This document shows, one piece after another, positions 1 to 50,731 of a stretch of 50,731 nucleotides of DNA. The DNA is from an uncultured Pseudomonadota bacterium (GTDB taxonomy: Bacteria; Bdellovibrionota_B; Oligoflexia; Oligoflexales; CAIYRB01): NCBI GenBank assembly GCA_903915625.1, contig CAIWTN010000208.1:1-50731 (forward strand), given 5' to 3'. Position numbers and translations under genes: made by a program. The notes beneath the pieces are model-generated. The model ran no database searches. It saw only the letters and a program-made list of their open reading frames with translations, and was not told the DNA's origin. How positions within the stretch are numbered: the first letter of the stretch is position 1; each line of letters opens with the position of its first letter.

Positions 1-256
1 CGAAAGCCTCCGATAGAATTGAAGTTATCGAATCATGCTACCGATGTGTCGGAGTTTTATCAAGAAAAGAGAATAAGTTTTATCCGCGTCAGAGCTTCAC
101 GGGGGGGGTCTGCAGATGCTCCCTATATGTCACCCGCGTCACCCTTGCCGGATTGTCTGTCCGCTACACCGGATGTTTCTTAAGTAAAATCGTTCTTTTT
201 ACGAATATGCCTACACACAGGTCGGGAGCAGTCATTGCTCAAAAAGAGGAGAACCC

Positions 257-1006
257 ATGAGACTTTATATTTTGACTCTGTTCATAGGCAGTAGCGTCGT
301 TCTTCAGAGCTGCGGAGCAGCAAGCAAAGTGGATCAGGCCGCTGAAAATGCGGTGAGCTCTGCGACTCCAGCGAGTAAAGCACAGACGCAGGCGCCAGCT
401 AGTTCAGTCGCATCAACCTATGGTTCGATGTTGGTGGAGAGTCAGACTGATCTCCCTACGTGCAACCTCGAACGCAAAGGAGCACTGGCTTACGTAAAAG
501 CTGGTGAGTCTTTTTACGTCTGTCAGGACGGATGGGAGAAGGTGGCTCTTAAAGGGGAGAAAGGTGACAAGGGTGATAAGGGCGAGGCTGTCTCAAACGC
601 CCAGACAGTCGCTCGTATTCAGATGATGAACCCATCATCTTTGAATTTTTGTAATGGCAGTTCCAGTATTGAGTTTTGTAAATTCAATGGTGGTCAGATC
701 TTGACCTATGCAGATGGCACCGTGCAAATCGCAGCAAATTGGAAATATACCTACTATTCCTCAGCGAGCACGGACTCAGATTTCGACACCATAACCAAAT
801 CGTTCACCATGCCTTCGACGTGGACGGGAGGCTTGATGGTGCTAGATAATTCTGTGCGGCGTGGTAGCGACTATAACGCGGTGTACCTAGCGTATGGCAA
901 AAAATCGGGTCAGGTATCACTTTATTACGATGACAACGATAATTATGACTTCGATGTCACAGATACTCTTCTACTCGATGTGGTCGTTGAAGACGCTGAG
1001 AAGTAA
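257..1006 (+). CDS. Lipoprotein with short collagen-like segment
   Basis: Exported lipoprotein of 249 residues, function unknown. The leader is hydrophobic from about residue 3 and ends in a lipobox (LQSC) with Cys19 as the predicted lipidated residue. An Ala/Ser/Gln-rich linker (about 20-55) follows, then a short Cys-containing region (Cys69, Cys89), then a brief collagen-like GxK/GxD run at residues 100-111. The C-terminal 130 residues are rich in Tyr, Asp and Ser and look like an all-beta domain. The ATG is preceded by an AGAGGAG-type SD at 6-7 bases. It stands alone, with debris downstream. Similar short collagen-like inserts separate a lipid anchor from a beta domain in other surface lipoproteins, but nothing here indicates a ligand. 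Confidence 0.8.
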   Translation: MRLYILTLFIGSSVVLQSCGAASKVDQAAENAVSSATPASKAQTQAPASSVASTYGSMLVESQTDLPTCNLERKGALAYVKAGESFYVCQDGWEKVALKGEKGDKGDKGEAVSNAQTVARIQMMNPSSLNFCNGSSSIEFCKFNGGQILTYADGTVQIAANWKYTYYSSASTDSDFDTITKSFTMPSTWTGGLMVLDNSVRRGSDYNAVYLAYGKKSGQVSLYYDDNDNYDFDVTDTLLLDVVVEDAEK

Positions 1007-1515
1007 TCACCATCCCAAATAACGGTGCTGGACTATGTATCTGGCACCGCGTTTACAGGATCGATTGCTAAAATTTTGGCGAGAGAACTAAGCGGGAGGT
1101 GGCGATGCCGCTGATCTTCTCTATTGTCACGTTGTCGGCAAGTGGCCGCGAATTTGGCATCTGGGGCATGCGTTGGGTGGGGCTGCGGGATATGCAGCTG
1201 GATTTTTGATTGGTTAGTAGCTTTCACTGTTAGCAATTTTAGAGATGAGCCACGTTTGATCAGTACATCGCCCGCACGTACAAATGTCATTGGTAAATGC
1301 AGCGTGGTCATGGATGATCCCCCTCGTGGAGGTGGATCGGCGCGCTGGTGCAGCAACTTTATGCTATGGCGTAGGCGGTTCCTTGGGAGACCGGTGTCTC
1401 GGCGCTGGATTTGGTTATCTATCTGTTTTTATTCATTTTTATTGGATTTTGAAGCTGCCTTAAGAATTTGATGTAAACTACCGATAGGTATATTGGATAG
1501 ACCAATAGGATTCGT
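1007..1515. other. Gene-poor stretch with possible gene debris
   Basis: I see no intact gene here. An imperfect terminator candidate, CGGTGC (1023-1028) and GCACCG (1044-1049), follows the lipoprotein but has no T tract. Just beyond, plus-strand frames look protein-like but broken: one frame reads AFTGSIAKILARELSG (from 1049), and after a shift another reads HLGHALGGAAGYAAGFLIG ending in two stops near 1210. The second resembles the last membrane helix of a rhomboid-like protein. A 34-codon ORF at 1105-1209 has an apparent GGGAGG SD but its sequence is not convincing. The longer plus and minus frames across 1033-1471 have no recognisable content. Confidence 0.4.
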
Positions 1516-2262
1516 ATGCGCTTCCGTAACTCACTGAAAACATTAGATACGAAGACCCGGGATGAGCTTTTACAGCTATTTGACCGGGTCTCGTATTCGC
1601 TAGGTTTTGCATCGCTATCGACCACAACTTTCGCACCGTTGGACATAGAGGCTTCTATTGTCCTCGGTGCTTACCTACTGAGCCAGCGCGAACTTCGCCT
1701 CTCTCGCTTTGTGCCAGCACTGGTGCTTTGGCTTCAGCGCTATCACGGCTTGGTGAATGCACACAAACTGATAAAGATGACTTCGACAGCAGAAGCTGAA
1801 CTAGGTGATCTAGCTCTCATGCGTTTAGTAGCTCATGTTTTGAAACACTGTGATTCGCGTAAGTACAAAAACATGAACATCGCACCGCTGCACGAGCCCT
1901 TCTACCTGGAACCTCGGCTAAAAATTTTGGTTGATACGAAAGTTCAGCAGGAGGGATATTACCTTTCCATGCCCGCCGATCTAGGCATCATGATTTCAAG
2001 ATCTGGGCTGCAACTTCGCGACTCCGATCTGATTTCAGAAGATAACTACCTCAAGCGTAATGAGCAGCTTCGATTGCGATTATTGAATGGTGTTACTTAT
2101 AGGACTGATGCTGCTATTCTCCTCAGAGATCATCCTACAATCAGCGCGAAGGAATTATCCGACACTTTATGCCTAAGTTATGAACCGGCGCACAGATTGA
2201 CATCGGAGATTGCAAAATACAGATCTCTTGGTTTTGACTTAACACCCGGATGGTCAAAGTGA
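1516..2262 (+). CDS. HTH-type protein partnered with a nucleotidyltransferase
   Basis: Protein of 248 residues without a family I can name. Its C-terminal part (about 197-240) has the pattern of a winged or helix-turn-helix domain (a run of short helices with TISAKELSDTL), so DNA binding is plausible. The preceding 190 residues look alpha-helical and contain no export signal. It overlaps the next gene by 13 bases, and that gene begins like an AbiEii/DUF6036-type nucleotidyltransferase. Such HTH-plus-nucleotidyltransferase pairs occur as type IV toxin-antitoxin or phage-defence modules, with the HTH protein as antitoxin or regulator. That role is inferred only from order and overlap. The presumed toxin partner is truncated, so the module is probably dead. 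Confidence 0.65.
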   Translation: MRFRNSLKTLDTKTRDELLQLFDRVSYSLGFASLSTTTFAPLDIEASIVLGAYLLSQRELRLSRFVPALVLWLQRYHGLVNAHKLIKMTSTAEAELGDLALMRLVAHVLKHCDSRKYKNMNIAPLHEPFYLEPRLKILVDTKVQQEGYYLSMPADLGIMISRSGLQLRDSDLISEDNYLKRNEQLRLRLLNGVTYRTDAAILLRDHPTISAKELSDTLCLSYEPAHRLTSEIAKYRSLGFDLTPGWSK

Positions 2263-2477
2263 ACAGTATCGACATCAACTTAATTAGCCTATTTGATCAA
2301 CACTTAGCAGCAGCGGGTTTATCCTACAAAGCATCCATTATCGGTGGTGCAGCAATTTTATTGATCGCTAATAGCCAGAGGGCAACGGGTGATATCGATA
2401 GCCTTTTGAAAATACCATATGAGATTAAGTCGGAGATTTCATCAGTTGAACTTCGAAGCTATGGCTGTACCAATTAA
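2250..2477 (+). pseudogene. Truncated nucleotidyltransferase (AbiEii/DUF6036-like)
   Basis: Only 75 codons remain. Residues 31-52 contain the nucleotidyltransferase signature: a GGAA turn after a beta strand, then a strand ending in TGDID, whose two Asp residues would bind metal. Intact family members run to roughly 150-250 residues and continue with a second Asp-bearing region and a helical C-terminal domain; this frame stops before that. The other two frames downstream do not clearly resume the family. The start lies inside the upstream HTH gene, which implies translational coupling. Probably the decayed catalytic half of a toxin-antitoxin-like pair. A functional minimal protein cannot be excluded but seems unlikely. 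Confidence 0.6.
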
Positions 2478-2604
2478 TATAGTAGCGACTGCAAATCGAC
2501 CGGGTAAAGCTAAGTTTGATTGTTGGATTTGTTTCATGGCGCCGCCTTTCGCAAAGAAATAAAAATCGACAAGTTTATTTGTCGATCGTCCCATTAACTC
2601 TTAA

Positions 2605-2772
2605 TCGTTCGGCCATAGCTCTGCAGAAAGTATCGCAACGGTGTCTGCTAGCCTTGCTTTCGATGCGAGTGACCGTCCTCACGTTTGCTATTACGATTCA
2701 ACGCAAGGGAATCTGGTTTACGGAAATAAAGACGTGAACTCTGGTCAATCCCAGTCAGCATGGCTATGCTAA
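2605..2772 (+). pseudogene. Orphan beta-propeller repeat fragment
   Basis: An open frame of 55 codons between two stops, with no start codon. It contains a segment that looks like a blade of a secreted beta-propeller: SLAFDASDRPHVCYYDS, followed by a GNLVYGNKD strand. This matches the common pattern 'SLAfDssGrPHisYYDstnGdLkYa' found as tandem repeats in large exported proteins. Only one complete blade is visible, and nothing in frame upstream or downstream continues it. I read it as the tail of a lost gene left next to the truncated nucleotidyltransferase. Weak but specific evidence; no sign of an insertion sequence around it. Confidence 0.45.
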
Positions 2773-2812
2773 GCAAGCTAATCATGTCGTATAATTAAAA
2801 AGGATTGACGCG

Positions 2813-3178
2813 ATGGACCCTTTCCTCTGTGAAGTCTGTCATCGACCTGGTCCAGAGCCCATTTGTTCGCGACGATGCCAAGGTTTAAGGAAACTGAAAT
2901 CCTCGTTAAATACAGCAGAAGTCCGCCGAAGAATCTTAGAGGAACTTGCCAAACTTAATAAGGACACCAGCATCTGTCCGGGGCGCTTGGCAAAGATCGT
3001 CTTAGACAGTTTGGAAATCAATTTGAAAGAGGAACGTGACGCACTAAGCCTCTTGCGTGAGGCGCTTTTTACCATGCGGGATGAAGGTCTTCTGCGCTTT
3101 TTTCAGAAAAATGTTTTGGTACCAAAGGGCAAGGGTCCCATGGATCTCAGGGGGCCTTTCCGGTTGAAGCGTAAGTGA
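2813..3178 (+). CDS. DUF3253 protein with N-terminal Cys4 motif
   Basis: Small cytoplasmic protein of 121 residues. Residues 6-22 carry four cysteines spaced C-x2-C-x8-C-x3-C, a likely zinc ribbon. Residues 36-121 match the DUF3253 winged-helix-like domain: a helical start, the conserved ICPGRLAK segment, a helix with the MRDEGLLRF pattern, and the closing GPFRLKR motif. DUF3253 proteins often carry such an N-terminal Cys motif (DUF2256-like); their biochemical role is not known to me. The ATG at 2813 follows an AAGGA SD by nine bases. The gene is isolated, with debris upstream and a 300-base gap downstream. Confidence 0.8.
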   Translation: MDPFLCEVCHRPGPEPICSRRCQGLRKLKSSLNTAEVRRRILEELAKLNKDTSICPGRLAKIVLDSLEINLKEERDALSLLREALFTMRDEGLLRFFQKNVLVPKGKGPMDLRGPFRLKRK

Positions 3179-3480
3179 GTTTCGCGAACTGGTCGCTCTG
3201 GCTTGATGATGGTGACAAATGACGGGAATTTCGTAGGTTGGCCTCAGTTCTCGGCCCCATGCGCCTATGCGCCCAATATTCGTCGGAGGGAGAAAGCCTA
3301 GTGTTCGCGTTATTCGCATGGCCAACTACCTGCTGCGCCTTCTCGAGGGCGCGAACAGGTGGCAGGTAAAAAAGTGATATATTACAGCGAGTCCTCGTTG
3401 TGTCGCGAGTCGAAACATCAGTGACTCGCTTCCGGTACTGAGGTGCGGCGCCCGGGTAAGCGAGTCACTTCAATGATAGT
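3179..3480. other. Intergenic stretch between convergent genes
   Basis: About 300 bases with no credible gene. The minus-strand frame across 3044-3325 overlaps the DUF3253 gene antisense and has no recognisable content. The only structured element is the long inverted repeat at 3421-3468, listed separately. A GCGAGTCG element at 3406-3413 partly repeats the arm of that hairpin. Confidence 0.5.
3421..3468 (-). terminator. Strong hairpin after the 3481-4413 lipoprotein gene
   Basis: Perfect 11-base inverted repeat: GTGACTCGCTT at 3421-3431 and its complement at 3458-3468, enclosing a GC-rich 26-base loop. It starts 12 bases past the stop of the minus-strand lipoprotein gene, where a transcription terminator would be expected. 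The T tract of a canonical Rho-independent terminator is missing on both sides, so it may instead stabilise the mRNA end or bind a protein. Confidence 0.45.
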
Positions 3481-4413
3481 TCAGCGGGACTTTAGCTCTT
3501 GGATCTTAAGTGCAGTCTCGGTTGGATAACCCTCGTATGAGAGTACGCGGCTTACAGCGTCAGAATTAACCCTGCCTGTTACCTCGGTGAAATTTGCAGT
3601 CGGGCACTGCGTGTAAGGATTAGCGAAAACAGTCACCTTGGCCCAGCTCTTTGTCTCGCTCTGTTCAAAGGCGTAAAGAACCTTGAGTGTGCCAGCCGCG
3701 ATGTCACAGATGCTGCCGTCGTCCCGCACGAAAGGGGTCGGCTTTTCGATTTTCAGGCGCTCCTCTAGTTTGGCTTTGGGGTCACACGAGTCTTCGATAT
3801 CGGTCGTTTTGATGCGCGCCAGCCCACCGTCCCAGCGGATCTCTTGGAAGCCATTAGCGTCGGCTTTGGAAATGGTTCTGCTGAGAATTTCACCGTTCTG
3901 AGCGCTGGCAATTACTTCGTCCTTGGCAACAGCATAAATGGAAGCTTTGTCATTGGCTTTGCCGGCTACTAGCACATCACCGCAAACCTGCCGGCCCATT
4001 GTATTCCAGGCGACCTTGACCGCGATAGATTTTTTAGCCTGCGTGTTTAGGTCTTTATCGCATCTAAGTGTGAAATCACTGTTCGTTCCGATATGGACGA
4101 CGTAGGATTCGGTCGTGGTCGGCACGACTTTAAAGGTGGGGAGCTCATCTGCCGTGGTCTCTAGCAGGCAAGACTTGGCGTTAGAACTCCAGCTGAGCTT
4201 AACGTTAACATCTTGCGAGTCTTTGCCCAGGACTACGAACTTGCGATCGGCAGTGAAACTTTTAATAGTCAACTGCTTATCGTTTAGTGGCAACTGAGGT
4301 GTGTCAGTCAGCTCGGGTTTGGTAGGAGCAATTTCTTTAGACTTTTTCTTTGCTTGTCCGCATGCGGCCAAAACTGCAAGTGAAAGCAGGCTTGAGATAA
4401 ACCTTGATGTCAT
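3481..4413 (-). CDS. Lipoprotein of unknown function
   Basis: Exported lipoprotein of about 310 residues. The leader (MTSRFISSLLSLAVLAACG) ends in a clear lipobox, LAAC. A Lys-rich and Pro-rich linker follows. The middle part contains several Cys residues and strands resembling an Ig-like/CARDB-type fold (about 45-130), followed by a second Cys-containing beta-rich segment with the pattern ICDIAAGTLKVLY. I do not recognise a family. I prefer the ATG at 4413, which has CCGGAA a few bases upstream and gives a normal signal peptide; an in-frame GTG at 4452 would only add a hydrophilic extension. The gene is divergent from the secreted protein at 4692. Confidence 0.75.
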   Translation of the reverse strand: MTSRFISSLLSLAVLAACGQAKKKSKEIAPTKPELTDTPQLPLNDKQLTIKSFTADRKFVVLGKDSQDVNVKLSWSSNAKSCLLETTADELPTFKVVPTTTESYVVHIGTNSDFTLRCDKDLNTQAKKSIAVKVAWNTMGRQVCGDVLVAGKANDKASIYAVAKDEVIASAQNGEILSRTISKADANGFQEIRWDGGLARIKTTDIEDSCDPKAKLEERLKIEKPTPFVRDDGSICDIAAGTLKVLYAFEQSETKSWAKVTVFANPYTQCPTANFTEVTGRVNSDAVSRVLSYEGYPTETALKIQELKSR

Positions 4414-4633
4414 AGTGTGTTTCCGGTTGATCGAGTGTGATAAATCAGGCACGTCGCGGCGTGTACTATATTAGGTCTCTCCTTTCAAGAGATAAAGTAG
4501 ACTAGATACGTCGGTGTCGAACCGGTTTCATTAAGAGCGATTTACAAGAGAGTCGCAGCTAGTTGCGGTGCCGAGATCGTTTTTATCGAACAGCTCCATC
4601 GCTTTTTACAAATGTATAATTACCTGTAACTGT

Positions 4634-4660
4634 TTGACAAAGTAGCTGCTCATCGATAAG
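4634..4660 (+). promoter_or_regulatory. Possible sigma-70-type promoter for 4692 gene
   Basis: TTGACA (4634-4639) is a perfect -35 box. GATAAG (4655-4660), a 4-of-6 match, sits 15 bases downstream and about 30 bases before the ATG of the secreted protein gene. The spacing is on the short side. A separate TATAAT at 4615-4620 has no matching -35. Moderate support only. Confidence 0.4.
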
Positions 4661-4691
4661 AGACCTCCGTGACTAAACAAAGGAGGCTCCC

Positions 4692-5222
4692 ATGCAGAAA
4701 CTTTTGACTTCGATATTTATGATGGCTTTAGCTTTGAGTTTTAATGCCCAACCACTTCAGGCCCAAGTTGCATTCGATCGACTCACCTGTGTTGAGAAGG
4801 GCTACACCTCTAAGACCTTAGAGATCCGCAGTATCGGTGACCGCCTGTTGGTTCTGATCGAAGAACCTTACGTGGTTCAAACCCATCCTCAGATTTCACC
4901 ACGCTACATAGAGTTTGATATCCCGGCGGACCGATGTCAGACGGGCTCCGACGGTGCACTTTCATGTACCGAGGCATCGGGCACTTTCAGAGCTGGAGCC
5001 ACGAAGTCGTCGCTACAAAAGTATAGCTATCAGTCCTTGTCCTTTTCGCTGGAAAGTCTGAGATCGTCTTCAGATGGCCCGGGCACTGTCGTGACTTTGA
5101 AGGTCTCTGGTAAAGATGTGGCCTCCGAGTTCGTGGACGATCTTGTCTTCATCACGCGGCCAGGCGGAGACTCAGCATTTGTGTCTTACTGCAAGATCGA
5201 TGGCGCTCTAATAAACGATTAA
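4692..5222 (+). CDS. Secreted protein of unknown function
   Basis: Protein of 176 residues with a standard Sec signal peptide: short Lys-bearing n-region, hydrophobic core to about residue 17, and a likely cleavage after LQA near residue 24. The mature part is beta-rich, with Cys residues near 33, 77, 87 and 167 that could form disulfides. It lacks a lipobox and any membrane segment, so it is probably soluble in the periplasm or released. An AGGAGG SD six bases before the ATG predicts efficient translation. I do not recognise the family. It is monocistronic, with a palindromic hairpin just downstream. Confidence 0.75.
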   Translation: MQKLLTSIFMMALALSFNAQPLQAQVAFDRLTCVEKGYTSKTLEIRSIGDRLLVLIEEPYVVQTHPQISPRYIEFDIPADRCQTGSDGALSCTEASGTFRAGATKSSLQKYSYQSLSFSLESLRSSSDGPGTVVTLKVSGKDVASEFVDDLVFITRPGGDSAFVSYCKIDGALIND

Positions 5223-5237
5223 AAATCCGAATACCCC

Positions 5238-5276
5238 TGATCAGATATAGGCATACTTAGTGGCTGTATCTGATCA
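5238..5276 (+). terminator. Palindromic hairpin after secreted protein gene
   Basis: Perfect 10-base inverted repeat, TGATCAGATA (5238-5247) and its complement (5267-5276), with a 19-base loop, beginning 16 bases after the stop codon. It lies between convergent genes and could act on either strand. No long T run follows, so termination efficiency is uncertain. The TGATCA core could also be a protein-binding dyad. Confidence 0.4.
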
Positions 5277-5344
5277 TAATCGTAAGTCGCAGGGGGTGTT
5301 GGGTGCTGCCTGCCGCCCCTCTCGAGCCAGATTTTGCCAGTTAA

Positions 5345-5668
5345 TCAAGAGATTTTTTGCACAAGAATTTCATACCTGCCCACAAAGTTGTCGCCTGGCG
5401 GTAGGCCCTCGATGCGGACTGTTTGTGCTAATGGGGGCTGAATGTCGGTTCCGAAGCATAATTCGTCAATGGTGGTGCAAAGCTCAGCAGCTACTTTTTT
5501 TAGGTGGTCGAGGCGACGCGGTGTGACGCCAGCTAGCCAGTCAGAAATAACTTGCTTAGGTACTCCAGTGCGGCGAGCGAGGTCCGCGGCTGTCATGGCG
5601 CGAAAGTCTAGTTCGGTCTTCAGGCGCTTGCGGAGGACTAAGCTATTACTGTCATCTGGCTTTGGCAT
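5345..5668 (-). CDS. Cro/CI-type HTH regulator
   Basis: Protein of 107 residues with a Cro/CI (XRE) DNA-binding domain at about 14-68. The recognition region is visible as TAADLARRTGVPKQVISDWLAG, trimmed here to its key residues Leu-Ala-x-x-x-Gly-Val-x-x-x-x-Ile-Ser-x-Trp, followed by a helix that starts at the LDHLKKVA segment. The last 35 residues are not conserved that I can tell and may be a dimerisation or sensing tail. It is an orphan with no obvious target operon; the flanking genes encode a secreted protein (convergent) and an FkbM methyltransferase (same strand, upstream). A small GTTT-N5-AAAC dyad lies upstream near 5729-5741 and could be an autoregulatory site, but it is weak. Confidence 0.8.
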   Translation of the reverse strand: MPKPDDSNSLVLRKRLKTELDFRAMTAADLARRTGVPKQVISDWLAGVTPRRLDHLKKVAAELCTTIDELCFGTDIQPPLAQTVRIEGLPPGDNFVGRYEILVQKIS

Positions 5669-5905
5669 GGCAGCATTTCCCTGCTTTTTTAATCACAAAA
5701 AGCTCGTCTAGTTTGTTTCTCTAAGTACGTTTAGTCGAAACTACATAGGTAAAAAGTCGCCTTAACACTGACTGGGTCCGCTACGACGGACGATCAGATT
5801 TTGTTACCTAAGTTTATGCACATAGTGCCCGTAATCTTGACGGGATTCAAGTCTCGATCTCCGTAGCCTACTCATGCCTAGCAAGTGAGGTGGCTCGAGG
5901 TGTGT

Positions 5906-6751
5906 TCAGAAGTTCATGTTTTCCACCAAGACGTCGTATGACATCCCGCCGACTGCTGGCTGTGATTTATATAGAAGGCGCGGCAAAGCGCCCTTCATGC
6001 GAGCCATAAGCGCCCATAGGCGGGTCTCGGGCATAGCGCCCTCGCGATCCATGGAGCACTCGATGTAAAGGTAGCGCCATCGAATATCGATGAGTCCTTG
6101 AAGAACTTGTTCCTCGGCACCTTCTGTGTCGATTTTGATCAGGTCGAAGGTTTGCGGCAGGCCCAGTTCTTGGCATGTCTCCGGAGTCAAAGAAATCACG
6201 GAGACTTCAGTTTTAATAGTCGTGGTTGTCAGCAAGTTTGCCGCGGCATTCGAGGCAAAGAAAGATCCCTGCGCCGATTTTTGAGGTACATAGTAAAAAT
6301 CGATGGTGGCTTGTTGCCGGCCGAGGGCATGAGGCAGTGTTATCCAGCCGGGATCGTGGTGGGCGTTCTTTTGCAGTAGCGGGTAAATATCGCGATTAGG
6401 CTCAAAGGAGTAGATTATTGTTCCTGGCGAGTAGTATCGCCAGGTCGCGGCAAACTGACCTAGGTTGGCTCCTACGTCTAGTAGCGAGCTGATAGCTAAT
6501 GTGTCGATATAGTCTTTCAGAGTCTCTATTTCTTGCGGGTAGTGCTGGAGCAAGGTCGGAGTCCAGTAGTTGTCATAGTAAAAATGTGAGCCTAGATAGC
6601 GGATGTCACGTCGCGCGGTAAGAAGCGCGATATACTTGCTGACCAAGTAGACTAGTCTGTCGGCGATGGAAATATGATGCGCAGCTAGAAATCTAAAATC
6701 GGAAAGAAAATTCAAGCTGGCCTTAGAAAGAAGTAGACGAAGCTTCGACAT
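5906..6751 (-). CDS. FkbM-family methyltransferase
   Basis: S-adenosylmethionine-dependent methyltransferase of 281 residues, probably acting on a sugar hydroxyl or a related small substrate. SAM-binding motif I is the DVGANLGQ segment near residue 92. The acidic strand end is SFEPN, and the family motif LIKIDTEGAEEQVLQG lies near 205-220. These place it in the FkbM family (Methyltransf_21). The N-terminal 60 residues are basic and aromatic and may contact a membrane. The ATG at 6751 has a GAGG four bases upstream. It is not in a polysaccharide cluster: neighbours are an orphan HTH protein and a lipid-kinase-like gene, so the substrate cannot be inferred. Confidence 0.88.
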   Translation of the reverse strand: MSKLRLLLSKASLNFLSDFRFLAAHHISIADRLVYLVSKYIALLTARRDIRYLGSHFYYDNYWTPTLLQHYPQEIETLKDYIDTLAISSLLDVGANLGQFAATWRYYSPGTIIYSFEPNRDIYPLLQKNAHHDPGWITLPHALGRQQATIDFYYVPQKSAQGSFFASNAAANLLTTTTIKTEVSVISLTPETCQELGLPQTFDLIKIDTEGAEEQVLQGLIDIRWRYLYIECSMDREGAMPETRLWALMARMKGALPRLLYKSQPAVGGMSYDVLVENMNF

Positions 6752-7239
6752 AAGACCTCACAGAAGTGGTCCTCGACATTTCATGACTAATGACAGGTGC
6801 TACTTAAAACTTCGGCTATATTTAGCGTAGACATGGCAAAAGTCCGCCACCCTAGCCATAAGTCCGCCATGGGATAAAAAATGTCGTCTGTAGGAGACTT
6901 CGTGGGTAGGTCGAGCAGTGGCTAGACAGATAAGTGCTGTGTTGTCTCTTGTCGTTCCGCGAGTGGCTGCGGCCGACCACAAGTCGCGTATAAAGCCATC
7001 AATTGCTGGCGGGGACGAGCGCTGGCGCCAACGCACCTAAATGATTAAATCTAAATAAATGGGGATAAATGACCAGGATTCAGTAGTTTGGCTTCAGTGC
7101 CTGACCCCATTCAGACCAGGATGACTGCTGCTGGTCTAATGGGTTAGAATCTTTGGTAGACCATGCGCAAATAATCATTACCCACGCACTTCCGCTCAAT
7201 GTGAGGAGCAAGGCGTGGGCATACTGCCAAGGATACACG
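6752..7239. other. Intergenic region before the polyprenol-kinase-like gene
   Basis: About 490 bases without a gene I can support. Minus-strand frames (6800-7036 and 7080-7268) have low-complexity, Arg-rich or Ser-rich products with no family resemblance. A short direct repeat GACCAGGAT occurs at about 7070 and 7115. The in-frame 29-codon extension of the next gene (from 7153) falls in this region and does not look coding. Confidence 0.4.
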
Positions 7240-7935
7240 ATGCCAAGCACCTTGGACTTAATGGTCATCTGCGTCTACCTGGCCATCGGTGCAAGTATTT
7301 TTCTTATCGGTGCTTTGCTTAGGCCGTGGCTAGATGGTTTATGTCTAAGGATGCGTCTTCGCTTCGATGGTAGCGAGGTCTCTCGCAAATTTGCCCATAT
7401 CAGCTGCGCATGTTTTATCGCCTATCTTCCCTTTACTGGCGCCAGCTGGCGCTCAGGTGTGGGAATCGGCGTGGCCATCGTCGTGTCGTTCTTGATCCTA
7501 ATCAAATCACGGCGCCTATCAAAGCCCTTTAGCTATCTCTTCAATAACCGTGATGGTTCTGTGATTTTTGCTGTTGGGATTATTTTCATGTCGCTCGCTT
7601 ACTTTGATAAGCCGCAGATTTTCTGTCTGTCTTTTTTAATTCTGGCGTTCGCTGATCCCGCCGCCGCTTTTACGGGCATGAGCTGCAAAAGCAGGCCGTT
7701 TTTAGGAAAATCGCGCGCGGGATTCTGTGCTCACTTTCTTGTGGCAGCTGCGGTAATCGTGGGTTTCTTGGTGCTGACTACAGAGTTTCCACTGCATTTA
7801 GTCGTGTTGATGGCAGTCTTTTTGGCGCTCGCTATCTCCTGTGTGGAGAGCCTGTCTAACCGGGGATTCGATAATTTAACGGTCCCACTTGCAAGCTCCG
7901 CTGGCATGAGCGGAATCATATATCTAATTGGATAA
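7240..7935 (+). CDS. Dolichol/phytol-kinase-like integral membrane protein
   Basis: Integral membrane protein of about 231 residues with seven or so hydrophobic segments, related to the CTP-dependent polyprenol kinases and phosphatidate cytidylyltransferases (SEC59/VTE5-like). Visible motifs are VSRKFAHISCA, whose His is conserved in the family; the DPAAAFTG segment after a membrane helix; FLGKSRAGFCAH, equivalent to the GKSlaGS motif; and the C-terminal ESLSNRGFDNLTVPL signature. A likely reaction is phosphorylation of a long-chain isoprenoid alcohol. I chose the ATG at 7240, preceded by AAGG, because the upstream 29 codons are hydrophilic and unlike the family. The last 20 bases overlap the convergent SDR gene. 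Confidence 0.8.
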   Translation: MPSTLDLMVICVYLAIGASIFLIGALLRPWLDGLCLRMRLRFDGSEVSRKFAHISCACFIAYLPFTGASWRSGVGIGVAIVVSFLILIKSRRLSKPFSYLFNNRDGSVIFAVGIIFMSLAYFDKPQIFCLSFLILAFADPAAAFTGMSCKSRPFLGKSRAGFCAHFLVAAAVIVGFLVLTTEFPLHLVVLMAVFLALAISCVESLSNRGFDNLTVPLASSAGMSGIIYLIG

Positions 7936-9085
7936 GTGTCGGTACGTGTGCGGAGCCTATGCCTCGCCTTAGGTAGACTTTGATCAGGTCTTCAACAGGC
8001 TTGCAATGGATCTCGTAGCGCTGCAAGATGCCGCGAGCCCTACTGCAGTCAACGCGGCCGCTGCTACTGAAATCAAAGGATTTATGCCTAAACCAGCAGC
8101 GGAAGGCCTGCGTCGTGGCACTGCGGTATTCTTTTCCATGGGCGACCAGTGAGCGCTCGTTAAGCATGACTTTGTACTCATCTTGGCTCACAAAGCGGAT
8201 GTCGTAGCCGTAGGCGCGGATCATCTCGATAATTTCGCTGTAAGTGCGTTCATCGGGATTAGTTAAATGAAAGGTTTCGCCGAAGGCGCGATGCTTAAGA
8301 GCGAAAAATATCGATGCTTTGCTCACATAGTCGACCGGTGTCACGTCGAAGATGACCTCTGACGAGAACGCGACTCCCGTATCGATAACTGTTTTGAAAA
8401 TATCATAAAATAATCCGCTTACATTAGTCTCGCCTTGGGGATAATGGCCGTGAGTGTTGTCGCCGAATATTTGTCCGGGACGCACAATCTGCCAGTTCAG
8501 GCCGCGCTCACCCGCTTGCCTAACTAAGGCTTCCGCTTCAAACTTACTTTGCTGGTAAGACATGAATGGAAATTCCTGACCTACATCGTAATCGTCTTCA
8601 CGCAGCGTGAAGTCAGGGTCGAATGTTTTGTCGCCCATCACCGTAAAAGTCGAGACAAAGAGAAGTTCACGTCGCTCTGTCGCGAGCGTAAAATTGACCA
8701 CTTCGTGCGTGCCCTTGACGTTGATGGCGCGGGCTGTGCTTAGTCTGCCGAAAAGATTGGTGTTGGCAGCACAATGAATCACCACTTCTGTCTCGGCAGC
8801 GAGTCGAAAAAAATCTTCCTTCTCAAGTCCGAATTGTGCCGCAGCGATGTCGCCAATCAAAGGTTGCACGCGGCACTTCAGATCATCGGCAAGCGTTAGG
8901 TCAGGATCGTAGACGCGCAGCATTTTCTCGAGACGACAAAAAGCGTCAGTAATTGAACTCGCGCGGACTAGACAGGTAATATTTACATCGGTATCACGCA
9001 GGAGGTCGGTCAGGATGCGGGCTCCGAGTACTCCCGTGGCACCGGTCAAAAAAACATTAGGTTCCGCCCTGCCTGATAGTCGCAT
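7916..9085 (-). CDS. Extended SDR, thioester-reductase/male-sterility type
   Basis: NAD(P)-binding reductase of about 389 residues. The Rossmann motif FLTGATGVLGARIL is at the N-terminus. The D-x-x-x strand (LIGDIAA), the CAANTNLF segment and a YxxxK catalytic pair in SYQQSKFEAE follow. These identify the NAD_binding_4 family, which includes thioester reductase domains and fatty acyl-CoA reductases. The C-terminal 90 residues have the substrate-side pattern TPVDYV. A plausible reaction is reduction of an acyl thioester to aldehyde or alcohol, but there is no carrier-protein domain here. The ATG at 9085 is preceded by GAGGG; an in-frame ATG at 9133 lacks an SD. It converges on and slightly overlaps the polyprenol-kinase-like gene. 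Confidence 0.85.
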   Translation of the reverse strand: MRLSGRAEPNVFLTGATGVLGARILTDLLRDTDVNITCLVRASSITDAFCRLEKMLRVYDPDLTLADDLKCRVQPLIGDIAAAQFGLEKEDFFRLAAETEVVIHCAANTNLFGRLSTARAINVKGTHEVVNFTLATERRELLFVSTFTVMGDKTFDPDFTLREDDYDVGQEFPFMSYQQSKFEAEALVRQAGERGLNWQIVRPGQIFGDNTHGHYPQGETNVSGLFYDIFKTVIDTGVAFSSEVIFDVTPVDYVSKASIFFALKHRAFGETFHLTNPDERTYSEIIEMIRAYGYDIRFVSQDEYKVMLNERSLVAHGKEYRSATTQAFRCWFRHKSFDFSSSGRVDCSRARGILQRYEIHCKPVEDLIKVYLRRGIGSAHVPTLIQLDI

Positions 9086-9330
9086 GCAGCCGCCCTCGCC
9101 GTGATCGCCGGTGTCTGATTGTTCGACGTTCATTCTAACATTTTCGCAGCATGGACGGTGCTGGGTTCTGTTGTTCTTGTGTGTAGCGCTGTGTGATGTA
9201 GTCTTGTGATAGTTAAGCGTATGTTTTTTGTGTCGATTTGTGTGTTTTTTGGGATTATGTCCGAAGGCCCTTGGCCATAACGTGCTGGGTCAGCAAGGGG
9301 CTCAGGACTCTTTGCCAGAGAATTTCATAG

Positions 9331-10524
9331 TCAGAATTGGGGTAAATCTGGCCCCGTAAAATACTCTCGCAGCCCTTGTTGCCACGGCAGGCAGCGGACA
9401 CCCTCAATGACCTGCGCGACTGGATCACGCGATAACAAAACGCATTCAGACGGCATATCGATAAGATTGCGTAGATCGAGCAGTGTCTCAATGTGTTCAG
9501 ATTTAATTTCGGTTGAAGACTTTATTTCAATAAGCAGCAGCGGCTTTCCCGGTCTCTGTACTACGAGATCAATTTCCTTGTCGTCATAGGTCCTGAGGAA
9601 GTTTAGTTCAAACTGGTTGCCGCTGTAGCTAATCAGGCGCTTGCATTCTAGGATGACGAAGTGCTCGAACGCATTACCCCAACTATAGGTGCCGGCTTCT
9701 AGATCCAGCGTTAGGCTTCGCGCTAATGCCCTGGTGACGCCAGTGTCGAAAAAGTAAAACTTAGGAGCCATTCCTACTTTCTTGCGAACAGACGTGTGAA
9801 ACGACTCCAGAAAAAATCCGATTAAAGTATCTTCGAGAACTTCAAAGTATTTCCGCACTGTCTTCTCGTCGACATGGACGTCTTTAGCAATTGCAGAAAA
9901 ATTTACAATTTTGCCGTTGGACTGGGCAGCGACCTGGAGAAATTTCCGAAAAGGATCTAATGCGCGCACAGCTTGTTCTGCACGAATCTCCTCATTGATA
10001 TAAGTCAAAGCATAGGTCTCTAGGGTCTTGCGCCGTGATGCTTCGGTCTTAAGTTGGCTAACTTTGGGGAGCGTGCCGTATTTAAGTGCAGAGTTTAGAT
10101 CAAACTGTGGTCCCAGTTCAAAGCTGGTAAAGGGGAACAGCGAATAGGCTAGCGCTCGACCCGCAAGAAGATTAGCTGATCCAGCCTTTAGCTTTCGTGC
10201 GCTTGAGCCAGTTAAAACAAACTGTCTTTTTATTTTTTGGTCCGGAGCTTCAATCAGAGCATGTACGACATCCAGGAGTGACGGAACTTTTTGAATTTCA
10301 TCGATCACGACGGTGTTCACCGACGATGGCAGCGCGTTTACTTCGCGAATCAGCCTTTCTGGGTCGCGGGCAAAACGGTCCTCGATACTTGGTAGCAAAA
10401 GGTCGATCCAATACGTTGCCGCGGGGTCATAGCATTCTCTTAGTAGCGTGCTCTTTCCGGTGGCCCGCGGGCCAAGAAGTAGGATGTTCTCGCCTAGCGG
10501 CAGATTTAAATGGCGAAAAATCAT
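9331..10524 (-). CDS. AAA ATPase with DUF4143 domain (copy 1)
   Basis: P-loop ATPase of 397 residues. Walker A is GPRATGKST near residue 18-26 and Walker B is VVIDEIQKV. A sensor-like TGSSARKLK motif follows, then the ANLLAGRA segment, all typical of AAA_14. Residues from about 190 form the DUF4143 domain, which ends in a PD-(D/E)xK-like strand pair (EIDLVV and LLLIEIKSS). The cellular role of this family is poorly defined; an immunity or genome-maintenance role is often suggested. A clear paralogue sits at 48383-49549. The ATG follows GGAG by seven bases, and a CCGG-rich dyad overlaps that SD. It is divergent from the WYL regulator. Confidence 0.88.
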   Translation of the reverse strand: MIFRHLNLPLGENILLLGPRATGKSTLLRECYDPAATYWIDLLLPSIEDRFARDPERLIREVNALPSSVNTVVIDEIQKVPSLLDVVHALIEAPDQKIKRQFVLTGSSARKLKAGSANLLAGRALAYSLFPFTSFELGPQFDLNSALKYGTLPKVSQLKTEASRRKTLETYALTYINEEIRAEQAVRALDPFRKFLQVAAQSNGKIVNFSAIAKDVHVDEKTVRKYFEVLEDTLIGFFLESFHTSVRKKVGMAPKFYFFDTGVTRALARSLTLDLEAGTYSWGNAFEHFVILECKRLISYSGNQFELNFLRTYDDKEIDLVVQRPGKPLLLIEIKSSTEIKSEHIETLLDLRNLIDMPSECVLLSRDPVAQVIEGVRCLPWQQGLREYFTGPDLPQF

Positions 10525-10531
10525 GACTCAA

Positions 10532-10558
10532 CTCCGGAAATTCCGGGAATATCCGGAA
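10532..10558 (-). promoter_or_regulatory. CCGGAA dyad overlapping the SD of ATPase copy 1
   Basis: Three copies of a CCGGA element lie in 25 bases. CCGGAA (10534-10539) and TTCCGG (10541-10546) form a dyad around one base, and a further TCCGGAA lies at 10552-10558. The first arm overlaps the SD (CTCC on this strand, 10532-10535) of the ATPase gene. It could be an operator or an mRNA fold hiding the ribosome site. Confidence 0.45.
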
Positions 10559-10808
10559 TCATATCTGCATCCATAATAATAAAAACAATGGGTTATGTCA
10601 ATAAATCGCTTTTAGCTGCATTTTATTCTTTCTCCTTGAGCGACTCTCGTCCGGAAAAAAATCGCTGAACCACTGTTTGTGATGTGTCTAAGCAGAGTGC
10701 CGCTACTCATCCAAATATCCCTGTTCTATCGGTGGCTTAATTCAGAGGCGGTCGTTGTACCTCAGGATCTGGCTACGGCTGCCGATAGATGGCCGTAGGG
10801 GGTTGATT

Positions 10809-11834
10809 ATGAAGGGTAGAAACGCACAAGTAGCCAGAATCTATAAAATCCTCACCATTCTAGAAGGTGCACCTCATGGGCTCACAGTGGCCGATCTGGT
10901 GAAGCATTTAGATGACCGCGGATTCGATGTCGGAAAGCGGACGGTCTACCGCGATTTGGATGCGCTGCGAGCAGCTGGATTCCCACTCGAAGAACGCGGC
11001 AAGTCGGACGATCAGGGTACGCGCTGGACTCTTGAGCGAGCTATGCGAGTGAATCATTACTTGGTCCTCAATGCGAGGGAGCTATTGTCTTTATATCTCG
11101 CACGCTCAGTTTTAATGCCTCTCAAAGAGACACCGTTTTATGAGGATTTGCTCTCCACGTTCCATAAGATTGAAGAAAAGCTGGGCAACAAAAGTCAGGT
11201 TTTTCTGCAGGAACTAAGGGAAGATTTGCATTTTGAACCAGGTCCTAGATGGGGCCTGGGACTTGACCCAGACACAGTAGATACAGTGCGAGCCGCCTGT
11301 ACAGAGCGCCAAGTTTTGTCGGTAACCTACAACTCGGCGAACAGTGGTACCGTGGGGAAGCGGGAGCTGGGACCGCAGTTTTTGTATTTCGCCAAAGGGT
11401 CACTATACCTGATCGCAGAAGATCTAGGTGACCATGTCACGAAAACCTTCAGCTTAGCTCGCATGAGTGGGGCTGAAATGTTGGATGCGAAGTACGAGGG
11501 GGACATTGCCGACCCCGACACTTACTTTGGCTCAGCCTTCGGCATTTACCGAAGTGATCAGCCTGTAACTGTAAAACTAATGTTTACTTCGGTGGTCGCT
11601 CCATTTGTCAAAGAGAGGCGCTGGCACGATAGCCAGCGCGTCGTGGCGCGAGAGCACGGCCAGATCGAAATGAACTTGGAGGTAGGTCTGACTCCTGAAC
11701 TAGTGCAATGGGTGCTAGGCTTCGGTGCCAATGTGCGGGTTCTGGAACCAGAGGCATTGAGGCATCGCATTAAATCTGCGGCCGAGGACGTTGTGGCCCA
11801 GTATGCAACGTCCAAGACTCAGGCTGCTGGATAG
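10809..11834 (+). CDS. WYL-domain transcriptional regulator
   Basis: Regulator of about 341 residues. The N-terminal winged helix (about 8-70) carries the HTH_11-type pattern ending in the recognition segment VGKRTVYRDLDALRAAG. The middle and C-terminal parts match the WYL domain: a strand-rich core with GPQFLYFAKGSLYLIAEDLG (the position of the Trp-Tyr-Leu patch), then the WCX-type tail with VLGFGANVRVLEP. WYL domains bind ligands or nucleic acid, and many regulate DNA-repair or defence genes. The ATG at 10809 has an AGGGGG SD; the longer frame from 10755 adds an unlikely extension. It is convergent with sbcDC and divergent from the AAA/DUF4143 gene, either of which could be a target. Confidence 0.88.
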   Translation: MKGRNAQVARIYKILTILEGAPHGLTVADLVKHLDDRGFDVGKRTVYRDLDALRAAGFPLEERGKSDDQGTRWTLERAMRVNHYLVLNARELLSLYLARSVLMPLKETPFYEDLLSTFHKIEEKLGNKSQVFLQELREDLHFEPGPRWGLGLDPDTVDTVRAACTERQVLSVTYNSANSGTVGKRELGPQFLYFAKGSLYLIAEDLGDHVTKTFSLARMSGAEMLDAKYEGDIADPDTYFGSAFGIYRSDQPVTVKLMFTSVVAPFVKERRWHDSQRVVAREHGQIEMNLEVGLTPELVQWVLGFGANVRVLEPEALRHRIKSAAEDVVAQYATSKTQAAG

Positions 11835-11924
11835 TCACCCAACATATTGTCATCCAAAAACTCGCACCTCGATTGTGGCTTAGTCTTCGCCACATGGGTG
11901 ATTTGTGACACGTCACATAGGTGA

Positions 11925-14900
11925 TCAAACACCATCAACCCTGCTACATCCAGGCCCCTCAATTACGCTCCGCCCACCGGACCTGCGAACGACGCGAATT
12001 TGCGTCTCGATGCGCTCTTTGAGGTCCGGCAAGTGCGAGATCACCCCTATCAGTTTGCCGTCGTGCTTTAGGCCGGCGAGGGCATCGAGGGCAGTCTCAA
12101 GAGTGTCTGGGTCCAAGGTGCCAAAGCCTTCGTCGAGGAACAGCGAATCGACCCTAGTCTTGTTGCTTGCCATCTGCGACAGGCCCAAAGCCAGAGCTAG
12201 GCTGACGAGGAAGCTTTCGCCACCCGATAGATTCCTCGTGGTGCGCACTTCACCAGCCTGATAACTGTCAATCACGCTAAAATCGAGGTCCTCTGACTTA
12301 GAACGGACGAGCACATAACGATCCGACATACCACTTAACTGACGATTAGCGTGCTGTACCAACCGCTCAAAGGTGAGGCCTTGGGCAAAATTTCGAAACT
12401 TCTTTCCGTCATTCGACCCGATCAGGAGGTGGAGATTATCCCAGCGTACTGTTTCGCGTCGGTGCGCTTCGATTTCGTTCAGCCGACCGGAGTGGTTTAC
12501 TCTCGCTTCGTCGTTCTCTTTTAACTTTTGACCCAAAGCACCGATCTCTTGAGCCAGTTTGGTCAGGTCGGCCGAGAGGACATCTTTGCGAGCCAGTAAT
12601 ACTGTTGGAGTGTCTTCAGTCAGATGTCTCTCACGTTCACTGCGTAGTTTTTCCGTCCGGTCACGCATGTTGCCGTCGAGATCGGCTCGCTGATTGGCCA
12701 GTTTTGTTGCGGCCTCAAGCAACTCATTGCGAGTCGATTCGGGTAGTTTGGCCTGCAAATAATCATTCTCATCGCGGAATTCTTGCTTGCTAAGACCAAT
12801 CGTAAATTGTTCCAGAGCTACCGCTATGGCGGCGGATCGAGTCATCAAAGTCTGAGATAGGGCTCCAATCTTGGTCTGTACTGTCTTGAGATCGTTGTCA
12901 GCGGCTCTGTGATCATTGTCCGCTGTCTTAAGGCCTAATTCGGCAGCATGAACAGCCCGGTTGATTAAGTCCTCCTCTACATCGGTAACTTTGTCGCCAA
13001 ACAAATGCCGACGCTGGTCCGCGATCTTTTCTAACTCGGCGCGTAGTTCAGCCATCTCCCGCTCGGCTGCTTCGAGATCGATACCTATTTTAAGTACCTC
13101 TTGGTCCAGGTTAGCTAGCTGATTGGTGTCATGTTCGAGTTTTTTGTCGAGTGAGATTTTCTCTGCATTCCGGAGCTCACGCAGGTGCTTGCGTTCGTTG
13201 ATCACGGAATGGACCGTTTTTACAGACCCAGGCTGGATAGGGGACATGCCGTATTTGATCAACTCGCCCTCGCAGATCTGCAAGGTATGCTGATAAGCCT
13301 GTTCTGCTGCTGTTTCCTCTGCCTGAGCAGCTTTCAAAGCAACAGCGGCTTGATCAACAGCGTGACGCATGGACTCAAGCTTTAGGCGACTCTCGGCTAC
13401 AATATCGGCAAGACGCTGCGCATCTTCAGCGAGTGCTTTAACTTCAGCTTCGGCTTGCTCAGCCTGCACCAAGGTCGTCTCGGCTCGGCCCAGGTCTGTT
13501 TGAGTGTTTTCAATAAGGTGAGGCAGTGTCACAATATCAAAATCTGCGGGTAACGAGAGTCTTTCGCAGGTCTGCGTCACCGCAGTGGTGGCCTCTGCAA
13601 ATGCTACCTGATTGTCATTCTCTCGCGCACTTAGCTGCTCTATCTCTTTGTCGAGTCTAGCAAGGCTGACAAGTAAGTCGGACGCCGCTTGGGTAGTCTT
13701 CTTCAGTAAATCTTTGGCCTGCTGCAGATCCTGTTCATTGTGGTCCAGAGTCGGTAGATTGCCCTGTGCAAAGGGGTGCTCGAGCGATCCACAGAGTGGA
13801 CAGGACTCACCGTCCCTGAGTTGGTGCCGCGCATCCTCTAGCGACTGGATCTGGCGCTGCAGCATGAGATTTGCTTCCAGTGCCGTTATCAAGCGCTCAG
13901 TTTCTTTCATGCTCTGCTCATGAGCTGTCTTGAGCGTCACGTCAGTTAATCGCTGCTGCGCTAAATATCGCCGTCTCTCGCCTATGTCTGCGCGTGCGAC
14001 TTCTGCTGCGCGCTGGGCCTTTATCGACTTATCAAGGTCGTGCAGCAAAGCCAATCGCTCACGGCTGGTCGCAGCTGATGTGCGCCACGTGCTTAAGTCC
14101 TTCCCGTTTAAGAGCGCACTTAAAGACTGCTTTTGAGTGATCATTTTTTGCTGATGCACAGCCAGCGCGTTTAGCTGACCTGCCATCAGGTTGACTTGAG
14201 TCTCATGCTCAGCCTTGGTTTTTTGAAGGTGCTGATTCCCATGGGGAATAGCGGACATTTTTTGTTTTAATATCTGCTGCTGCTCGTCAAGGGTCTTTAG
14301 CTGATATTGAAGGCCGGCGGCCTCCTGTATCAAAGATTCGTCGATCGAGGTCTCTTGCAGTTGCTTCGTCAATTCCTGCAGTTTCGACTGGACAGATGTG
14401 ACCGAACTACGATGCTTATTCGCCTCATCTTTGGTGAGGCGCAGCTGATCTTTGAGTTGGGTGAGCCGCTGAGCGGTTTTCTTTATGGGAGCTTCCTTCT
14501 CGTTCGCCGTTAGATCGAGAGCGCGGACTTGCTGGAACAGCGGCTTTGCCTGAACTAAAGCAGAACGCTGCGCATCGACGCGTTCTGTCGCCACCTTAAG
14601 TGATTGGCTCAAAACAGCTACTTGCTGTGTTTTACTTGGCAGTGAAGCGTTTTCTGAATCCAATGCAATCTGGTCTCGTTTTTGTTCATTCTGCAATAGA
14701 CACAGACTTTGATGTGCTCCTTCGAGCTCAAGGGCGCGTCTAGCGCGACTAAGTCGCTCATCTTGCGGCGCGAAGGATGCTTTGACAACCTGCCAAGCTA
14801 TCGTCTCATCTTTAATTTTTTCTATGTCACGCTCGAGAGTCGCAATACTTTCGGTCCACTTGATTTGATCGGTAGTCTGTTCTAGGTGCTTTTGTTTTGT

Positions 14901-15599
14901 TGCGTGCTCTTGATTAATATCAGTAAGACTTGCCTGTAGTTGCTGTACCTCTCCCTCAGGCAGGAGTCGCATTCCCTGTAGCGTGGCCTCCAGCATTTTA
15001 AGCTGGTTAGTCGCGTCAGCGCGCCGTTTATGAATATGCACGGAAATTTGGCTATAAATCTCTGTTCCAGTGATTTGTTCGAGAATCGGTGAGCGTCGGT
15101 CCGGCGTTTCATTAAGGAACGCGGCGAATGCACCCTGCGCTAAAAGTATAGATCTAGTAAATTGCTCGTAGGTCATGCCCGTGAGATGTTGCACCAGCTT
15201 TTCTGCGTCTTTGAGCCCACTGGCTAAAATGTCACCGGTATCCACGTGAGACACTTCGTGCTTAGCGTCCTGTAGCTCACCCTCCGGTTTGTTGCGTGCC
15301 CTTCTTTGACTCCAGTGGCAGCAAAAAGTTCCGGATCCTGTCTCTACTGTCACTTCGGCAGAGCAATCGGCAGTGCCTCGTGTCATGATGTCGTTAAAGC
15401 TTTTGGATATCTTGTCTAGTCGTGGCGTACGTCGATACAGTGCGAGACACAAGGCATCAAGCACGGTTGTTTTACCAGCGCCTGTAGGGCCTGTAATGGC
15501 AAATAACCCACCGGAGGCATACTCGGGATGAGTTAAATCAATCTCCCACTCGCCAGCGAGTGAGTTAAGGTTTTTGAAGCGAAGCTTTAGGATACGCAT
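11925..15599 (-). CDS. sbcC: Exonuclease subunit SbcC
   Basis: ATPase subunit of the SbcCD (Rad50-Mre11-type) double-strand nuclease that processes hairpins and protein-blocked DNA ends. Length 1224 residues, within the usual range. Walker A is GPTGAGKTT near residue 37. The Q-loop region AQGAFAAFL is near 155. Long coiled coils flank a zinc hook, CPLC, near residue 598. The ABC signature LSGGESFLVSL and Walker B LFLDEGFGTLD are near the C-terminus. The ATG at 15599 uses an AAGG that overlaps the stop codon of sbcD, 11 bases upstream, so the two subunits are translationally linked. The gene converges on the WYL regulator with a short gap. Confidence 0.97.
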   Translation of the reverse strand: MRILKLRFKNLNSLAGEWEIDLTHPEYASGGLFAITGPTGAGKTTVLDALCLALYRRTPRLDKISKSFNDIMTRGTADCSAEVTVETGSGTFCCHWSQRRARNKPEGELQDAKHEVSHVDTGDILASGLKDAEKLVQHLTGMTYEQFTRSILLAQGAFAAFLNETPDRRSPILEQITGTEIYSQISVHIHKRRADATNQLKMLEATLQGMRLLPEGEVQQLQASLTDINQEHATKQKHLEQTTDQIKWTESIATLERDIEKIKDETIAWQVVKASFAPQDERLSRARRALELEGAHQSLCLLQNEQKRDQIALDSENASLPSKTQQVAVLSQSLKVATERVDAQRSALVQAKPLFQQVRALDLTANEKEAPIKKTAQRLTQLKDQLRLTKDEANKHRSSVTSVQSKLQELTKQLQETSIDESLIQEAAGLQYQLKTLDEQQQILKQKMSAIPHGNQHLQKTKAEHETQVNLMAGQLNALAVHQQKMITQKQSLSALLNGKDLSTWRTSAATSRERLALLHDLDKSIKAQRAAEVARADIGERRRYLAQQRLTDVTLKTAHEQSMKETERLITALEANLMLQRQIQSLEDARHQLRDGESCPLCGSLEHPFAQGNLPTLDHNEQDLQQAKDLLKKTTQAASDLLVSLARLDKEIEQLSARENDNQVAFAEATTAVTQTCERLSLPADFDIVTLPHLIENTQTDLGRAETTLVQAEQAEAEVKALAEDAQRLADIVAESRLKLESMRHAVDQAAVALKAAQAEETAAEQAYQHTLQICEGELIKYGMSPIQPGSVKTVHSVINERKHLRELRNAEKISLDKKLEHDTNQLANLDQEVLKIGIDLEAAEREMAELRAELEKIADQRRHLFGDKVTDVEEDLINRAVHAAELGLKTADNDHRAADNDLKTVQTKIGALSQTLMTRSAAIAVALEQFTIGLSKQEFRDENDYLQAKLPESTRNELLEAATKLANQRADLDGNMRDRTEKLRSERERHLTEDTPTVLLARKDVLSADLTKLAQEIGALGQKLKENDEARVNHSGRLNEIEAHRRETVRWDNLHLLIGSNDGKKFRNFAQGLTFERLVQHANRQLSGMSDRYVLVRSKSEDLDFSVIDSYQAGEVRTTRNLSGGESFLVSLALALGLSQMASNKTRVDSLFLDEGFGTLDPDTLETALDALAGLKHDGKLIGVISHLPDLKERIETQIRVVRRSGGRSVIEGPGCSRVDGV

Positions 15600-15610
15600 A
15601 CTATCAGGCC

Positions 15611-16843
15611 TTAATCGATCACGTTGATGTCAGTTAATGTGAGGCTGTCCCTTGCTTCACCAAAAGTATGTCGTAGCTCTTGTCGCTGTTCCTCCGGCAC
15701 CTCGTTGGCACTAAGACAGCGTTCAAAGACATCTTCGATTTTTAAATCTTCCAGAGATTCCGTTTCATTAGTGTGGTCGATCATGACGGCACCGACGCGC
15801 AGGTTCTTGATACTCAAGACCTCGACCTGGCTGCCGCGGACCGTCGCTTCAACCTGGTCGCGCAGGTCTCCCACCACGTCTAGGCTGTCGTAGGTTACTT
15901 CCGTCCAGATTGATGCCTTGGTAGCGACTAGTTCAGATAGCTGCGATTTAATCGCCGCAAGATCTCCGCGGATTCGTTCTAAACGTTGAAATCTTGGAAT
16001 TGGCAAGAGCTTAATAGTGCCCTCACGGCCGCTAAAATCGACAAGGACGACGCTTTTTTCCTGTTTATATTCGCCAAAACTCATCGGGATAGGGGAACCG
16101 CTATACCGGCGGAGTTCGTCACCGCCAACCTTCTGCGGAATATGAAGGTGCCCAAGCGCGACATAATCAAGCGTCGAAGGAAACATCGATGCTGAGACAT
16201 GCGCTAGCGACCCAACATAAAGCTCGCGCACCCCATCCCCCTCCATGGTCTGACCTCCAGCAGTAAAGAGGTGTCCCATGGCCACGAGAGGGATTTGGTT
16301 GCCAAGCCTGCTGCGTTTTTCCTCGGCTACCTGTACCACTGCTGCGTAGTGATCTTGAATCCCCTGGATGAGTTTAGCTTGTTTATCGCTGTAACTTTCT
16401 CCAGCTTCCACCTTGCGAATATCGCGGTCGCGCAAATACGGAACGGCGCAGATGATCATTTCTGGACTACCGTCCTCTGCTCTCAGCAATACGATCTCAT
16501 CGTCGATAGAATCGGTTGCGGCTGCCACAACATGGACGTCGAGCGCACGAAGTAATCTTTGTGGTGCCGCTAAAAGGGACGCAGAGTCGTGATTACCCGC
16601 GATTAGCACCACATGACGACAACGTGACTTCCCAACCTTTTGAAGAAAGTCATAATACAGCTGTAATGCCCGATGACTCGGAGCAGTGGTGTCAAAAATA
16701 TCCCCCGCTATGAGGACGGCATCGATAGCCTCCGCCGCAATAGTGTCGATCATCCAGTCGAGAAACGCGGCGAATTCATCGTAGCGCCTCTTTTCCCCAA
16801 GAGTGCGGCCAAGGTGCCAATCTGACGAGTGTAATATGCGCAA
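15611..16843 (-). CDS. sbcD: Exonuclease subunit SbcD
   Basis: Mre11-type metallophosphoesterase subunit of SbcCD, 410 residues. All signature motifs are visible: HSSDWHLG at the N-terminus, LIAGDIFD near 45, LIAGNHDS near 83, AMGHLF near 190 and ALGHLHIPQ near 228. These supply the Asp, His and Asn ligands for two Mn ions. The C-terminal part is the capping domain that contacts SbcC. The start is TTG at 16843, supported by a GGAG eight bases upstream and by the immediate MRILHSSDWH beginning expected for the family. It is the first gene of the sbcDC operon. Confidence 0.96.
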   Translation of the reverse strand: MRILHSSDWHLGRTLGEKRRYDEFAAFLDWMIDTIAAEAIDAVLIAGDIFDTTAPSHRALQLYYDFLQKVGKSRCRHVVLIAGNHDSASLLAAPQRLLRALDVHVVAAATDSIDDEIVLLRAEDGSPEMIICAVPYLRDRDIRKVEAGESYSDKQAKLIQGIQDHYAAVVQVAEEKRSRLGNQIPLVAMGHLFTAGGQTMEGDGVRELYVGSLAHVSASMFPSTLDYVALGHLHIPQKVGGDELRRYSGSPIPMSFGEYKQEKSVVLVDFSGREGTIKLLPIPRFQRLERIRGDLAAIKSQLSELVATKASIWTEVTYDSLDVVGDLRDQVEATVRGSQVEVLSIKNLRVGAVMIDHTNETESLEDLKIEDVFERCLSANEVPEEQRQELRHTFGEARDSLTLTDINVID

Positions 16844-17006
16844 GGGGGCGCTCCGTGATAGACGATTACTGGCGAAGGCCCCGAGTCTAGATCAGGGGCA
16901 GGCGGATGCCAAACAATTGTGGTGTGCCGTGTCGTTAGGTTGTCAGAAAGTGACCAACACTCGATTTTTTCAGTGATTTTTCAATAATAATTTGTGCTGA
17001 TGCGCT

Positions 17007-17021
17007 GGCATTGCCAATGCC
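17007..17021. promoter_or_regulatory. 15-bp palindrome upstream of phoD
   Basis: GGCATTG (17007-17013) and CAATGCC (17015-17021) form a perfect dyad around one C. It lies between the divergent sbcDC operon and phoD, 83 bases before the phoD ATG. It does not resemble a Pho box. A candidate operator, seen only by symmetry. Confidence 0.3.
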
Positions 17022-17103
17022 CTGCTCTTTGTTTTAGTTGGGTACTAAGTAGCCTTTTTGTGCTAAACAGATGCGAAGGTAGCGCCATTTCGAGGTGTTA
17101 GCT

Positions 17104-19065
17104 ATGCCGCATTCGCGACGCAGGTTCTTCAAAATAGGTACGACTTTGGGTGGTATGCTGGCCCAAGGTGCTCGTGCCCTTTCGGATGTCCAAGTTCCCG
17201 GTCCTACATTTGAATTGCCGCGCAGTGAACTAGAAAAAATCGCTAGAACATTTACTTACGGCGTCGCGTCAGGTGATCCTCTACCAGATCGGGTGATCAT
17301 CTGGACTAGAGTGAGCAGTGAAGCGTCAAGTGTCCCTGTGCGCTGGCAGGTGTCCCTCGATCCCGAGTTTTACAACGTCGTGGCTGAGGGGGGCGCGAGT
17401 GCGGAGGCAAGTCGTGATTACACGGTCAAGATTGATGCGGTGTTGCCGCTTCCCGATACTACGTATTATTATCGGTTTCGTGCACTAGATTGCTGGTCCA
17501 TGATTGGGCGCACTCGCACCACTCCGATTGATAAGCAAAATATACGTCTGGCGATTGTAAGCTGTTCCAGTATTTGGTCGGGTTATTTTAACGCGTATGA
17601 AGTCTTGGCCAGGCGCAACGATATTAATGCCATCGTTCACCTAGGCGATTATGTCTACGACGTGCCCGATCCTGATGAATGCCGTAATCTACCGTCTGAC
17701 GCTATCAATTCTAGCAATCCGAATAGTTTAGAGGCCATTCGTCAGCGCTATCGATATTATCGCAAAGATCCGTTCCTACGGCATGCGCATCAGCAGCATC
17801 CTTGGGTCGTGGTCTGGGATAATCACGACATCGAAAATAATGCCGGCAAAGCGGCAAGTATCCAAGCTTTCCACGAATGGATCCCGATTCGTTCGCCCGC
17901 TCCCGGAGACGAGAGTCGCATCTACCGCCGCCTTTCTTTTGGTGGGATGCTGGATTTAATCATGCTGGATACGCGGCATATTGGCCGTGATTCCATTAGC
18001 GGCACAACTGGCAAAAAATCTATACTAGGTGATGAACAGTTCGACTGGTTGTCGGATGAGTTGAGGAAATCAACGGCGCATTGGCGGATCATCGGGAATC
18101 AGGTCCTACTTGCATCCTGTAAGATTTTCGGTCGGCCAATTTCAGAAAAGCTTTGGGACGGATTCCCCGCCGATCGGGAGCGTGTACTCCGAACTTTGAG
18201 CGATTTGTCGATTACTAATACGCTCGTGGTGTCCGGTGACGCTCATTTTTCTTTTGCGGCTAATCTAGACATTGATCATAAACCAGTGGCAGTTGAGTTT
18301 TTACCGACGAGTGTCAACCGCGGTAATCTCGATGAGCAGGTAAAAAAATCATTTCAGGGGATTGCCGCACTCGGCTTTCACGCCGCGGTTAAAACCTTTA
18401 ATCCGCACATTAGGTACTTCAATAGCACCGCGCACGGATACGGCATTGTAGACCTCCGCGACGAGGGGGCTAATCTTGAATTCTGGTACCTGCCGTACGT
18501 CGACATCACGCTCGATCAAACTATGGCATATGCAGCTTATGTTGGGAGTGGTGAGCAGCGAATTACCGCTCAGCATACGGAAGTATCGACTGGTCTAAGC
18601 TGCGGCGTGCCAGCGACTCGCGAACCTAAGCTTTACCAAAGCTCTATTGAGCTAGGTGGCTCTGGCGGAGCGTATTTTGACGATCTTGAGCATCTTGCGC
18701 TTACGGCAAGGCTGACTGGGCTCAAGCTTCGCTGCGGTGATCGTGTCGATGCGATTACGGCTTGCTACGCGGATGGTTCCAGCCTGACTCATGGGGGCCC
18801 GGGTGGCGAGGAAAAGGTGCTCCAGCTCCGTGACGACGAATATATCCGTCAGGTCCACATAGGCGCCGGCAGATTTCGTGGGATGGTGTCGGTGCACTAC
18901 CTTAAATTTGTCACCAGCCACGGCCGTATCTTAGAAGGTGGGAAAAATTCCGGAAAAAACCTTAAGTTTGCGGCTGATTCCGGACGCCACATTTTGGGAT
19001 TTCGCGGCCGAGGTGGTCAAGAGCTTGATAAAATCGGGCCAATATTTGCGCCCGATTTTGCCTAA
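17104..19065 (+). CDS. phoD: PhoD-type phosphatase with C-terminal jacalin-like lectin domain
   Basis: Exported phosphodiesterase/alkaline phosphatase of 653 residues. The Tat leader is SRRRFFKIG at residues 4-12. An N-terminal Fn3-like PhoD_N domain follows (VASGDPLPDRVIIWTRV, about 55-70). The catalytic domain has the metal-binding motifs LGDYVYD, WDNHDIENN, LDTRHIGR and SGDAHFS. After about residue 505 a second domain begins with ELGGSGGAYFDDL and ends with FRGRGGQELDKIGPIF, matching a jacalin-like beta-prism lectin. PhoD enzymes normally end after the catalytic domain, so this is an unusual fusion that may tether the enzyme to glycans. The ATG at 17104 has a GAGG about seven bases upstream; an in-frame GTG at 17095 is less likely. 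Confidence 0.9.
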   Translation: MPHSRRRFFKIGTTLGGMLAQGARALSDVQVPGPTFELPRSELEKIARTFTYGVASGDPLPDRVIIWTRVSSEASSVPVRWQVSLDPEFYNVVAEGGASAEASRDYTVKIDAVLPLPDTTYYYRFRALDCWSMIGRTRTTPIDKQNIRLAIVSCSSIWSGYFNAYEVLARRNDINAIVHLGDYVYDVPDPDECRNLPSDAINSSNPNSLEAIRQRYRYYRKDPFLRHAHQQHPWVVVWDNHDIENNAGKAASIQAFHEWIPIRSPAPGDESRIYRRLSFGGMLDLIMLDTRHIGRDSISGTTGKKSILGDEQFDWLSDELRKSTAHWRIIGNQVLLASCKIFGRPISEKLWDGFPADRERVLRTLSDLSITNTLVVSGDAHFSFAANLDIDHKPVAVEFLPTSVNRGNLDEQVKKSFQGIAALGFHAAVKTFNPHIRYFNSTAHGYGIVDLRDEGANLEFWYLPYVDITLDQTMAYAAYVGSGEQRITAQHTEVSTGLSCGVPATREPKLYQSSIELGGSGGAYFDDLEHLALTARLTGLKLRCGDRVDAITACYADGSSLTHGGPGGEEKVLQLRDDEYIRQVHIGAGRFRGMVSVHYLKFVTSHGRILEGGKNSGKNLKFAADSGRHILGFRGRGGQELDKIGPIFAPDFA

Positions 19066-19068
19066 GTC

Positions 19069-19551
19069 TCAAACCTTATCTAGGTCCTCAGCTTCCACTA
19101 CGAATGCAGCCCAGAAATCAGCAAGCTTAGCGATCACGGCAATGCGTTTGTAAAGGCGCTTGAGGTCCGCGCTAATTTGTTTGTCACCGCCACCGAGCTG
19201 GAAGTGGTGTAGGGCGTGTTCGAAGTAAACATCATCAAACTCACCGCGATCGTCAAATTCCGCCAGCTTCTCATGAATTTTTTGTAGCTTGTCGGTATCG
19301 GCTTTGGCCTTGGTCTGTCTTGATGTCGTCTCTTTCTCAACGTATGCGTCATAAAGCTTTTTGAAGCCAGCTTGGACTTCTGACTCGGGAGCAAAGCTTT
19401 TCGATAAAGCCTCGCGGCCCTCCGTGGTGCTGAGCAGCAGCTCGTACATCTGATCGCCGAGTGCATCGTATTCGTCGAACACTTTGTCCGGAGTTTTGAT
19501 AGCCTGGGCGTAGGTTAGGCTCGCGTTCTTGGTGCTTGATTTCTTAGACAT
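19069..19551 (-). CDS. Conserved-looking helical protein, unknown function
   Basis: Cytoplasmic protein of about 160 residues, charged and largely alpha-helical, with no signal peptide, membrane segment or cysteine. Lys-rich and Glu-rich helices between about 65 and 110 could form a coiled coil, and the last 50 residues contain an aromatic helix (LADFWAAFVVEAED). I do not recognise a family. The second of two adjacent ATGs (19551) has GGAG at a normal distance and is preferred; the first, at 19554, would sit too close to it. The stop lies four bases beyond the phoD stop, so the genes converge with almost no gap. Confidence 0.7.
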   Translation of the reverse strand: MSKKSSTKNASLTYAQAIKTPDKVFDEYDALGDQMYELLLSTTEGREALSKSFAPESEVQAGFKKLYDAYVEKETTSRQTKAKADTDKLQKIHEKLAEFDDRGEFDDVYFEHALHHFQLGGGDKQISADLKRLYKRIAVIAKLADFWAAFVVEAEDLDKV

Positions 19552-19797
19552 CATGACTCCGTGTGTTGATATTATTCCGAACAAATCTGGCAATTTGTTG
19601 TGGGCATCGAATGGTCAGGCTGTGTTGCCTGCCGAGCTGGCAAAATTCAATTTTCTTCGACTAACACAAGCAGTGTTAAAGACCTACAGAATATCCATAC
19701 GTCTGCACGTCATTCCTTATTTTATTATTTAATACAATGGTTTATAGTCGCGTACTAGGGGTGCAGCGTCCCCTTGCTCTCCGGGGGTTCGATCGCC

Positions 19798-21513
19798 ATG
19801 CTGGGCCACTTCCTGTCGTTTTGCTTGCAGTTGTACCTGTCGCTCTGTGCCTCTCGTGCACAGGCCGCAGAGCAGCCCCACACCCTCGACAAGATCAAAT
19901 CCACCCACACGATCTCGCTCGGCGTGCGTGACTCGTCCGGAGCCTTGTCTTTTACCACCGGCAACGGCAACTACGATGGCTACCATGTGGAAATTTGCCG
20001 CCTGATAGCTGCCGATATTCAAAAGCAACTCGGCCTCAGGTCCCTGAAGATCAAATACGTCCCCCTTACCTCGCAGAATCGGATCCCTCTGATCCAAAAT
20101 GGGACTGCCGATCTGGATTGTGGCTCCACCACGAACTCTGCGGCGCGGCAGCGTGACGTTGCCTTTGCTAATACCCTCTTTGTGGAAGAGGTGCGCATCG
20201 CGGTCAAAGCTAATTCAGGAATCCAGTCTATTTCCGACCTAAACGGGAAAAAAGTGGTCTCAACCACCGGCACGACTGCGGTGCAGCTGCTGCGACAAGC
20301 GGGGCGGGGACATGGGCTGCAGTTTGAGGCCGTGTTTGGCAAGGATCACGCCGACAGCTTCTTGCTGCTAGAATCGGGGCGGGCGGATGCCTTTGTCATG
20401 GATGCTTCAATTCTATCCGGTAATATTGCAAATGCGAAAATCCCAAGCGACTTCCGGATTGTGGGTGATCCACTCAGTATTGAGCCTATAGGCATCATGA
20501 TGCGCCGAGATGACCCGGCCTTTAAGTCTGCGGTTAATGCCGCGATTGCTGGCTTAATCGCTGCCGGAAGAATGCCGAAATTGTGGGATAAATGGTTCTT
20601 GCAGCCGATCCCACCGAGTGGACGAGTGATCGGACTGCCACTCTCTGAGAATACGAAAGCAGCATGGGCAAACCCTAATGATAAACCCGCAGAGGATTAC
20701 CGAGGGGTCAAACCGGCTGCAGAATCTGCGGAAAACAGTAGGGGCTTAGATTGGCAAGTCTTCTGCAAAAGTACGTTAACAGGCAAGCGTGTCGATCACT
20801 GCTTTGCTTTCGATCAAGCGAGGTCCAAAGACCCAACATACCTGACTTGGCTGCTCAATGCATGGAAGTGGACGTTAGTGGTATCTAGTCTCGCGCTGGT
20901 CATAGCTCTGTCTCTGGGACTCACAGTTGGGGCGCTGCGGACTGTTCCTGGGATCCCCGTAACTAAACGGGTTTTGGCAGCAGGTGTGGAGCTGTTTCGT
21001 AATATTCCCATCTTGGTTCAGGTATTTATCTGGTATTACGTGCTACCTATATTCCTTCCTTTTTTAAAAGCTTTTCCTTCTTACATAGTGGTAGCCGTGG
21101 CGCTCGGACTTTTTACGGCAGCAAGACTTGCTGAACAAATGCGTGCTGGTATTCTGGCTCTGCCGCGTGGACAGATTCAGGCGGCTAAAGCACTCGGACT
21201 CTCGACGCTCCAAAGCTACCGCTATGTCATCATGCCCGTGGCTCTGCGGATCATCATCCCGCCATTAACTTCCGAATCGATGAATATCGTCAAAAACTCA
21301 GCCATAGCCTTCGTAGTCTCCGTGCCAGAACTAACGATGTTCGCTATGCAAGCTCAGGAAGAAACGGCGCGCGGTGTTGAAATCTATGCTGCCGTCACCT
21401 TCGTTTATGCCCTGACTGCGCTGACTATTAATAGAGCGCTAGGTTGGATCGAACGCCATACGCAGATACCAGGACCTTCGTCAGGCAATTCAGCGACGCA
21501 GGGAGCTGTATGA
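19798..21513 (+). CDS. Glutamate/aspartate ABC transporter, binding protein fused to permease (GltI-GltJ)
   Basis: Fusion of about 571 residues. Residues 1-24 form a signal peptide ending AQA. Residues about 30-270 are a family-3 periplasmic solute-binding domain (KIKSTHTISLGVRDSSGALSF start; ADLDCGSTTNS and the Arg-bearing AARQRDVAF ligand segment). A linker leads into a GltJ-like permease whose first part, DWQVFCKS, matches the start of free-standing GltJ. The permease has the EAA-type loop ILALPRGQIQAAKALGLS, which contacts the ATPase. In E. coli gltI and gltJ are separate genes. The ATG at 19798 is preceded by a CGGGGG; the frame extends to a TTG at 19774. The stop overlaps gltK in an ATGA. 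Confidence 0.92.
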   Translation: MLGHFLSFCLQLYLSLCASRAQAAEQPHTLDKIKSTHTISLGVRDSSGALSFTTGNGNYDGYHVEICRLIAADIQKQLGLRSLKIKYVPLTSQNRIPLIQNGTADLDCGSTTNSAARQRDVAFANTLFVEEVRIAVKANSGIQSISDLNGKKVVSTTGTTAVQLLRQAGRGHGLQFEAVFGKDHADSFLLLESGRADAFVMDASILSGNIANAKIPSDFRIVGDPLSIEPIGIMMRRDDPAFKSAVNAAIAGLIAAGRMPKLWDKWFLQPIPPSGRVIGLPLSENTKAAWANPNDKPAEDYRGVKPAAESAENSRGLDWQVFCKSTLTGKRVDHCFAFDQARSKDPTYLTWLLNAWKWTLVVSSLALVIALSLGLTVGALRTVPGIPVTKRVLAAGVELFRNIPILVQVFIWYYVLPIFLPFLKAFPSYIVVAVALGLFTAARLAEQMRAGILALPRGQIQAAKALGLSTLQSYRYVIMPVALRIIIPPLTSESMNIVKNSAIAFVVSVPELTMFAMQAQEETARGVEIYAAVTFVYALTALTINRALGWIERHTQIPGPSSGNSATQGAV

Positions 21514-22187
21514 ATCTCGATTTTAGTTTTTACAACTGGGCCATAGTGTCTGATTACCTGCTTAAGGGTTTTATATTTAGCTTGAAGCTAACGGGCAGCA
21601 CGACCGTATTCGGTATCCTGATTGGGACACTTTTAGCGTTGGCCAAGTTGAGTAAACATGCCTGGCTCTCGCGTCCAGCAATTTTATATATCAACTTGAT
21701 GCGTGCCATACCGTTAGTCATGCTGATTTTGTGGTTTTATCTATTAGTACCGTTGATGCTTGGGCGGCCTATAGGCGCCGAGCCATCCGCTTACATAACG
21801 TTCACTGCCTTCGAAGCGGCCTTTTTTGCCGAGATCATTCGCTCAGGGATTCAGGCACTGCCGCCCGGTCAGTCCATGGCGGGATTGGCGCTCGGTATGA
21901 GTCCATTGCAGACTATGCGTCTTATTGTTTTGCCGCAGGCACTGCGTCACATGATTCCGGTGCTTTTAACGCAGGTGATCATTCTTTTTCAGGACACGTC
22001 ACTCGTCTATGCAATCGGTGCATATGATTTGCTTAAAGGCTTCGAGACCTTAGGGAAGAATTTTGGTCGCCCGGTAGAGGCCTATTTGTTAGCTGCGGCA
22101 GTCTATTTTCTGGTTTGTTTTTTGCTTGCCCGCTGTATTTTGTTCGTCAAGTTACGACTTAGCGTAAAGGGCCTCGCCCATGATTAA
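21510..22187 (+). CDS. gltK: Glutamate/aspartate ABC transporter permease GltK
   Basis: Inner-membrane permease of 225 residues that pairs with the GltJ-like half of the preceding fusion. Five hydrophobic helices are visible, starting with [14 protein letters not shown]. The conserved coupling loop [19 protein letters not shown] engages the GltL ATPase. The start is the ATG at 21510, which overlaps the gltIJ stop as ATGA; a longer frame from 21444 only adds antisense-looking residues. It overlaps gltL by eight bases, so the three genes are one translational unit. Confidence 0.93.
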
Positions 22188-22914
22188 GATCCAGAATGTG
22201 TCCAAATGGTACGGTTCTTTTCAGGTCTTACGCCACTGCTCAACTAGCGTTGCTAAGGGTGACGTAGTCGTAGTGTGCGGTCCCTCTGGATCCGGTAAAT
22301 CAACGCTTATCAAGACGATCAATGCGCTAGAACCCTTTCAGGAGGGCGAAATCTGGGTCGAGGGAACGGCTGTCCATGATCCAAAGACGGATTTGCCACG
22401 ACTGCGCGCCCGGGTCGGGATGGTGTTTCAGAACTTCGAGTTGTTCCCACATTTATCGGTGACAGAAAATTTAACTCTCGCACAAATTAAGGTCCTGCAT
22501 CGCTCCAAAGACGACGCGGTGCGTAAAGGTCTTAGTTATCTCGAGCGTGTTGGTCTCTCTGCTCACAAGGACAAATATCCAGCGCAACTGTCCGGTGGAC
22601 AACAGCAACGGGTAGCGATTGCCCGCGCACTTTGCATGGATCCCGTGGTCATGCTTTTTGACGAACCGACGTCAGCTCTCGATCCGGAGATGGTGGGAGA
22701 GGTGTTGGACGTGATGACTACGTTGGCGGCGGAAGGCATGACGATGCTATGCGTGACGCACGAAATGGGTTTTGCGCGTCGTGTAAGTAACCGCGTAATA
22801 TTTATGGATCAAGGGTCTATCGTCGAGGATTGCACTAAGGATGATTTTTTTGGTGCCGAGCAGTCACGCTCACCGCGGGCGCAGGATTTTTTAGCCAAGA
22901 TCTTGAGCCACTGA
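22180..22914 (+). CDS. gltL: Glutamate/aspartate ABC transporter ATPase GltL
   Basis: ABC ATPase of 244 residues powering GltIJ-GltK. Walker A is [10 protein letters not shown] at 37-46, the Q-loop is in [13 protein letters not shown], the signature is [15 protein letters not shown], Walker B is [14 protein letters not shown], and the H-loop is VTHEMGFAR. From memory it is very close to E. coli GltL over its full length (for example the beginning [11 protein letters not shown] and the end DFLAKIL). This strongly favours acidic amino acids as substrate, although related uptake systems for glutamine share these features. It is the last gene of the operon; about 180 bases follow before the frame of the next gene opens. 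Confidence 0.95.
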
Positions 22915-23209
22915 GGTCGCGTTTAGAGGCGGCCGCAGAAATATTACTGTAATGATCAACCGAAGATACGTGCTTTGTGCAGCCAAGCGCGTCTGGCTGG
23001 TGTCAGAGACCTAGACTTTCAACAATGGTTATGCTGCCTTGACGCTACTTTGGTAGTGTGGGAAGTAAGCAATGTAGATGTTGGGTTGATGAGTGAACTG
23101 TGCCTACTATAAACGAAGGCGGTGGTGTTTGAGCGTGTGGACACGGCAGGGTAGGGGGAAGTCACTTCGTCGTTTGGCATCGTCAGTGGATACGAGCGAG
23201 CCTGTCGTT

Positions 23210-24736
23210 TTGCAGTTGCTCCGTAAGTTTTCATTGATGCTCTTTTTGTTCTTCTGCATTTGCGCCACATCGGCATCAGCACGCGGCCATCGAAAAAGAA
23301 TAGTCGTAGCGAGTAAGACATTCACCGAGGCTGTGATTCTTGGTGACGTGTTGACAGAGTTAGTACGCGCCAACGGAGCCCCGGCTAACCATTCCCAAAG
23401 TCTCGGTGACAGCCCCATTTTGTGGAAGGCACTACTTGCGGGAGAGATCGACGCCTATGGTGACTATACGGGCACCATCGTAAAAGACACCCTAGGAGTT
23501 ACTGATGATCCGGGTAATTTTGACCTTGCCGCTGCTCTTGCTCCTTACGGAGTCGGGGTCTCAAAGTCGCTTGGATTTAGTAACACCTACATCATTGGCA
23601 TGCTTGCGGCTCGGGCTACTGACCTCGGCATCCGTCGTATTTCGGACTTAGCTGATCATAAGAACCTTAAATTTGGCTTCGGCAATGATTTTGTCGATCG
23701 GATGGACGGATGGCCTTTAATTCGCGATCGCTATCATCTGCCGCAAAAAAAGGTATCCGTCATGGAGCATCAGATTACTTACCGGGCATTGGCTTCCGGA
23801 GCAATCGATGCAACGAATCTCTACAGTACAGATGCAGAGATTCAGGCCTACGATATCCTGTGGCTCGAGGACGATCTCAAGGTTTTTCCCACCTACGAAG
23901 CTGTTTATCTCTACCGTCTCGATAGTGCCAAGAAGTTCCCGGCACTGCCCAAGGCGCTTAGTCAATTGGAAGGTAAAGTCACCGAGGCAAAGATGGTGGC
24001 GATGAACGCTGCCGTCAAGATTCAGAAAAAGAGCGAGGGCGATGTGGCGCAGGATTTCCTGGCGTCGCTTGGGTTAGTCACCCCTAACAGTGAGCAACAT
24101 AGCCGACTGCAAGAGGCTTTGGATACGGTTGGTGAAGACACAAGAAGGCATCTACTTCTTGTTTTCTTTCCGTTGGTTCTCAATATTCTGGTCGCCATTC
24201 CTCTAGGTGTTGTGGCCGCGCGTTATCGGCGGGTCGGCAATCTATTGCTCGGCATCGTTGGTGTGGCCCAAACCATCCCTTCTTTGGCTCTGTTGGTGTG
24301 TTTAATTCCGATACTCGGCGTTGGGTACCCTCCTGCGCTGGCGGCGCTGTTTATCTATGGCACCCTGCCTATCATGAAGAATACGTATGAGGGCCTAACA
24401 GGTATCACGCCGTCATTGCTCGAATCTGCCGAGGCACTTGGACTTTCCTCTTGGCGTCGGCTTTGGGTCGTCGAACTGCCGTTGGCATCACCGATGATTA
24501 TTGCAGGTGTTAAAATTGCTGCAATTTTGAACGTCGGCACCGCTACGATCGGGGCGATCATTGGGGCAGGCGGATACGGCGAGCCAATTCTCGAAGGCGT
24601 GCGTCACGACGATATGGCGATTATTCTAACTGGAGCAATTCCAGCCGCAGCGATGGCAATTGGTATACAATATGTGTTCGGGTGGTTCGAGAAGTGGTTC
24701 ATACCGCGCGGACTTAGGCTCAAGACCGTTGACTGA
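23210..24736 (+). CDS. Osmoprotectant-type ABC transporter, binding protein fused to permease
   Basis: Fusion of about 508 residues. A signal-peptide-like segment (RKFSLMLFLFFCICATSASA) leads into an OpuAC/OsmF-type binding domain: RIVVASKTFTEAVILGDVL, AYGDYTGT, and ALASGAIDATNLYSTD. From about residue 308 a BPD-type permease follows, with the IPSLALLVCLIPILG helix and the coupling loop LLESAEALGLSSWRRL. The family takes up glycine betaine, choline or similar compounds. In the better-known Gram-positive fusions the permease precedes the binding domain, so this order is reversed. The start is uncertain: the frame is open from a GTG at 23093, I chose the TTG at 23210 to keep the basic n-region, and an ATG at 23237 is also possible. 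No dedicated ATPase gene is adjacent. Confidence 0.85.
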   Translation: MQLLRKFSLMLFLFFCICATSASARGHRKRIVVASKTFTEAVILGDVLTELVRANGAPANHSQSLGDSPILWKALLAGEIDAYGDYTGTIVKDTLGVTDDPGNFDLAAALAPYGVGVSKSLGFSNTYIIGMLAARATDLGIRRISDLADHKNLKFGFGNDFVDRMDGWPLIRDRYHLPQKKVSVMEHQITYRALASGAIDATNLYSTDAEIQAYDILWLEDDLKVFPTYEAVYLYRLDSAKKFPALPKALSQLEGKVTEAKMVAMNAAVKIQKKSEGDVAQDFLASLGLVTPNSEQHSRLQEALDTVGEDTRRHLLLVFFPLVLNILVAIPLGVVAARYRRVGNLLLGIVGVAQTIPSLALLVCLIPILGVGYPPALAALFIYGTLPIMKNTYEGLTGITPSLLESAEALGLSSWRRLWVVELPLASPMIIAGVKIAAILNVGTATIGAIIGAGGYGEPILEGVRHDDMAIILTGAIPAAAMAIGIQYVFGWFEKWFIPRGLRLKTVD

Positions 24737-24777
24737 GTCAGTAGACTGACTCGGTGGACTGAGCCAGTGGTCTCAGT
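24735..24777 (+). terminator. Tandem hairpins at the end of the osmoprotectant gene
   Basis: GAGTCAG (24735-24741) pairs with CTGACTC (24746-24752) around a TAGA loop. A second stem, ACTGAG (24758-24763) with CTCAGT (24772-24777), follows. The first stem begins within the TGA stop codon. There is no T tract, so this may be a termination or mRNA-stability element. The segment is built from near-repeats of GACTGAGTCAGT. Confidence 0.45.
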
Positions 24778-24930
24778 TCATGGGAGAACGTTGTAAACTA
24801 ACTAGACATGCACATCCCTTAGCCGAATCAAGTTTCGGAGTGGGTGTGAGGGTGAAATTAAAACCATAGTCATATCAGTGGGTTATAGAATCGCTTTGGC
24901 ATCCGTACCCCGCAAACGGCCTGAAAAAAG

Positions 24931-24946
24931 TTGGCACGATTTCTGC
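24931..24946 (+). promoter_or_regulatory. Sigma-54 (RpoN)-type promoter
   Basis: TTGGCACG-N4-CTGC fits the -24/-12 consensus TTGGCACG-N4-TTGC: the -24 box is perfect and GG and GC are ten bases apart. The expected transcript start is about 12 bases further on, some 40 bases before the ATG at 24998. Expression of the three-gene operon would then need RpoN and an enhancer-binding activator, neither of which lies in this window. Confidence 0.7.
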
Positions 24947-24997
24947 CTCTCCTTAATCAAAGACCGCCACTAGTCGTGGCAACAAAGAGGGCTGGAT

Positions 24998-25702
24998 ATG
25001 AAAAGCGTTTTGATGGCGACTGGTCTGTTGATGATGAGCGGCACCCTGTTGGGCTGTGTGGCAACAAATCGTTCAGGCAATAAGCTCGCAACCATTACGG
25101 TCGCGGCTCTTGAAGGTGAAGATTACGACAGGATTAAACTGTCCGTAACTAAGCCTGACGTGGATAAGCCCGTAGTGAGTCAAGAAGTGCCGAAAGGGCC
25201 AGCGATGATCGCTATCACGCTGAAACCAGATACCTACGTCTTTGCTTTGACCTACTTCAAAGGTGATCAGCAGACGCTTAGCACGAGTTTCTGTAGTGAA
25301 GGCGATCTGAGTAATCAAAAGCAGACAGTAAAATCCGGAGTCAATCAGTTAAAAGTTTTGGTCTGTACGAAGGAAGGGAAGCCAATCGACGACGCTTCGG
25401 TTGAGATTACCCCGATTAAGAAGACATCAGCAGCAGCCGAATCCGCAGCGGCCGCACCGGCATTCTCTCCATCGGCTGAACGCGGCCTAAGTTTGTACAA
25501 AGTTCAGTGCGCTGCTTGTCACGGCGATGCTGGCCAAGGCACGCCATCAGGCAGTGCGCTCGGTAAAACATGTAGTTCGTGCTCTTCCCCAGAAGCATTC
25601 GTTAAAGTCACTGTTGAGACTATGCCTCTGGCTAATCCTGGTTCCTGTGATCAAAAATGTGCGACTGATATCGCCGCTTATGCCTTAACCAAATTTCGGT
25701 AA
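24998..25702 (+). CDS. Cytochrome c-type lipoprotein
   Basis: Lipoprotein of 234 residues. The leader ends in a lipobox, LLGC, with Cys20 as anchor. Residues about 29-125 form a beta-rich domain also seen at the N-terminus of the next protein (shared start KLAT-x-x-V and EDYDR, then a YFK segment and a CxxD/E-type end). An Ala-rich and Ser-rich linker follows, then a single-haem cytochrome c domain with CAACH near residue 171-175; a Met near residue 209 (ETMPLANPG) is a likely sixth ligand. Additional Cys pairs (CSSC, CDQKC) are unusual near a haem. It is the first gene after the sigma-54-type promoter; the next gene starts six bases after its stop. Probably carries electrons for the DUF1592/DUF1552 pair. 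Confidence 0.85.
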   Translation: MKSVLMATGLLMMSGTLLGCVATNRSGNKLATITVAALEGEDYDRIKLSVTKPDVDKPVVSQEVPKGPAMIAITLKPDTYVFALTYFKGDQQTLSTSFCSEGDLSNQKQTVKSGVNQLKVLVCTKEGKPIDDASVEITPIKKTSAAAESAAAAPAFSPSAERGLSLYKVQCAACHGDAGQGTPSGSALGKTCSSCSSPEAFVKVTVETMPLANPGSCDQKCATDIAAYALTKFR

Positions 25703-25708
25703 TAAATA

Positions 25709-27610
25709 ATGCGCGCTCCTTTGACAATAACCTGGCTTTTGCTGATCGGCTCCATCGGTGCCGCGTCATGTCAGACCGCCAAACGCAAAGGCGGGCGAGG
25801 CGCAGGGTCGAAGCTTGCAACAGTGAGCGTCAAAGAGATCAGCACGGAAGATTACGACCGCATGGAGCTCCGCGCTTGGCCGGCGGGTGAGTCTAAAGAA
25901 GTCGGTAACTTGTTCCAAATAACGCGCGGTCAAGGCGTTATCGAAGTGCAGGTGCAGCCGCAACGTACCAGTTTTCAGCTAGAATATTTTAAAAACGATC
26001 AACTAGTGCTGAGTAGCACGGGCTGCGGAGAGGATCACACCTTTGATCTGAAACCAGGCCCAAATCTAGTGACTATTTATGTTTGCGATGCTGGCGGTGG
26101 GCGTTTCCCACCCCTTGATTTGTCCTGCGATAAAGACAGTCCCCTATATGGGCCACGCATCCTTCGTCTTTTAACTGCGCGCGAATATCAACGGACGATC
26201 ACTAGCCTTACAGGCATCACGACAGACGTCGTGAGTGACTTCCCGAAGGAGCTGCGCAGTCACGGTTTCGATAATCAAGAGGCCAATGGCTTAGTAACGG
26301 ATGCTCATGCTGAAGCCCATTATAGGGCTGCTAAAGTTGTCTCCAGCACCATGATCAAAAAACTATCCAGCTTTGTGGCGTGTGCGCAGCGCGATGCCAG
26401 TTGCGCCGGAGAGTTCATCCGTAGTTTCGGCAAAAAAGCATGGCGTGGTCCGCTTAATCAAGAAGAGTCGGCGAAGTTGTTGACCCTCTTTCAAGGCGGA
26501 GCCAATTTTGATGACGGACTGGAGCGCGTGATTCAGGGTTTACTGATGGCGCCGCGTTTTCTTTATCGTTTCGAACTTGGTGAGCTAAAAGGCTCTTATT
26601 ACGAGCTGAGCTCTTGGGAGATGGCTCAGGCCCTATCCTATATGTTCTGGGGGATGCCACCTGATGATCAGTTGATGGCCTTGGCAGATGCCGGCAAACT
26701 GACGGATAAAGCGACTATTGCTGCTGAAGCTAAGCGGCTTTGGAAAGATGCGAAAGCCAAAGAAAACCTAAATTATTTCACATCGTCTTGGCTCGGCACC
26801 GAGAGTGTGCTCGGCGTTAATAAAGATGCCATTCTCTTCCCGGCCTTCGACAGCTCACTGCGCCGCAAAGCTTACAATGAGACCAATGATTTTTTTACCC
26901 ACGTAGTGACTGACAAAAATGGCTCATTCGCCGATCTTTTTCAGTCCGAATACACCATCGGTGACGGTGCGCTTAGCTCACTTTATGATGGCGTGCCTAC
27001 GGGTGATTTTATCCGCTACCGCTCACCAGAGCGTCGCGGCCTACTAGGTCACGCTAGTATCCTAGCGACGTATGCAGGAAATGATAACTCCGAGCCAATA
27101 AAACGGGGCGTTTTTGTACTAGAGCGCCTTCTTTGCCAAGCGGTACCGCCTCCGCCACCCTCGCTTAAAATTACGCCGCCGCCGCGTGATCCAAATGCAT
27201 CTGTACGGGAGCGTTTTGCCAGTCATTCGACAAACCCATCTTGTGCCATTTGTCACACTCGGATCGATGGCATTGGGTTTGGTATGGAGGACATGGATGC
27301 TATCGGGCGATTTAAACAGAGTGACGCTGGTCGACCTGTTGACGCGAGAGGTATCGTGTTCGGTCCCGGCGGCGAGAAGTACACGTTTGAAGGTACTGCC
27401 GCACTTGGTAGATTTTTAGCCACAAGTGCTCAAGCCGAAAGCTGCATGAGCAAACAGGTTTATAGATTTGCAGCCGGGCAGGATAACGACAAAAGGATCG
27501 CCTGTGCTGTTCGTGACTTGGATTCTGCATTTGTCAGCGGTGGTAAACGCGTGTCGACGATATTCCTGCAAGTGCCAACTCTAGATGCATTCAGGCGACG
27601 CCAGCCGTAA
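25709..27610 (+). CDS. DUF1592/DUF1588-type lipoprotein (planctomycete-cytochrome-like family)
   Basis: Exported protein of 633 residues with a lipobox ending AASC (Cys21). Residues about 35-130 repeat the N-terminal beta domain of the preceding cytochrome. The rest follows the DUF1587-1595-1592-1588-1585 arrangement: ILRLLTAREYQRTI, LLMAPRFLYRFELG, WEMAQALSYMFWGMPPDDQL, RRGLLGHASILATYA, then a CAICHTRIDGIGFGMEDMDAIGRF segment in which CxxCH would bind haem. The C-terminal DUF1585 region ends near residue 630. Genes of this type are almost always paired with DUF1552 genes, as here; the biochemical role is unknown, but an oxidoreductase handling an extracellular substrate is likely. No strong SD is visible, so coupling to the upstream gene is probable. 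Confidence 0.9.
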   Translation: MRAPLTITWLLLIGSIGAASCQTAKRKGGRGAGSKLATVSVKEISTEDYDRMELRAWPAGESKEVGNLFQITRGQGVIEVQVQPQRTSFQLEYFKNDQLVLSSTGCGEDHTFDLKPGPNLVTIYVCDAGGGRFPPLDLSCDKDSPLYGPRILRLLTAREYQRTITSLTGITTDVVSDFPKELRSHGFDNQEANGLVTDAHAEAHYRAAKVVSSTMIKKLSSFVACAQRDASCAGEFIRSFGKKAWRGPLNQEESAKLLTLFQGGANFDDGLERVIQGLLMAPRFLYRFELGELKGSYYELSSWEMAQALSYMFWGMPPDDQLMALADAGKLTDKATIAAEAKRLWKDAKAKENLNYFTSSWLGTESVLGVNKDAILFPAFDSSLRRKAYNETNDFFTHVVTDKNGSFADLFQSEYTIGDGALSSLYDGVPTGDFIRYRSPERRGLLGHASILATYAGNDNSEPIKRGVFVLERLLCQAVPPPPPSLKITPPPRDPNASVRERFASHSTNPSCAICHTRIDGIGFGMEDMDAIGRFKQSDAGRPVDARGIVFGPGGEKYTFEGTAALGRFLATSAQAESCMSKQVYRFAAGQDNDKRIACAVRDLDSAFVSGGKRVSTIFLQVPTLDAFRRRQP

Positions 27611-27639
27611 ACAGGGCGACGTAAACAGGGAGAGTAGCT

Positions 27640-28944
27640 ATGGGCTCCATTTCACGCCGAGGACTATTGCGCTACGCAGGCATGACCTGCCTAGCGATTC
27701 CTTTGATGCGCACCCTGCTCGAAGAAGAAGCCTACGCCGCAACTCCAGTCCGAGCCCTTTTCGTTTATTATCCAGATGGCAATATCGCTCAGCGCTTTTT
27801 CCCGGATGGCAACGGAGCCCTGCCTGATATCACTGCACCACTCAATAGTCTACGCTCTGATATCAATTTGATTCGTGGTCTCGTTTACCGCCTCGGCGGT
27901 AGCCATGAGGCCGGAGCTGGATTTTGTCTAACCGGCACTGCCAGTGACAACCAAAGGTATTCGATCGATAATTTCCTGGGTGATAGTCTAGGTGGTAACT
28001 ACCGGCAGAAGAGTCTCTCTCTTGGTGTTGGCGCCAACTTTGAGACCGATCCAAGTAAACAAATTTCTTTTTTATCATCCGGCGCGCGAGCAGCTATTCA
28101 AGATAATCCAAAGCGCGCTTTCTATGACCTCTTCAATGCAGGAGGCCTGGAAGACCGCGCCGATCTGATGTCGGAAAAGCGCAGCGTGCTAGATTATGCG
28201 CGTGGTGAAATTCAGGGCCTGAGATACCGTCTGGGTACCACAGAACAGGCAAAACTTGCGGTTCATCTTGAGGCTCTGCGCGAGCTTGAAAGAAGGGCGG
28301 CTCAGGGATCAACCGGTGGGGTCTGTAAGAGTTCGGTAGATTGGCGTGGTCTCTCGATACCTGATCAAGAGCAGGGTTATCCAAAGTCCTTCGAGAGAAA
28401 TGAAGTGTTTGGCCAGGTGGGTCGCGTCATGATGGATATCATGGTGCAGGCTTTGGCTTGCGGTATCACTCCGGTGGGACTGCTGCAGTGGTCTCATGCC
28501 GTCAGTCCTACTACCTTAAATTTTGCGGGCGGACCGAATATAAGCCGTGGCCGTCATCACGATCTTTCACACTACGGCGGTGATATTAACGGTGTGTACG
28601 GCAATGATTTTGCCGCCTGCCAACGCTGGTACATGGAGCAACTTGCCTATTTGTTGAATCAAATGAAGGGCGTCTCCCTTGGCGATAAAAATTTGCTCGA
28701 TGCCAGCCTGGTTCTGGCGACCACGGAACTTGGCGATTCCAACGCTCATGACTTCAATGACATCGCTTGCGTGGTGGCAGGTAAAGCAGGTGGCAGCCTA
28801 AAAACGGGCCAGTCCCTGCAGTTGCAGAACAAGTCTTATAATCATTTGTTGGTCAGTTTGATCCAGGCGGCTGGCATCAACAACCCAACTTTTGGTGATC
28901 CAAATTTGGGTACCGGTCCGATCGCCGAGTTAATGGGCCGCTAA
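27640..28944 (+). CDS. DUF1552 protein with Tat-like leader
   Basis: Exported protein of 434 residues. The leader carries a twin-arginine-like SRRGLLRYAG at 5-14 and ends near AYAATP. The mature part follows DUF1552: RALFVYYPDGNIAQRFFPDG, the HEAGAGFCLTG segment, the SLGVGANFE strand, then SHYGGDIN with conserved His residues, and NAHDFNDIACVVAGKAGG near the C-terminus. The fold is thought to resemble sulfatase/alkaline-phosphatase-like DUF1501 proteins, but no activity is established. A GGGAG SD precedes the ATG. It is the third and last gene of the cytochrome-DUF1592-DUF1552 operon; the DUF1592 partner ends 30 bases upstream. Confidence 0.9.
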   Translation: MGSISRRGLLRYAGMTCLAIPLMRTLLEEEAYAATPVRALFVYYPDGNIAQRFFPDGNGALPDITAPLNSLRSDINLIRGLVYRLGGSHEAGAGFCLTGTASDNQRYSIDNFLGDSLGGNYRQKSLSLGVGANFETDPSKQISFLSSGARAAIQDNPKRAFYDLFNAGGLEDRADLMSEKRSVLDYARGEIQGLRYRLGTTEQAKLAVHLEALRELERRAAQGSTGGVCKSSVDWRGLSIPDQEQGYPKSFERNEVFGQVGRVMMDIMVQALACGITPVGLLQWSHAVSPTTLNFAGGPNISRGRHHDLSHYGGDINGVYGNDFAACQRWYMEQLAYLLNQMKGVSLGDKNLLDASLVLATTELGDSNAHDFNDIACVVAGKAGGSLKTGQSLQLQNKSYNHLLVSLIQAAGINNPTFGDPNLGTGPIAELMGR

Positions 28945-29035
28945 ACGACTGATTTTGCTTGATAATTTTCGTATTTCACCGTTACTCAAGGGACTGAGTC
29001 GGTAGTGAAAACATATTTTGATTTCGCCTCGCCGA

Positions 29036-29051
29036 TGCTATTTACGTAGCA
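29036..29051. promoter_or_regulatory. TGCTA-N6-TAGCA dyad upstream of the aminomuconate genes
   Basis: TGCTA (29036-29040) and TAGCA (29047-29051) lie 56 bases before the ATG of the RidA-type gene. A dyad with the same end sequences and an eight-base spacer sits at 35242-35259 in front of the dioxygenase genes of the same pathway. A shared operator is possible, although the spacing differs. Confidence 0.35.
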
Positions 29052-29106
29052 AATAATGGCATCAGGGCGTCGCGCCGTCTGCGCGGCCTCACAGAGGGAG
29101 ACTAAT

Positions 29107-29514
29107 ATGGCCACGGATAGCCTGACAAAACCACTTGCCGCTTATGTGCATTCACGCCGCGTCGGCTCCTTGCTGTTTATTGCCGGCCAAGGGTCACGCG
29201 ATCCCGAGACTAATGGTTACGCCGGTATTACTCGCGACGCCGCTGGCCGCGTCGCGAGTCACGATATTGAAGCGCAGGCAGCTGCTGTGTTGACCAATAT
29301 AGAGCGCGTGCTCCATAGCCAAGGCCTAGACCGCAGTCATCTCGTCGATGTGACAGTGTTCCTGACCAATATGGATGAGTTTCCACAAATGAATGCTGTG
29401 TGGAATCGCTATTTCAGCGAATCAGCAGCGCCGACGCGCACCACGGTCGCGGTCACCCGTTTACCAGGTGACAATTTTATTGAAATGAAAGCGATCGCAG
29501 CTTTCCCAAGTTGA
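29107..29514 (+). CDS. RidA-family protein, probable 2-aminomuconate deaminase
   Basis: Protein of 135 residues in the RidA/YjgF family. The fold is recognisable from GSLLFIAGQGSRD (strand and loop), the segment AAAVLTNIERVLHSQGL, VVFLTNMDEF-like strand VTVFLTNMDEFPQMN, and the C-terminal APTRTTVAVTRLP with the conserved Arg that binds the substrate carboxylate. In 2-aminophenol and kynurenine meta pathways a RidA-family enzyme removes the amino group of 2-aminomuconate to give 4-oxalocrotonate. The next gene encodes a 2-aminomuconic-semialdehyde-type dehydrogenase, which supports that role over a generic enamine deaminase. The ATG at 29107 has an AGAGGGAG SD; an upstream in-frame ATG at 29056 lacks one. 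The dehydrogenase follows eight bases after the stop. Confidence 0.82.
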   Translation: MATDSLTKPLAAYVHSRRVGSLLFIAGQGSRDPETNGYAGITRDAAGRVASHDIEAQAAAVLTNIERVLHSQGLDRSHLVDVTVFLTNMDEFPQMNAVWNRYFSESAAPTRTTVAVTRLPGDNFIEMKAIAAFPS

Positions 29515-29521
29515 GGTGTCT

Positions 29522-31003
29522 ATGCTGACTCAGCACAAAGTGCATGAATTAGTGCCGGAGAAAAAGGGTCACTTCATCAACGGTGCTTACACGCAACCTC
29601 GTGCGGGCGAGACCTTTGCCAATTTAGCCCCGGCCTACGACACGTCTTTGGGGGATGTGGCCCTGGGTAGCCGCGACGATATTGGTAGTGCTGCAGAGGC
29701 AGCGGCAGCCGCACTGAACGGTCCGTGGGGCAAGAGTACGCCTGGCGAGCGTGCACGCGTGCTGAGGCGGATCGCGGAACTTTTAAATGAACACCGTCCT
29801 GCCTTTGCTCGCTTGGAATCTTTGGATAGCGGTAAGCCCTACAGCGAGACTTTGGACGGTGATATTGCACGGTCCGTTGCCAATTTTCAGTTCTTTGCCG
29901 ACTTGTGTGCGCATCAAACCAATGCCACTTACTTCGGTGAAGACGGGACGCAGCATACCTCGCTGCGCGAGCCACTTGGCATCGTCGGCCTGATCACGCC
30001 GTGGAATTTACCACTCTATTTGGCGACGTGGAAGTTGGCGCCCGCTCTAGCTCAAGGCAACACGATTATCTTGAAGCCAGCAGAATTGACGCCTTTAACC
30101 GCGATGGCCATGGGTCATATTTTCAATGCGGCTGGCTTGCCTCCGGGTGTGGTCAATATTGTTCAGGGATTCGGCGGCGGTGGCGCCGGCGAGGCCCTGG
30201 TGACGCATCCCGATGTTAAGGCGATTTCCTTCACCGGCGAAACGACCACTGGTGAGGCCATCATGCGGGCTTCTGCCCCCATGCTGAAAAAGCTGTCTTT
30301 TGAGCTCGGTGGTAAGGGTGCGACGGTGATTTTCCCAGATGCCGATCTTGATGTTGCGGCGGCAACAGCCGCACGTGCGGCATTCCGCAATCAAGGTCAA
30401 ATCTGTCTGGCGGGATCACGTTTACTCGTCCATCGCGACGTGGCTGCTGCCGTGATTGATAAAGTTAAGGCAGCTATGCGAGCCATCAAAGTCGGCGATC
30501 CACTTGATCCAACGACAACCATGGGATCGCTGGTATCTCGTGAGCATCGCGACCGCGTGGCTGGTTTTGTCGACTACGCTCGCACCTGCCCGGGTGTTGA
30601 GATTCTTGTTGGTGGTCAGATCCCGCAGGATCACCCGCGTGGTGCTTATTTTGAGCCCACTCTGATTACTGGCGTCGACCAAAGCTCACGCTTGATTCAA
30701 GAAGAGGTCTTTGGGCCAGTGCTGACGGTGCAGATCTTTGGTGACGAGGACGAGGCGATCTCGCTCGTAAACGGCACTCAGTATGGTCTGTCGTGCTCTG
30801 TGTTCACTAAGGACATTGACCGGGCACAGCGCTTCGCCCGCCGGGTGCGGATGGGGCTAGTCTGGATCAACACCTGGTTCGCGCGCGATTTACATTCCGC
30901 TTTTGGTGGTATGAAACGCAGCGGCATCGGCCGTGAGGGTGGGCAGTATAGTTTGGATTTCTTTAGTGAGTTTAAAACGATTTCGATGGCAATGAAGGCT
31001 TAA
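29522..31003 (+). CDS. Aldehyde dehydrogenase, 2-aminomuconic/2-hydroxymuconic semialdehyde type
   Basis: NAD-dependent aldehyde dehydrogenase of 493 residues. Visible motifs are TPWNLPLYLATWKLAPALA with the catalytic Asn, the Rossmann loop ISFTGETTTGEAI, the general-base Glu in LSFELGGKGATV, the nucleophilic Cys in NQGQICLAGS near residue 294, and the C-terminal FGGMKRSGIGREGG. The segment WINTWFARDL is typical of the ALDH8/AmnC/DmpC branch that oxidises 2-amino- or 2-hydroxymuconic semialdehyde. It probably converts 2-aminomuconic semialdehyde to 2-aminomuconate, the substrate of the RidA-type enzyme just upstream. I chose the ATG at 29522 (GAGG five bases before) over a GTG at 29516. Confidence 0.88.
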   Translation: MLTQHKVHELVPEKKGHFINGAYTQPRAGETFANLAPAYDTSLGDVALGSRDDIGSAAEAAAAALNGPWGKSTPGERARVLRRIAELLNEHRPAFARLESLDSGKPYSETLDGDIARSVANFQFFADLCAHQTNATYFGEDGTQHTSLREPLGIVGLITPWNLPLYLATWKLAPALAQGNTIILKPAELTPLTAMAMGHIFNAAGLPPGVVNIVQGFGGGGAGEALVTHPDVKAISFTGETTTGEAIMRASAPMLKKLSFELGGKGATVIFPDADLDVAAATAARAAFRNQGQICLAGSRLLVHRDVAAAVIDKVKAAMRAIKVGDPLDPTTTMGSLVSREHRDRVAGFVDYARTCPGVEILVGGQIPQDHPRGAYFEPTLITGVDQSSRLIQEEVFGPVLTVQIFGDEDEAISLVNGTQYGLSCSVFTKDIDRAQRFARRVRMGLVWINTWFARDLHSAFGGMKRSGIGREGGQYSLDFFSEFKTISMAMKA

Positions 31004-31031
31004 TTCATAGGCTATTGATGGAGGCCGATAG

Positions 31032-31820
31032 ATGACTGCGACGCTCATAAAACGCAATGCCCTGGTCTGTGCGGCTTCGCAAGGGCTTGGACTTGCAACT
31101 GCTAAAGCACTCGCTGCTAGCGGGATGGACCTTTGTATTTGTGCACGCAATGAAGAACGTTTGCGAGCAGTGGCTGCTTCGCTCAGCACTGAGTATGGTG
31201 TCAAGGTCCATGCGATTGCTCTAGACCTGGCGCTGCCTGAGTCGTCGGAACGTTTGGCGCGCGAGGCTACACGCCTGCTCGGCCACGTCGATGTTTTGGT
31301 CAACAACGTCGGTGGTCCGCCACCGTCGGCGGCGGCCCAAACCACGGCATCTGCGTGGAAACAAGGATTTGAGCAGGTATTTCTTAGCTCGACCCTGTTA
31401 ACGACCGCCTTGCTGCCGGCTATGCGCGAGCGCAAATTTGGTCGGATCATCACCATTACCTCGATCAGCGTACTCGAGCCGATTGAGAATCTGGTTGTGT
31501 CTACAGCAATGCGTCTGGCTGTTACCGGCTTCACCAAGACCCTGGCTGTTGAAGTGGCCAAAGATGGTGTCACCGCTAATACCGTCCTTCCAGGTATCAT
31601 TCATACGCAGCGAATCGAGTCGCTACGTCGTGCTAAGGCAGAACGTGAAGGCACTACGCTGGAGCAGGAAATGGCGCGCAGCGAAGCCGCCATTCCGGTG
31701 GGGCGCATGGGTCGTCCGGAAGAGCTGGCGGCATTGGTTTCTTTTCTCGCATCGGAAGCGGCAAGCTATATCACTGGTGTTCATATTCCAGTAGATGGTG
31801 GTTTGCGGCGCGGATTCTAA
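31032..31820 (+). CDS. SDR-family protein lacking the catalytic Tyr-x3-Lys
   Basis: Classical-length SDR of 262 residues, last gene of the aminomuconate arm. The cofactor loop is AASQGLGLATAKAL, a variant of TGxxxGxG. The VNNVGGPPP strand end and the C-terminal VDGG are typical. At the active site the usual Y-x3-K is replaced: the segment reads NLVVSTAMRLAVTGF, with Val or Ser where Tyr is expected and Arg in place of Lys. This matches a divergent subgroup of FabG-like proteins seen in catabolic operons, whose reaction is unknown. It may be a non-oxidoreductase, or use a different residue. A GGAGG-type SD (ATGGAGG) lies 13 bases upstream. Confidence 0.85.
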   Translation: MTATLIKRNALVCAASQGLGLATAKALAASGMDLCICARNEERLRAVAASLSTEYGVKVHAIALDLALPESSERLAREATRLLGHVDVLVNNVGGPPPSAAAQTTASAWKQGFEQVFLSSTLLTTALLPAMRERKFGRIITITSISVLEPIENLVVSTAMRLAVTGFTKTLAVEVAKDGVTANTVLPGIIHTQRIESLRRAKAEREGTTLEQEMARSEAAIPVGRMGRPEELAALVSFLASEAASYITGVHIPVDGGLRRGF

Positions 31821-31899
31821 CTGTCGGATGTTTTACTGATCTGAGCTGATGGCTTCCTGGCGCTGCCTAGGTGACGTTATGTTTTGTTAGTCCGAGATT

Positions 31900-33294
31900 T
31901 TACGGGAATAAAACACTTGGGCTTATGGAAGTCATCTTCTCCATCGCATCTATCATGTAGGGTAAATTGCCATCCATTTTTAGTTGGTCATCTGTCGACA
32001 GTAGGGGCCTGATTTTTTCAGCCATTAAACGTATGTTATCCATGCTTTTTTTAGCCGAAAAATCTGCTACTAGCCTAGCGTAATCAGCTGCCAGCCCAAC
32101 ATTTAACTTAGGTGAATTTGCAAACGTTTTAGCTAATCGGTGCGTCGTGTAGGCGGTCGTCGGGGGCCATTTTAGGATCTGATCCATGCCGTAAGGTATA
32201 AATTGCCAGAGCTGCGTCGCTGGGCTGAAGTAAATATAATAGTTATTGCGGTTGCTGGTTGCTCCGTCGCCATGTGCAAGTAGATGTTCCATTAAATAAT
32301 ATTGGCGGAATTTCTTAAGATCGACAAACGCTGCAATTGCCGATACGTCTGCATCTGTCAGTTGTTTGGGATCTTTATCGAGAGCCTGGGTGAAGTTTTT
32401 ATAAACTGACGTCGAGAAATTTTTCCTCAATTCACTTTGATCTGGGAATTTGACATCGAAAACCGTAGCGCTCTCTGCATCACTATAGAAATCGGCGTGG
32501 CGTCCCGTCATATTGCCGGTCCAATCCCCTTCAGCCATGATCCCTTTGCCTTCGGAACCAGGGAAGGCGTGGCGGACAAAGTTTTCATCGAGCGGCTCTA
32601 CGTTAACATAGAGGCCAACGTAGGTGTTATTTACACACACTTTGGTGAAATTACAGCGCGGAGCTGGATAGCCTAGTCCTCTCATTGTTTGATAGCCGAA
32701 ACACTGTCTGATGTAGGATTTGTCCTGAACCACATTATTCAGCACAAGTGATTCGGCTGCCTCGATTTCAAATGCACGATCGGTAAATAATGAGCTTCGT
32801 CCGTCACTCTTGTCTTTTTCTATTTTTAGGCCGGGTTTGACCTTACTCAAGGATCCGCAGATGCTTTTTTTCTTAAGTTTAACCGCCCCGATGAGAAGTC
32901 CATCGAGAATCAGGGAGCCTTTGAATTTTGAGTAAGAAAATGTGGGATCAATCGTGCAGGTTTTCGGTGGTTCCTGGTTACGGAGGGTCTCCCAATCGGC
33001 AACGTTCATATCGATGCTAATACTATGAACTTCACCGTTGACGTATAGGCTCTTAGCTATTTTTTCTGCTTCAATGTCACCGCTGACTATGGGTTGCTGG
33101 CAGGGATTTGCCGTCGTATCAACCGCGGCGACTTTAGATGTAATTGAGCCTGATTTATGTCCAGACGTTTTACAATTCGTGACCAACGTAGCTGTGCACA
33201 TCAGTAAAAACATCGAACCGACGGTGGTGATGCCGCGATAGTCTGCCGATCGGTAGTTGCAGTGCCGCAATTCACGCTCAGACAGAAAAGGCAT
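31900..33294 (-). CDS. CotH-family lipoprotein
   Basis: Exported protein of 464 residues related to spore-coat kinase CotH. A hydrophobic segment at about 28-40 ends in a lipobox-like VTNC. CotH-type signatures include the strand VHSISIDMNVADW, the LKIEKDKSDGRSSLF segment with its Lys and Asp, LVLNNVVQDKSYIRQ, the VGLYVNVEPLDENFVRHAF segment, and SNRNNYYIYFSPATQLWQFIPYGMDQIL. CotH proteins are atypical protein kinases or related beta-rich phosphotransferases; here the partner is unknown. The ATG at 33294 has an AAAGGA SD and gives a long n-region; a later ATG at 33213 would give a compact signal peptide but has no SD. It sits between the two arms of the aminophenol module and is probably independent of it. 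Confidence 0.82.
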   Translation of the reverse strand: MPFLSERELRHCNYRSADYRGITTVGSMFLLMCTATLVTNCKTSGHKSGSITSKVAAVDTTANPCQQPIVSGDIEAEKIAKSLYVNGEVHSISIDMNVADWETLRNQEPPKTCTIDPTFSYSKFKGSLILDGLLIGAVKLKKKSICGSLSKVKPGLKIEKDKSDGRSSLFTDRAFEIEAAESLVLNNVVQDKSYIRQCFGYQTMRGLGYPAPRCNFTKVCVNNTYVGLYVNVEPLDENFVRHAFPGSEGKGIMAEGDWTGNMTGRHADFYSDAESATVFDVKFPDQSELRKNFSTSVYKNFTQALDKDPKQLTDADVSAIAAFVDLKKFRQYYLMEHLLAHGDGATSNRNNYYIYFSPATQLWQFIPYGMDQILKWPPTTAYTTHRLAKTFANSPKLNVGLAADYARLVADFSAKKSMDNIRLMAEKIRPLLSTDDQLKMDGNLPYMIDAMEKMTSISPSVLFP

Positions 33295-33372
33295 CTATGT
33301 TTCCTTTCGGCGCAAAGAACTGTTGATATCTGATTAAATGATATCATTAGTTCCGTGTTTGCCGTAGGTCCA

Positions 33373-35259
<1,887 letters not shown>

Positions 35260-35301
35260 CTTTAGTCGAATACACTTCTGTCCTCAGGGGCGCCCGCTAC
35301 C

Positions 35302-36192
35302 ATGCCTGACCAGGGGTCTCATGTGCCGAAGATCGATATCACGGAAACTGGGGATATTAGGAACACCGGACATGGTGCAGTGACCTATTTTCTCATCTCA
35401 ATCACAGTGGCTCTACTCACTGTGGTGATCCCCGGCTGCCGTACGGCACAGAAAGATGAGAGGTCTGCTACCAGAGGTGTATCCGTCGGCTTTGCCGGCT
35501 CTTTGTCCGGTCTTTATTATCCGGGCTACATCCGCGCATTTGATCGCACGGAAGGCCCATGCCCAGACACTGCTCTGCCGGGAGCTTGCTGGGCAGAGGT
35601 CGCCAAAAACACCGGACCTGAGATGTCGCAGTTTGGCCTCAAAGTCAGATTTATGAGTAAGGATGCTAAAACTCCGTCTGAGCTCCTACTCAATCTTGAG
35701 ACGGGCGAGATCGCGGAGCTCGGTCAATCGCGGGTGTGGAAGGCCCCGCAGCAGGGCGGAAATTTTTACGAATATACGGCAAAGCTGCAGGCGATGATTG
35801 ACACGTTAGCTAAGTCAAAAACAGTTTTCCCGATTGAATACGTCGCCGGTGTTTTAGAGACTTTGAATGAATCGACTGATTTCGAAGGTGTACGGGCTGA
35901 ATCGTATTACTCTACGTTTCTACGCGGACAGCCTAACAAGTTGATGGTCGACTATAAGGCGAAGGAGTCGCGCGAACTTGTCCTGCAATTCTGGACGAAG
36001 AAAAAGCTCCTCAGCGAAAAGCGGACTTCAGTTGAGAAAGGCACGGTCAGGATCACAGCTGAGGTAGATATCCCTGCCGAAGTACCAGAGGGTATTCACG
36101 CACGAATTCTGGTGAGCTTAGTAGTAAAAGGAGGATCAGCTGCCAAAGCTATCGCTGCGATGGAGATATTACCCGTGTTCAGCAGGCCTTGA
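35302..36192 (+). CDS. Lipoprotein of unknown function
   Basis: Exported lipoprotein of 296 residues. The n-region is long (about 26 residues), then a hydrophobic stretch leads to a lipobox ending IPGC (Cys46). The mature part has two Cys residues in a loop near 87-95, a central segment with YTAKLQAMIDTLAKSK that looks helical, and a beta-rich C-terminal half. I do not recognise a family. An AGGGGC lies upstream of the ATG. The stop lies 15 bases from that of znuB on the other strand, so the two converge. Confidence 0.7.
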   Translation: MPDQGSHVPKIDITETGDIRNTGHGAVTYFLISITVALLTVVIPGCRTAQKDERSATRGVSVGFAGSLSGLYYPGYIRAFDRTEGPCPDTALPGACWAEVAKNTGPEMSQFGLKVRFMSKDAKTPSELLLNLETGEIAELGQSRVWKAPQQGGNFYEYTAKLQAMIDTLAKSKTVFPIEYVAGVLETLNESTDFEGVRAESYYSTFLRGQPNKLMVDYKAKESRELVLQFWTKKKLLSEKRTSVEKGTVRITAEVDIPAEVPEGIHARILVSLVVKGGSAAKAIAAMEILPVFSRP

Positions 36193-36206
36193 AGCCTTCG
36201 ATTTAC

Positions 36207-37052
36207 TCAAGCTGGTTTATAAACCCGCTGTCCTACAAGATTCTTGATCAGTATTGCGAACACGACCATAAGCGCCACAATAGTTGGGACTGTCGGCAAA
36301 TGGGTGAACCATAAAGACGCAGTGAAACCGCTTAGACTGGCCAGTCCGGCTGTCAGCGCGCAGGTTATTAGATGGCTTTTTAGGCCTGCGTTGCGGCTAA
36401 AAGACAGGATCGATGTAGGGAGAAAGAGGCAGGCTACGGTAAACAAAAATCCTACAATTTGCACGCAAAAGCAGATGCTTAGTAAAGTGCCCAGCGAGAA
36501 GAGAAATCCCGTTGGGGTGGTGCTGGCTTTGCTGCCTAGTATCGCTACTGCAAAAGAATCGCGGGAGATAGATCTTTGAAACCAGCACAGTGCAGTAAAG
36601 ATGAGCAGGCCCATCATCAGGGCAGTGATAGATTCTCCGCGACTAATGGTCGCTAGGTCGCCAAAATATCTCTGCGCCATGTGGTTTTCCAGCGCGGGAA
36701 AGAGCGCACTGATTAAGTAGCCGCCTGCTAATAAAGCAGAAAATAGAGCTGCGAAGTGCGTATTTGTTGAGGCGCCGTGGCGGGAGGCAAGGCGTTCACT
36801 GACTACGTAGGTTAGTGCTGACGCGGCAAAGGCAAGTGCAAATGGTCCAGCAGCGGATAGGGCAGGCGTCGCCTCAAAGCCAAGAAAAAAACCGATGCCT
36901 ACCAGTACGCCCAGCATAGCTCCTTGGCCGATACACATAGTCTGCATTGCACGGTCGCGTGCGGCTAGCTGCACACCAAGCAAGGCGAGCGCTGATCCCA
37001 GTATGGTACTAGCGGCAATGGTCCATGCATAGATTGATAGTAAAGCTTGCAT
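36207..37052 (-). CDS. znuB: Zinc ABC transporter permease ZnuB
   Basis: Integral membrane protein of 281 residues of the ABC-3 (metal) permease family. About eight hydrophobic helices are visible. Features include the ALLGVQLAARDRAMQTMCIGQGAMLGVLVG segment (key residues Gly-Gln-Gly-Ala, where the family usually reads SHA) and GFLFTVACLFLPTSI near residue 205. The zinc assignment rests on the Zur box upstream of the operon and on the binding protein's His-rich residues, since manganese systems share the family. The ATG overlaps the znuC stop by one base (TAATG). It is the last gene of a five-gene operon starting at 40404. Confidence 0.88.
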   Translation of the reverse strand: MQALLSIYAWTIAASTILGSALALLGVQLAARDRAMQTMCIGQGAMLGVLVGIGFFLGFEATPALSAAGPFALAFAASALTYVVSERLASRHGASTNTHFAALFSALLAGGYLISALFPALENHMAQRYFGDLATISRGESITALMMGLLIFTALCWFQRSISRDSFAVAILGSKASTTPTGFLFSLGTLLSICFCVQIVGFLFTVACLFLPTSILSFSRNAGLKSHLITCALTAGLASLSGFTASLWFTHLPTVPTIVALMVVFAILIKNLVGQRVYKPA

Positions 37053-37687
37053 TAGTTTTGGCTGTCACTCGATTGAGATGAAAATTGGGATAGATCGATG
37101 ATTGAAGTTGGCCTTAGCTCGTCTGAGGTGATCAACTTCTCGTGACAGACCATCAAGATCGCGCGTTTGCCGTTCGCCACGAAATCGCGTAGCACCGCAT
37201 ACAGCTTGCCCCGCGTCACACTGTCTAGATGATTCATGGGTTCATCTAAAATCAGGACCTGTGGTTGTGTCATCAGGACCTGTGTTAGGAGAGTTTTTTG
37301 TCTCTCTCCGCCGCTGGCTGTGTTCCAGGCTAAGCCCAGTTCTTCCGCGGTCAGCAGGCCTAAGGCGGTGGCTGCGGCAGGATTGAACCGTCCAGGAACG
37401 CTGAGGCTTAACACGTCAGCTAAGCTCAGCGGGATATGGAATTCCCGATTATGCAGCTGCGATAAATAACCCACCGACTTGTTCGCAAATGTGACAGAGC
37501 CCCTCGCTCCCTTTAGTTCACCCATGATGATTTTCAGCAGAGAAGACTTACCCGTGCCATTTGGTCCGGTGATCGCGACGATGCCACCAGGCATCAAGTC
37601 ATACGACAACCCAGCGACTAGTCGACGCCCATCTGGAGCGTCATAGGCAAGGTCCCGAACAACAAGTAGCGGTAGAGCATCAGTCAA
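37052..37687 (-). CDS. znuC: Zinc ABC transporter ATPase ZnuC
   Basis: ABC ATPase of 211 residues, a little short for the family. Walker A is ITGPNGTGKSSLL near 37-46. The Q-loop is in VGYLSQLHNREF, the signature is variant (NTASGGERQKTLL instead of LSGGQ), Walker B is VLILDEPMNHLDS, and the H-loop is MVCHEKLI. It powers zinc import through ZnuB. The start is a TTG that overlaps the znuA stop as TTGA, which implies translational coupling. The HEKL after the H-loop and the short C-terminus differ from E. coli ZnuC, but the gene order leaves little doubt about its role. Confidence 0.88.
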   Translation of the reverse strand: MTDALPLLVVRDLAYDAPDGRRLVAGLSYDLMPGGIVAITGPNGTGKSSLLKIIMGELKGARGSVTFANKSVGYLSQLHNREFHIPLSLADVLSLSVPGRFNPAAATALGLLTAEELGLAWNTASGGERQKTLLTQVLMTQPQVLILDEPMNHLDSVTRGKLYAVLRDFVANGKRAILMVCHEKLITSDELRPTSIIDLSQFSSQSSDSQN

Positions 37688-38652
37688 ATCTTTACACTCC
37701 GAGTTGTAACAGCGGTCACTAAGGAGTTTGCGATGTGTCTTTGTAAGTCAGCATAGGTTTTATAACTCCCCGATGGCTGAATCATCGTGGGGACCACCAC
37801 GAGCTCGATACCTGATAATTCTCTGAAACGTTCGAGTGTTTTCTTGGGGTAGTAATCCGCCGCCAAGGCAATGCGGACGTCTGCTGCCTTAGCTGCTGCA
37901 GCTATTTCGCCGAGGCGACCGGCCGAAGGAGGCACTCCTGGTTTCTCTTCGATGCTGCCGAAGCTAGTTAGTCCGTATTCGTTTAGGAAGTAACTAAACT
38001 CGCGGTGATATTCAATTAAGAGTGGTTTGCCGCCGGCTTTATCTTGCAAACTTTTCAGGGGTTTCAGTAAATTGACGATTTCTTTGTCGAGTGCATCCAT
38101 CTTGACAGCAAAGGCGGCCAGCCCCTTTCTGTAATCGATGGTGTGGGCCGGATCGACTCTGGTCAACGCTGCTGCGATCTCTTTAGCCCCATCTGCAAGT
38201 GCTTTAGGGCTGAGATAGAAGTGAGGGTTGCCAGCCGGGTGCACGTCGCCCATGGAGCGATCCACCGCCGTTGTTAGCTTTTCAAGTACTTGTACGGATT
38301 TGCCGGCCTCACAGTAGCCCGCGCCACCAGGTTGTATTTTAGCATTGCCGGACCGAGTTAAGACGGCGGGCATATAACCCACCTCCAAATCTAGGCCTGC
38401 GATGCAGACCACGTCGGCGTCAGCAGTCAGTCGCGTAAACTCGGGCACGGCATCGACGAAATGTGCATTCTCGTTACCGCGCAGCAGAGCTTTGGTTTCG
38501 ACGTGGTCGCCGCCTACTTCTGCCGCCACCCAAGCTAGATCTGGAATCGTAGTGACGACTTTAACTTTTGCAAATGCAGTGGCACTGAGTGAGGGAATTA
38601 CTAGAGCCATAATGTAGGGGATAAATCCGGTAATTTTTGCATTAGAAGTCAT
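37684..38652 (-). CDS. znuA: Zinc-binding periplasmic protein ZnuA
   Basis: Cluster A-I metal-binding protein of 322 residues that delivers zinc to ZnuBC. A signal peptide ends near TAFAKV. Metal-site residues are visible in order: ENAHFVDAVP with the first His, MGDVHPAGNPHFYLSP with the second, LLIEYHREFSYFLNEYG with the third, and ALAADYYPKKT with the final acid. The His-rich loop of E. coli ZnuA is missing, so specificity is supported mainly by the Zur box and the zinc neighbours. It overlaps the porin gene by 11 bases and znuC by four. Confidence 0.9.
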   Translation of the reverse strand: MTSNAKITGFIPYIMALVIPSLSATAFAKVKVVTTIPDLAWVAAEVGGDHVETKALLRGNENAHFVDAVPEFTRLTADADVVCIAGLDLEVGYMPAVLTRSGNAKIQPGGAGYCEAGKSVQVLEKLTTAVDRSMGDVHPAGNPHFYLSPKALADGAKEIAAALTRVDPAHTIDYRKGLAAFAVKMDALDKEIVNLLKPLKSLQDKAGGKPLLIEYHREFSYFLNEYGLTSFGSIEEKPGVPPSAGRLGEIAAAAKAADVRIALAADYYPKKTLERFRELSGIELVVVPTMIQPSGSYKTYADLQRHIANSLVTAVTTRSVKI

Positions 38653-39736
38653 GGGATGGATGTGCTCCTAGGTTGACCGTGGCTTGCATCTGAATCACCT
38701 GATTTTTGCGGTCGGCTAAGTTAGCTTGTTTAGCGATGGACCAGTCGTATGCTAAGCGTAGCGTGACGAACTCGCTTGTCCTGTAGGTGAGTGTAGGAAC
38801 CAGGCGGTTTTCTGCATTAGCGATCGGGGATCCGACAATATTTTTGAGTGTGAGTACTGTAAAGTAGTCGACAAGCAGTCCGAGTTGAGTTTGCTCTGCA
38901 ATCGCAAACTGCGGAAACACATACACTCCAAAAGAACGCTCACTAGAGCCAATCAGCGGCTTTATCGTGCGTTGCCATGCTTCTGTTTGGAGCAAGAAGT
39001 TTAGGACTCCTGCTTCTCGCCATTTCGCTGTCAAATCAGCACCGACTAGCGTCATTGCGTCGCCTTGAGCAGAGGTTCGACTCAAGTAGTTGAGCGAAGT
39101 CTGAGCGCCGCCATTTGCAGGAAGGTCAACATAAGTGGTGGCGCGGCCATAATGTGTGGGCGCTCTTGGGCGCTGGCCAGCGTCGTGTACATGACCATAG
39201 GCCCAGCCGTTAGTGACGCCTGCTGTCAGTTCGAGGAAGAAGGGTAGAGGCGTCAGGTAGGAATACTCAACGCCGGTATCGATAGCTGCTTCGAATCCGA
39301 AGAATTCGAGGTGTTCTTTCGGTGCTGAGATAAATGGCCAATCGTGACGGTGGAACCGGTTAAGCCTGCCGATGCCGAGAAAAAACTGACCGAGGCGGAA
39401 CCGCGACCGTGGAATCAGTTTGCTCGACCCTATGTAAGCTTCGTGAACCTCAAATAAAGACACTCCGCCTTCGTTGTGCGCCGCAACATTCAACATGCCG
39501 TCGAACAGATGATCAATTGGCCCGTACAGCAAAAATTCCGCTTCGCGTACATCAAAGCGGTCGTTGGCAGTACTCTGTTTTGTGCTGTTGAAGCTGCCCA
39601 CCAAATCAAGCGCAACGCTAGTCTTAAGGCCGGAGCCATCATCGGCCTGTGCCGAAACAGCCGCACAGAGCAGTGCAAGAGCAAGCAATGGGCAGAGGAC
39701 TAGGAAATGGCGCAGAAGTAAAATCATGTACGTCAA
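38642..39736 (-). CDS. Outer-membrane porin-like beta-barrel protein (zinc operon)
   Basis: Protein of about 364 residues with a signal peptide ending near SAQA. The mature part alternates aromatic and polar residues as in a 16-strand-like porin: GLKTSVALDLVGSF at the start, RFRLGQFFLGIGRL, YSYLTPLPFFLELTAGVT, LGLLVDYFTVLTL and a closing strand MQATVNLGAHPSHDF. Its place between a lipoprotein and znuA, under a Zur box, suggests it lets zinc or a zinc complex across the outer membrane. The start is uncertain: the TTG at 39736 has AAAGGA six bases upstream, the ATG at 39727 is next, and a GTG at 39757 would overlap the preceding stop as GTGA. Confidence 0.8.
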   Translation of the reverse strand: MTYMILLLRHFLVLCPLLALALLCAAVSAQADDGSGLKTSVALDLVGSFNSTKQSTANDRFDVREAEFLLYGPIDHLFDGMLNVAAHNEGGVSLFEVHEAYIGSSKLIPRSRFRLGQFFLGIGRLNRFHRHDWPFISAPKEHLEFFGFEAAIDTGVEYSYLTPLPFFLELTAGVTNGWAYGHVHDAGQRPRAPTHYGRATTYVDLPANGGAQTSLNYLSRTSAQGDAMTLVGADLTAKWREAGVLNFLLQTEAWQRTIKPLIGSSERSFGVYVFPQFAIAEQTQLGLLVDYFTVLTLKNIVGSPIANAENRLVPTLTYRTSEFVTLRLAYDWSIAKQANLADRKNQVIQMQATVNLGAHPSHDF

Positions 39737-39753
39737 CGCGTGTCCTTTAACTG

Positions 39754-40404
39754 TCACTGTTCAGTAAATTTTGGCGCAGCAAGGACGGCGCTGGTTACTG
39801 TGGCTTTGGTTAGTACTAATCCCCAGTAGTTGCCGCGCCCTTGACCAGGTGTGGCGCCGTCGCGATCGGAGTCAAGCAGTGCCTTTACTGGGGTGAAGTC
39901 ACTACCGCTCCAAATCAAGATATGGGCCGGGTTTTCGTCGTTATGGATATCAATAGTTAGGTTGATTGCAGCAGCGGCATCGATGCCGGCCAAGGTTTTG
40001 GCCGCCGCACTGGCGCCACCAAAGGATAACTTTGCCGCTAAAGCAGAACCTGCACGCGACAGGGTCACTTCCACGCCGTTCTTCAGGGTTTCGTCGGTAT
40101 TCACGGCTAGTTTAAGGGAGCCACTATCGTCCAGGGCGACATTCAGTTGATAGCTCTTTCGCGCGCCTATTTCGCCAATCGGATCTTTAAAGGCAATGCT
40201 GCCAGACCCTTTAACTTGCGTGGCAGTGCGCTGCAGGTCACCTGCATCCACCTCCACATAACTTGTCGACCCTAGTTGTCCTTCGATAGCGCCAGCGCCG
40301 GTGCCCGTGGTGTCGCCGCCGGTGCAGGCGTTCAGCGTTAAGGCGGCAATACTCCAGAGGGCGGCAATCAAGCTGTGCGCACGGCTTTTATCGACTAGTT
40401 TCAT
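39754..40404 (-). CDS. Zur-operon lipoprotein of unknown function
   Basis: Lipoprotein of 216 residues, first gene of the zinc-uptake operon. The lipobox is LNAC (Cys27). The mature part is beta-rich and low in Cys and His, with a DSDRDGATPGQGRGNYWG loop near the C-terminus that resembles a calcium- or metal-binding turn. There is no His-rich metal-binding stretch as in ZinT. A GAGGAG SD precedes the ATG. The Zur box ends 46 bases upstream of the start. A role in periplasmic zinc binding or surface capture is inferred from position alone. Confidence 0.75.
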   Translation of the reverse strand: MKLVDKSRAHSLIAALWSIAALTLNACTGGDTTGTGAGAIEGQLGSTSYVEVDAGDLQRTATQVKGSGSIAFKDPIGEIGARKSYQLNVALDDSGSLKLAVNTDETLKNGVEVTLSRAGSALAAKLSFGGASAAAKTLAGIDAAAAINLTIDIHNDENPAHILIWSGSDFTPVKALLDSDRDGATPGQGRGNYWGLVLTKATVTSAVLAAPKFTEQ

Positions 40405-40449
40405 TGGCTTTTACTCCTCGCTGAGATGGGCAGGCGGAGCTTAGCTTAA

Positions 40450-40466
40450 TTGCAACTCGTTTGCAA
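40450..40466. promoter_or_regulatory. Zur box A (TTGCAA-N5-TTGCAA)
   Basis: TTGCAA (40450-40455), CTCGT, TTGCAA (40461-40466). The core equals boxes B and C in arms and spacing. It lies between the divergent zinc-uptake operon (start 40404) and zur (start 40555), so Zur probably represses both sides, including its own gene. Confidence 0.8.
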
Positions 40467-40554
40467 CATCGGCTTGCCACGGTGGGGAAACCCATTTATA
40501 ACCCAGGACGGCTTAATCGGCCTTATGGTCGGTGCCGCGGGGGATTAAATAGTC

Positions 40555-41016
40555 ATGGCCACGAAGCATCACGCACACTCTCATAAACACGAAAAAGTTG
40601 ATGCCGAAGATGCACTGCGCAATGCGGGCCTGAAAGTAACCAAGCCGCGGCTGGCGATTTTGGATTTGCTCGCCAGCGAACATGGGCCGTTTACCCCGGA
40701 TGAGATCCATGTGCGGGTGACTCAGTCTAAGGCTGCCGGTGCCTGCGACCTTGTGACGATCTATCGCTGCCTCGCCAAGTTTGAGGGACTTTCACTGATT
40801 AATCGCTGTGATTTCGGTGACGGTACGGTTCGCTACGAATTGGGCGGCAAAGATCACCACCATCACCATATTATCTGTCGCCTATGCAAGCGCGTGGATT
40901 CGCTGCCAGACTGCCCGGTCGAGGATAAATCCATTAAACTGCCGAAAACGGGCTTCCGCAACGTATCGCATCGGCTCGAGTTTTTCGGCATTTGTCCGGA
41001 TTGCTACGCGGATTGA
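40555..41016 (+). CDS. zur: Fur-family zinc uptake regulator Zur
   Basis: Fur-family repressor of 153 residues. The winged helix runs from about 15 to 80, with VTKPRLAILDLLASE and LVTIYRCLAKFEGLSL as the recognition part. The metal region has GGKDHHHHHIICRLCKRVDSLPDC and, near the end, FFGICPDC, giving the two CxxC pairs of the structural zinc site. The N-terminus is His-rich (HHAHSHKH), which may act as a zinc sensor or buffer. The choice of Zur over Fur or Mur follows from its neighbours: znuACB on one side and a COG0523 zinc GTPase on the other, each with the same box. Confidence 0.92.
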   Translation: MATKHHAHSHKHEKVDAEDALRNAGLKVTKPRLAILDLLASEHGPFTPDEIHVRVTQSKAAGACDLVTIYRCLAKFEGLSLINRCDFGDGTVRYELGGKDHHHHHIICRLCKRVDSLPDCPVEDKSIKLPKTGFRNVSHRLEFFGICPDCYAD

Positions 41017-41039
41017 GCGAATATGTGCTCACCTTTTGG

Positions 41040-42236
41040 CTACTCTTCCCAGGTTGGGAAAGGATCCGGTAGGCGCCGCCAGCCATCAACGTTGGCGGCT
41101 AATTCCTGATCGTTAAGCAGACATTTTTGCAGCTCGCCAGCGACCGCGTCGTGATCGAACCTTTGGCCAATCAGCACTAGCTCTTGTCCACGATCGCCCA
41201 CGTGTTCATCCCAGTTGCGTCTGACTTCATCAAGGTCCTCGCCCTCGATATCCCACTCGTCTTCTGGAGTGTCGGCTAGCCAGTGGCCACCTGGATTTAG
41301 GACGCACGATTTGCCGGCAAGGGACAGGACGCCCATTTGGGTTGGTCGAGTCGCTAGCCACAGAAAGCCTTTGGCGCGGACTAGGCCTTTTTCAGAAACA
41401 TTCTCTAGAAAAGCTGCAAACCGCTGTGGATGCAGCGGCCGTCTTGACCGGAAGACGAAGCTGGAAAATCCATACTCATCGGCCTCAGATGTTTCCTCGC
41501 TGCGTAATTGTTGCATCCAACCGGCTGCGGTAGACGCTTGGTCAAAGTCAAACCTATTTGTGTTTAGTATTTGATTTAGAGGCACAGCGCCGCGTTCTGC
41601 GCTTATAATAACAGCCTCTGGGTTGAGCGTTTTTAGTAGGCTTTTAAGCTCTGATGCTTGGGACTCTTCTATGAGATCGGACTTGTTGATGACGATTACA
41701 TTGGCGAATTCCACCTGCTCAATGAGTAGGTCAGATGTCGTGCGTTCGTCCGTTTCGCCAGCGGCTATTTCCAGGGCTGCTAAGCTGTCCGCTGCATCAT
41801 AGTCTTCGAGAAATGTAGACCCATCAACCACAGTCACCATGGTGTCAAGTTTTGCGATGTCGCCAAGACAGGCGCCGTCGTCGTCGGTAAATGTGAAGGT
41901 CTCTGCCACTGGCAGTGGTTCAGAGATGCCGGTCGATTCAATTACTAGGTAGTCGAAGCGGCCTTCACGGGCAAGCTTGGTGATCTCAATCAGGAGATCC
42001 TCCCTCAACGTGCAGCAGATACAGCCGTTACTCATTTCGACAAGTTTTTCGTCTGTGCGACTAAGTGCGGCCTCGCCGCCTTTAACGAGTGCGGCATCAA
42101 TATTGACTTCACTCATGTCGTTGACGATGACAGCAACCCGCAGTCCTTCGCGGTTGCGCAGGATGTGATTCAACAAGGTAGTTTTGCCAGCTCCGAGAAA
42201 GCCTGAAAGCACTGTGACGGGTAGTTGTTTGGTCAT
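41040..42236 (-). CDS. COG0523 zinc-chaperone GTPase (ZigA/ZagA-like)
   Basis: G3E-family GTPase of 398 residues. The P-loop is [13 protein letters not shown] at 11-22, the metal motif is GCICC near 72, the switch region is [17 protein letters not shown], and NKSD is the guanine-specificity motif. The C-terminal CobW_C domain is strand-rich and ends with the segment [16 protein letters not shown], then CLLNDQE. The latter pattern marks the ZigA/ZagA branch that delivers zinc to enzymes under starvation. Zur box B lies 45 bases upstream of the ATG. The stop nearly meets that of zur (23-base gap), so zur and this gene converge. A GAGGG SD is present. Confidence 0.93.
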
Positions 42237-42280
42237 GATCTTGCTGCCCTCTCGGTATTTAAGAGGCCGGAAGATAGACT

Positions 42281-42301
42281 AGTTGCAAATAATTTGCAAC
42301 T
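42281..42301. promoter_or_regulatory. Zur box B, perfect 21-bp palindrome
   Basis: AGTTGCAAAT (42281-42290) and its exact complement (42292-42301) surround one A. The core is TTGCAA-ATAAT-TTGCAA. It lies 45 bases upstream of the COG0523 start on the minus strand and is the most symmetric of the three boxes. Confidence 0.85.
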
Positions 42302-42377
42302 ACTGCGGGTGCCTCGGACTCGACACCTTATTTTCTGAGGCACCTAGTGAAACTTGACAGACCTGCGCACCTGGGTT

Positions 42378-42400
42378 TAAATGCAAATAACTTGCATTTA
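42378..42400. promoter_or_regulatory. Zur box C
   Basis: TAAATGCAA (42378-42386), ATAAC, TTGCATTTA (42392-42400): nine-base arms with the same N5 spacing as boxes A and B. It lies 61 bases upstream of the ATG at 42461 and would control the plus-strand operon with L31 and DUF1826. Confidence 0.82.
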
Positions 42401-42460
42401 TAATCTTGGCCGAAAATCATGCTTACCTAAAGCTAGGATTCGCACTGATGCGGGAGTCTT

Positions 42461-42979
42461 ATGGACCAGGACAGGAATAAGAAGCTGCGATCTGATCTTG
42501 TTTTCTTTGTAGGTGGTAGTGAGTTCGCACGTACTAGTCTGGCATTGAGCCGTGTCCCAATTTGTCCCCGCTCGGTGGTGGTGTCTTCTAGTTTATCAGC
42601 GCGAGATTTTCGCAGTGAATTTGCATGTTTTTTGTCAAGACCGACAATAGGAAACATAGTTCCACTTTTTTCTGCACACGATCTTGGCGTGGTCCACCTA
42701 AACTCAGTAACAGCTGTAACTCTAAACGCTATGGTTTTGGATCACGTCTTTTTTGAGCGCCTCGCAACTAGACCTGCTGATGTCACGAAGACAATTGGAA
42801 TTACTGTGGCACTCGCCAGTTTTGCCAAATTGAATTCGGCCACAGTGTCTGCCGGGATTTATGCTGGCGATGACTCCGAGGCATTGGCCTTGGAACAGTC
42901 GCTATACGACTTGGGGGTGCCGCAGCAGGCGATAGTCGCGTGCTGGCTGAATGGACCAGGAAATAGTTCTGTTCGTTAA
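42461..42979 (+). CDS. Unrecognised protein, predicted member of the Zur regulon
   Basis: Cytoplasmic protein of 172 residues with no signal peptide, membrane segment or family that I recognise. It alternates hydrophobic strands (DLVFFVGG, RSVVVSSSL) with helical stretches, and its C-terminal part is more regular: GITVALASFAKLNSATVSAGIYAGDDSEALALEQSLYDLG (trimmed to note Gly, Asp-Asp and Glu) and WLNGPGN. It has two Cys near the N-terminus and one near the C-terminus, but no CxxC. It is the first gene after Zur box C and is followed by L31 and DUF1826. Its control by zinc is therefore predicted, while its role is unknown. An L31-like or chaperone function is not suggested by sequence. Confidence 0.7.
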   Translation: MDQDRNKKLRSDLVFFVGGSEFARTSLALSRVPICPRSVVVSSSLSARDFRSEFACFLSRPTIGNIVPLFSAHDLGVVHLNSVTAVTLNAMVLDHVFFERLATRPADVTKTIGITVALASFAKLNSATVSAGIYAGDDSEALALEQSLYDLGVPQQAIVACWLNGPGNSSVR

Positions 42980-43098
42980 GTCAGGCTTGCAGTGCAATCC
43001 TTGCAGCATATTAAAATCAAGGAAAATTTCCAGACAGGAGCTTACTCGAATTTCGCCGATGATTTTGGAATGATTTTGACAAAAAAAGGAGTCAGAGT

Positions 43099-43359
43099 AT
43101 GAGGGATGGAATTCACCCAAGTTACGGATTTGTAGTGTTTAAAGATGCATCGAGCGAGTTCACGGTGCTTACGCGTTCGACTAAAAAGTCTGACAAAAAG
43201 ATCACCATGCCGGATGGCAATGAATACCCGGTGATTGACGTGGAAATTTCCAGTGCCTCGCATCCATTTTTTACCGGAAAAGAGAAACTTTTGGATACTG
43301 CGGGACGAGTTGAACGCTTCAATCGTAAATATGGCCGTCAGATTTCGGAAAAAAAATGA
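43099..43359 (+). CDS. rpmE2: Ribosomal protein L31 type B, zinc-independent
   Basis: Ribosomal protein L31 of 86 residues of the C-minus form. It has the start [16 protein letters not shown], the [21 protein letters not shown] segment and [22 protein letters not shown], but no cysteine at all, so it cannot bind zinc through the CxxC motifs of the normal form. Such paralogues replace zinc-loaded L31 during zinc starvation, which frees zinc; they are classically repressed by Zur. Its place behind Zur box C fits this exactly. An AAGGAG SD precedes the ATG by about seven bases. It overlaps the DUF1826 gene as ATGA. Confidence 0.95.
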
Positions 43360-44054
43360 ATCTTATAAATGACCGACTCTCTGAGGATGCGTTTGGATTT
43401 CGTTCCATACTTGAGCTAGGTGGGGGAGAGTCAGTGGGCCATACTGCTGCTCCTCCTAATTTATGTGTGGCAAGTTCTCTTTCTGAATTCTCATTGATTG
43501 AGTCACCACTCAAGAACATGATGCTGCATTTCTGGCAGCCGTCGGCAGCTCTGCAGCAATTGATCGCTCAGACTAATTTTGCTGATCTGCCTGAGTATGA
43601 GGCAATCATTGATTTTGCTGATCTTTCACAAGCCATTCTTGACCAGAAAAACTCGTTATGCAGGCAATTGTTTAGTCAATTTGCCGAAATTTTCCAGGCA
43701 TTCGCTGTAATGTCCAAGAGTGAATCACTTAACATTCAACTTTGTAAAACCGCTGAGCAACCCTGCCCACTCTTTCACGTCGATCGGCTCAAGTATCGGC
43801 TTCTTTGCACCCTGCTGGGCCCCGGCACTGAGTGGTTAGATGATCGAGCGGTGCGTCGTAAGTTTCTAGGCCGAGGTGATAACCGCAAAATTGTTCGCCA
43901 TGAAGCCGTCGTCTACGAGGTCGAGCCATTTCAAGTTTGTATTCTAAAGGGAGAAGCTTTTCGCGGTGGCTACGGCCGCGGTGTGGTGCATCGGTCCCCC
44001 CCGGTTCCACCTGCTGTAGGAGGCCGTTGGTATTTGCGGGTCGACATCGGATGA
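43356..44054 (+). CDS. DUF1826 protein
   Basis: Protein of 232 residues of the DUF1826 family. The core runs from [25 protein letters not shown] near residue 136 (the conserved HxD and GPGTEW) to the C-terminal [12 protein letters not shown] and [10 protein letters not shown], where a further His is conserved. The His-Asp-...-His arrangement resembles iron-dependent dioxygenases, but the family is not characterised to my knowledge. DUF1826 genes commonly sit beside COG0523 genes in Zur regulons, as here. It is translationally coupled to rpmE2 (four-base overlap) and converges on corA with a 73-base gap. Confidence 0.85.
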
Positions 44055-44127
44055 TTTTGGAAGGGATTGTCGAAGTTAGATTCGAAGTTAGAGTCAATGC
44101 TAACTTGGTCAGCCCCTTTTTCCGCAA

Positions 44128-45081
44128 TCAATCATCAGGTCTTAACCAGCCGCGCTGGTGAAACCACAATAGGACCATCAGCGACGAAAGCAGCATAAAA
44201 CCACACGCCATCCAGAAGCCGATTGGATTCTTGACGGCTGGCATAGCGTCGAAGTTCATGCCGAACAGTCCCGTTACCAAATTAAGTGGCATAAAAAACA
44301 CCGACAGTACGGTGAGTAAACGCATGGTCTCGTTGGTGCGGCGCGAGGCTTCATTGGTAAACTGGCCGACCAAGGCCAGCTGTAGCTGTATAATCCGGTT
44401 GCCGTTTTCGACTAGATCACCAGCCCACATAAACTGACTTTCCGCATCCTCTTCAACGTCTTTAAAGTACAGATAGTCATGATTGGGGAGTGCGTCCAAT
44501 TTATGCACTGCGTCAGCAGTCATCCGCATGATGCGCTTAATGACCGAAGTTTTGCGAATGAGTCGGTAAGCGTTTTCTCCCTCAAGACTGGGGCGTTTGG
44601 TATGTAGGAAGGTCTTTGCTTCGAGCTTTTCTAATTCAGCGCGGCATTTGTCGATCGCAGGTTCAAATGATCTTACCGATAACTGGAGTAAGTGATTCAA
44701 AGGATGAAACACGGATCCGGCAGCACCCGCGGCAGCTTTATTTCGCCAATAGTCGCGCAGGTCTTTTAGATAAGTTTGGTCCGTACGATGGATTGTCAGC
44801 ATCACCTTCGGACTAACAAAAATTGCGACTTTTCTTGTCAAACGCCTCACTGAGCTGGCGCTGTCCTCTGACTGAGAATCAAAGGAACGAACAATGAGGA
44901 ACGACCACTCATCAAAGGATTCGTATTTAGGTAAATGCACGGGGTCAAGGCAGTCCCGTACCATGATTTGGTGGAGACCGAAGGTCTTGGCGAGTGACTG
45001 AAGCTCCTCTTTCGAAGGCCCAACGATATCAATCCATGTGTAGCTGTGACCATCTGCTGCATTGATCACTACTGCTTGCAT
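44128..45081 (-). CDS. corA: CorA-family magnesium/cobalt transporter
   Basis: Inner-membrane ion channel of 317 residues. The N-terminal cytoplasmic domain has YTWIDIVGPSKEELQSLAKTFGLH and the HLPKYESFDEWSFLIVRSF segment. The long stalk helix is followed by two C-terminal membrane helices, with the GMN signature (GLFGMNF) at the end of the first. A polar loop (DAMPAVKNP) follows in place of the acidic MPEL loop, then the second helix and a basic tail. It transports Mg, Co or Ni; CorA-like ZntB zinc exporters share the fold, so a zinc role is possible given the neighbourhood. I chose the ATG at 45081; a longer frame to 45168 overlaps the upstream lipoprotein gene and lacks support. Confidence 0.9.
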   Translation of the reverse strand: MQAVVINAADGHSYTWIDIVGPSKEELQSLAKTFGLHQIMVRDCLDPVHLPKYESFDEWSFLIVRSFDSQSEDSASSVRRLTRKVAIFVSPKVMLTIHRTDQTYLKDLRDYWRNKAAAGAAGSVFHPLNHLLQLSVRSFEPAIDKCRAELEKLEAKTFLHTKRPSLEGENAYRLIRKTSVIKRIMRMTADAVHKLDALPNHDYLYFKDVEEDAESQFMWAGDLVENGNRIIQLQLALVGQFTNEASRRTNETMRLLTVLSVFFMPLNLVTGLFGMNFDAMPAVKNPIGFWMACGFMLLSSLMVLLWFHQRGWLRPDD

Positions 45082-45109
45082 GTCGCATTGGCCCCGCTTG
45101 ATAACTCGA

Positions 45110-45448
45110 TTAGTTGGCCGCCTCGCAGGCGCTGAGCGCTTGTGAAAGCGCCAAGTCAGCATCAGCAAGAGCTTGCTTGTGCTGAGCCTCGACCCTGGTC
45201 AGGCACTTGCTGCCAGGAAGGTAGTGTCCGGTATCAATGACATCATAGCAGTATCTGGTGTCGGAGGAGAATATCCCTGCTGCGGTCCCATAAGCCTTGT
45301 CGCGTTGGCTATAGGCCGCGTCAGTACAAGCTTTGTCTTCAGCGCTTTGTAGTGACGAAGCTGGCATCGAGTTGCTGCAGTTGAAGGTGGTGAGTGTGAG
45401 TAGGCTGAAAATAATAACGGTGACGAGCTGGCGAGCTTGGCGGTTCAT
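45110..45448 (-). CDS. Small lipoprotein
   Basis: Lipoprotein of 112 residues. The leader ends in TFNC (Cys24). The mature part has four cysteines (near 41, 67, 82 and 108) that could form two disulfides, a Tyr-rich loop, and a helical C-terminus rich in Ala, Gln and Leu. I do not recognise a family. It lies 28 bases upstream of the corA start on the same strand and may be cotranscribed with it. A large hairpin separates it from the next gene upstream. Confidence 0.72.
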   Translation of the reverse strand: MNRQARQLVTVIIFSLLTLTTFNCSNSMPASSLQSAEDKACTDAAYSQRDKAYGTAAGIFSSDTRYCYDVIDTGHYLPGSKCLTRVEAQHKQALADADLALSQALSACEAAN

Positions 45449-45473
45449 GTTGTCGGTCCTGCTACTGGGTTGT

Positions 45474-45506
45474 TTAGGTAGGGTGCCGGAGGCGACCTCT
45501 ACCTAA
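45474..45506 (-). terminator. Hairpin between two lipoprotein genes
   Basis: TTAGGTAG (45474-45481) and CTACCTAA (45499-45506) are perfect complements, and the GC-rich interior can extend the stem with one bulge. It lies 50 bases after the stop of the 45556-46929 gene on the minus strand. No T run follows, so it may terminate only partly or mark the start of the next transcript. Confidence 0.4.
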
Positions 45507-45555
45507 CAAAGGTGCAGGGTGTAGTCAATGCCAAGCCCGTCACTGTGATCGGTGG

Positions 45556-46929
45556 CTAAATTTCGCAGTGATTTGTTGGGAATATCCCGATATTGCCGAT
45601 ACCCAGTACGGCCTTGCTGAGTAGTGGCTTGGTCGGTAGCCCAGTCTCTGTAGGTTTACCGTTTGGATTAATTAACATAAGAATTCCGTGGATGTCGGGG
45701 ATCCCCATGTGTTGGCTAACTCCTGGGAAGTATTTAGGATCGGGGGCTAGCTCAACACCGGTCATCGAACACACCTCTAAGGCCTGATTGGTCCCTAGTG
45801 GGTAGGCTGTCAACTTGATCAAGGCTTCGTCGCGAGTTTTGCAGCCGAAATTCTTACATTCGCGTAGGAGTTTGACTTGGGCGTCGACAGCACCAGTGAT
45901 GTAGCTAGGAATCGGTATCGTCAGCTCCGGACCGCGGTAGGTGATGTTGCAAGTAGACTTAGGCTTTTGATTCATGCAGGTTAGATTGAATTGAAGGTAC
46001 TTGCCGTCGGATTGTTTGACCAATTCACTGACGACATCATGGCTAAGTCTGATGTATCCGGCTGGGATTTTCTCTGCCGCCATTTTAGGTAAGCTGTTTA
46101 TGTTGGTTGCCGTTCGGTCCATCTGCGTGGTGTCGCGGAATCGTTCATCAGGGCCTTCGCCACGGAGCTGACAGCGGCTGTTGGGGAAGGCACCTATGGG
46201 GCCGACCCCTGCAAAGGCGGCAATGGGCCGATATTGGCGAATCAGCGTAGTTTCCGGCTTGCCGTTTACATCTAGCTTTGGCTGGCCGCGTTCATCAAAG
46301 GCTGGCACGCTTTCCTCGTGCTCTGCGACTGATACCCGTAGGCCGTTGACGGTCGGTACGTAGGCAACGCTGCTTAGCAGTTGGCCCAAGTAGTCAAATG
46401 GTCCGGTGTGATCCGTGGCAATAGAATCAACGCTTGCTTCTAAGCCTCTAATGTCACATACCTCGAAGTCGTAAATGCGGTCGCCCGAATTGGTTTGGCG
46501 CGCCTTAGTTCGCCACCAAACGCTGAACGGATTACTGGTGCAGACTGGTCCCTGGCAGCCTTTAGATACGGTTACGTTGCCCGACATGGTGCCGAAGAGA
46601 AATGCCGCGAGCTGCATGCGAATTTCCGGCCCTTGGTATGTCATGCGGCAGTGATTTTCTGTGCGGTTGAATGCTTCGCACTGAATGCGCACGGGTAGGT
46701 CGCGACGCTGGCCAACAGCCGGATTAGAGGCCGCTGCGATAAATGGTAAATTTTTGTAGAGTTCAGCCGTCATTTCGGCGGGCAGATTTGAGACAAAGGT
46801 TACCGGTAGCCCCTCTACTGTTGGCATACCTATTGCGGTCGGTGTCGAGGATGAGGAGTGGCGACACTGAATCACAGCGGCGGTAATCATCGCGATAGCT
46901 CCGCCAAGAGCTAGCCTATGAAGGCGCAT
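45556..46929 (-). CDS. Lipoprotein built from two homologous halves
   Basis: Lipoprotein of 457 residues. The leader ends in VIQC (Cys22). Two related halves follow. Each half has a short Cys-bearing segment (IQCEAFNRTENHC and LTCMNQKPKSTC) followed by TYxGPE, then FEVCDIRGLE or LEVCSMTGVE, and each ends with GVGPIGAFPNSRCQL or GIGNIGIFPTNHCEI. Conserved Cys positions suggest one or more disulfides per half. I do not recognise a family, so the fold and role are unknown; an internal duplication is clear. The ATG at 46929 has an AAGGAG SD at eight bases; the frame extends to 47034 without support. A 16-bp palindrome lies just upstream. Confidence 0.8.
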   Translation of the reverse strand: MRLHRLALGGAIAMITAAVIQCRHSSSSTPTAIGMPTVEGLPVTFVSNLPAEMTAELYKNLPFIAAASNPAVGQRRDLPVRIQCEAFNRTENHCRMTYQGPEIRMQLAAFLFGTMSGNVTVSKGCQGPVCTSNPFSVWWRTKARQTNSGDRIYDFEVCDIRGLEASVDSIATDHTGPFDYLGQLLSSVAYVPTVNGLRVSVAEHEESVPAFDERGQPKLDVNGKPETTLIRQYRPIAAFAGVGPIGAFPNSRCQLRGEGPDERFRDTTQMDRTATNINSLPKMAAEKIPAGYIRLSHDVVSELVKQSDGKYLQFNLTCMNQKPKSTCNITYRGPELTIPIPSYITGAVDAQVKLLRECKNFGCKTRDEALIKLTAYPLGTNQALEVCSMTGVELAPDPKYFPGVSQHMGIPDIHGILMLINPNGKPTETGLPTKPLLSKAVLGIGNIGIFPTNHCEI

Positions 46930-46955
46930 CGAGAGTCTCCTTTTGGTTCGGAACA

Positions 46956-46971
46956 GGTATTCTAGAATACC
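46956..46971. promoter_or_regulatory. 16-bp perfect palindrome upstream of the duplicated lipoprotein
   Basis: GGTATTCTAGAATACC (46956-46971) is its own reverse complement. It lies 26 bases before the lipoprotein ATG and opposite the glyoxalase gene. It looks like an operator or dimer-binding site. I do not recognise the motif. Confidence 0.4.
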
Positions 46972-47095
46972 ATGTACGGAAATCATGGTCCTCTGGTCGC
47001 ATTGGTAAAGCAGGTGCGCCCAATATGCGTCCATCGTTTAACGCCTTGCCCAGTCGCCACAACTCTCGTAACTTGCTCCTCGGGAGGCTAGAATC

Positions 47096-47515
47096 ATGCA
47101 GTATTTACATGCGATGGTGCGGGTTCGGGATTTAGGCGAGTCATTGAACTTTTATGTTAATTTGCTCGGCCTGAAGGAAATCCGCCGCAGCGAGTACCCA
47201 GAAGGGCGCTTTACCTTGGTTTACCTGGCCACCGCAGAGGGTCAGCCCGAGGTCGAACTGACTTACAACTGGGATGCACCTGATACCTACGGAGATGCCC
47301 GCAATTTCGGCCATCTAGCCTTCGCAGTTGATGATATTTATGCACTCTGTGCGACCCTGCAAGCTGGTGGCGTCACCATTCGCCGGCCGCCGCGAGACGG
47401 CCGTATGGCTTTCGCCAAGTCGCCCGACGGTATTTCCATCGAGCTACTTCAGCGAGGCCAGCCGCTACCGCCGGCCGAGCCATGGATGTCGATGCCCAAC
47501 GTGGGTACGTGGTAG
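47096..47515 (+). CDS. gloA: Lactoylglutathione lyase (glyoxalase I)
   Basis: Metal-dependent glyoxalase I of 139 residues, converting the methylglyoxal-glutathione adduct to S-lactoylglutathione. It has the two beta-alpha-beta-beta-beta modules: RVRDLGESLNFYVNLLGLKEIRR and, in the second, FGHLAFAVDDIYALCATLQAGGV. Metal ligands are His5 (YLHAM), Glu in VELTYNW, His in NFGHLAF and Glu in ISIELLQR. The family is Ni- or Zn-dependent; the short bacterial form is usually Ni-dependent. It follows no operon partner and sits divergent from the duplicated lipoprotein gene. Confidence 0.94.
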   Translation: MQYLHAMVRVRDLGESLNFYVNLLGLKEIRRSEYPEGRFTLVYLATAEGQPEVELTYNWDAPDTYGDARNFGHLAFAVDDIYALCATLQAGGVTIRRPPRDGRMAFAKSPDGISIELLQRGQPLPPAEPWMSMPNVGTW

Positions 47516-47677
47516 AGTTTTTTTAACCTGCTCTGATTAATTTGTGATGCCTAGGGTGTTACGGTCGGATATTGAACGCTTAATCCGATGCGGTCGCCAT
47601 CCTTGGGGTAGAATCTAGCCAAGTTCCTAAGATTGATTAATATGATTGGATAAATCACCAATTGATTGAGCGATTTA

Positions 47678-48190
47678 CTACCAGTGCCTTAAACCGCAAT
47701 CGTAAAATGCAGAATCGCCCAAAAACATCGATTGACCCGTGCCTGTGTCGATGATGAAGATTTTTGCAGGGCCCCAGTCATCCTTGGTAACAGAGGTCGT
47801 GAAGATTAAGAATCGTTCGTCATCGGTCCACTTGAATTCGTCATGGCTCAAATAAGTGGATTCAGCTTTAAATCTGCGGCTGGTTTGCGCATCGATCAAT
47901 AAGAGATCAGTGCCTTCATAGTATTGCCCATTGGGCTTAATCTTGAATCGCCCACTGGGCGAGGTGAAAATTTCATGTTCTCCATTTTTCAAAACAACTG
48001 TTTCCCCCCAGGGGGCGTCACAAAAGTTAATTTTCTTGTCGAGATAATGCTTGGCCCAAGCTAGATCGTTTGGGTTTCTAAAGAAATCATGAATTTCACG
48101 ATAGCGGTGGTATCTCCTGTACGCCGAGCCAACGGTACTTAAAACGATTAATGATAGCAGGACTCTCAATTTTCTTGATCGTAAGTTCAA
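47678..48190 (-). CDS. Membrane-anchored protein with possible beta-propeller strand pair
   Basis: Protein of 170 residues with an N-terminal hydrophobic segment (LLSLIVLSTVGSA, about 10-22) that is a signal anchor or uncleaved signal. A short basic and aromatic stretch follows. The rest is beta-rich, with the PD40-like pattern FKWTDDERFLIFTTSV and IFIIDTGTGQSMFLG. I do not recognise a specific family. The start is TTG at 48190, with GGGAG eight bases upstream, and the next in-frame options lack an SD. It converges with gloA and is separated from the ATPase gene by about 190 bases. Confidence 0.65.
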   Translation of the reverse strand: MNLRSRKLRVLLSLIVLSTVGSAYRRYHRYREIHDFFRNPNDLAWAKHYLDKKINFCDAPWGETVVLKNGEHEIFTSPSGRFKIKPNGQYYEGTDLLLIDAQTSRRFKAESTYLSHDEFKWTDDERFLIFTTSVTKDDWGPAKIFIIDTGTGQSMFLGDSAFYDCGLRHW

Positions 48191-48382
48191 TCAAGAATCT
48201 CCCGCGCGAATTTTCTTAATTGCAAATTAATTTGTTGTCCGCGCTTACGGACGTTTCCACTGAGCCGGTAAGAATAACTGGAGGCTACCTCCGCGGCGGA
48301 AGTTCCCAAATTTTTTCCGGCTCTGAATTTTTTAATAAAGCTAAGGCACGCAGCGGCAAATTGTATCGACGTTTTGTGGTCA

Positions 48383-49549
48383 TTAAGATTCGATCATGCT
48401 TCGCAGGCCATCTGTCCAGTGCGTTGCCACTATGCCACCTATGCTGCGGCGGATGCTGTCTTGCGACCAGAGTTCAAAGGTGGCGTCGGGCAGATCTTTG
48501 CGGACAATTTTAAGACTTTTAATATAAGACTCCATGACGCTAGTCGCTGATTTAAGCTCGATAAAATGCAAAGGTCGACCGGGAATTTCAACAACGAGGT
48601 CCACTTCAATATCATTTTCGTCTTTGTAAAAAGCCACCTTGGCGTCCGGATGGCGGTAGCGAAGGCTGTGTATAATTTGTGGTACCACAAATTGCTCGAA
48701 AGTCTCACCATACATCGACGTTCCTGAGCGAAGTGGAACGCTCAAAGTCCGACTCATGGCGCGGCAGACACCTGTATCGAAAAAATAAAATTTGGGCGAT
48801 TTAATGAGCCGCTTACGGAACGAATGGGAAAACGGCAGCACCATGTGGCCTAAAAGCGTGTCCTCGAGAATCGAATAGTACGCGGCCACTGTCTTGGGAT
48901 CTACACCGATGCCGGCGGCGATATTTGAATTATTAATGATCTTTCCATTATATTGTGCGGCAACCTCAAGAAATCGTCGAAATGGATCGAGGTTGCGCAC
49001 GATTTGCTCGCGCTGTATTTCTTCGCTGACATAAGTGCGAACGTAACTCGACAGATAATCCTGTTTCTCCTCGTCATCGTTCAGCGCGAAAATATAGGGC
49101 AACGTTCCCCAGGCCAGTGCCTCATCAATGAGCAACTGTTCACCAAGTTCTTCAATAACTAGCGGGTAAAGATCTCGAACAAAGGCGCGTCCGGCGAGGA
49201 GGTTCGCACTTCCTTTTTTAAGCTTGCGAGCACTTGAGCCAGTCAAAACAAAGCGCAGAGGTCTGGGTTCGTGTTCCAAATAATAATGCACGACATCCAG
49301 GAGTTTCGGGACTTTCTGCACTTCGTCTAGCACTACTGTATCAATCCCCAAAGGCAGGGACCTCAATTCACTTAACAAACCGTCAGGGTGACGGGCGAGG
49401 CGCTCTTCAACAGCAGGCAGCAGTAGATCGATCGCGTACGTCCGCTCCAGCGCAAAGCGTTCACGTAGCAAGGTGCTTTTACCGGTACCTCTGGCACCAA
49501 ATAAAAAAAAGCTCTTTGATTTAGGGAATTTAAGCTCTCGGGAAAACAA
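48383..49549 (-). CDS. AAA ATPase with DUF4143 domain (copy 2)
   Basis: P-loop ATPase of 388 residues, paralogous to the gene at 9331-10524. Walker A is GARGTGKST and Walker B is VVLDEVQKV. The TGSSARKLKKGSANLLAGRAF segment follows almost identically to copy 1. The DUF4143 part includes YVSEEIQREQIVRNLDPFRRFLEVAAQYNGK. The C-terminal strand pair VDLVVEIPGRP and FIELKSA resembles PD-(D/E)xK nucleases. The function of the family is unclear. The start is TTG at 49549. Its SD, AGGAG, is part of a perfect inverted repeat, which suggests translational control. Confidence 0.88.
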   Translation of the reverse strand: MFSRELKFPKSKSFFLFGARGTGKSTLLRERFALERTYAIDLLLPAVEERLARHPDGLLSELRSLPLGIDTVVLDEVQKVPKLLDVVHYYLEHEPRPLRFVLTGSSARKLKKGSANLLAGRAFVRDLYPLVIEELGEQLLIDEALAWGTLPYIFALNDDEEKQDYLSSYVRTYVSEEIQREQIVRNLDPFRRFLEVAAQYNGKIINNSNIAAGIGVDPKTVAAYYSILEDTLLGHMVLPFSHSFRKRLIKSPKFYFFDTGVCRAMSRTLSVPLRSGTSMYGETFEQFVVPQIIHSLRYRHPDAKVAFYKDENDIEVDLVVEIPGRPLHFIELKSATSVMESYIKSLKIVRKDLPDATFELWSQDSIRRSIGGIVATHWTDGLRSMIES

Positions 49550-49557
49550 TGGGCTTA

Positions 49558-49584
49558 CTCCTAAAAAAGTACCTATTTTAGGAG
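49558..49584 (-). promoter_or_regulatory. Inverted repeat hiding the SD of ATPase copy 2
   Basis: CTCCTAAAA (49558-49566) and TTTTAGGAG (49576-49584) are perfect complements around nine bases. On the minus-strand mRNA the 3' arm ends in AGGAG, eight bases before the TTG start. If the RNA folds, CTCCT in the upstream arm pairs with the ribosome site. The repeat could equally be a protein-binding dyad. Confidence 0.55.
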
Positions 49585-49680
49585 TTTATTCCTGAAAAAC
49601 GGATAAATCAATTCAGATGGTGTCGGGATCAGATTATTTCAAACCTCTTAGGCGGCACCTAAGCACGTCGGGCTCCCGAC

Positions 49681-50649
49681 TCAGGGGGCGGCCTTTAATA
49701 AGACCAAGGCGTAATACTCTTTGGGGTCCGTCCACCAAGTGACCGGCTTAAGACCGTGCGCGGCCGTAAGCTTTTCGATGTCAGCGCGGTCGAATTTGCG
49801 CGAACTCTCAGCGTAGATGCCTTCGCCCTCTTTGAAGTGGAAGGTGTGTCCAGCTAAGTGGACGTCCTGTGCTACTTTGCTGACTAAATGAATATCGATT
49901 TGCTTTTTTTCATGGTTGAATTGGACATCATGACGAAAATTTTCCGACTTAAAGTCCCCGCCAAGCTCAAGATTAATGCGGCGAAGGACGTTTAAATTGA
50001 AGCGAGCATTTGCACCGCCAGCATCACTATAGGCGGGAACAATCACGTCTACTGGCTTCATGAGATCGCAGCCAAGTAGCATAAAACCCGAGTCACCTAT
50101 GATGGCCTTACAAATGCGCATGAGCGCCGTAGTGTCTTCTTCACTAAGATTGCCGATGGTGGAGCCTGGGAAGAATAGTAGTGGTGTCTTACCCTTTAGG
50201 TGCTCTTGCCACGGGAATTTTGCTAGCTGTTGATAGTCGGCGCAGACTGCAGCTACTTCTAGATTTGGGTGATCGGCTGCTAGTTTAGCTGCATCACCAA
50301 ACAGCACATCGCGAGAAATATCGACTGGCATGTACATCTTAACGTTGGCTATGTGCGGCATAAGCCGGCGGAATTTGTCGCTAGTGGCGCCGCCGAGTTC
50401 GACTACGGCGATGGGTTGGTTTGACGGGAGATTGACAGTTCCCAGCTGGTCTAGGATTGCCGTCTCTACGCGCGTAAGATAGTATTCAGGTGCTCGGCAG
50501 ATTTCGTCAAAAAATCCTGATCCCACTTCGTCGTAGCAATACTTGGGGGACAGCGATTTAGGAGCGGCACTTAGCCCTTTGACGACATCTCCAAGAAAGT
50601 CGGCTGCTTTGGGGACCAAGTCGACAGTTTTAAGGTTTTTATTAGACAA
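49681..50649 (-). CDS. egtD: Histidine N-alpha-methyltransferase, EgtD-like
   Basis: SAM-dependent methyltransferase of 322 residues that trimethylates histidine to hercynine, the first step of ergothioneine synthesis. Visible motifs are SLSPKYCYDEVGSGFFDEI near 32-50, APEYYLTRVE, the SAM site VVELGGATSDKFRRL, FFPGSTIGNLSEED, and the C-terminal TWWTDPKEYYALVLL. The family (DUF2260/methyltransf_33) includes closely related N-methyltransferases, so substrate is inferred. The start is TTG with AAGGAG seven bases upstream. It is the last gene of the window on this strand. An egtB partner would be expected upstream, beyond 50649, and cannot be seen. Confidence 0.88.
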   Translation of the reverse strand: MSNKNLKTVDLVPKAADFLGDVVKGLSAAPKSLSPKYCYDEVGSGFFDEICRAPEYYLTRVETAILDQLGTVNLPSNQPIAVVELGGATSDKFRRLMPHIANVKMYMPVDISRDVLFGDAAKLAADHPNLEVAAVCADYQQLAKFPWQEHLKGKTPLLFFPGSTIGNLSEEDTTALMRICKAIIGDSGFMLLGCDLMKPVDVIVPAYSDAGGANARFNLNVLRRINLELGGDFKSENFRHDVQFNHEKKQIDIHLVSKVAQDVHLAGHTFHFKEGEGIYAESSRKFDRADIEKLTAAHGLKPVTWWTDPKEYYALVLLKAAP

Positions 50650-50731
50650 TTTTCAGCTCCTTTTCGCAGTCGTCGGTGCGCGATTACCGTACCATTTTGA
50701 CGCAATTTTAATGCAGTAGGTTACAGGATAG

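Follow-up and report, generated by a model that had tools for sequence, protein, structure and literature searches.

The window, a 50,731-nucleotide stretch from an uncultured Pseudomonadota bacterium, contains an open reading frame in which a PhoD protein is joined to a C-terminal jacalin-like lectin domain (Table 1). The frame runs from an ATG at 17104 to 19065, with a GTG at 17095 as an alternative start. The ATG is supported by the orthologue in a second species of the genus (G002), because the open frame there begins one codon upstream of the equivalent ATG. A twin-arginine motif near the N-terminus was recognised by eye, an RR motif also occurs at the N-termini of the remaining fusions, and the fusion protein is putatively exported via the Tat pathway. 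Convergent with the fusion gene, a 174-aa protein lacking a Pfam match is encoded on the minus strand (19072-19593) and is kept beside it in G002 (92%).

Table 1. Features of the PhoD-jacalin fusion gene in the window
Feature	Position	Strand	Evidence
PhoD-jacalin fusion gene	17104..19065	+	653 aa; orthologues 92, 57, 56% identity over full length
Tat-type twin-arginine motif SRRRFFK, residues 4-10	17113..17133	+	By eye in sequence
PhoD_N domain, residues 53-139	17260..17520	+	Pfam PF16655, E 1.5e-26, 93.2 bits, over curated cut-off
PhoD catalytic domain, residues 149-459	17548..18480	+	Pfam PF09423, E 1.9e-74, 251.3 bits, over curated cut-off; Foldseek 2yeq E 3.5e-40
Cys154 (Fe3+ ligand Cys180 of B. 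subtilis PhoD)	17563..17565	+	Alignment; ligands PMC4223295
Asp182, Tyr185 (Asp207 and Fe-ligating Tyr of B. subtilis PhoD)	17647..17658	+	Alignment
WDNHDIENN: Asp239 (D265), Asn240 (D266, changed), Asn245/Asn246 (N271/N272)	17815..17841	+	Alignment
GDAH: Asp379 (D436), His381	18238..18246	+	Alignment
Linker/spacer, PhoD to jacalin	18499..18651	+	Lies between Pfam domains; model confidence lower at about residues 490-530
Jacalin-like lectin domain, residues 517-645	18652..19038	+	Pfam PF01419, 70.8 bits (74.7 in second search), cut-off 22; beta-prism model
GG loop GGSGG, residues 518-522	18655..18669	+	Sequence; loop role from PMC4059138
GxxxD sugar motif G638-QEL-D642	19015..19029	+	Sequence; motif from PMC4059138

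A PhoD-lectin fusion had been proposed in a sequence-only reading of this DNA, and it is confirmed by Pfam matches to PhoD_N, PhoD and Jacalin, by a beta-prism model and by orthologues. The lectin does lie in the region proposed for it (18610-19065), although the jacalin domain itself starts at 18652 and is preceded by a linker. The model of the full-length protein (pLDDT 79.4) matched B. subtilis PhoD best in Foldseek (E 3.5e-40), followed by purple acid phosphatases and then by mannose-binding jacalins. Against the NCBIfam PhoD model the protein scores 239 bits, below that model's strict cut-off of 1000. The view that PhoD enzymes are rarely fused to lectins agrees with our sample, in which none of 33 other PhoDs has such a domain and all have C-terminal tails of 31 residues or less. 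Among plasmid records with a PhoD match, 0 of 114 cover 80% of the query. Each half of the protein is an ordinary known domain, while the pairing and the changed metal ligand appear to be undescribed; our literature search found no account of PhoD joined with jacalin, though protein databases may still list the architecture.

The survey for further copies covered 58 genomes of the phylum, a contig scan reaching close relatives only, plasmid records and viral contigs. Of the six genomes of the genus, each from a different species, four carry the full fusion (100, 92, 57 and 56% identity), and with two more genera from another family of the same order (G028 and G032) it is full-length in six genomes in total. 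In G027, an N-terminal and a C-terminal piece each reach a contig edge and are probably one gene split between contigs. One of the orthologues derives from a Lake Pavin sediment assembly.

Searched against the PDB, the C-terminal 153 residues matched jacalin lectins, the best of which was the Parkia lectin (E 4.8e-13). AlphaFold2 modelling of the jacalin part with 14 aligned relatives gave a confident beta-prism (pLDDT 89.7, pTM 0.84), the top Foldseek matches of which were rice JAC1, horcolin, banana lectin and ZG16 (E 6e-12 and weaker, TM ~0.8); the predicted fold is thus the one that a lectin at this position was expected to have. In ZG16p and plant lectins, the GG loop and the GxxxD motif bind mannose (PMC4059138), and the GxxxD pocket of the fusion points to mannose/glucose-type sugars. 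The motif is present in five of the six full-length fusions. In G032 (L043) it has been lost (SDELY), and sugar binding therefore may not be universal among the fusions. This loss is what would be expected if the domain were structural, serving dimerisation, stability or protein-protein contact with sugar binding non-essential, and the lectin also diverges somewhat faster among the fusions than the PhoD half (38-56% identity vs 49-59% over residues 1-500). Such a role seems unlikely to us, given that the GG loop and GxxxD are kept together in the other five copies and that jacalin domains sit on other large proteins of the order, as expected for a shared targeting module. We prefer to see the lectin as a device that would hold the enzyme on glycans.

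A more specific proposal within the same line of thought is that the lectin steers the enzyme to mannans bearing phosphate, such as the mannose-phosphate-mannose diesters of fungal walls, with lectin and enzyme acting on the same polymer. The nearest solved relatives of the domain are mannose-binding jacalins, human ZG16p, which shares the fold, recognises phosphorylated high-mannose glycans (PMC4059138), and members of the PhoD family are known phosphodiesterases (PMC4223295). Because the motif does not reveal ligand specificity and is missing in G032, and because no linkage of the fusion gene to genes for phosphomannan degradation was seen, we consider this substrate decidedly unlikely and retain the broader reading of a phosphatase held on mannose/glucose-type glycans.

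Jacalin seems to be a reused module in this order. Vps62-jacalin proteins occur in a related family (L033:1474-3033, L034:262-1917 and L035:1477-2970); the Pfam Vps62 and Jacalin models were run on L033, and L034 and L035 were assigned by similarity. Another type (L027-L031 and L036), about 570-630 aa long, has a weak jacalin domain at the C-terminus and no further Pfam match; within the genus it occurs only in the two species without the PhoD-jacalin fusion, G003 and G005. Two pairs of these proteins, L027/L029 and L028/L030, are paralogues encoded next to each other. A jacalin tree of 15 rows did not show where the domain came from.

Metal ligands of B. subtilis PhoD (PMC4223295) were mapped onto the fusion by alignment. 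Nine metal-site residues were aligned, and the fusion keeps eight of them (Cys154, Asp182, Tyr185, Asp239, Asn245, Asn246, Asp379 and His381). The residues aligned with the Fe3+ site are C154, D182, Y185 and H381, the counterpart of the last being presumably a metal ligand in this fold. Of the Ca2+ ligands, D265, N271, N272 and D436 are matched by D239, N245, N246 and D379, and D266 is replaced by Asn240. The resulting WDNHD in place of WDDHE has its Asn in all 18 members of one clade, namely the fusions and twelve unfused Bacteroidota PhoDs (L004-L015, found via the peptide WSGYFNAY rather than WDNHD; that peptide, which adjoins the Cys ligand, could itself be a marker of the subclade), and Asp in 21 of 21 other PhoDs. 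The protein had been described as a complete PhoD enzyme, which holds for its PhoD_N and PhoD domains, both over their cut-offs, but not for the D266 ligand. Judged from these alignments, the fusion is a member of a divergent PhoD subclade rather than a standard Fe/Ca PhoD.

An Asn at the position equivalent to D266 resembles the GNH-motif ligand of purple acid phosphatases. The His2Asp1Asn1 set of those enzymes (PMC4223295) is not found at the second metal, where the Asn alone is similar to theirs; in the GDAH motif, Asp379 stands where purple acid phosphatases have His, and their His ligands are absent. In B. subtilis PhoD, changing D266 to Ala drastically reduces activity (PMC4223295). With the Asn fixed in the clade, a segment after DNHD, next to the Ca sites, that lacks about 16 residues relative to B. 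subtilis PhoD, and a CaB asparagine pair that G028, G032 and the Bacteroidota members have not retained, it might be argued that the DNHD subclade has lost phosphatase function and that the PhoD fold now acts as a binding or regulatory domain. We think this very unlikely: the other core residues in the alignment (Cys, Asp, Tyr, Asp, Asp and His) do not vary within the clade, which would be surprising for an inactive enzyme, the window's protein has both CaB asparagines, and we infer from the GNH motif and the purple acid phosphatase ligand set (PMC4223295) that Asn is the normal ligand at this place in purple acid phosphatases. The metal centre of the DNHD subclade is probably altered and still active. 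That it was rebuilt on purple acid phosphatase-like lines, with Asn for the Ca-binding Asp and the second Ca site partly lost, and that the subclade became in one lineage a lectin-guided phosphodiesterase for phosphorylated glycans, is a doubtful extension of this view.

A tree built from the catalytic parts of 39 PhoDs places the fusions in a single clade (100/99), whose sister group is the twelve unfused Bacteroidota PhoDs (joint clade 99/98). For the sampled genomes, this topology is most simply explained by a single gain of the jacalin domain within this order. No copy of the fusion was found in viral contigs. A recent transfer of the domain from eukaryotes was considered, and no sign of it was seen, as the GC content of the domain (0.55; GC3 0.53) is similar to that of its surroundings. 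Although the genome assembly is fragmented (252 contigs), the chance that the fusion is a product of chimeric assembly or of a frameshift between two genes is negligible, since other species and genera, in independent genomes, have it at full length and synteny is shared with G002; conservation in related genomes rules out frameshift, chimeric contig and chance joining alike.

Gene neighbours are mostly common to close relatives only, and between genera none is shared except a uracil-DNA-glycosylase-like gene a few kb off in G001, G004, G027 and G028. In G001 and G004 (L080:524-2747 and L081:6378-8521), the fusion adjoins a small second PhoD-like protein (~320-360 aa), which in G001 has a twin-arginine signal match, and a 330-aa protein lacking a Pfam match, with a c-type cytochrome and a superoxide dismutase also nearby. 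None of these four genes occurs in the window, and we draw no functional connection from them. A search of the window for Pho-box-like repeats gave no match, and the fusion gene there stands outside any operon with phosphate-uptake genes.

Across the genomes of the genus, PhoX is absent and no PhoA match rises above the family cut-off. Each species has one full-length PhoD, which is either the fusion (four species) or a canonical unfused PhoD on a distant branch of the tree (G003 and G005); in addition, G001 and G004 have the small PhoD-like neighbour, and G000 and G002 have a weak match elsewhere. One full-length PhoD per species, fused or canonical, suggests that the two substitute for each other in the genus. 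Because neither PhoX nor a PhoA above the cut-off was detected and there is one full-length PhoD per species, the fusion is probably the main exported alkaline phosphatase of the species that carry it, where it would be held at a glycan surface by its lectin.

Our preferred reading, to which we give a reasonable though far from firm degree of belief, is that the fusion is a Tat-exported phosphatase/phosphodiesterase of the DNHD subclade that gained its jacalin domain once and is the main secreted alkaline phosphatase of these species. The protein would leave the cytoplasm by the Tat route, and its jacalin domain would bind mannose/glucose-type glycans and keep the enzyme on a sugar-coated surface, be it the cell's own envelope, biofilm, detritus or other cells. 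There the PhoD domain could free phosphate from phosphoesters, phosphorylated glycans perhaps among them, in the service of phosphate scavenging. Four observations count against this reading, namely the Asn at D266, the G032 copy without GxxxD, the lack of a phosphate-uptake operon and the lack of a Pho box in the window. Phosphodiester cleavage at a glycan surface, as the sequence-only reading had it, remains the natural interpretation of a fusion with an intact mannose-type motif, with the reservation that one PhoD metal ligand differs. The targets named there (teichoic-acid-like polymers, lipid-linked sugars or prey walls) found no support: nothing in the analysis connects the fusion with predation or with wall polymers, its neighbours differ from genus to genus, and the GxxxD pocket points to mannose/glucose-type sugars. 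With a built-in lectin, a phosphatase would offer a simple example of how phosphate release can be aimed at sugar-rich surfaces.

Among known systems, B. subtilis PhoD (PDB 2yeq, PMC4223295) has in common with the fusion the PhoD_N and PhoD fold, the Cys/Tyr iron site and the other metal ligands, and the twin-arginine motif points to Tat export as a further putative likeness. The fusion differs from it in the D266 to Asn change, in the shortened loop after DNHD and in the jacalin domain, which replaces the C-terminal capping helix. The unfused Bacteroidota PhoDs belong to the same DNHD subclade, with 36-41% identity across the PhoD part, but lack jacalin and do not keep the CaB asparagines as a pair. 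PhoD ranks among the major marker genes for phosphorus cycling in soils and waters, and the enzyme is presumed to depend on iron and calcium; the DNHD subclade, in Bacteroidota and in the order of the fusion, may have different cofactor needs and be miscounted in phosphorus-cycling surveys. With the mannose-specific jacalin-related lectins (banana lectin, horcolin, ZG16 and rice JAC1) the fusion shares the beta-prism, the GG loop and GxxxD at ~24-30% identity, whereas it is bacterial and joined to a phosphatase. The Vps62-jacalin proteins and the L027-L031/L036 type resemble the fusion in carrying jacalin at or near the C-terminus of a large protein, but have different partner domains, and the jacalin tree gives no common source for them.
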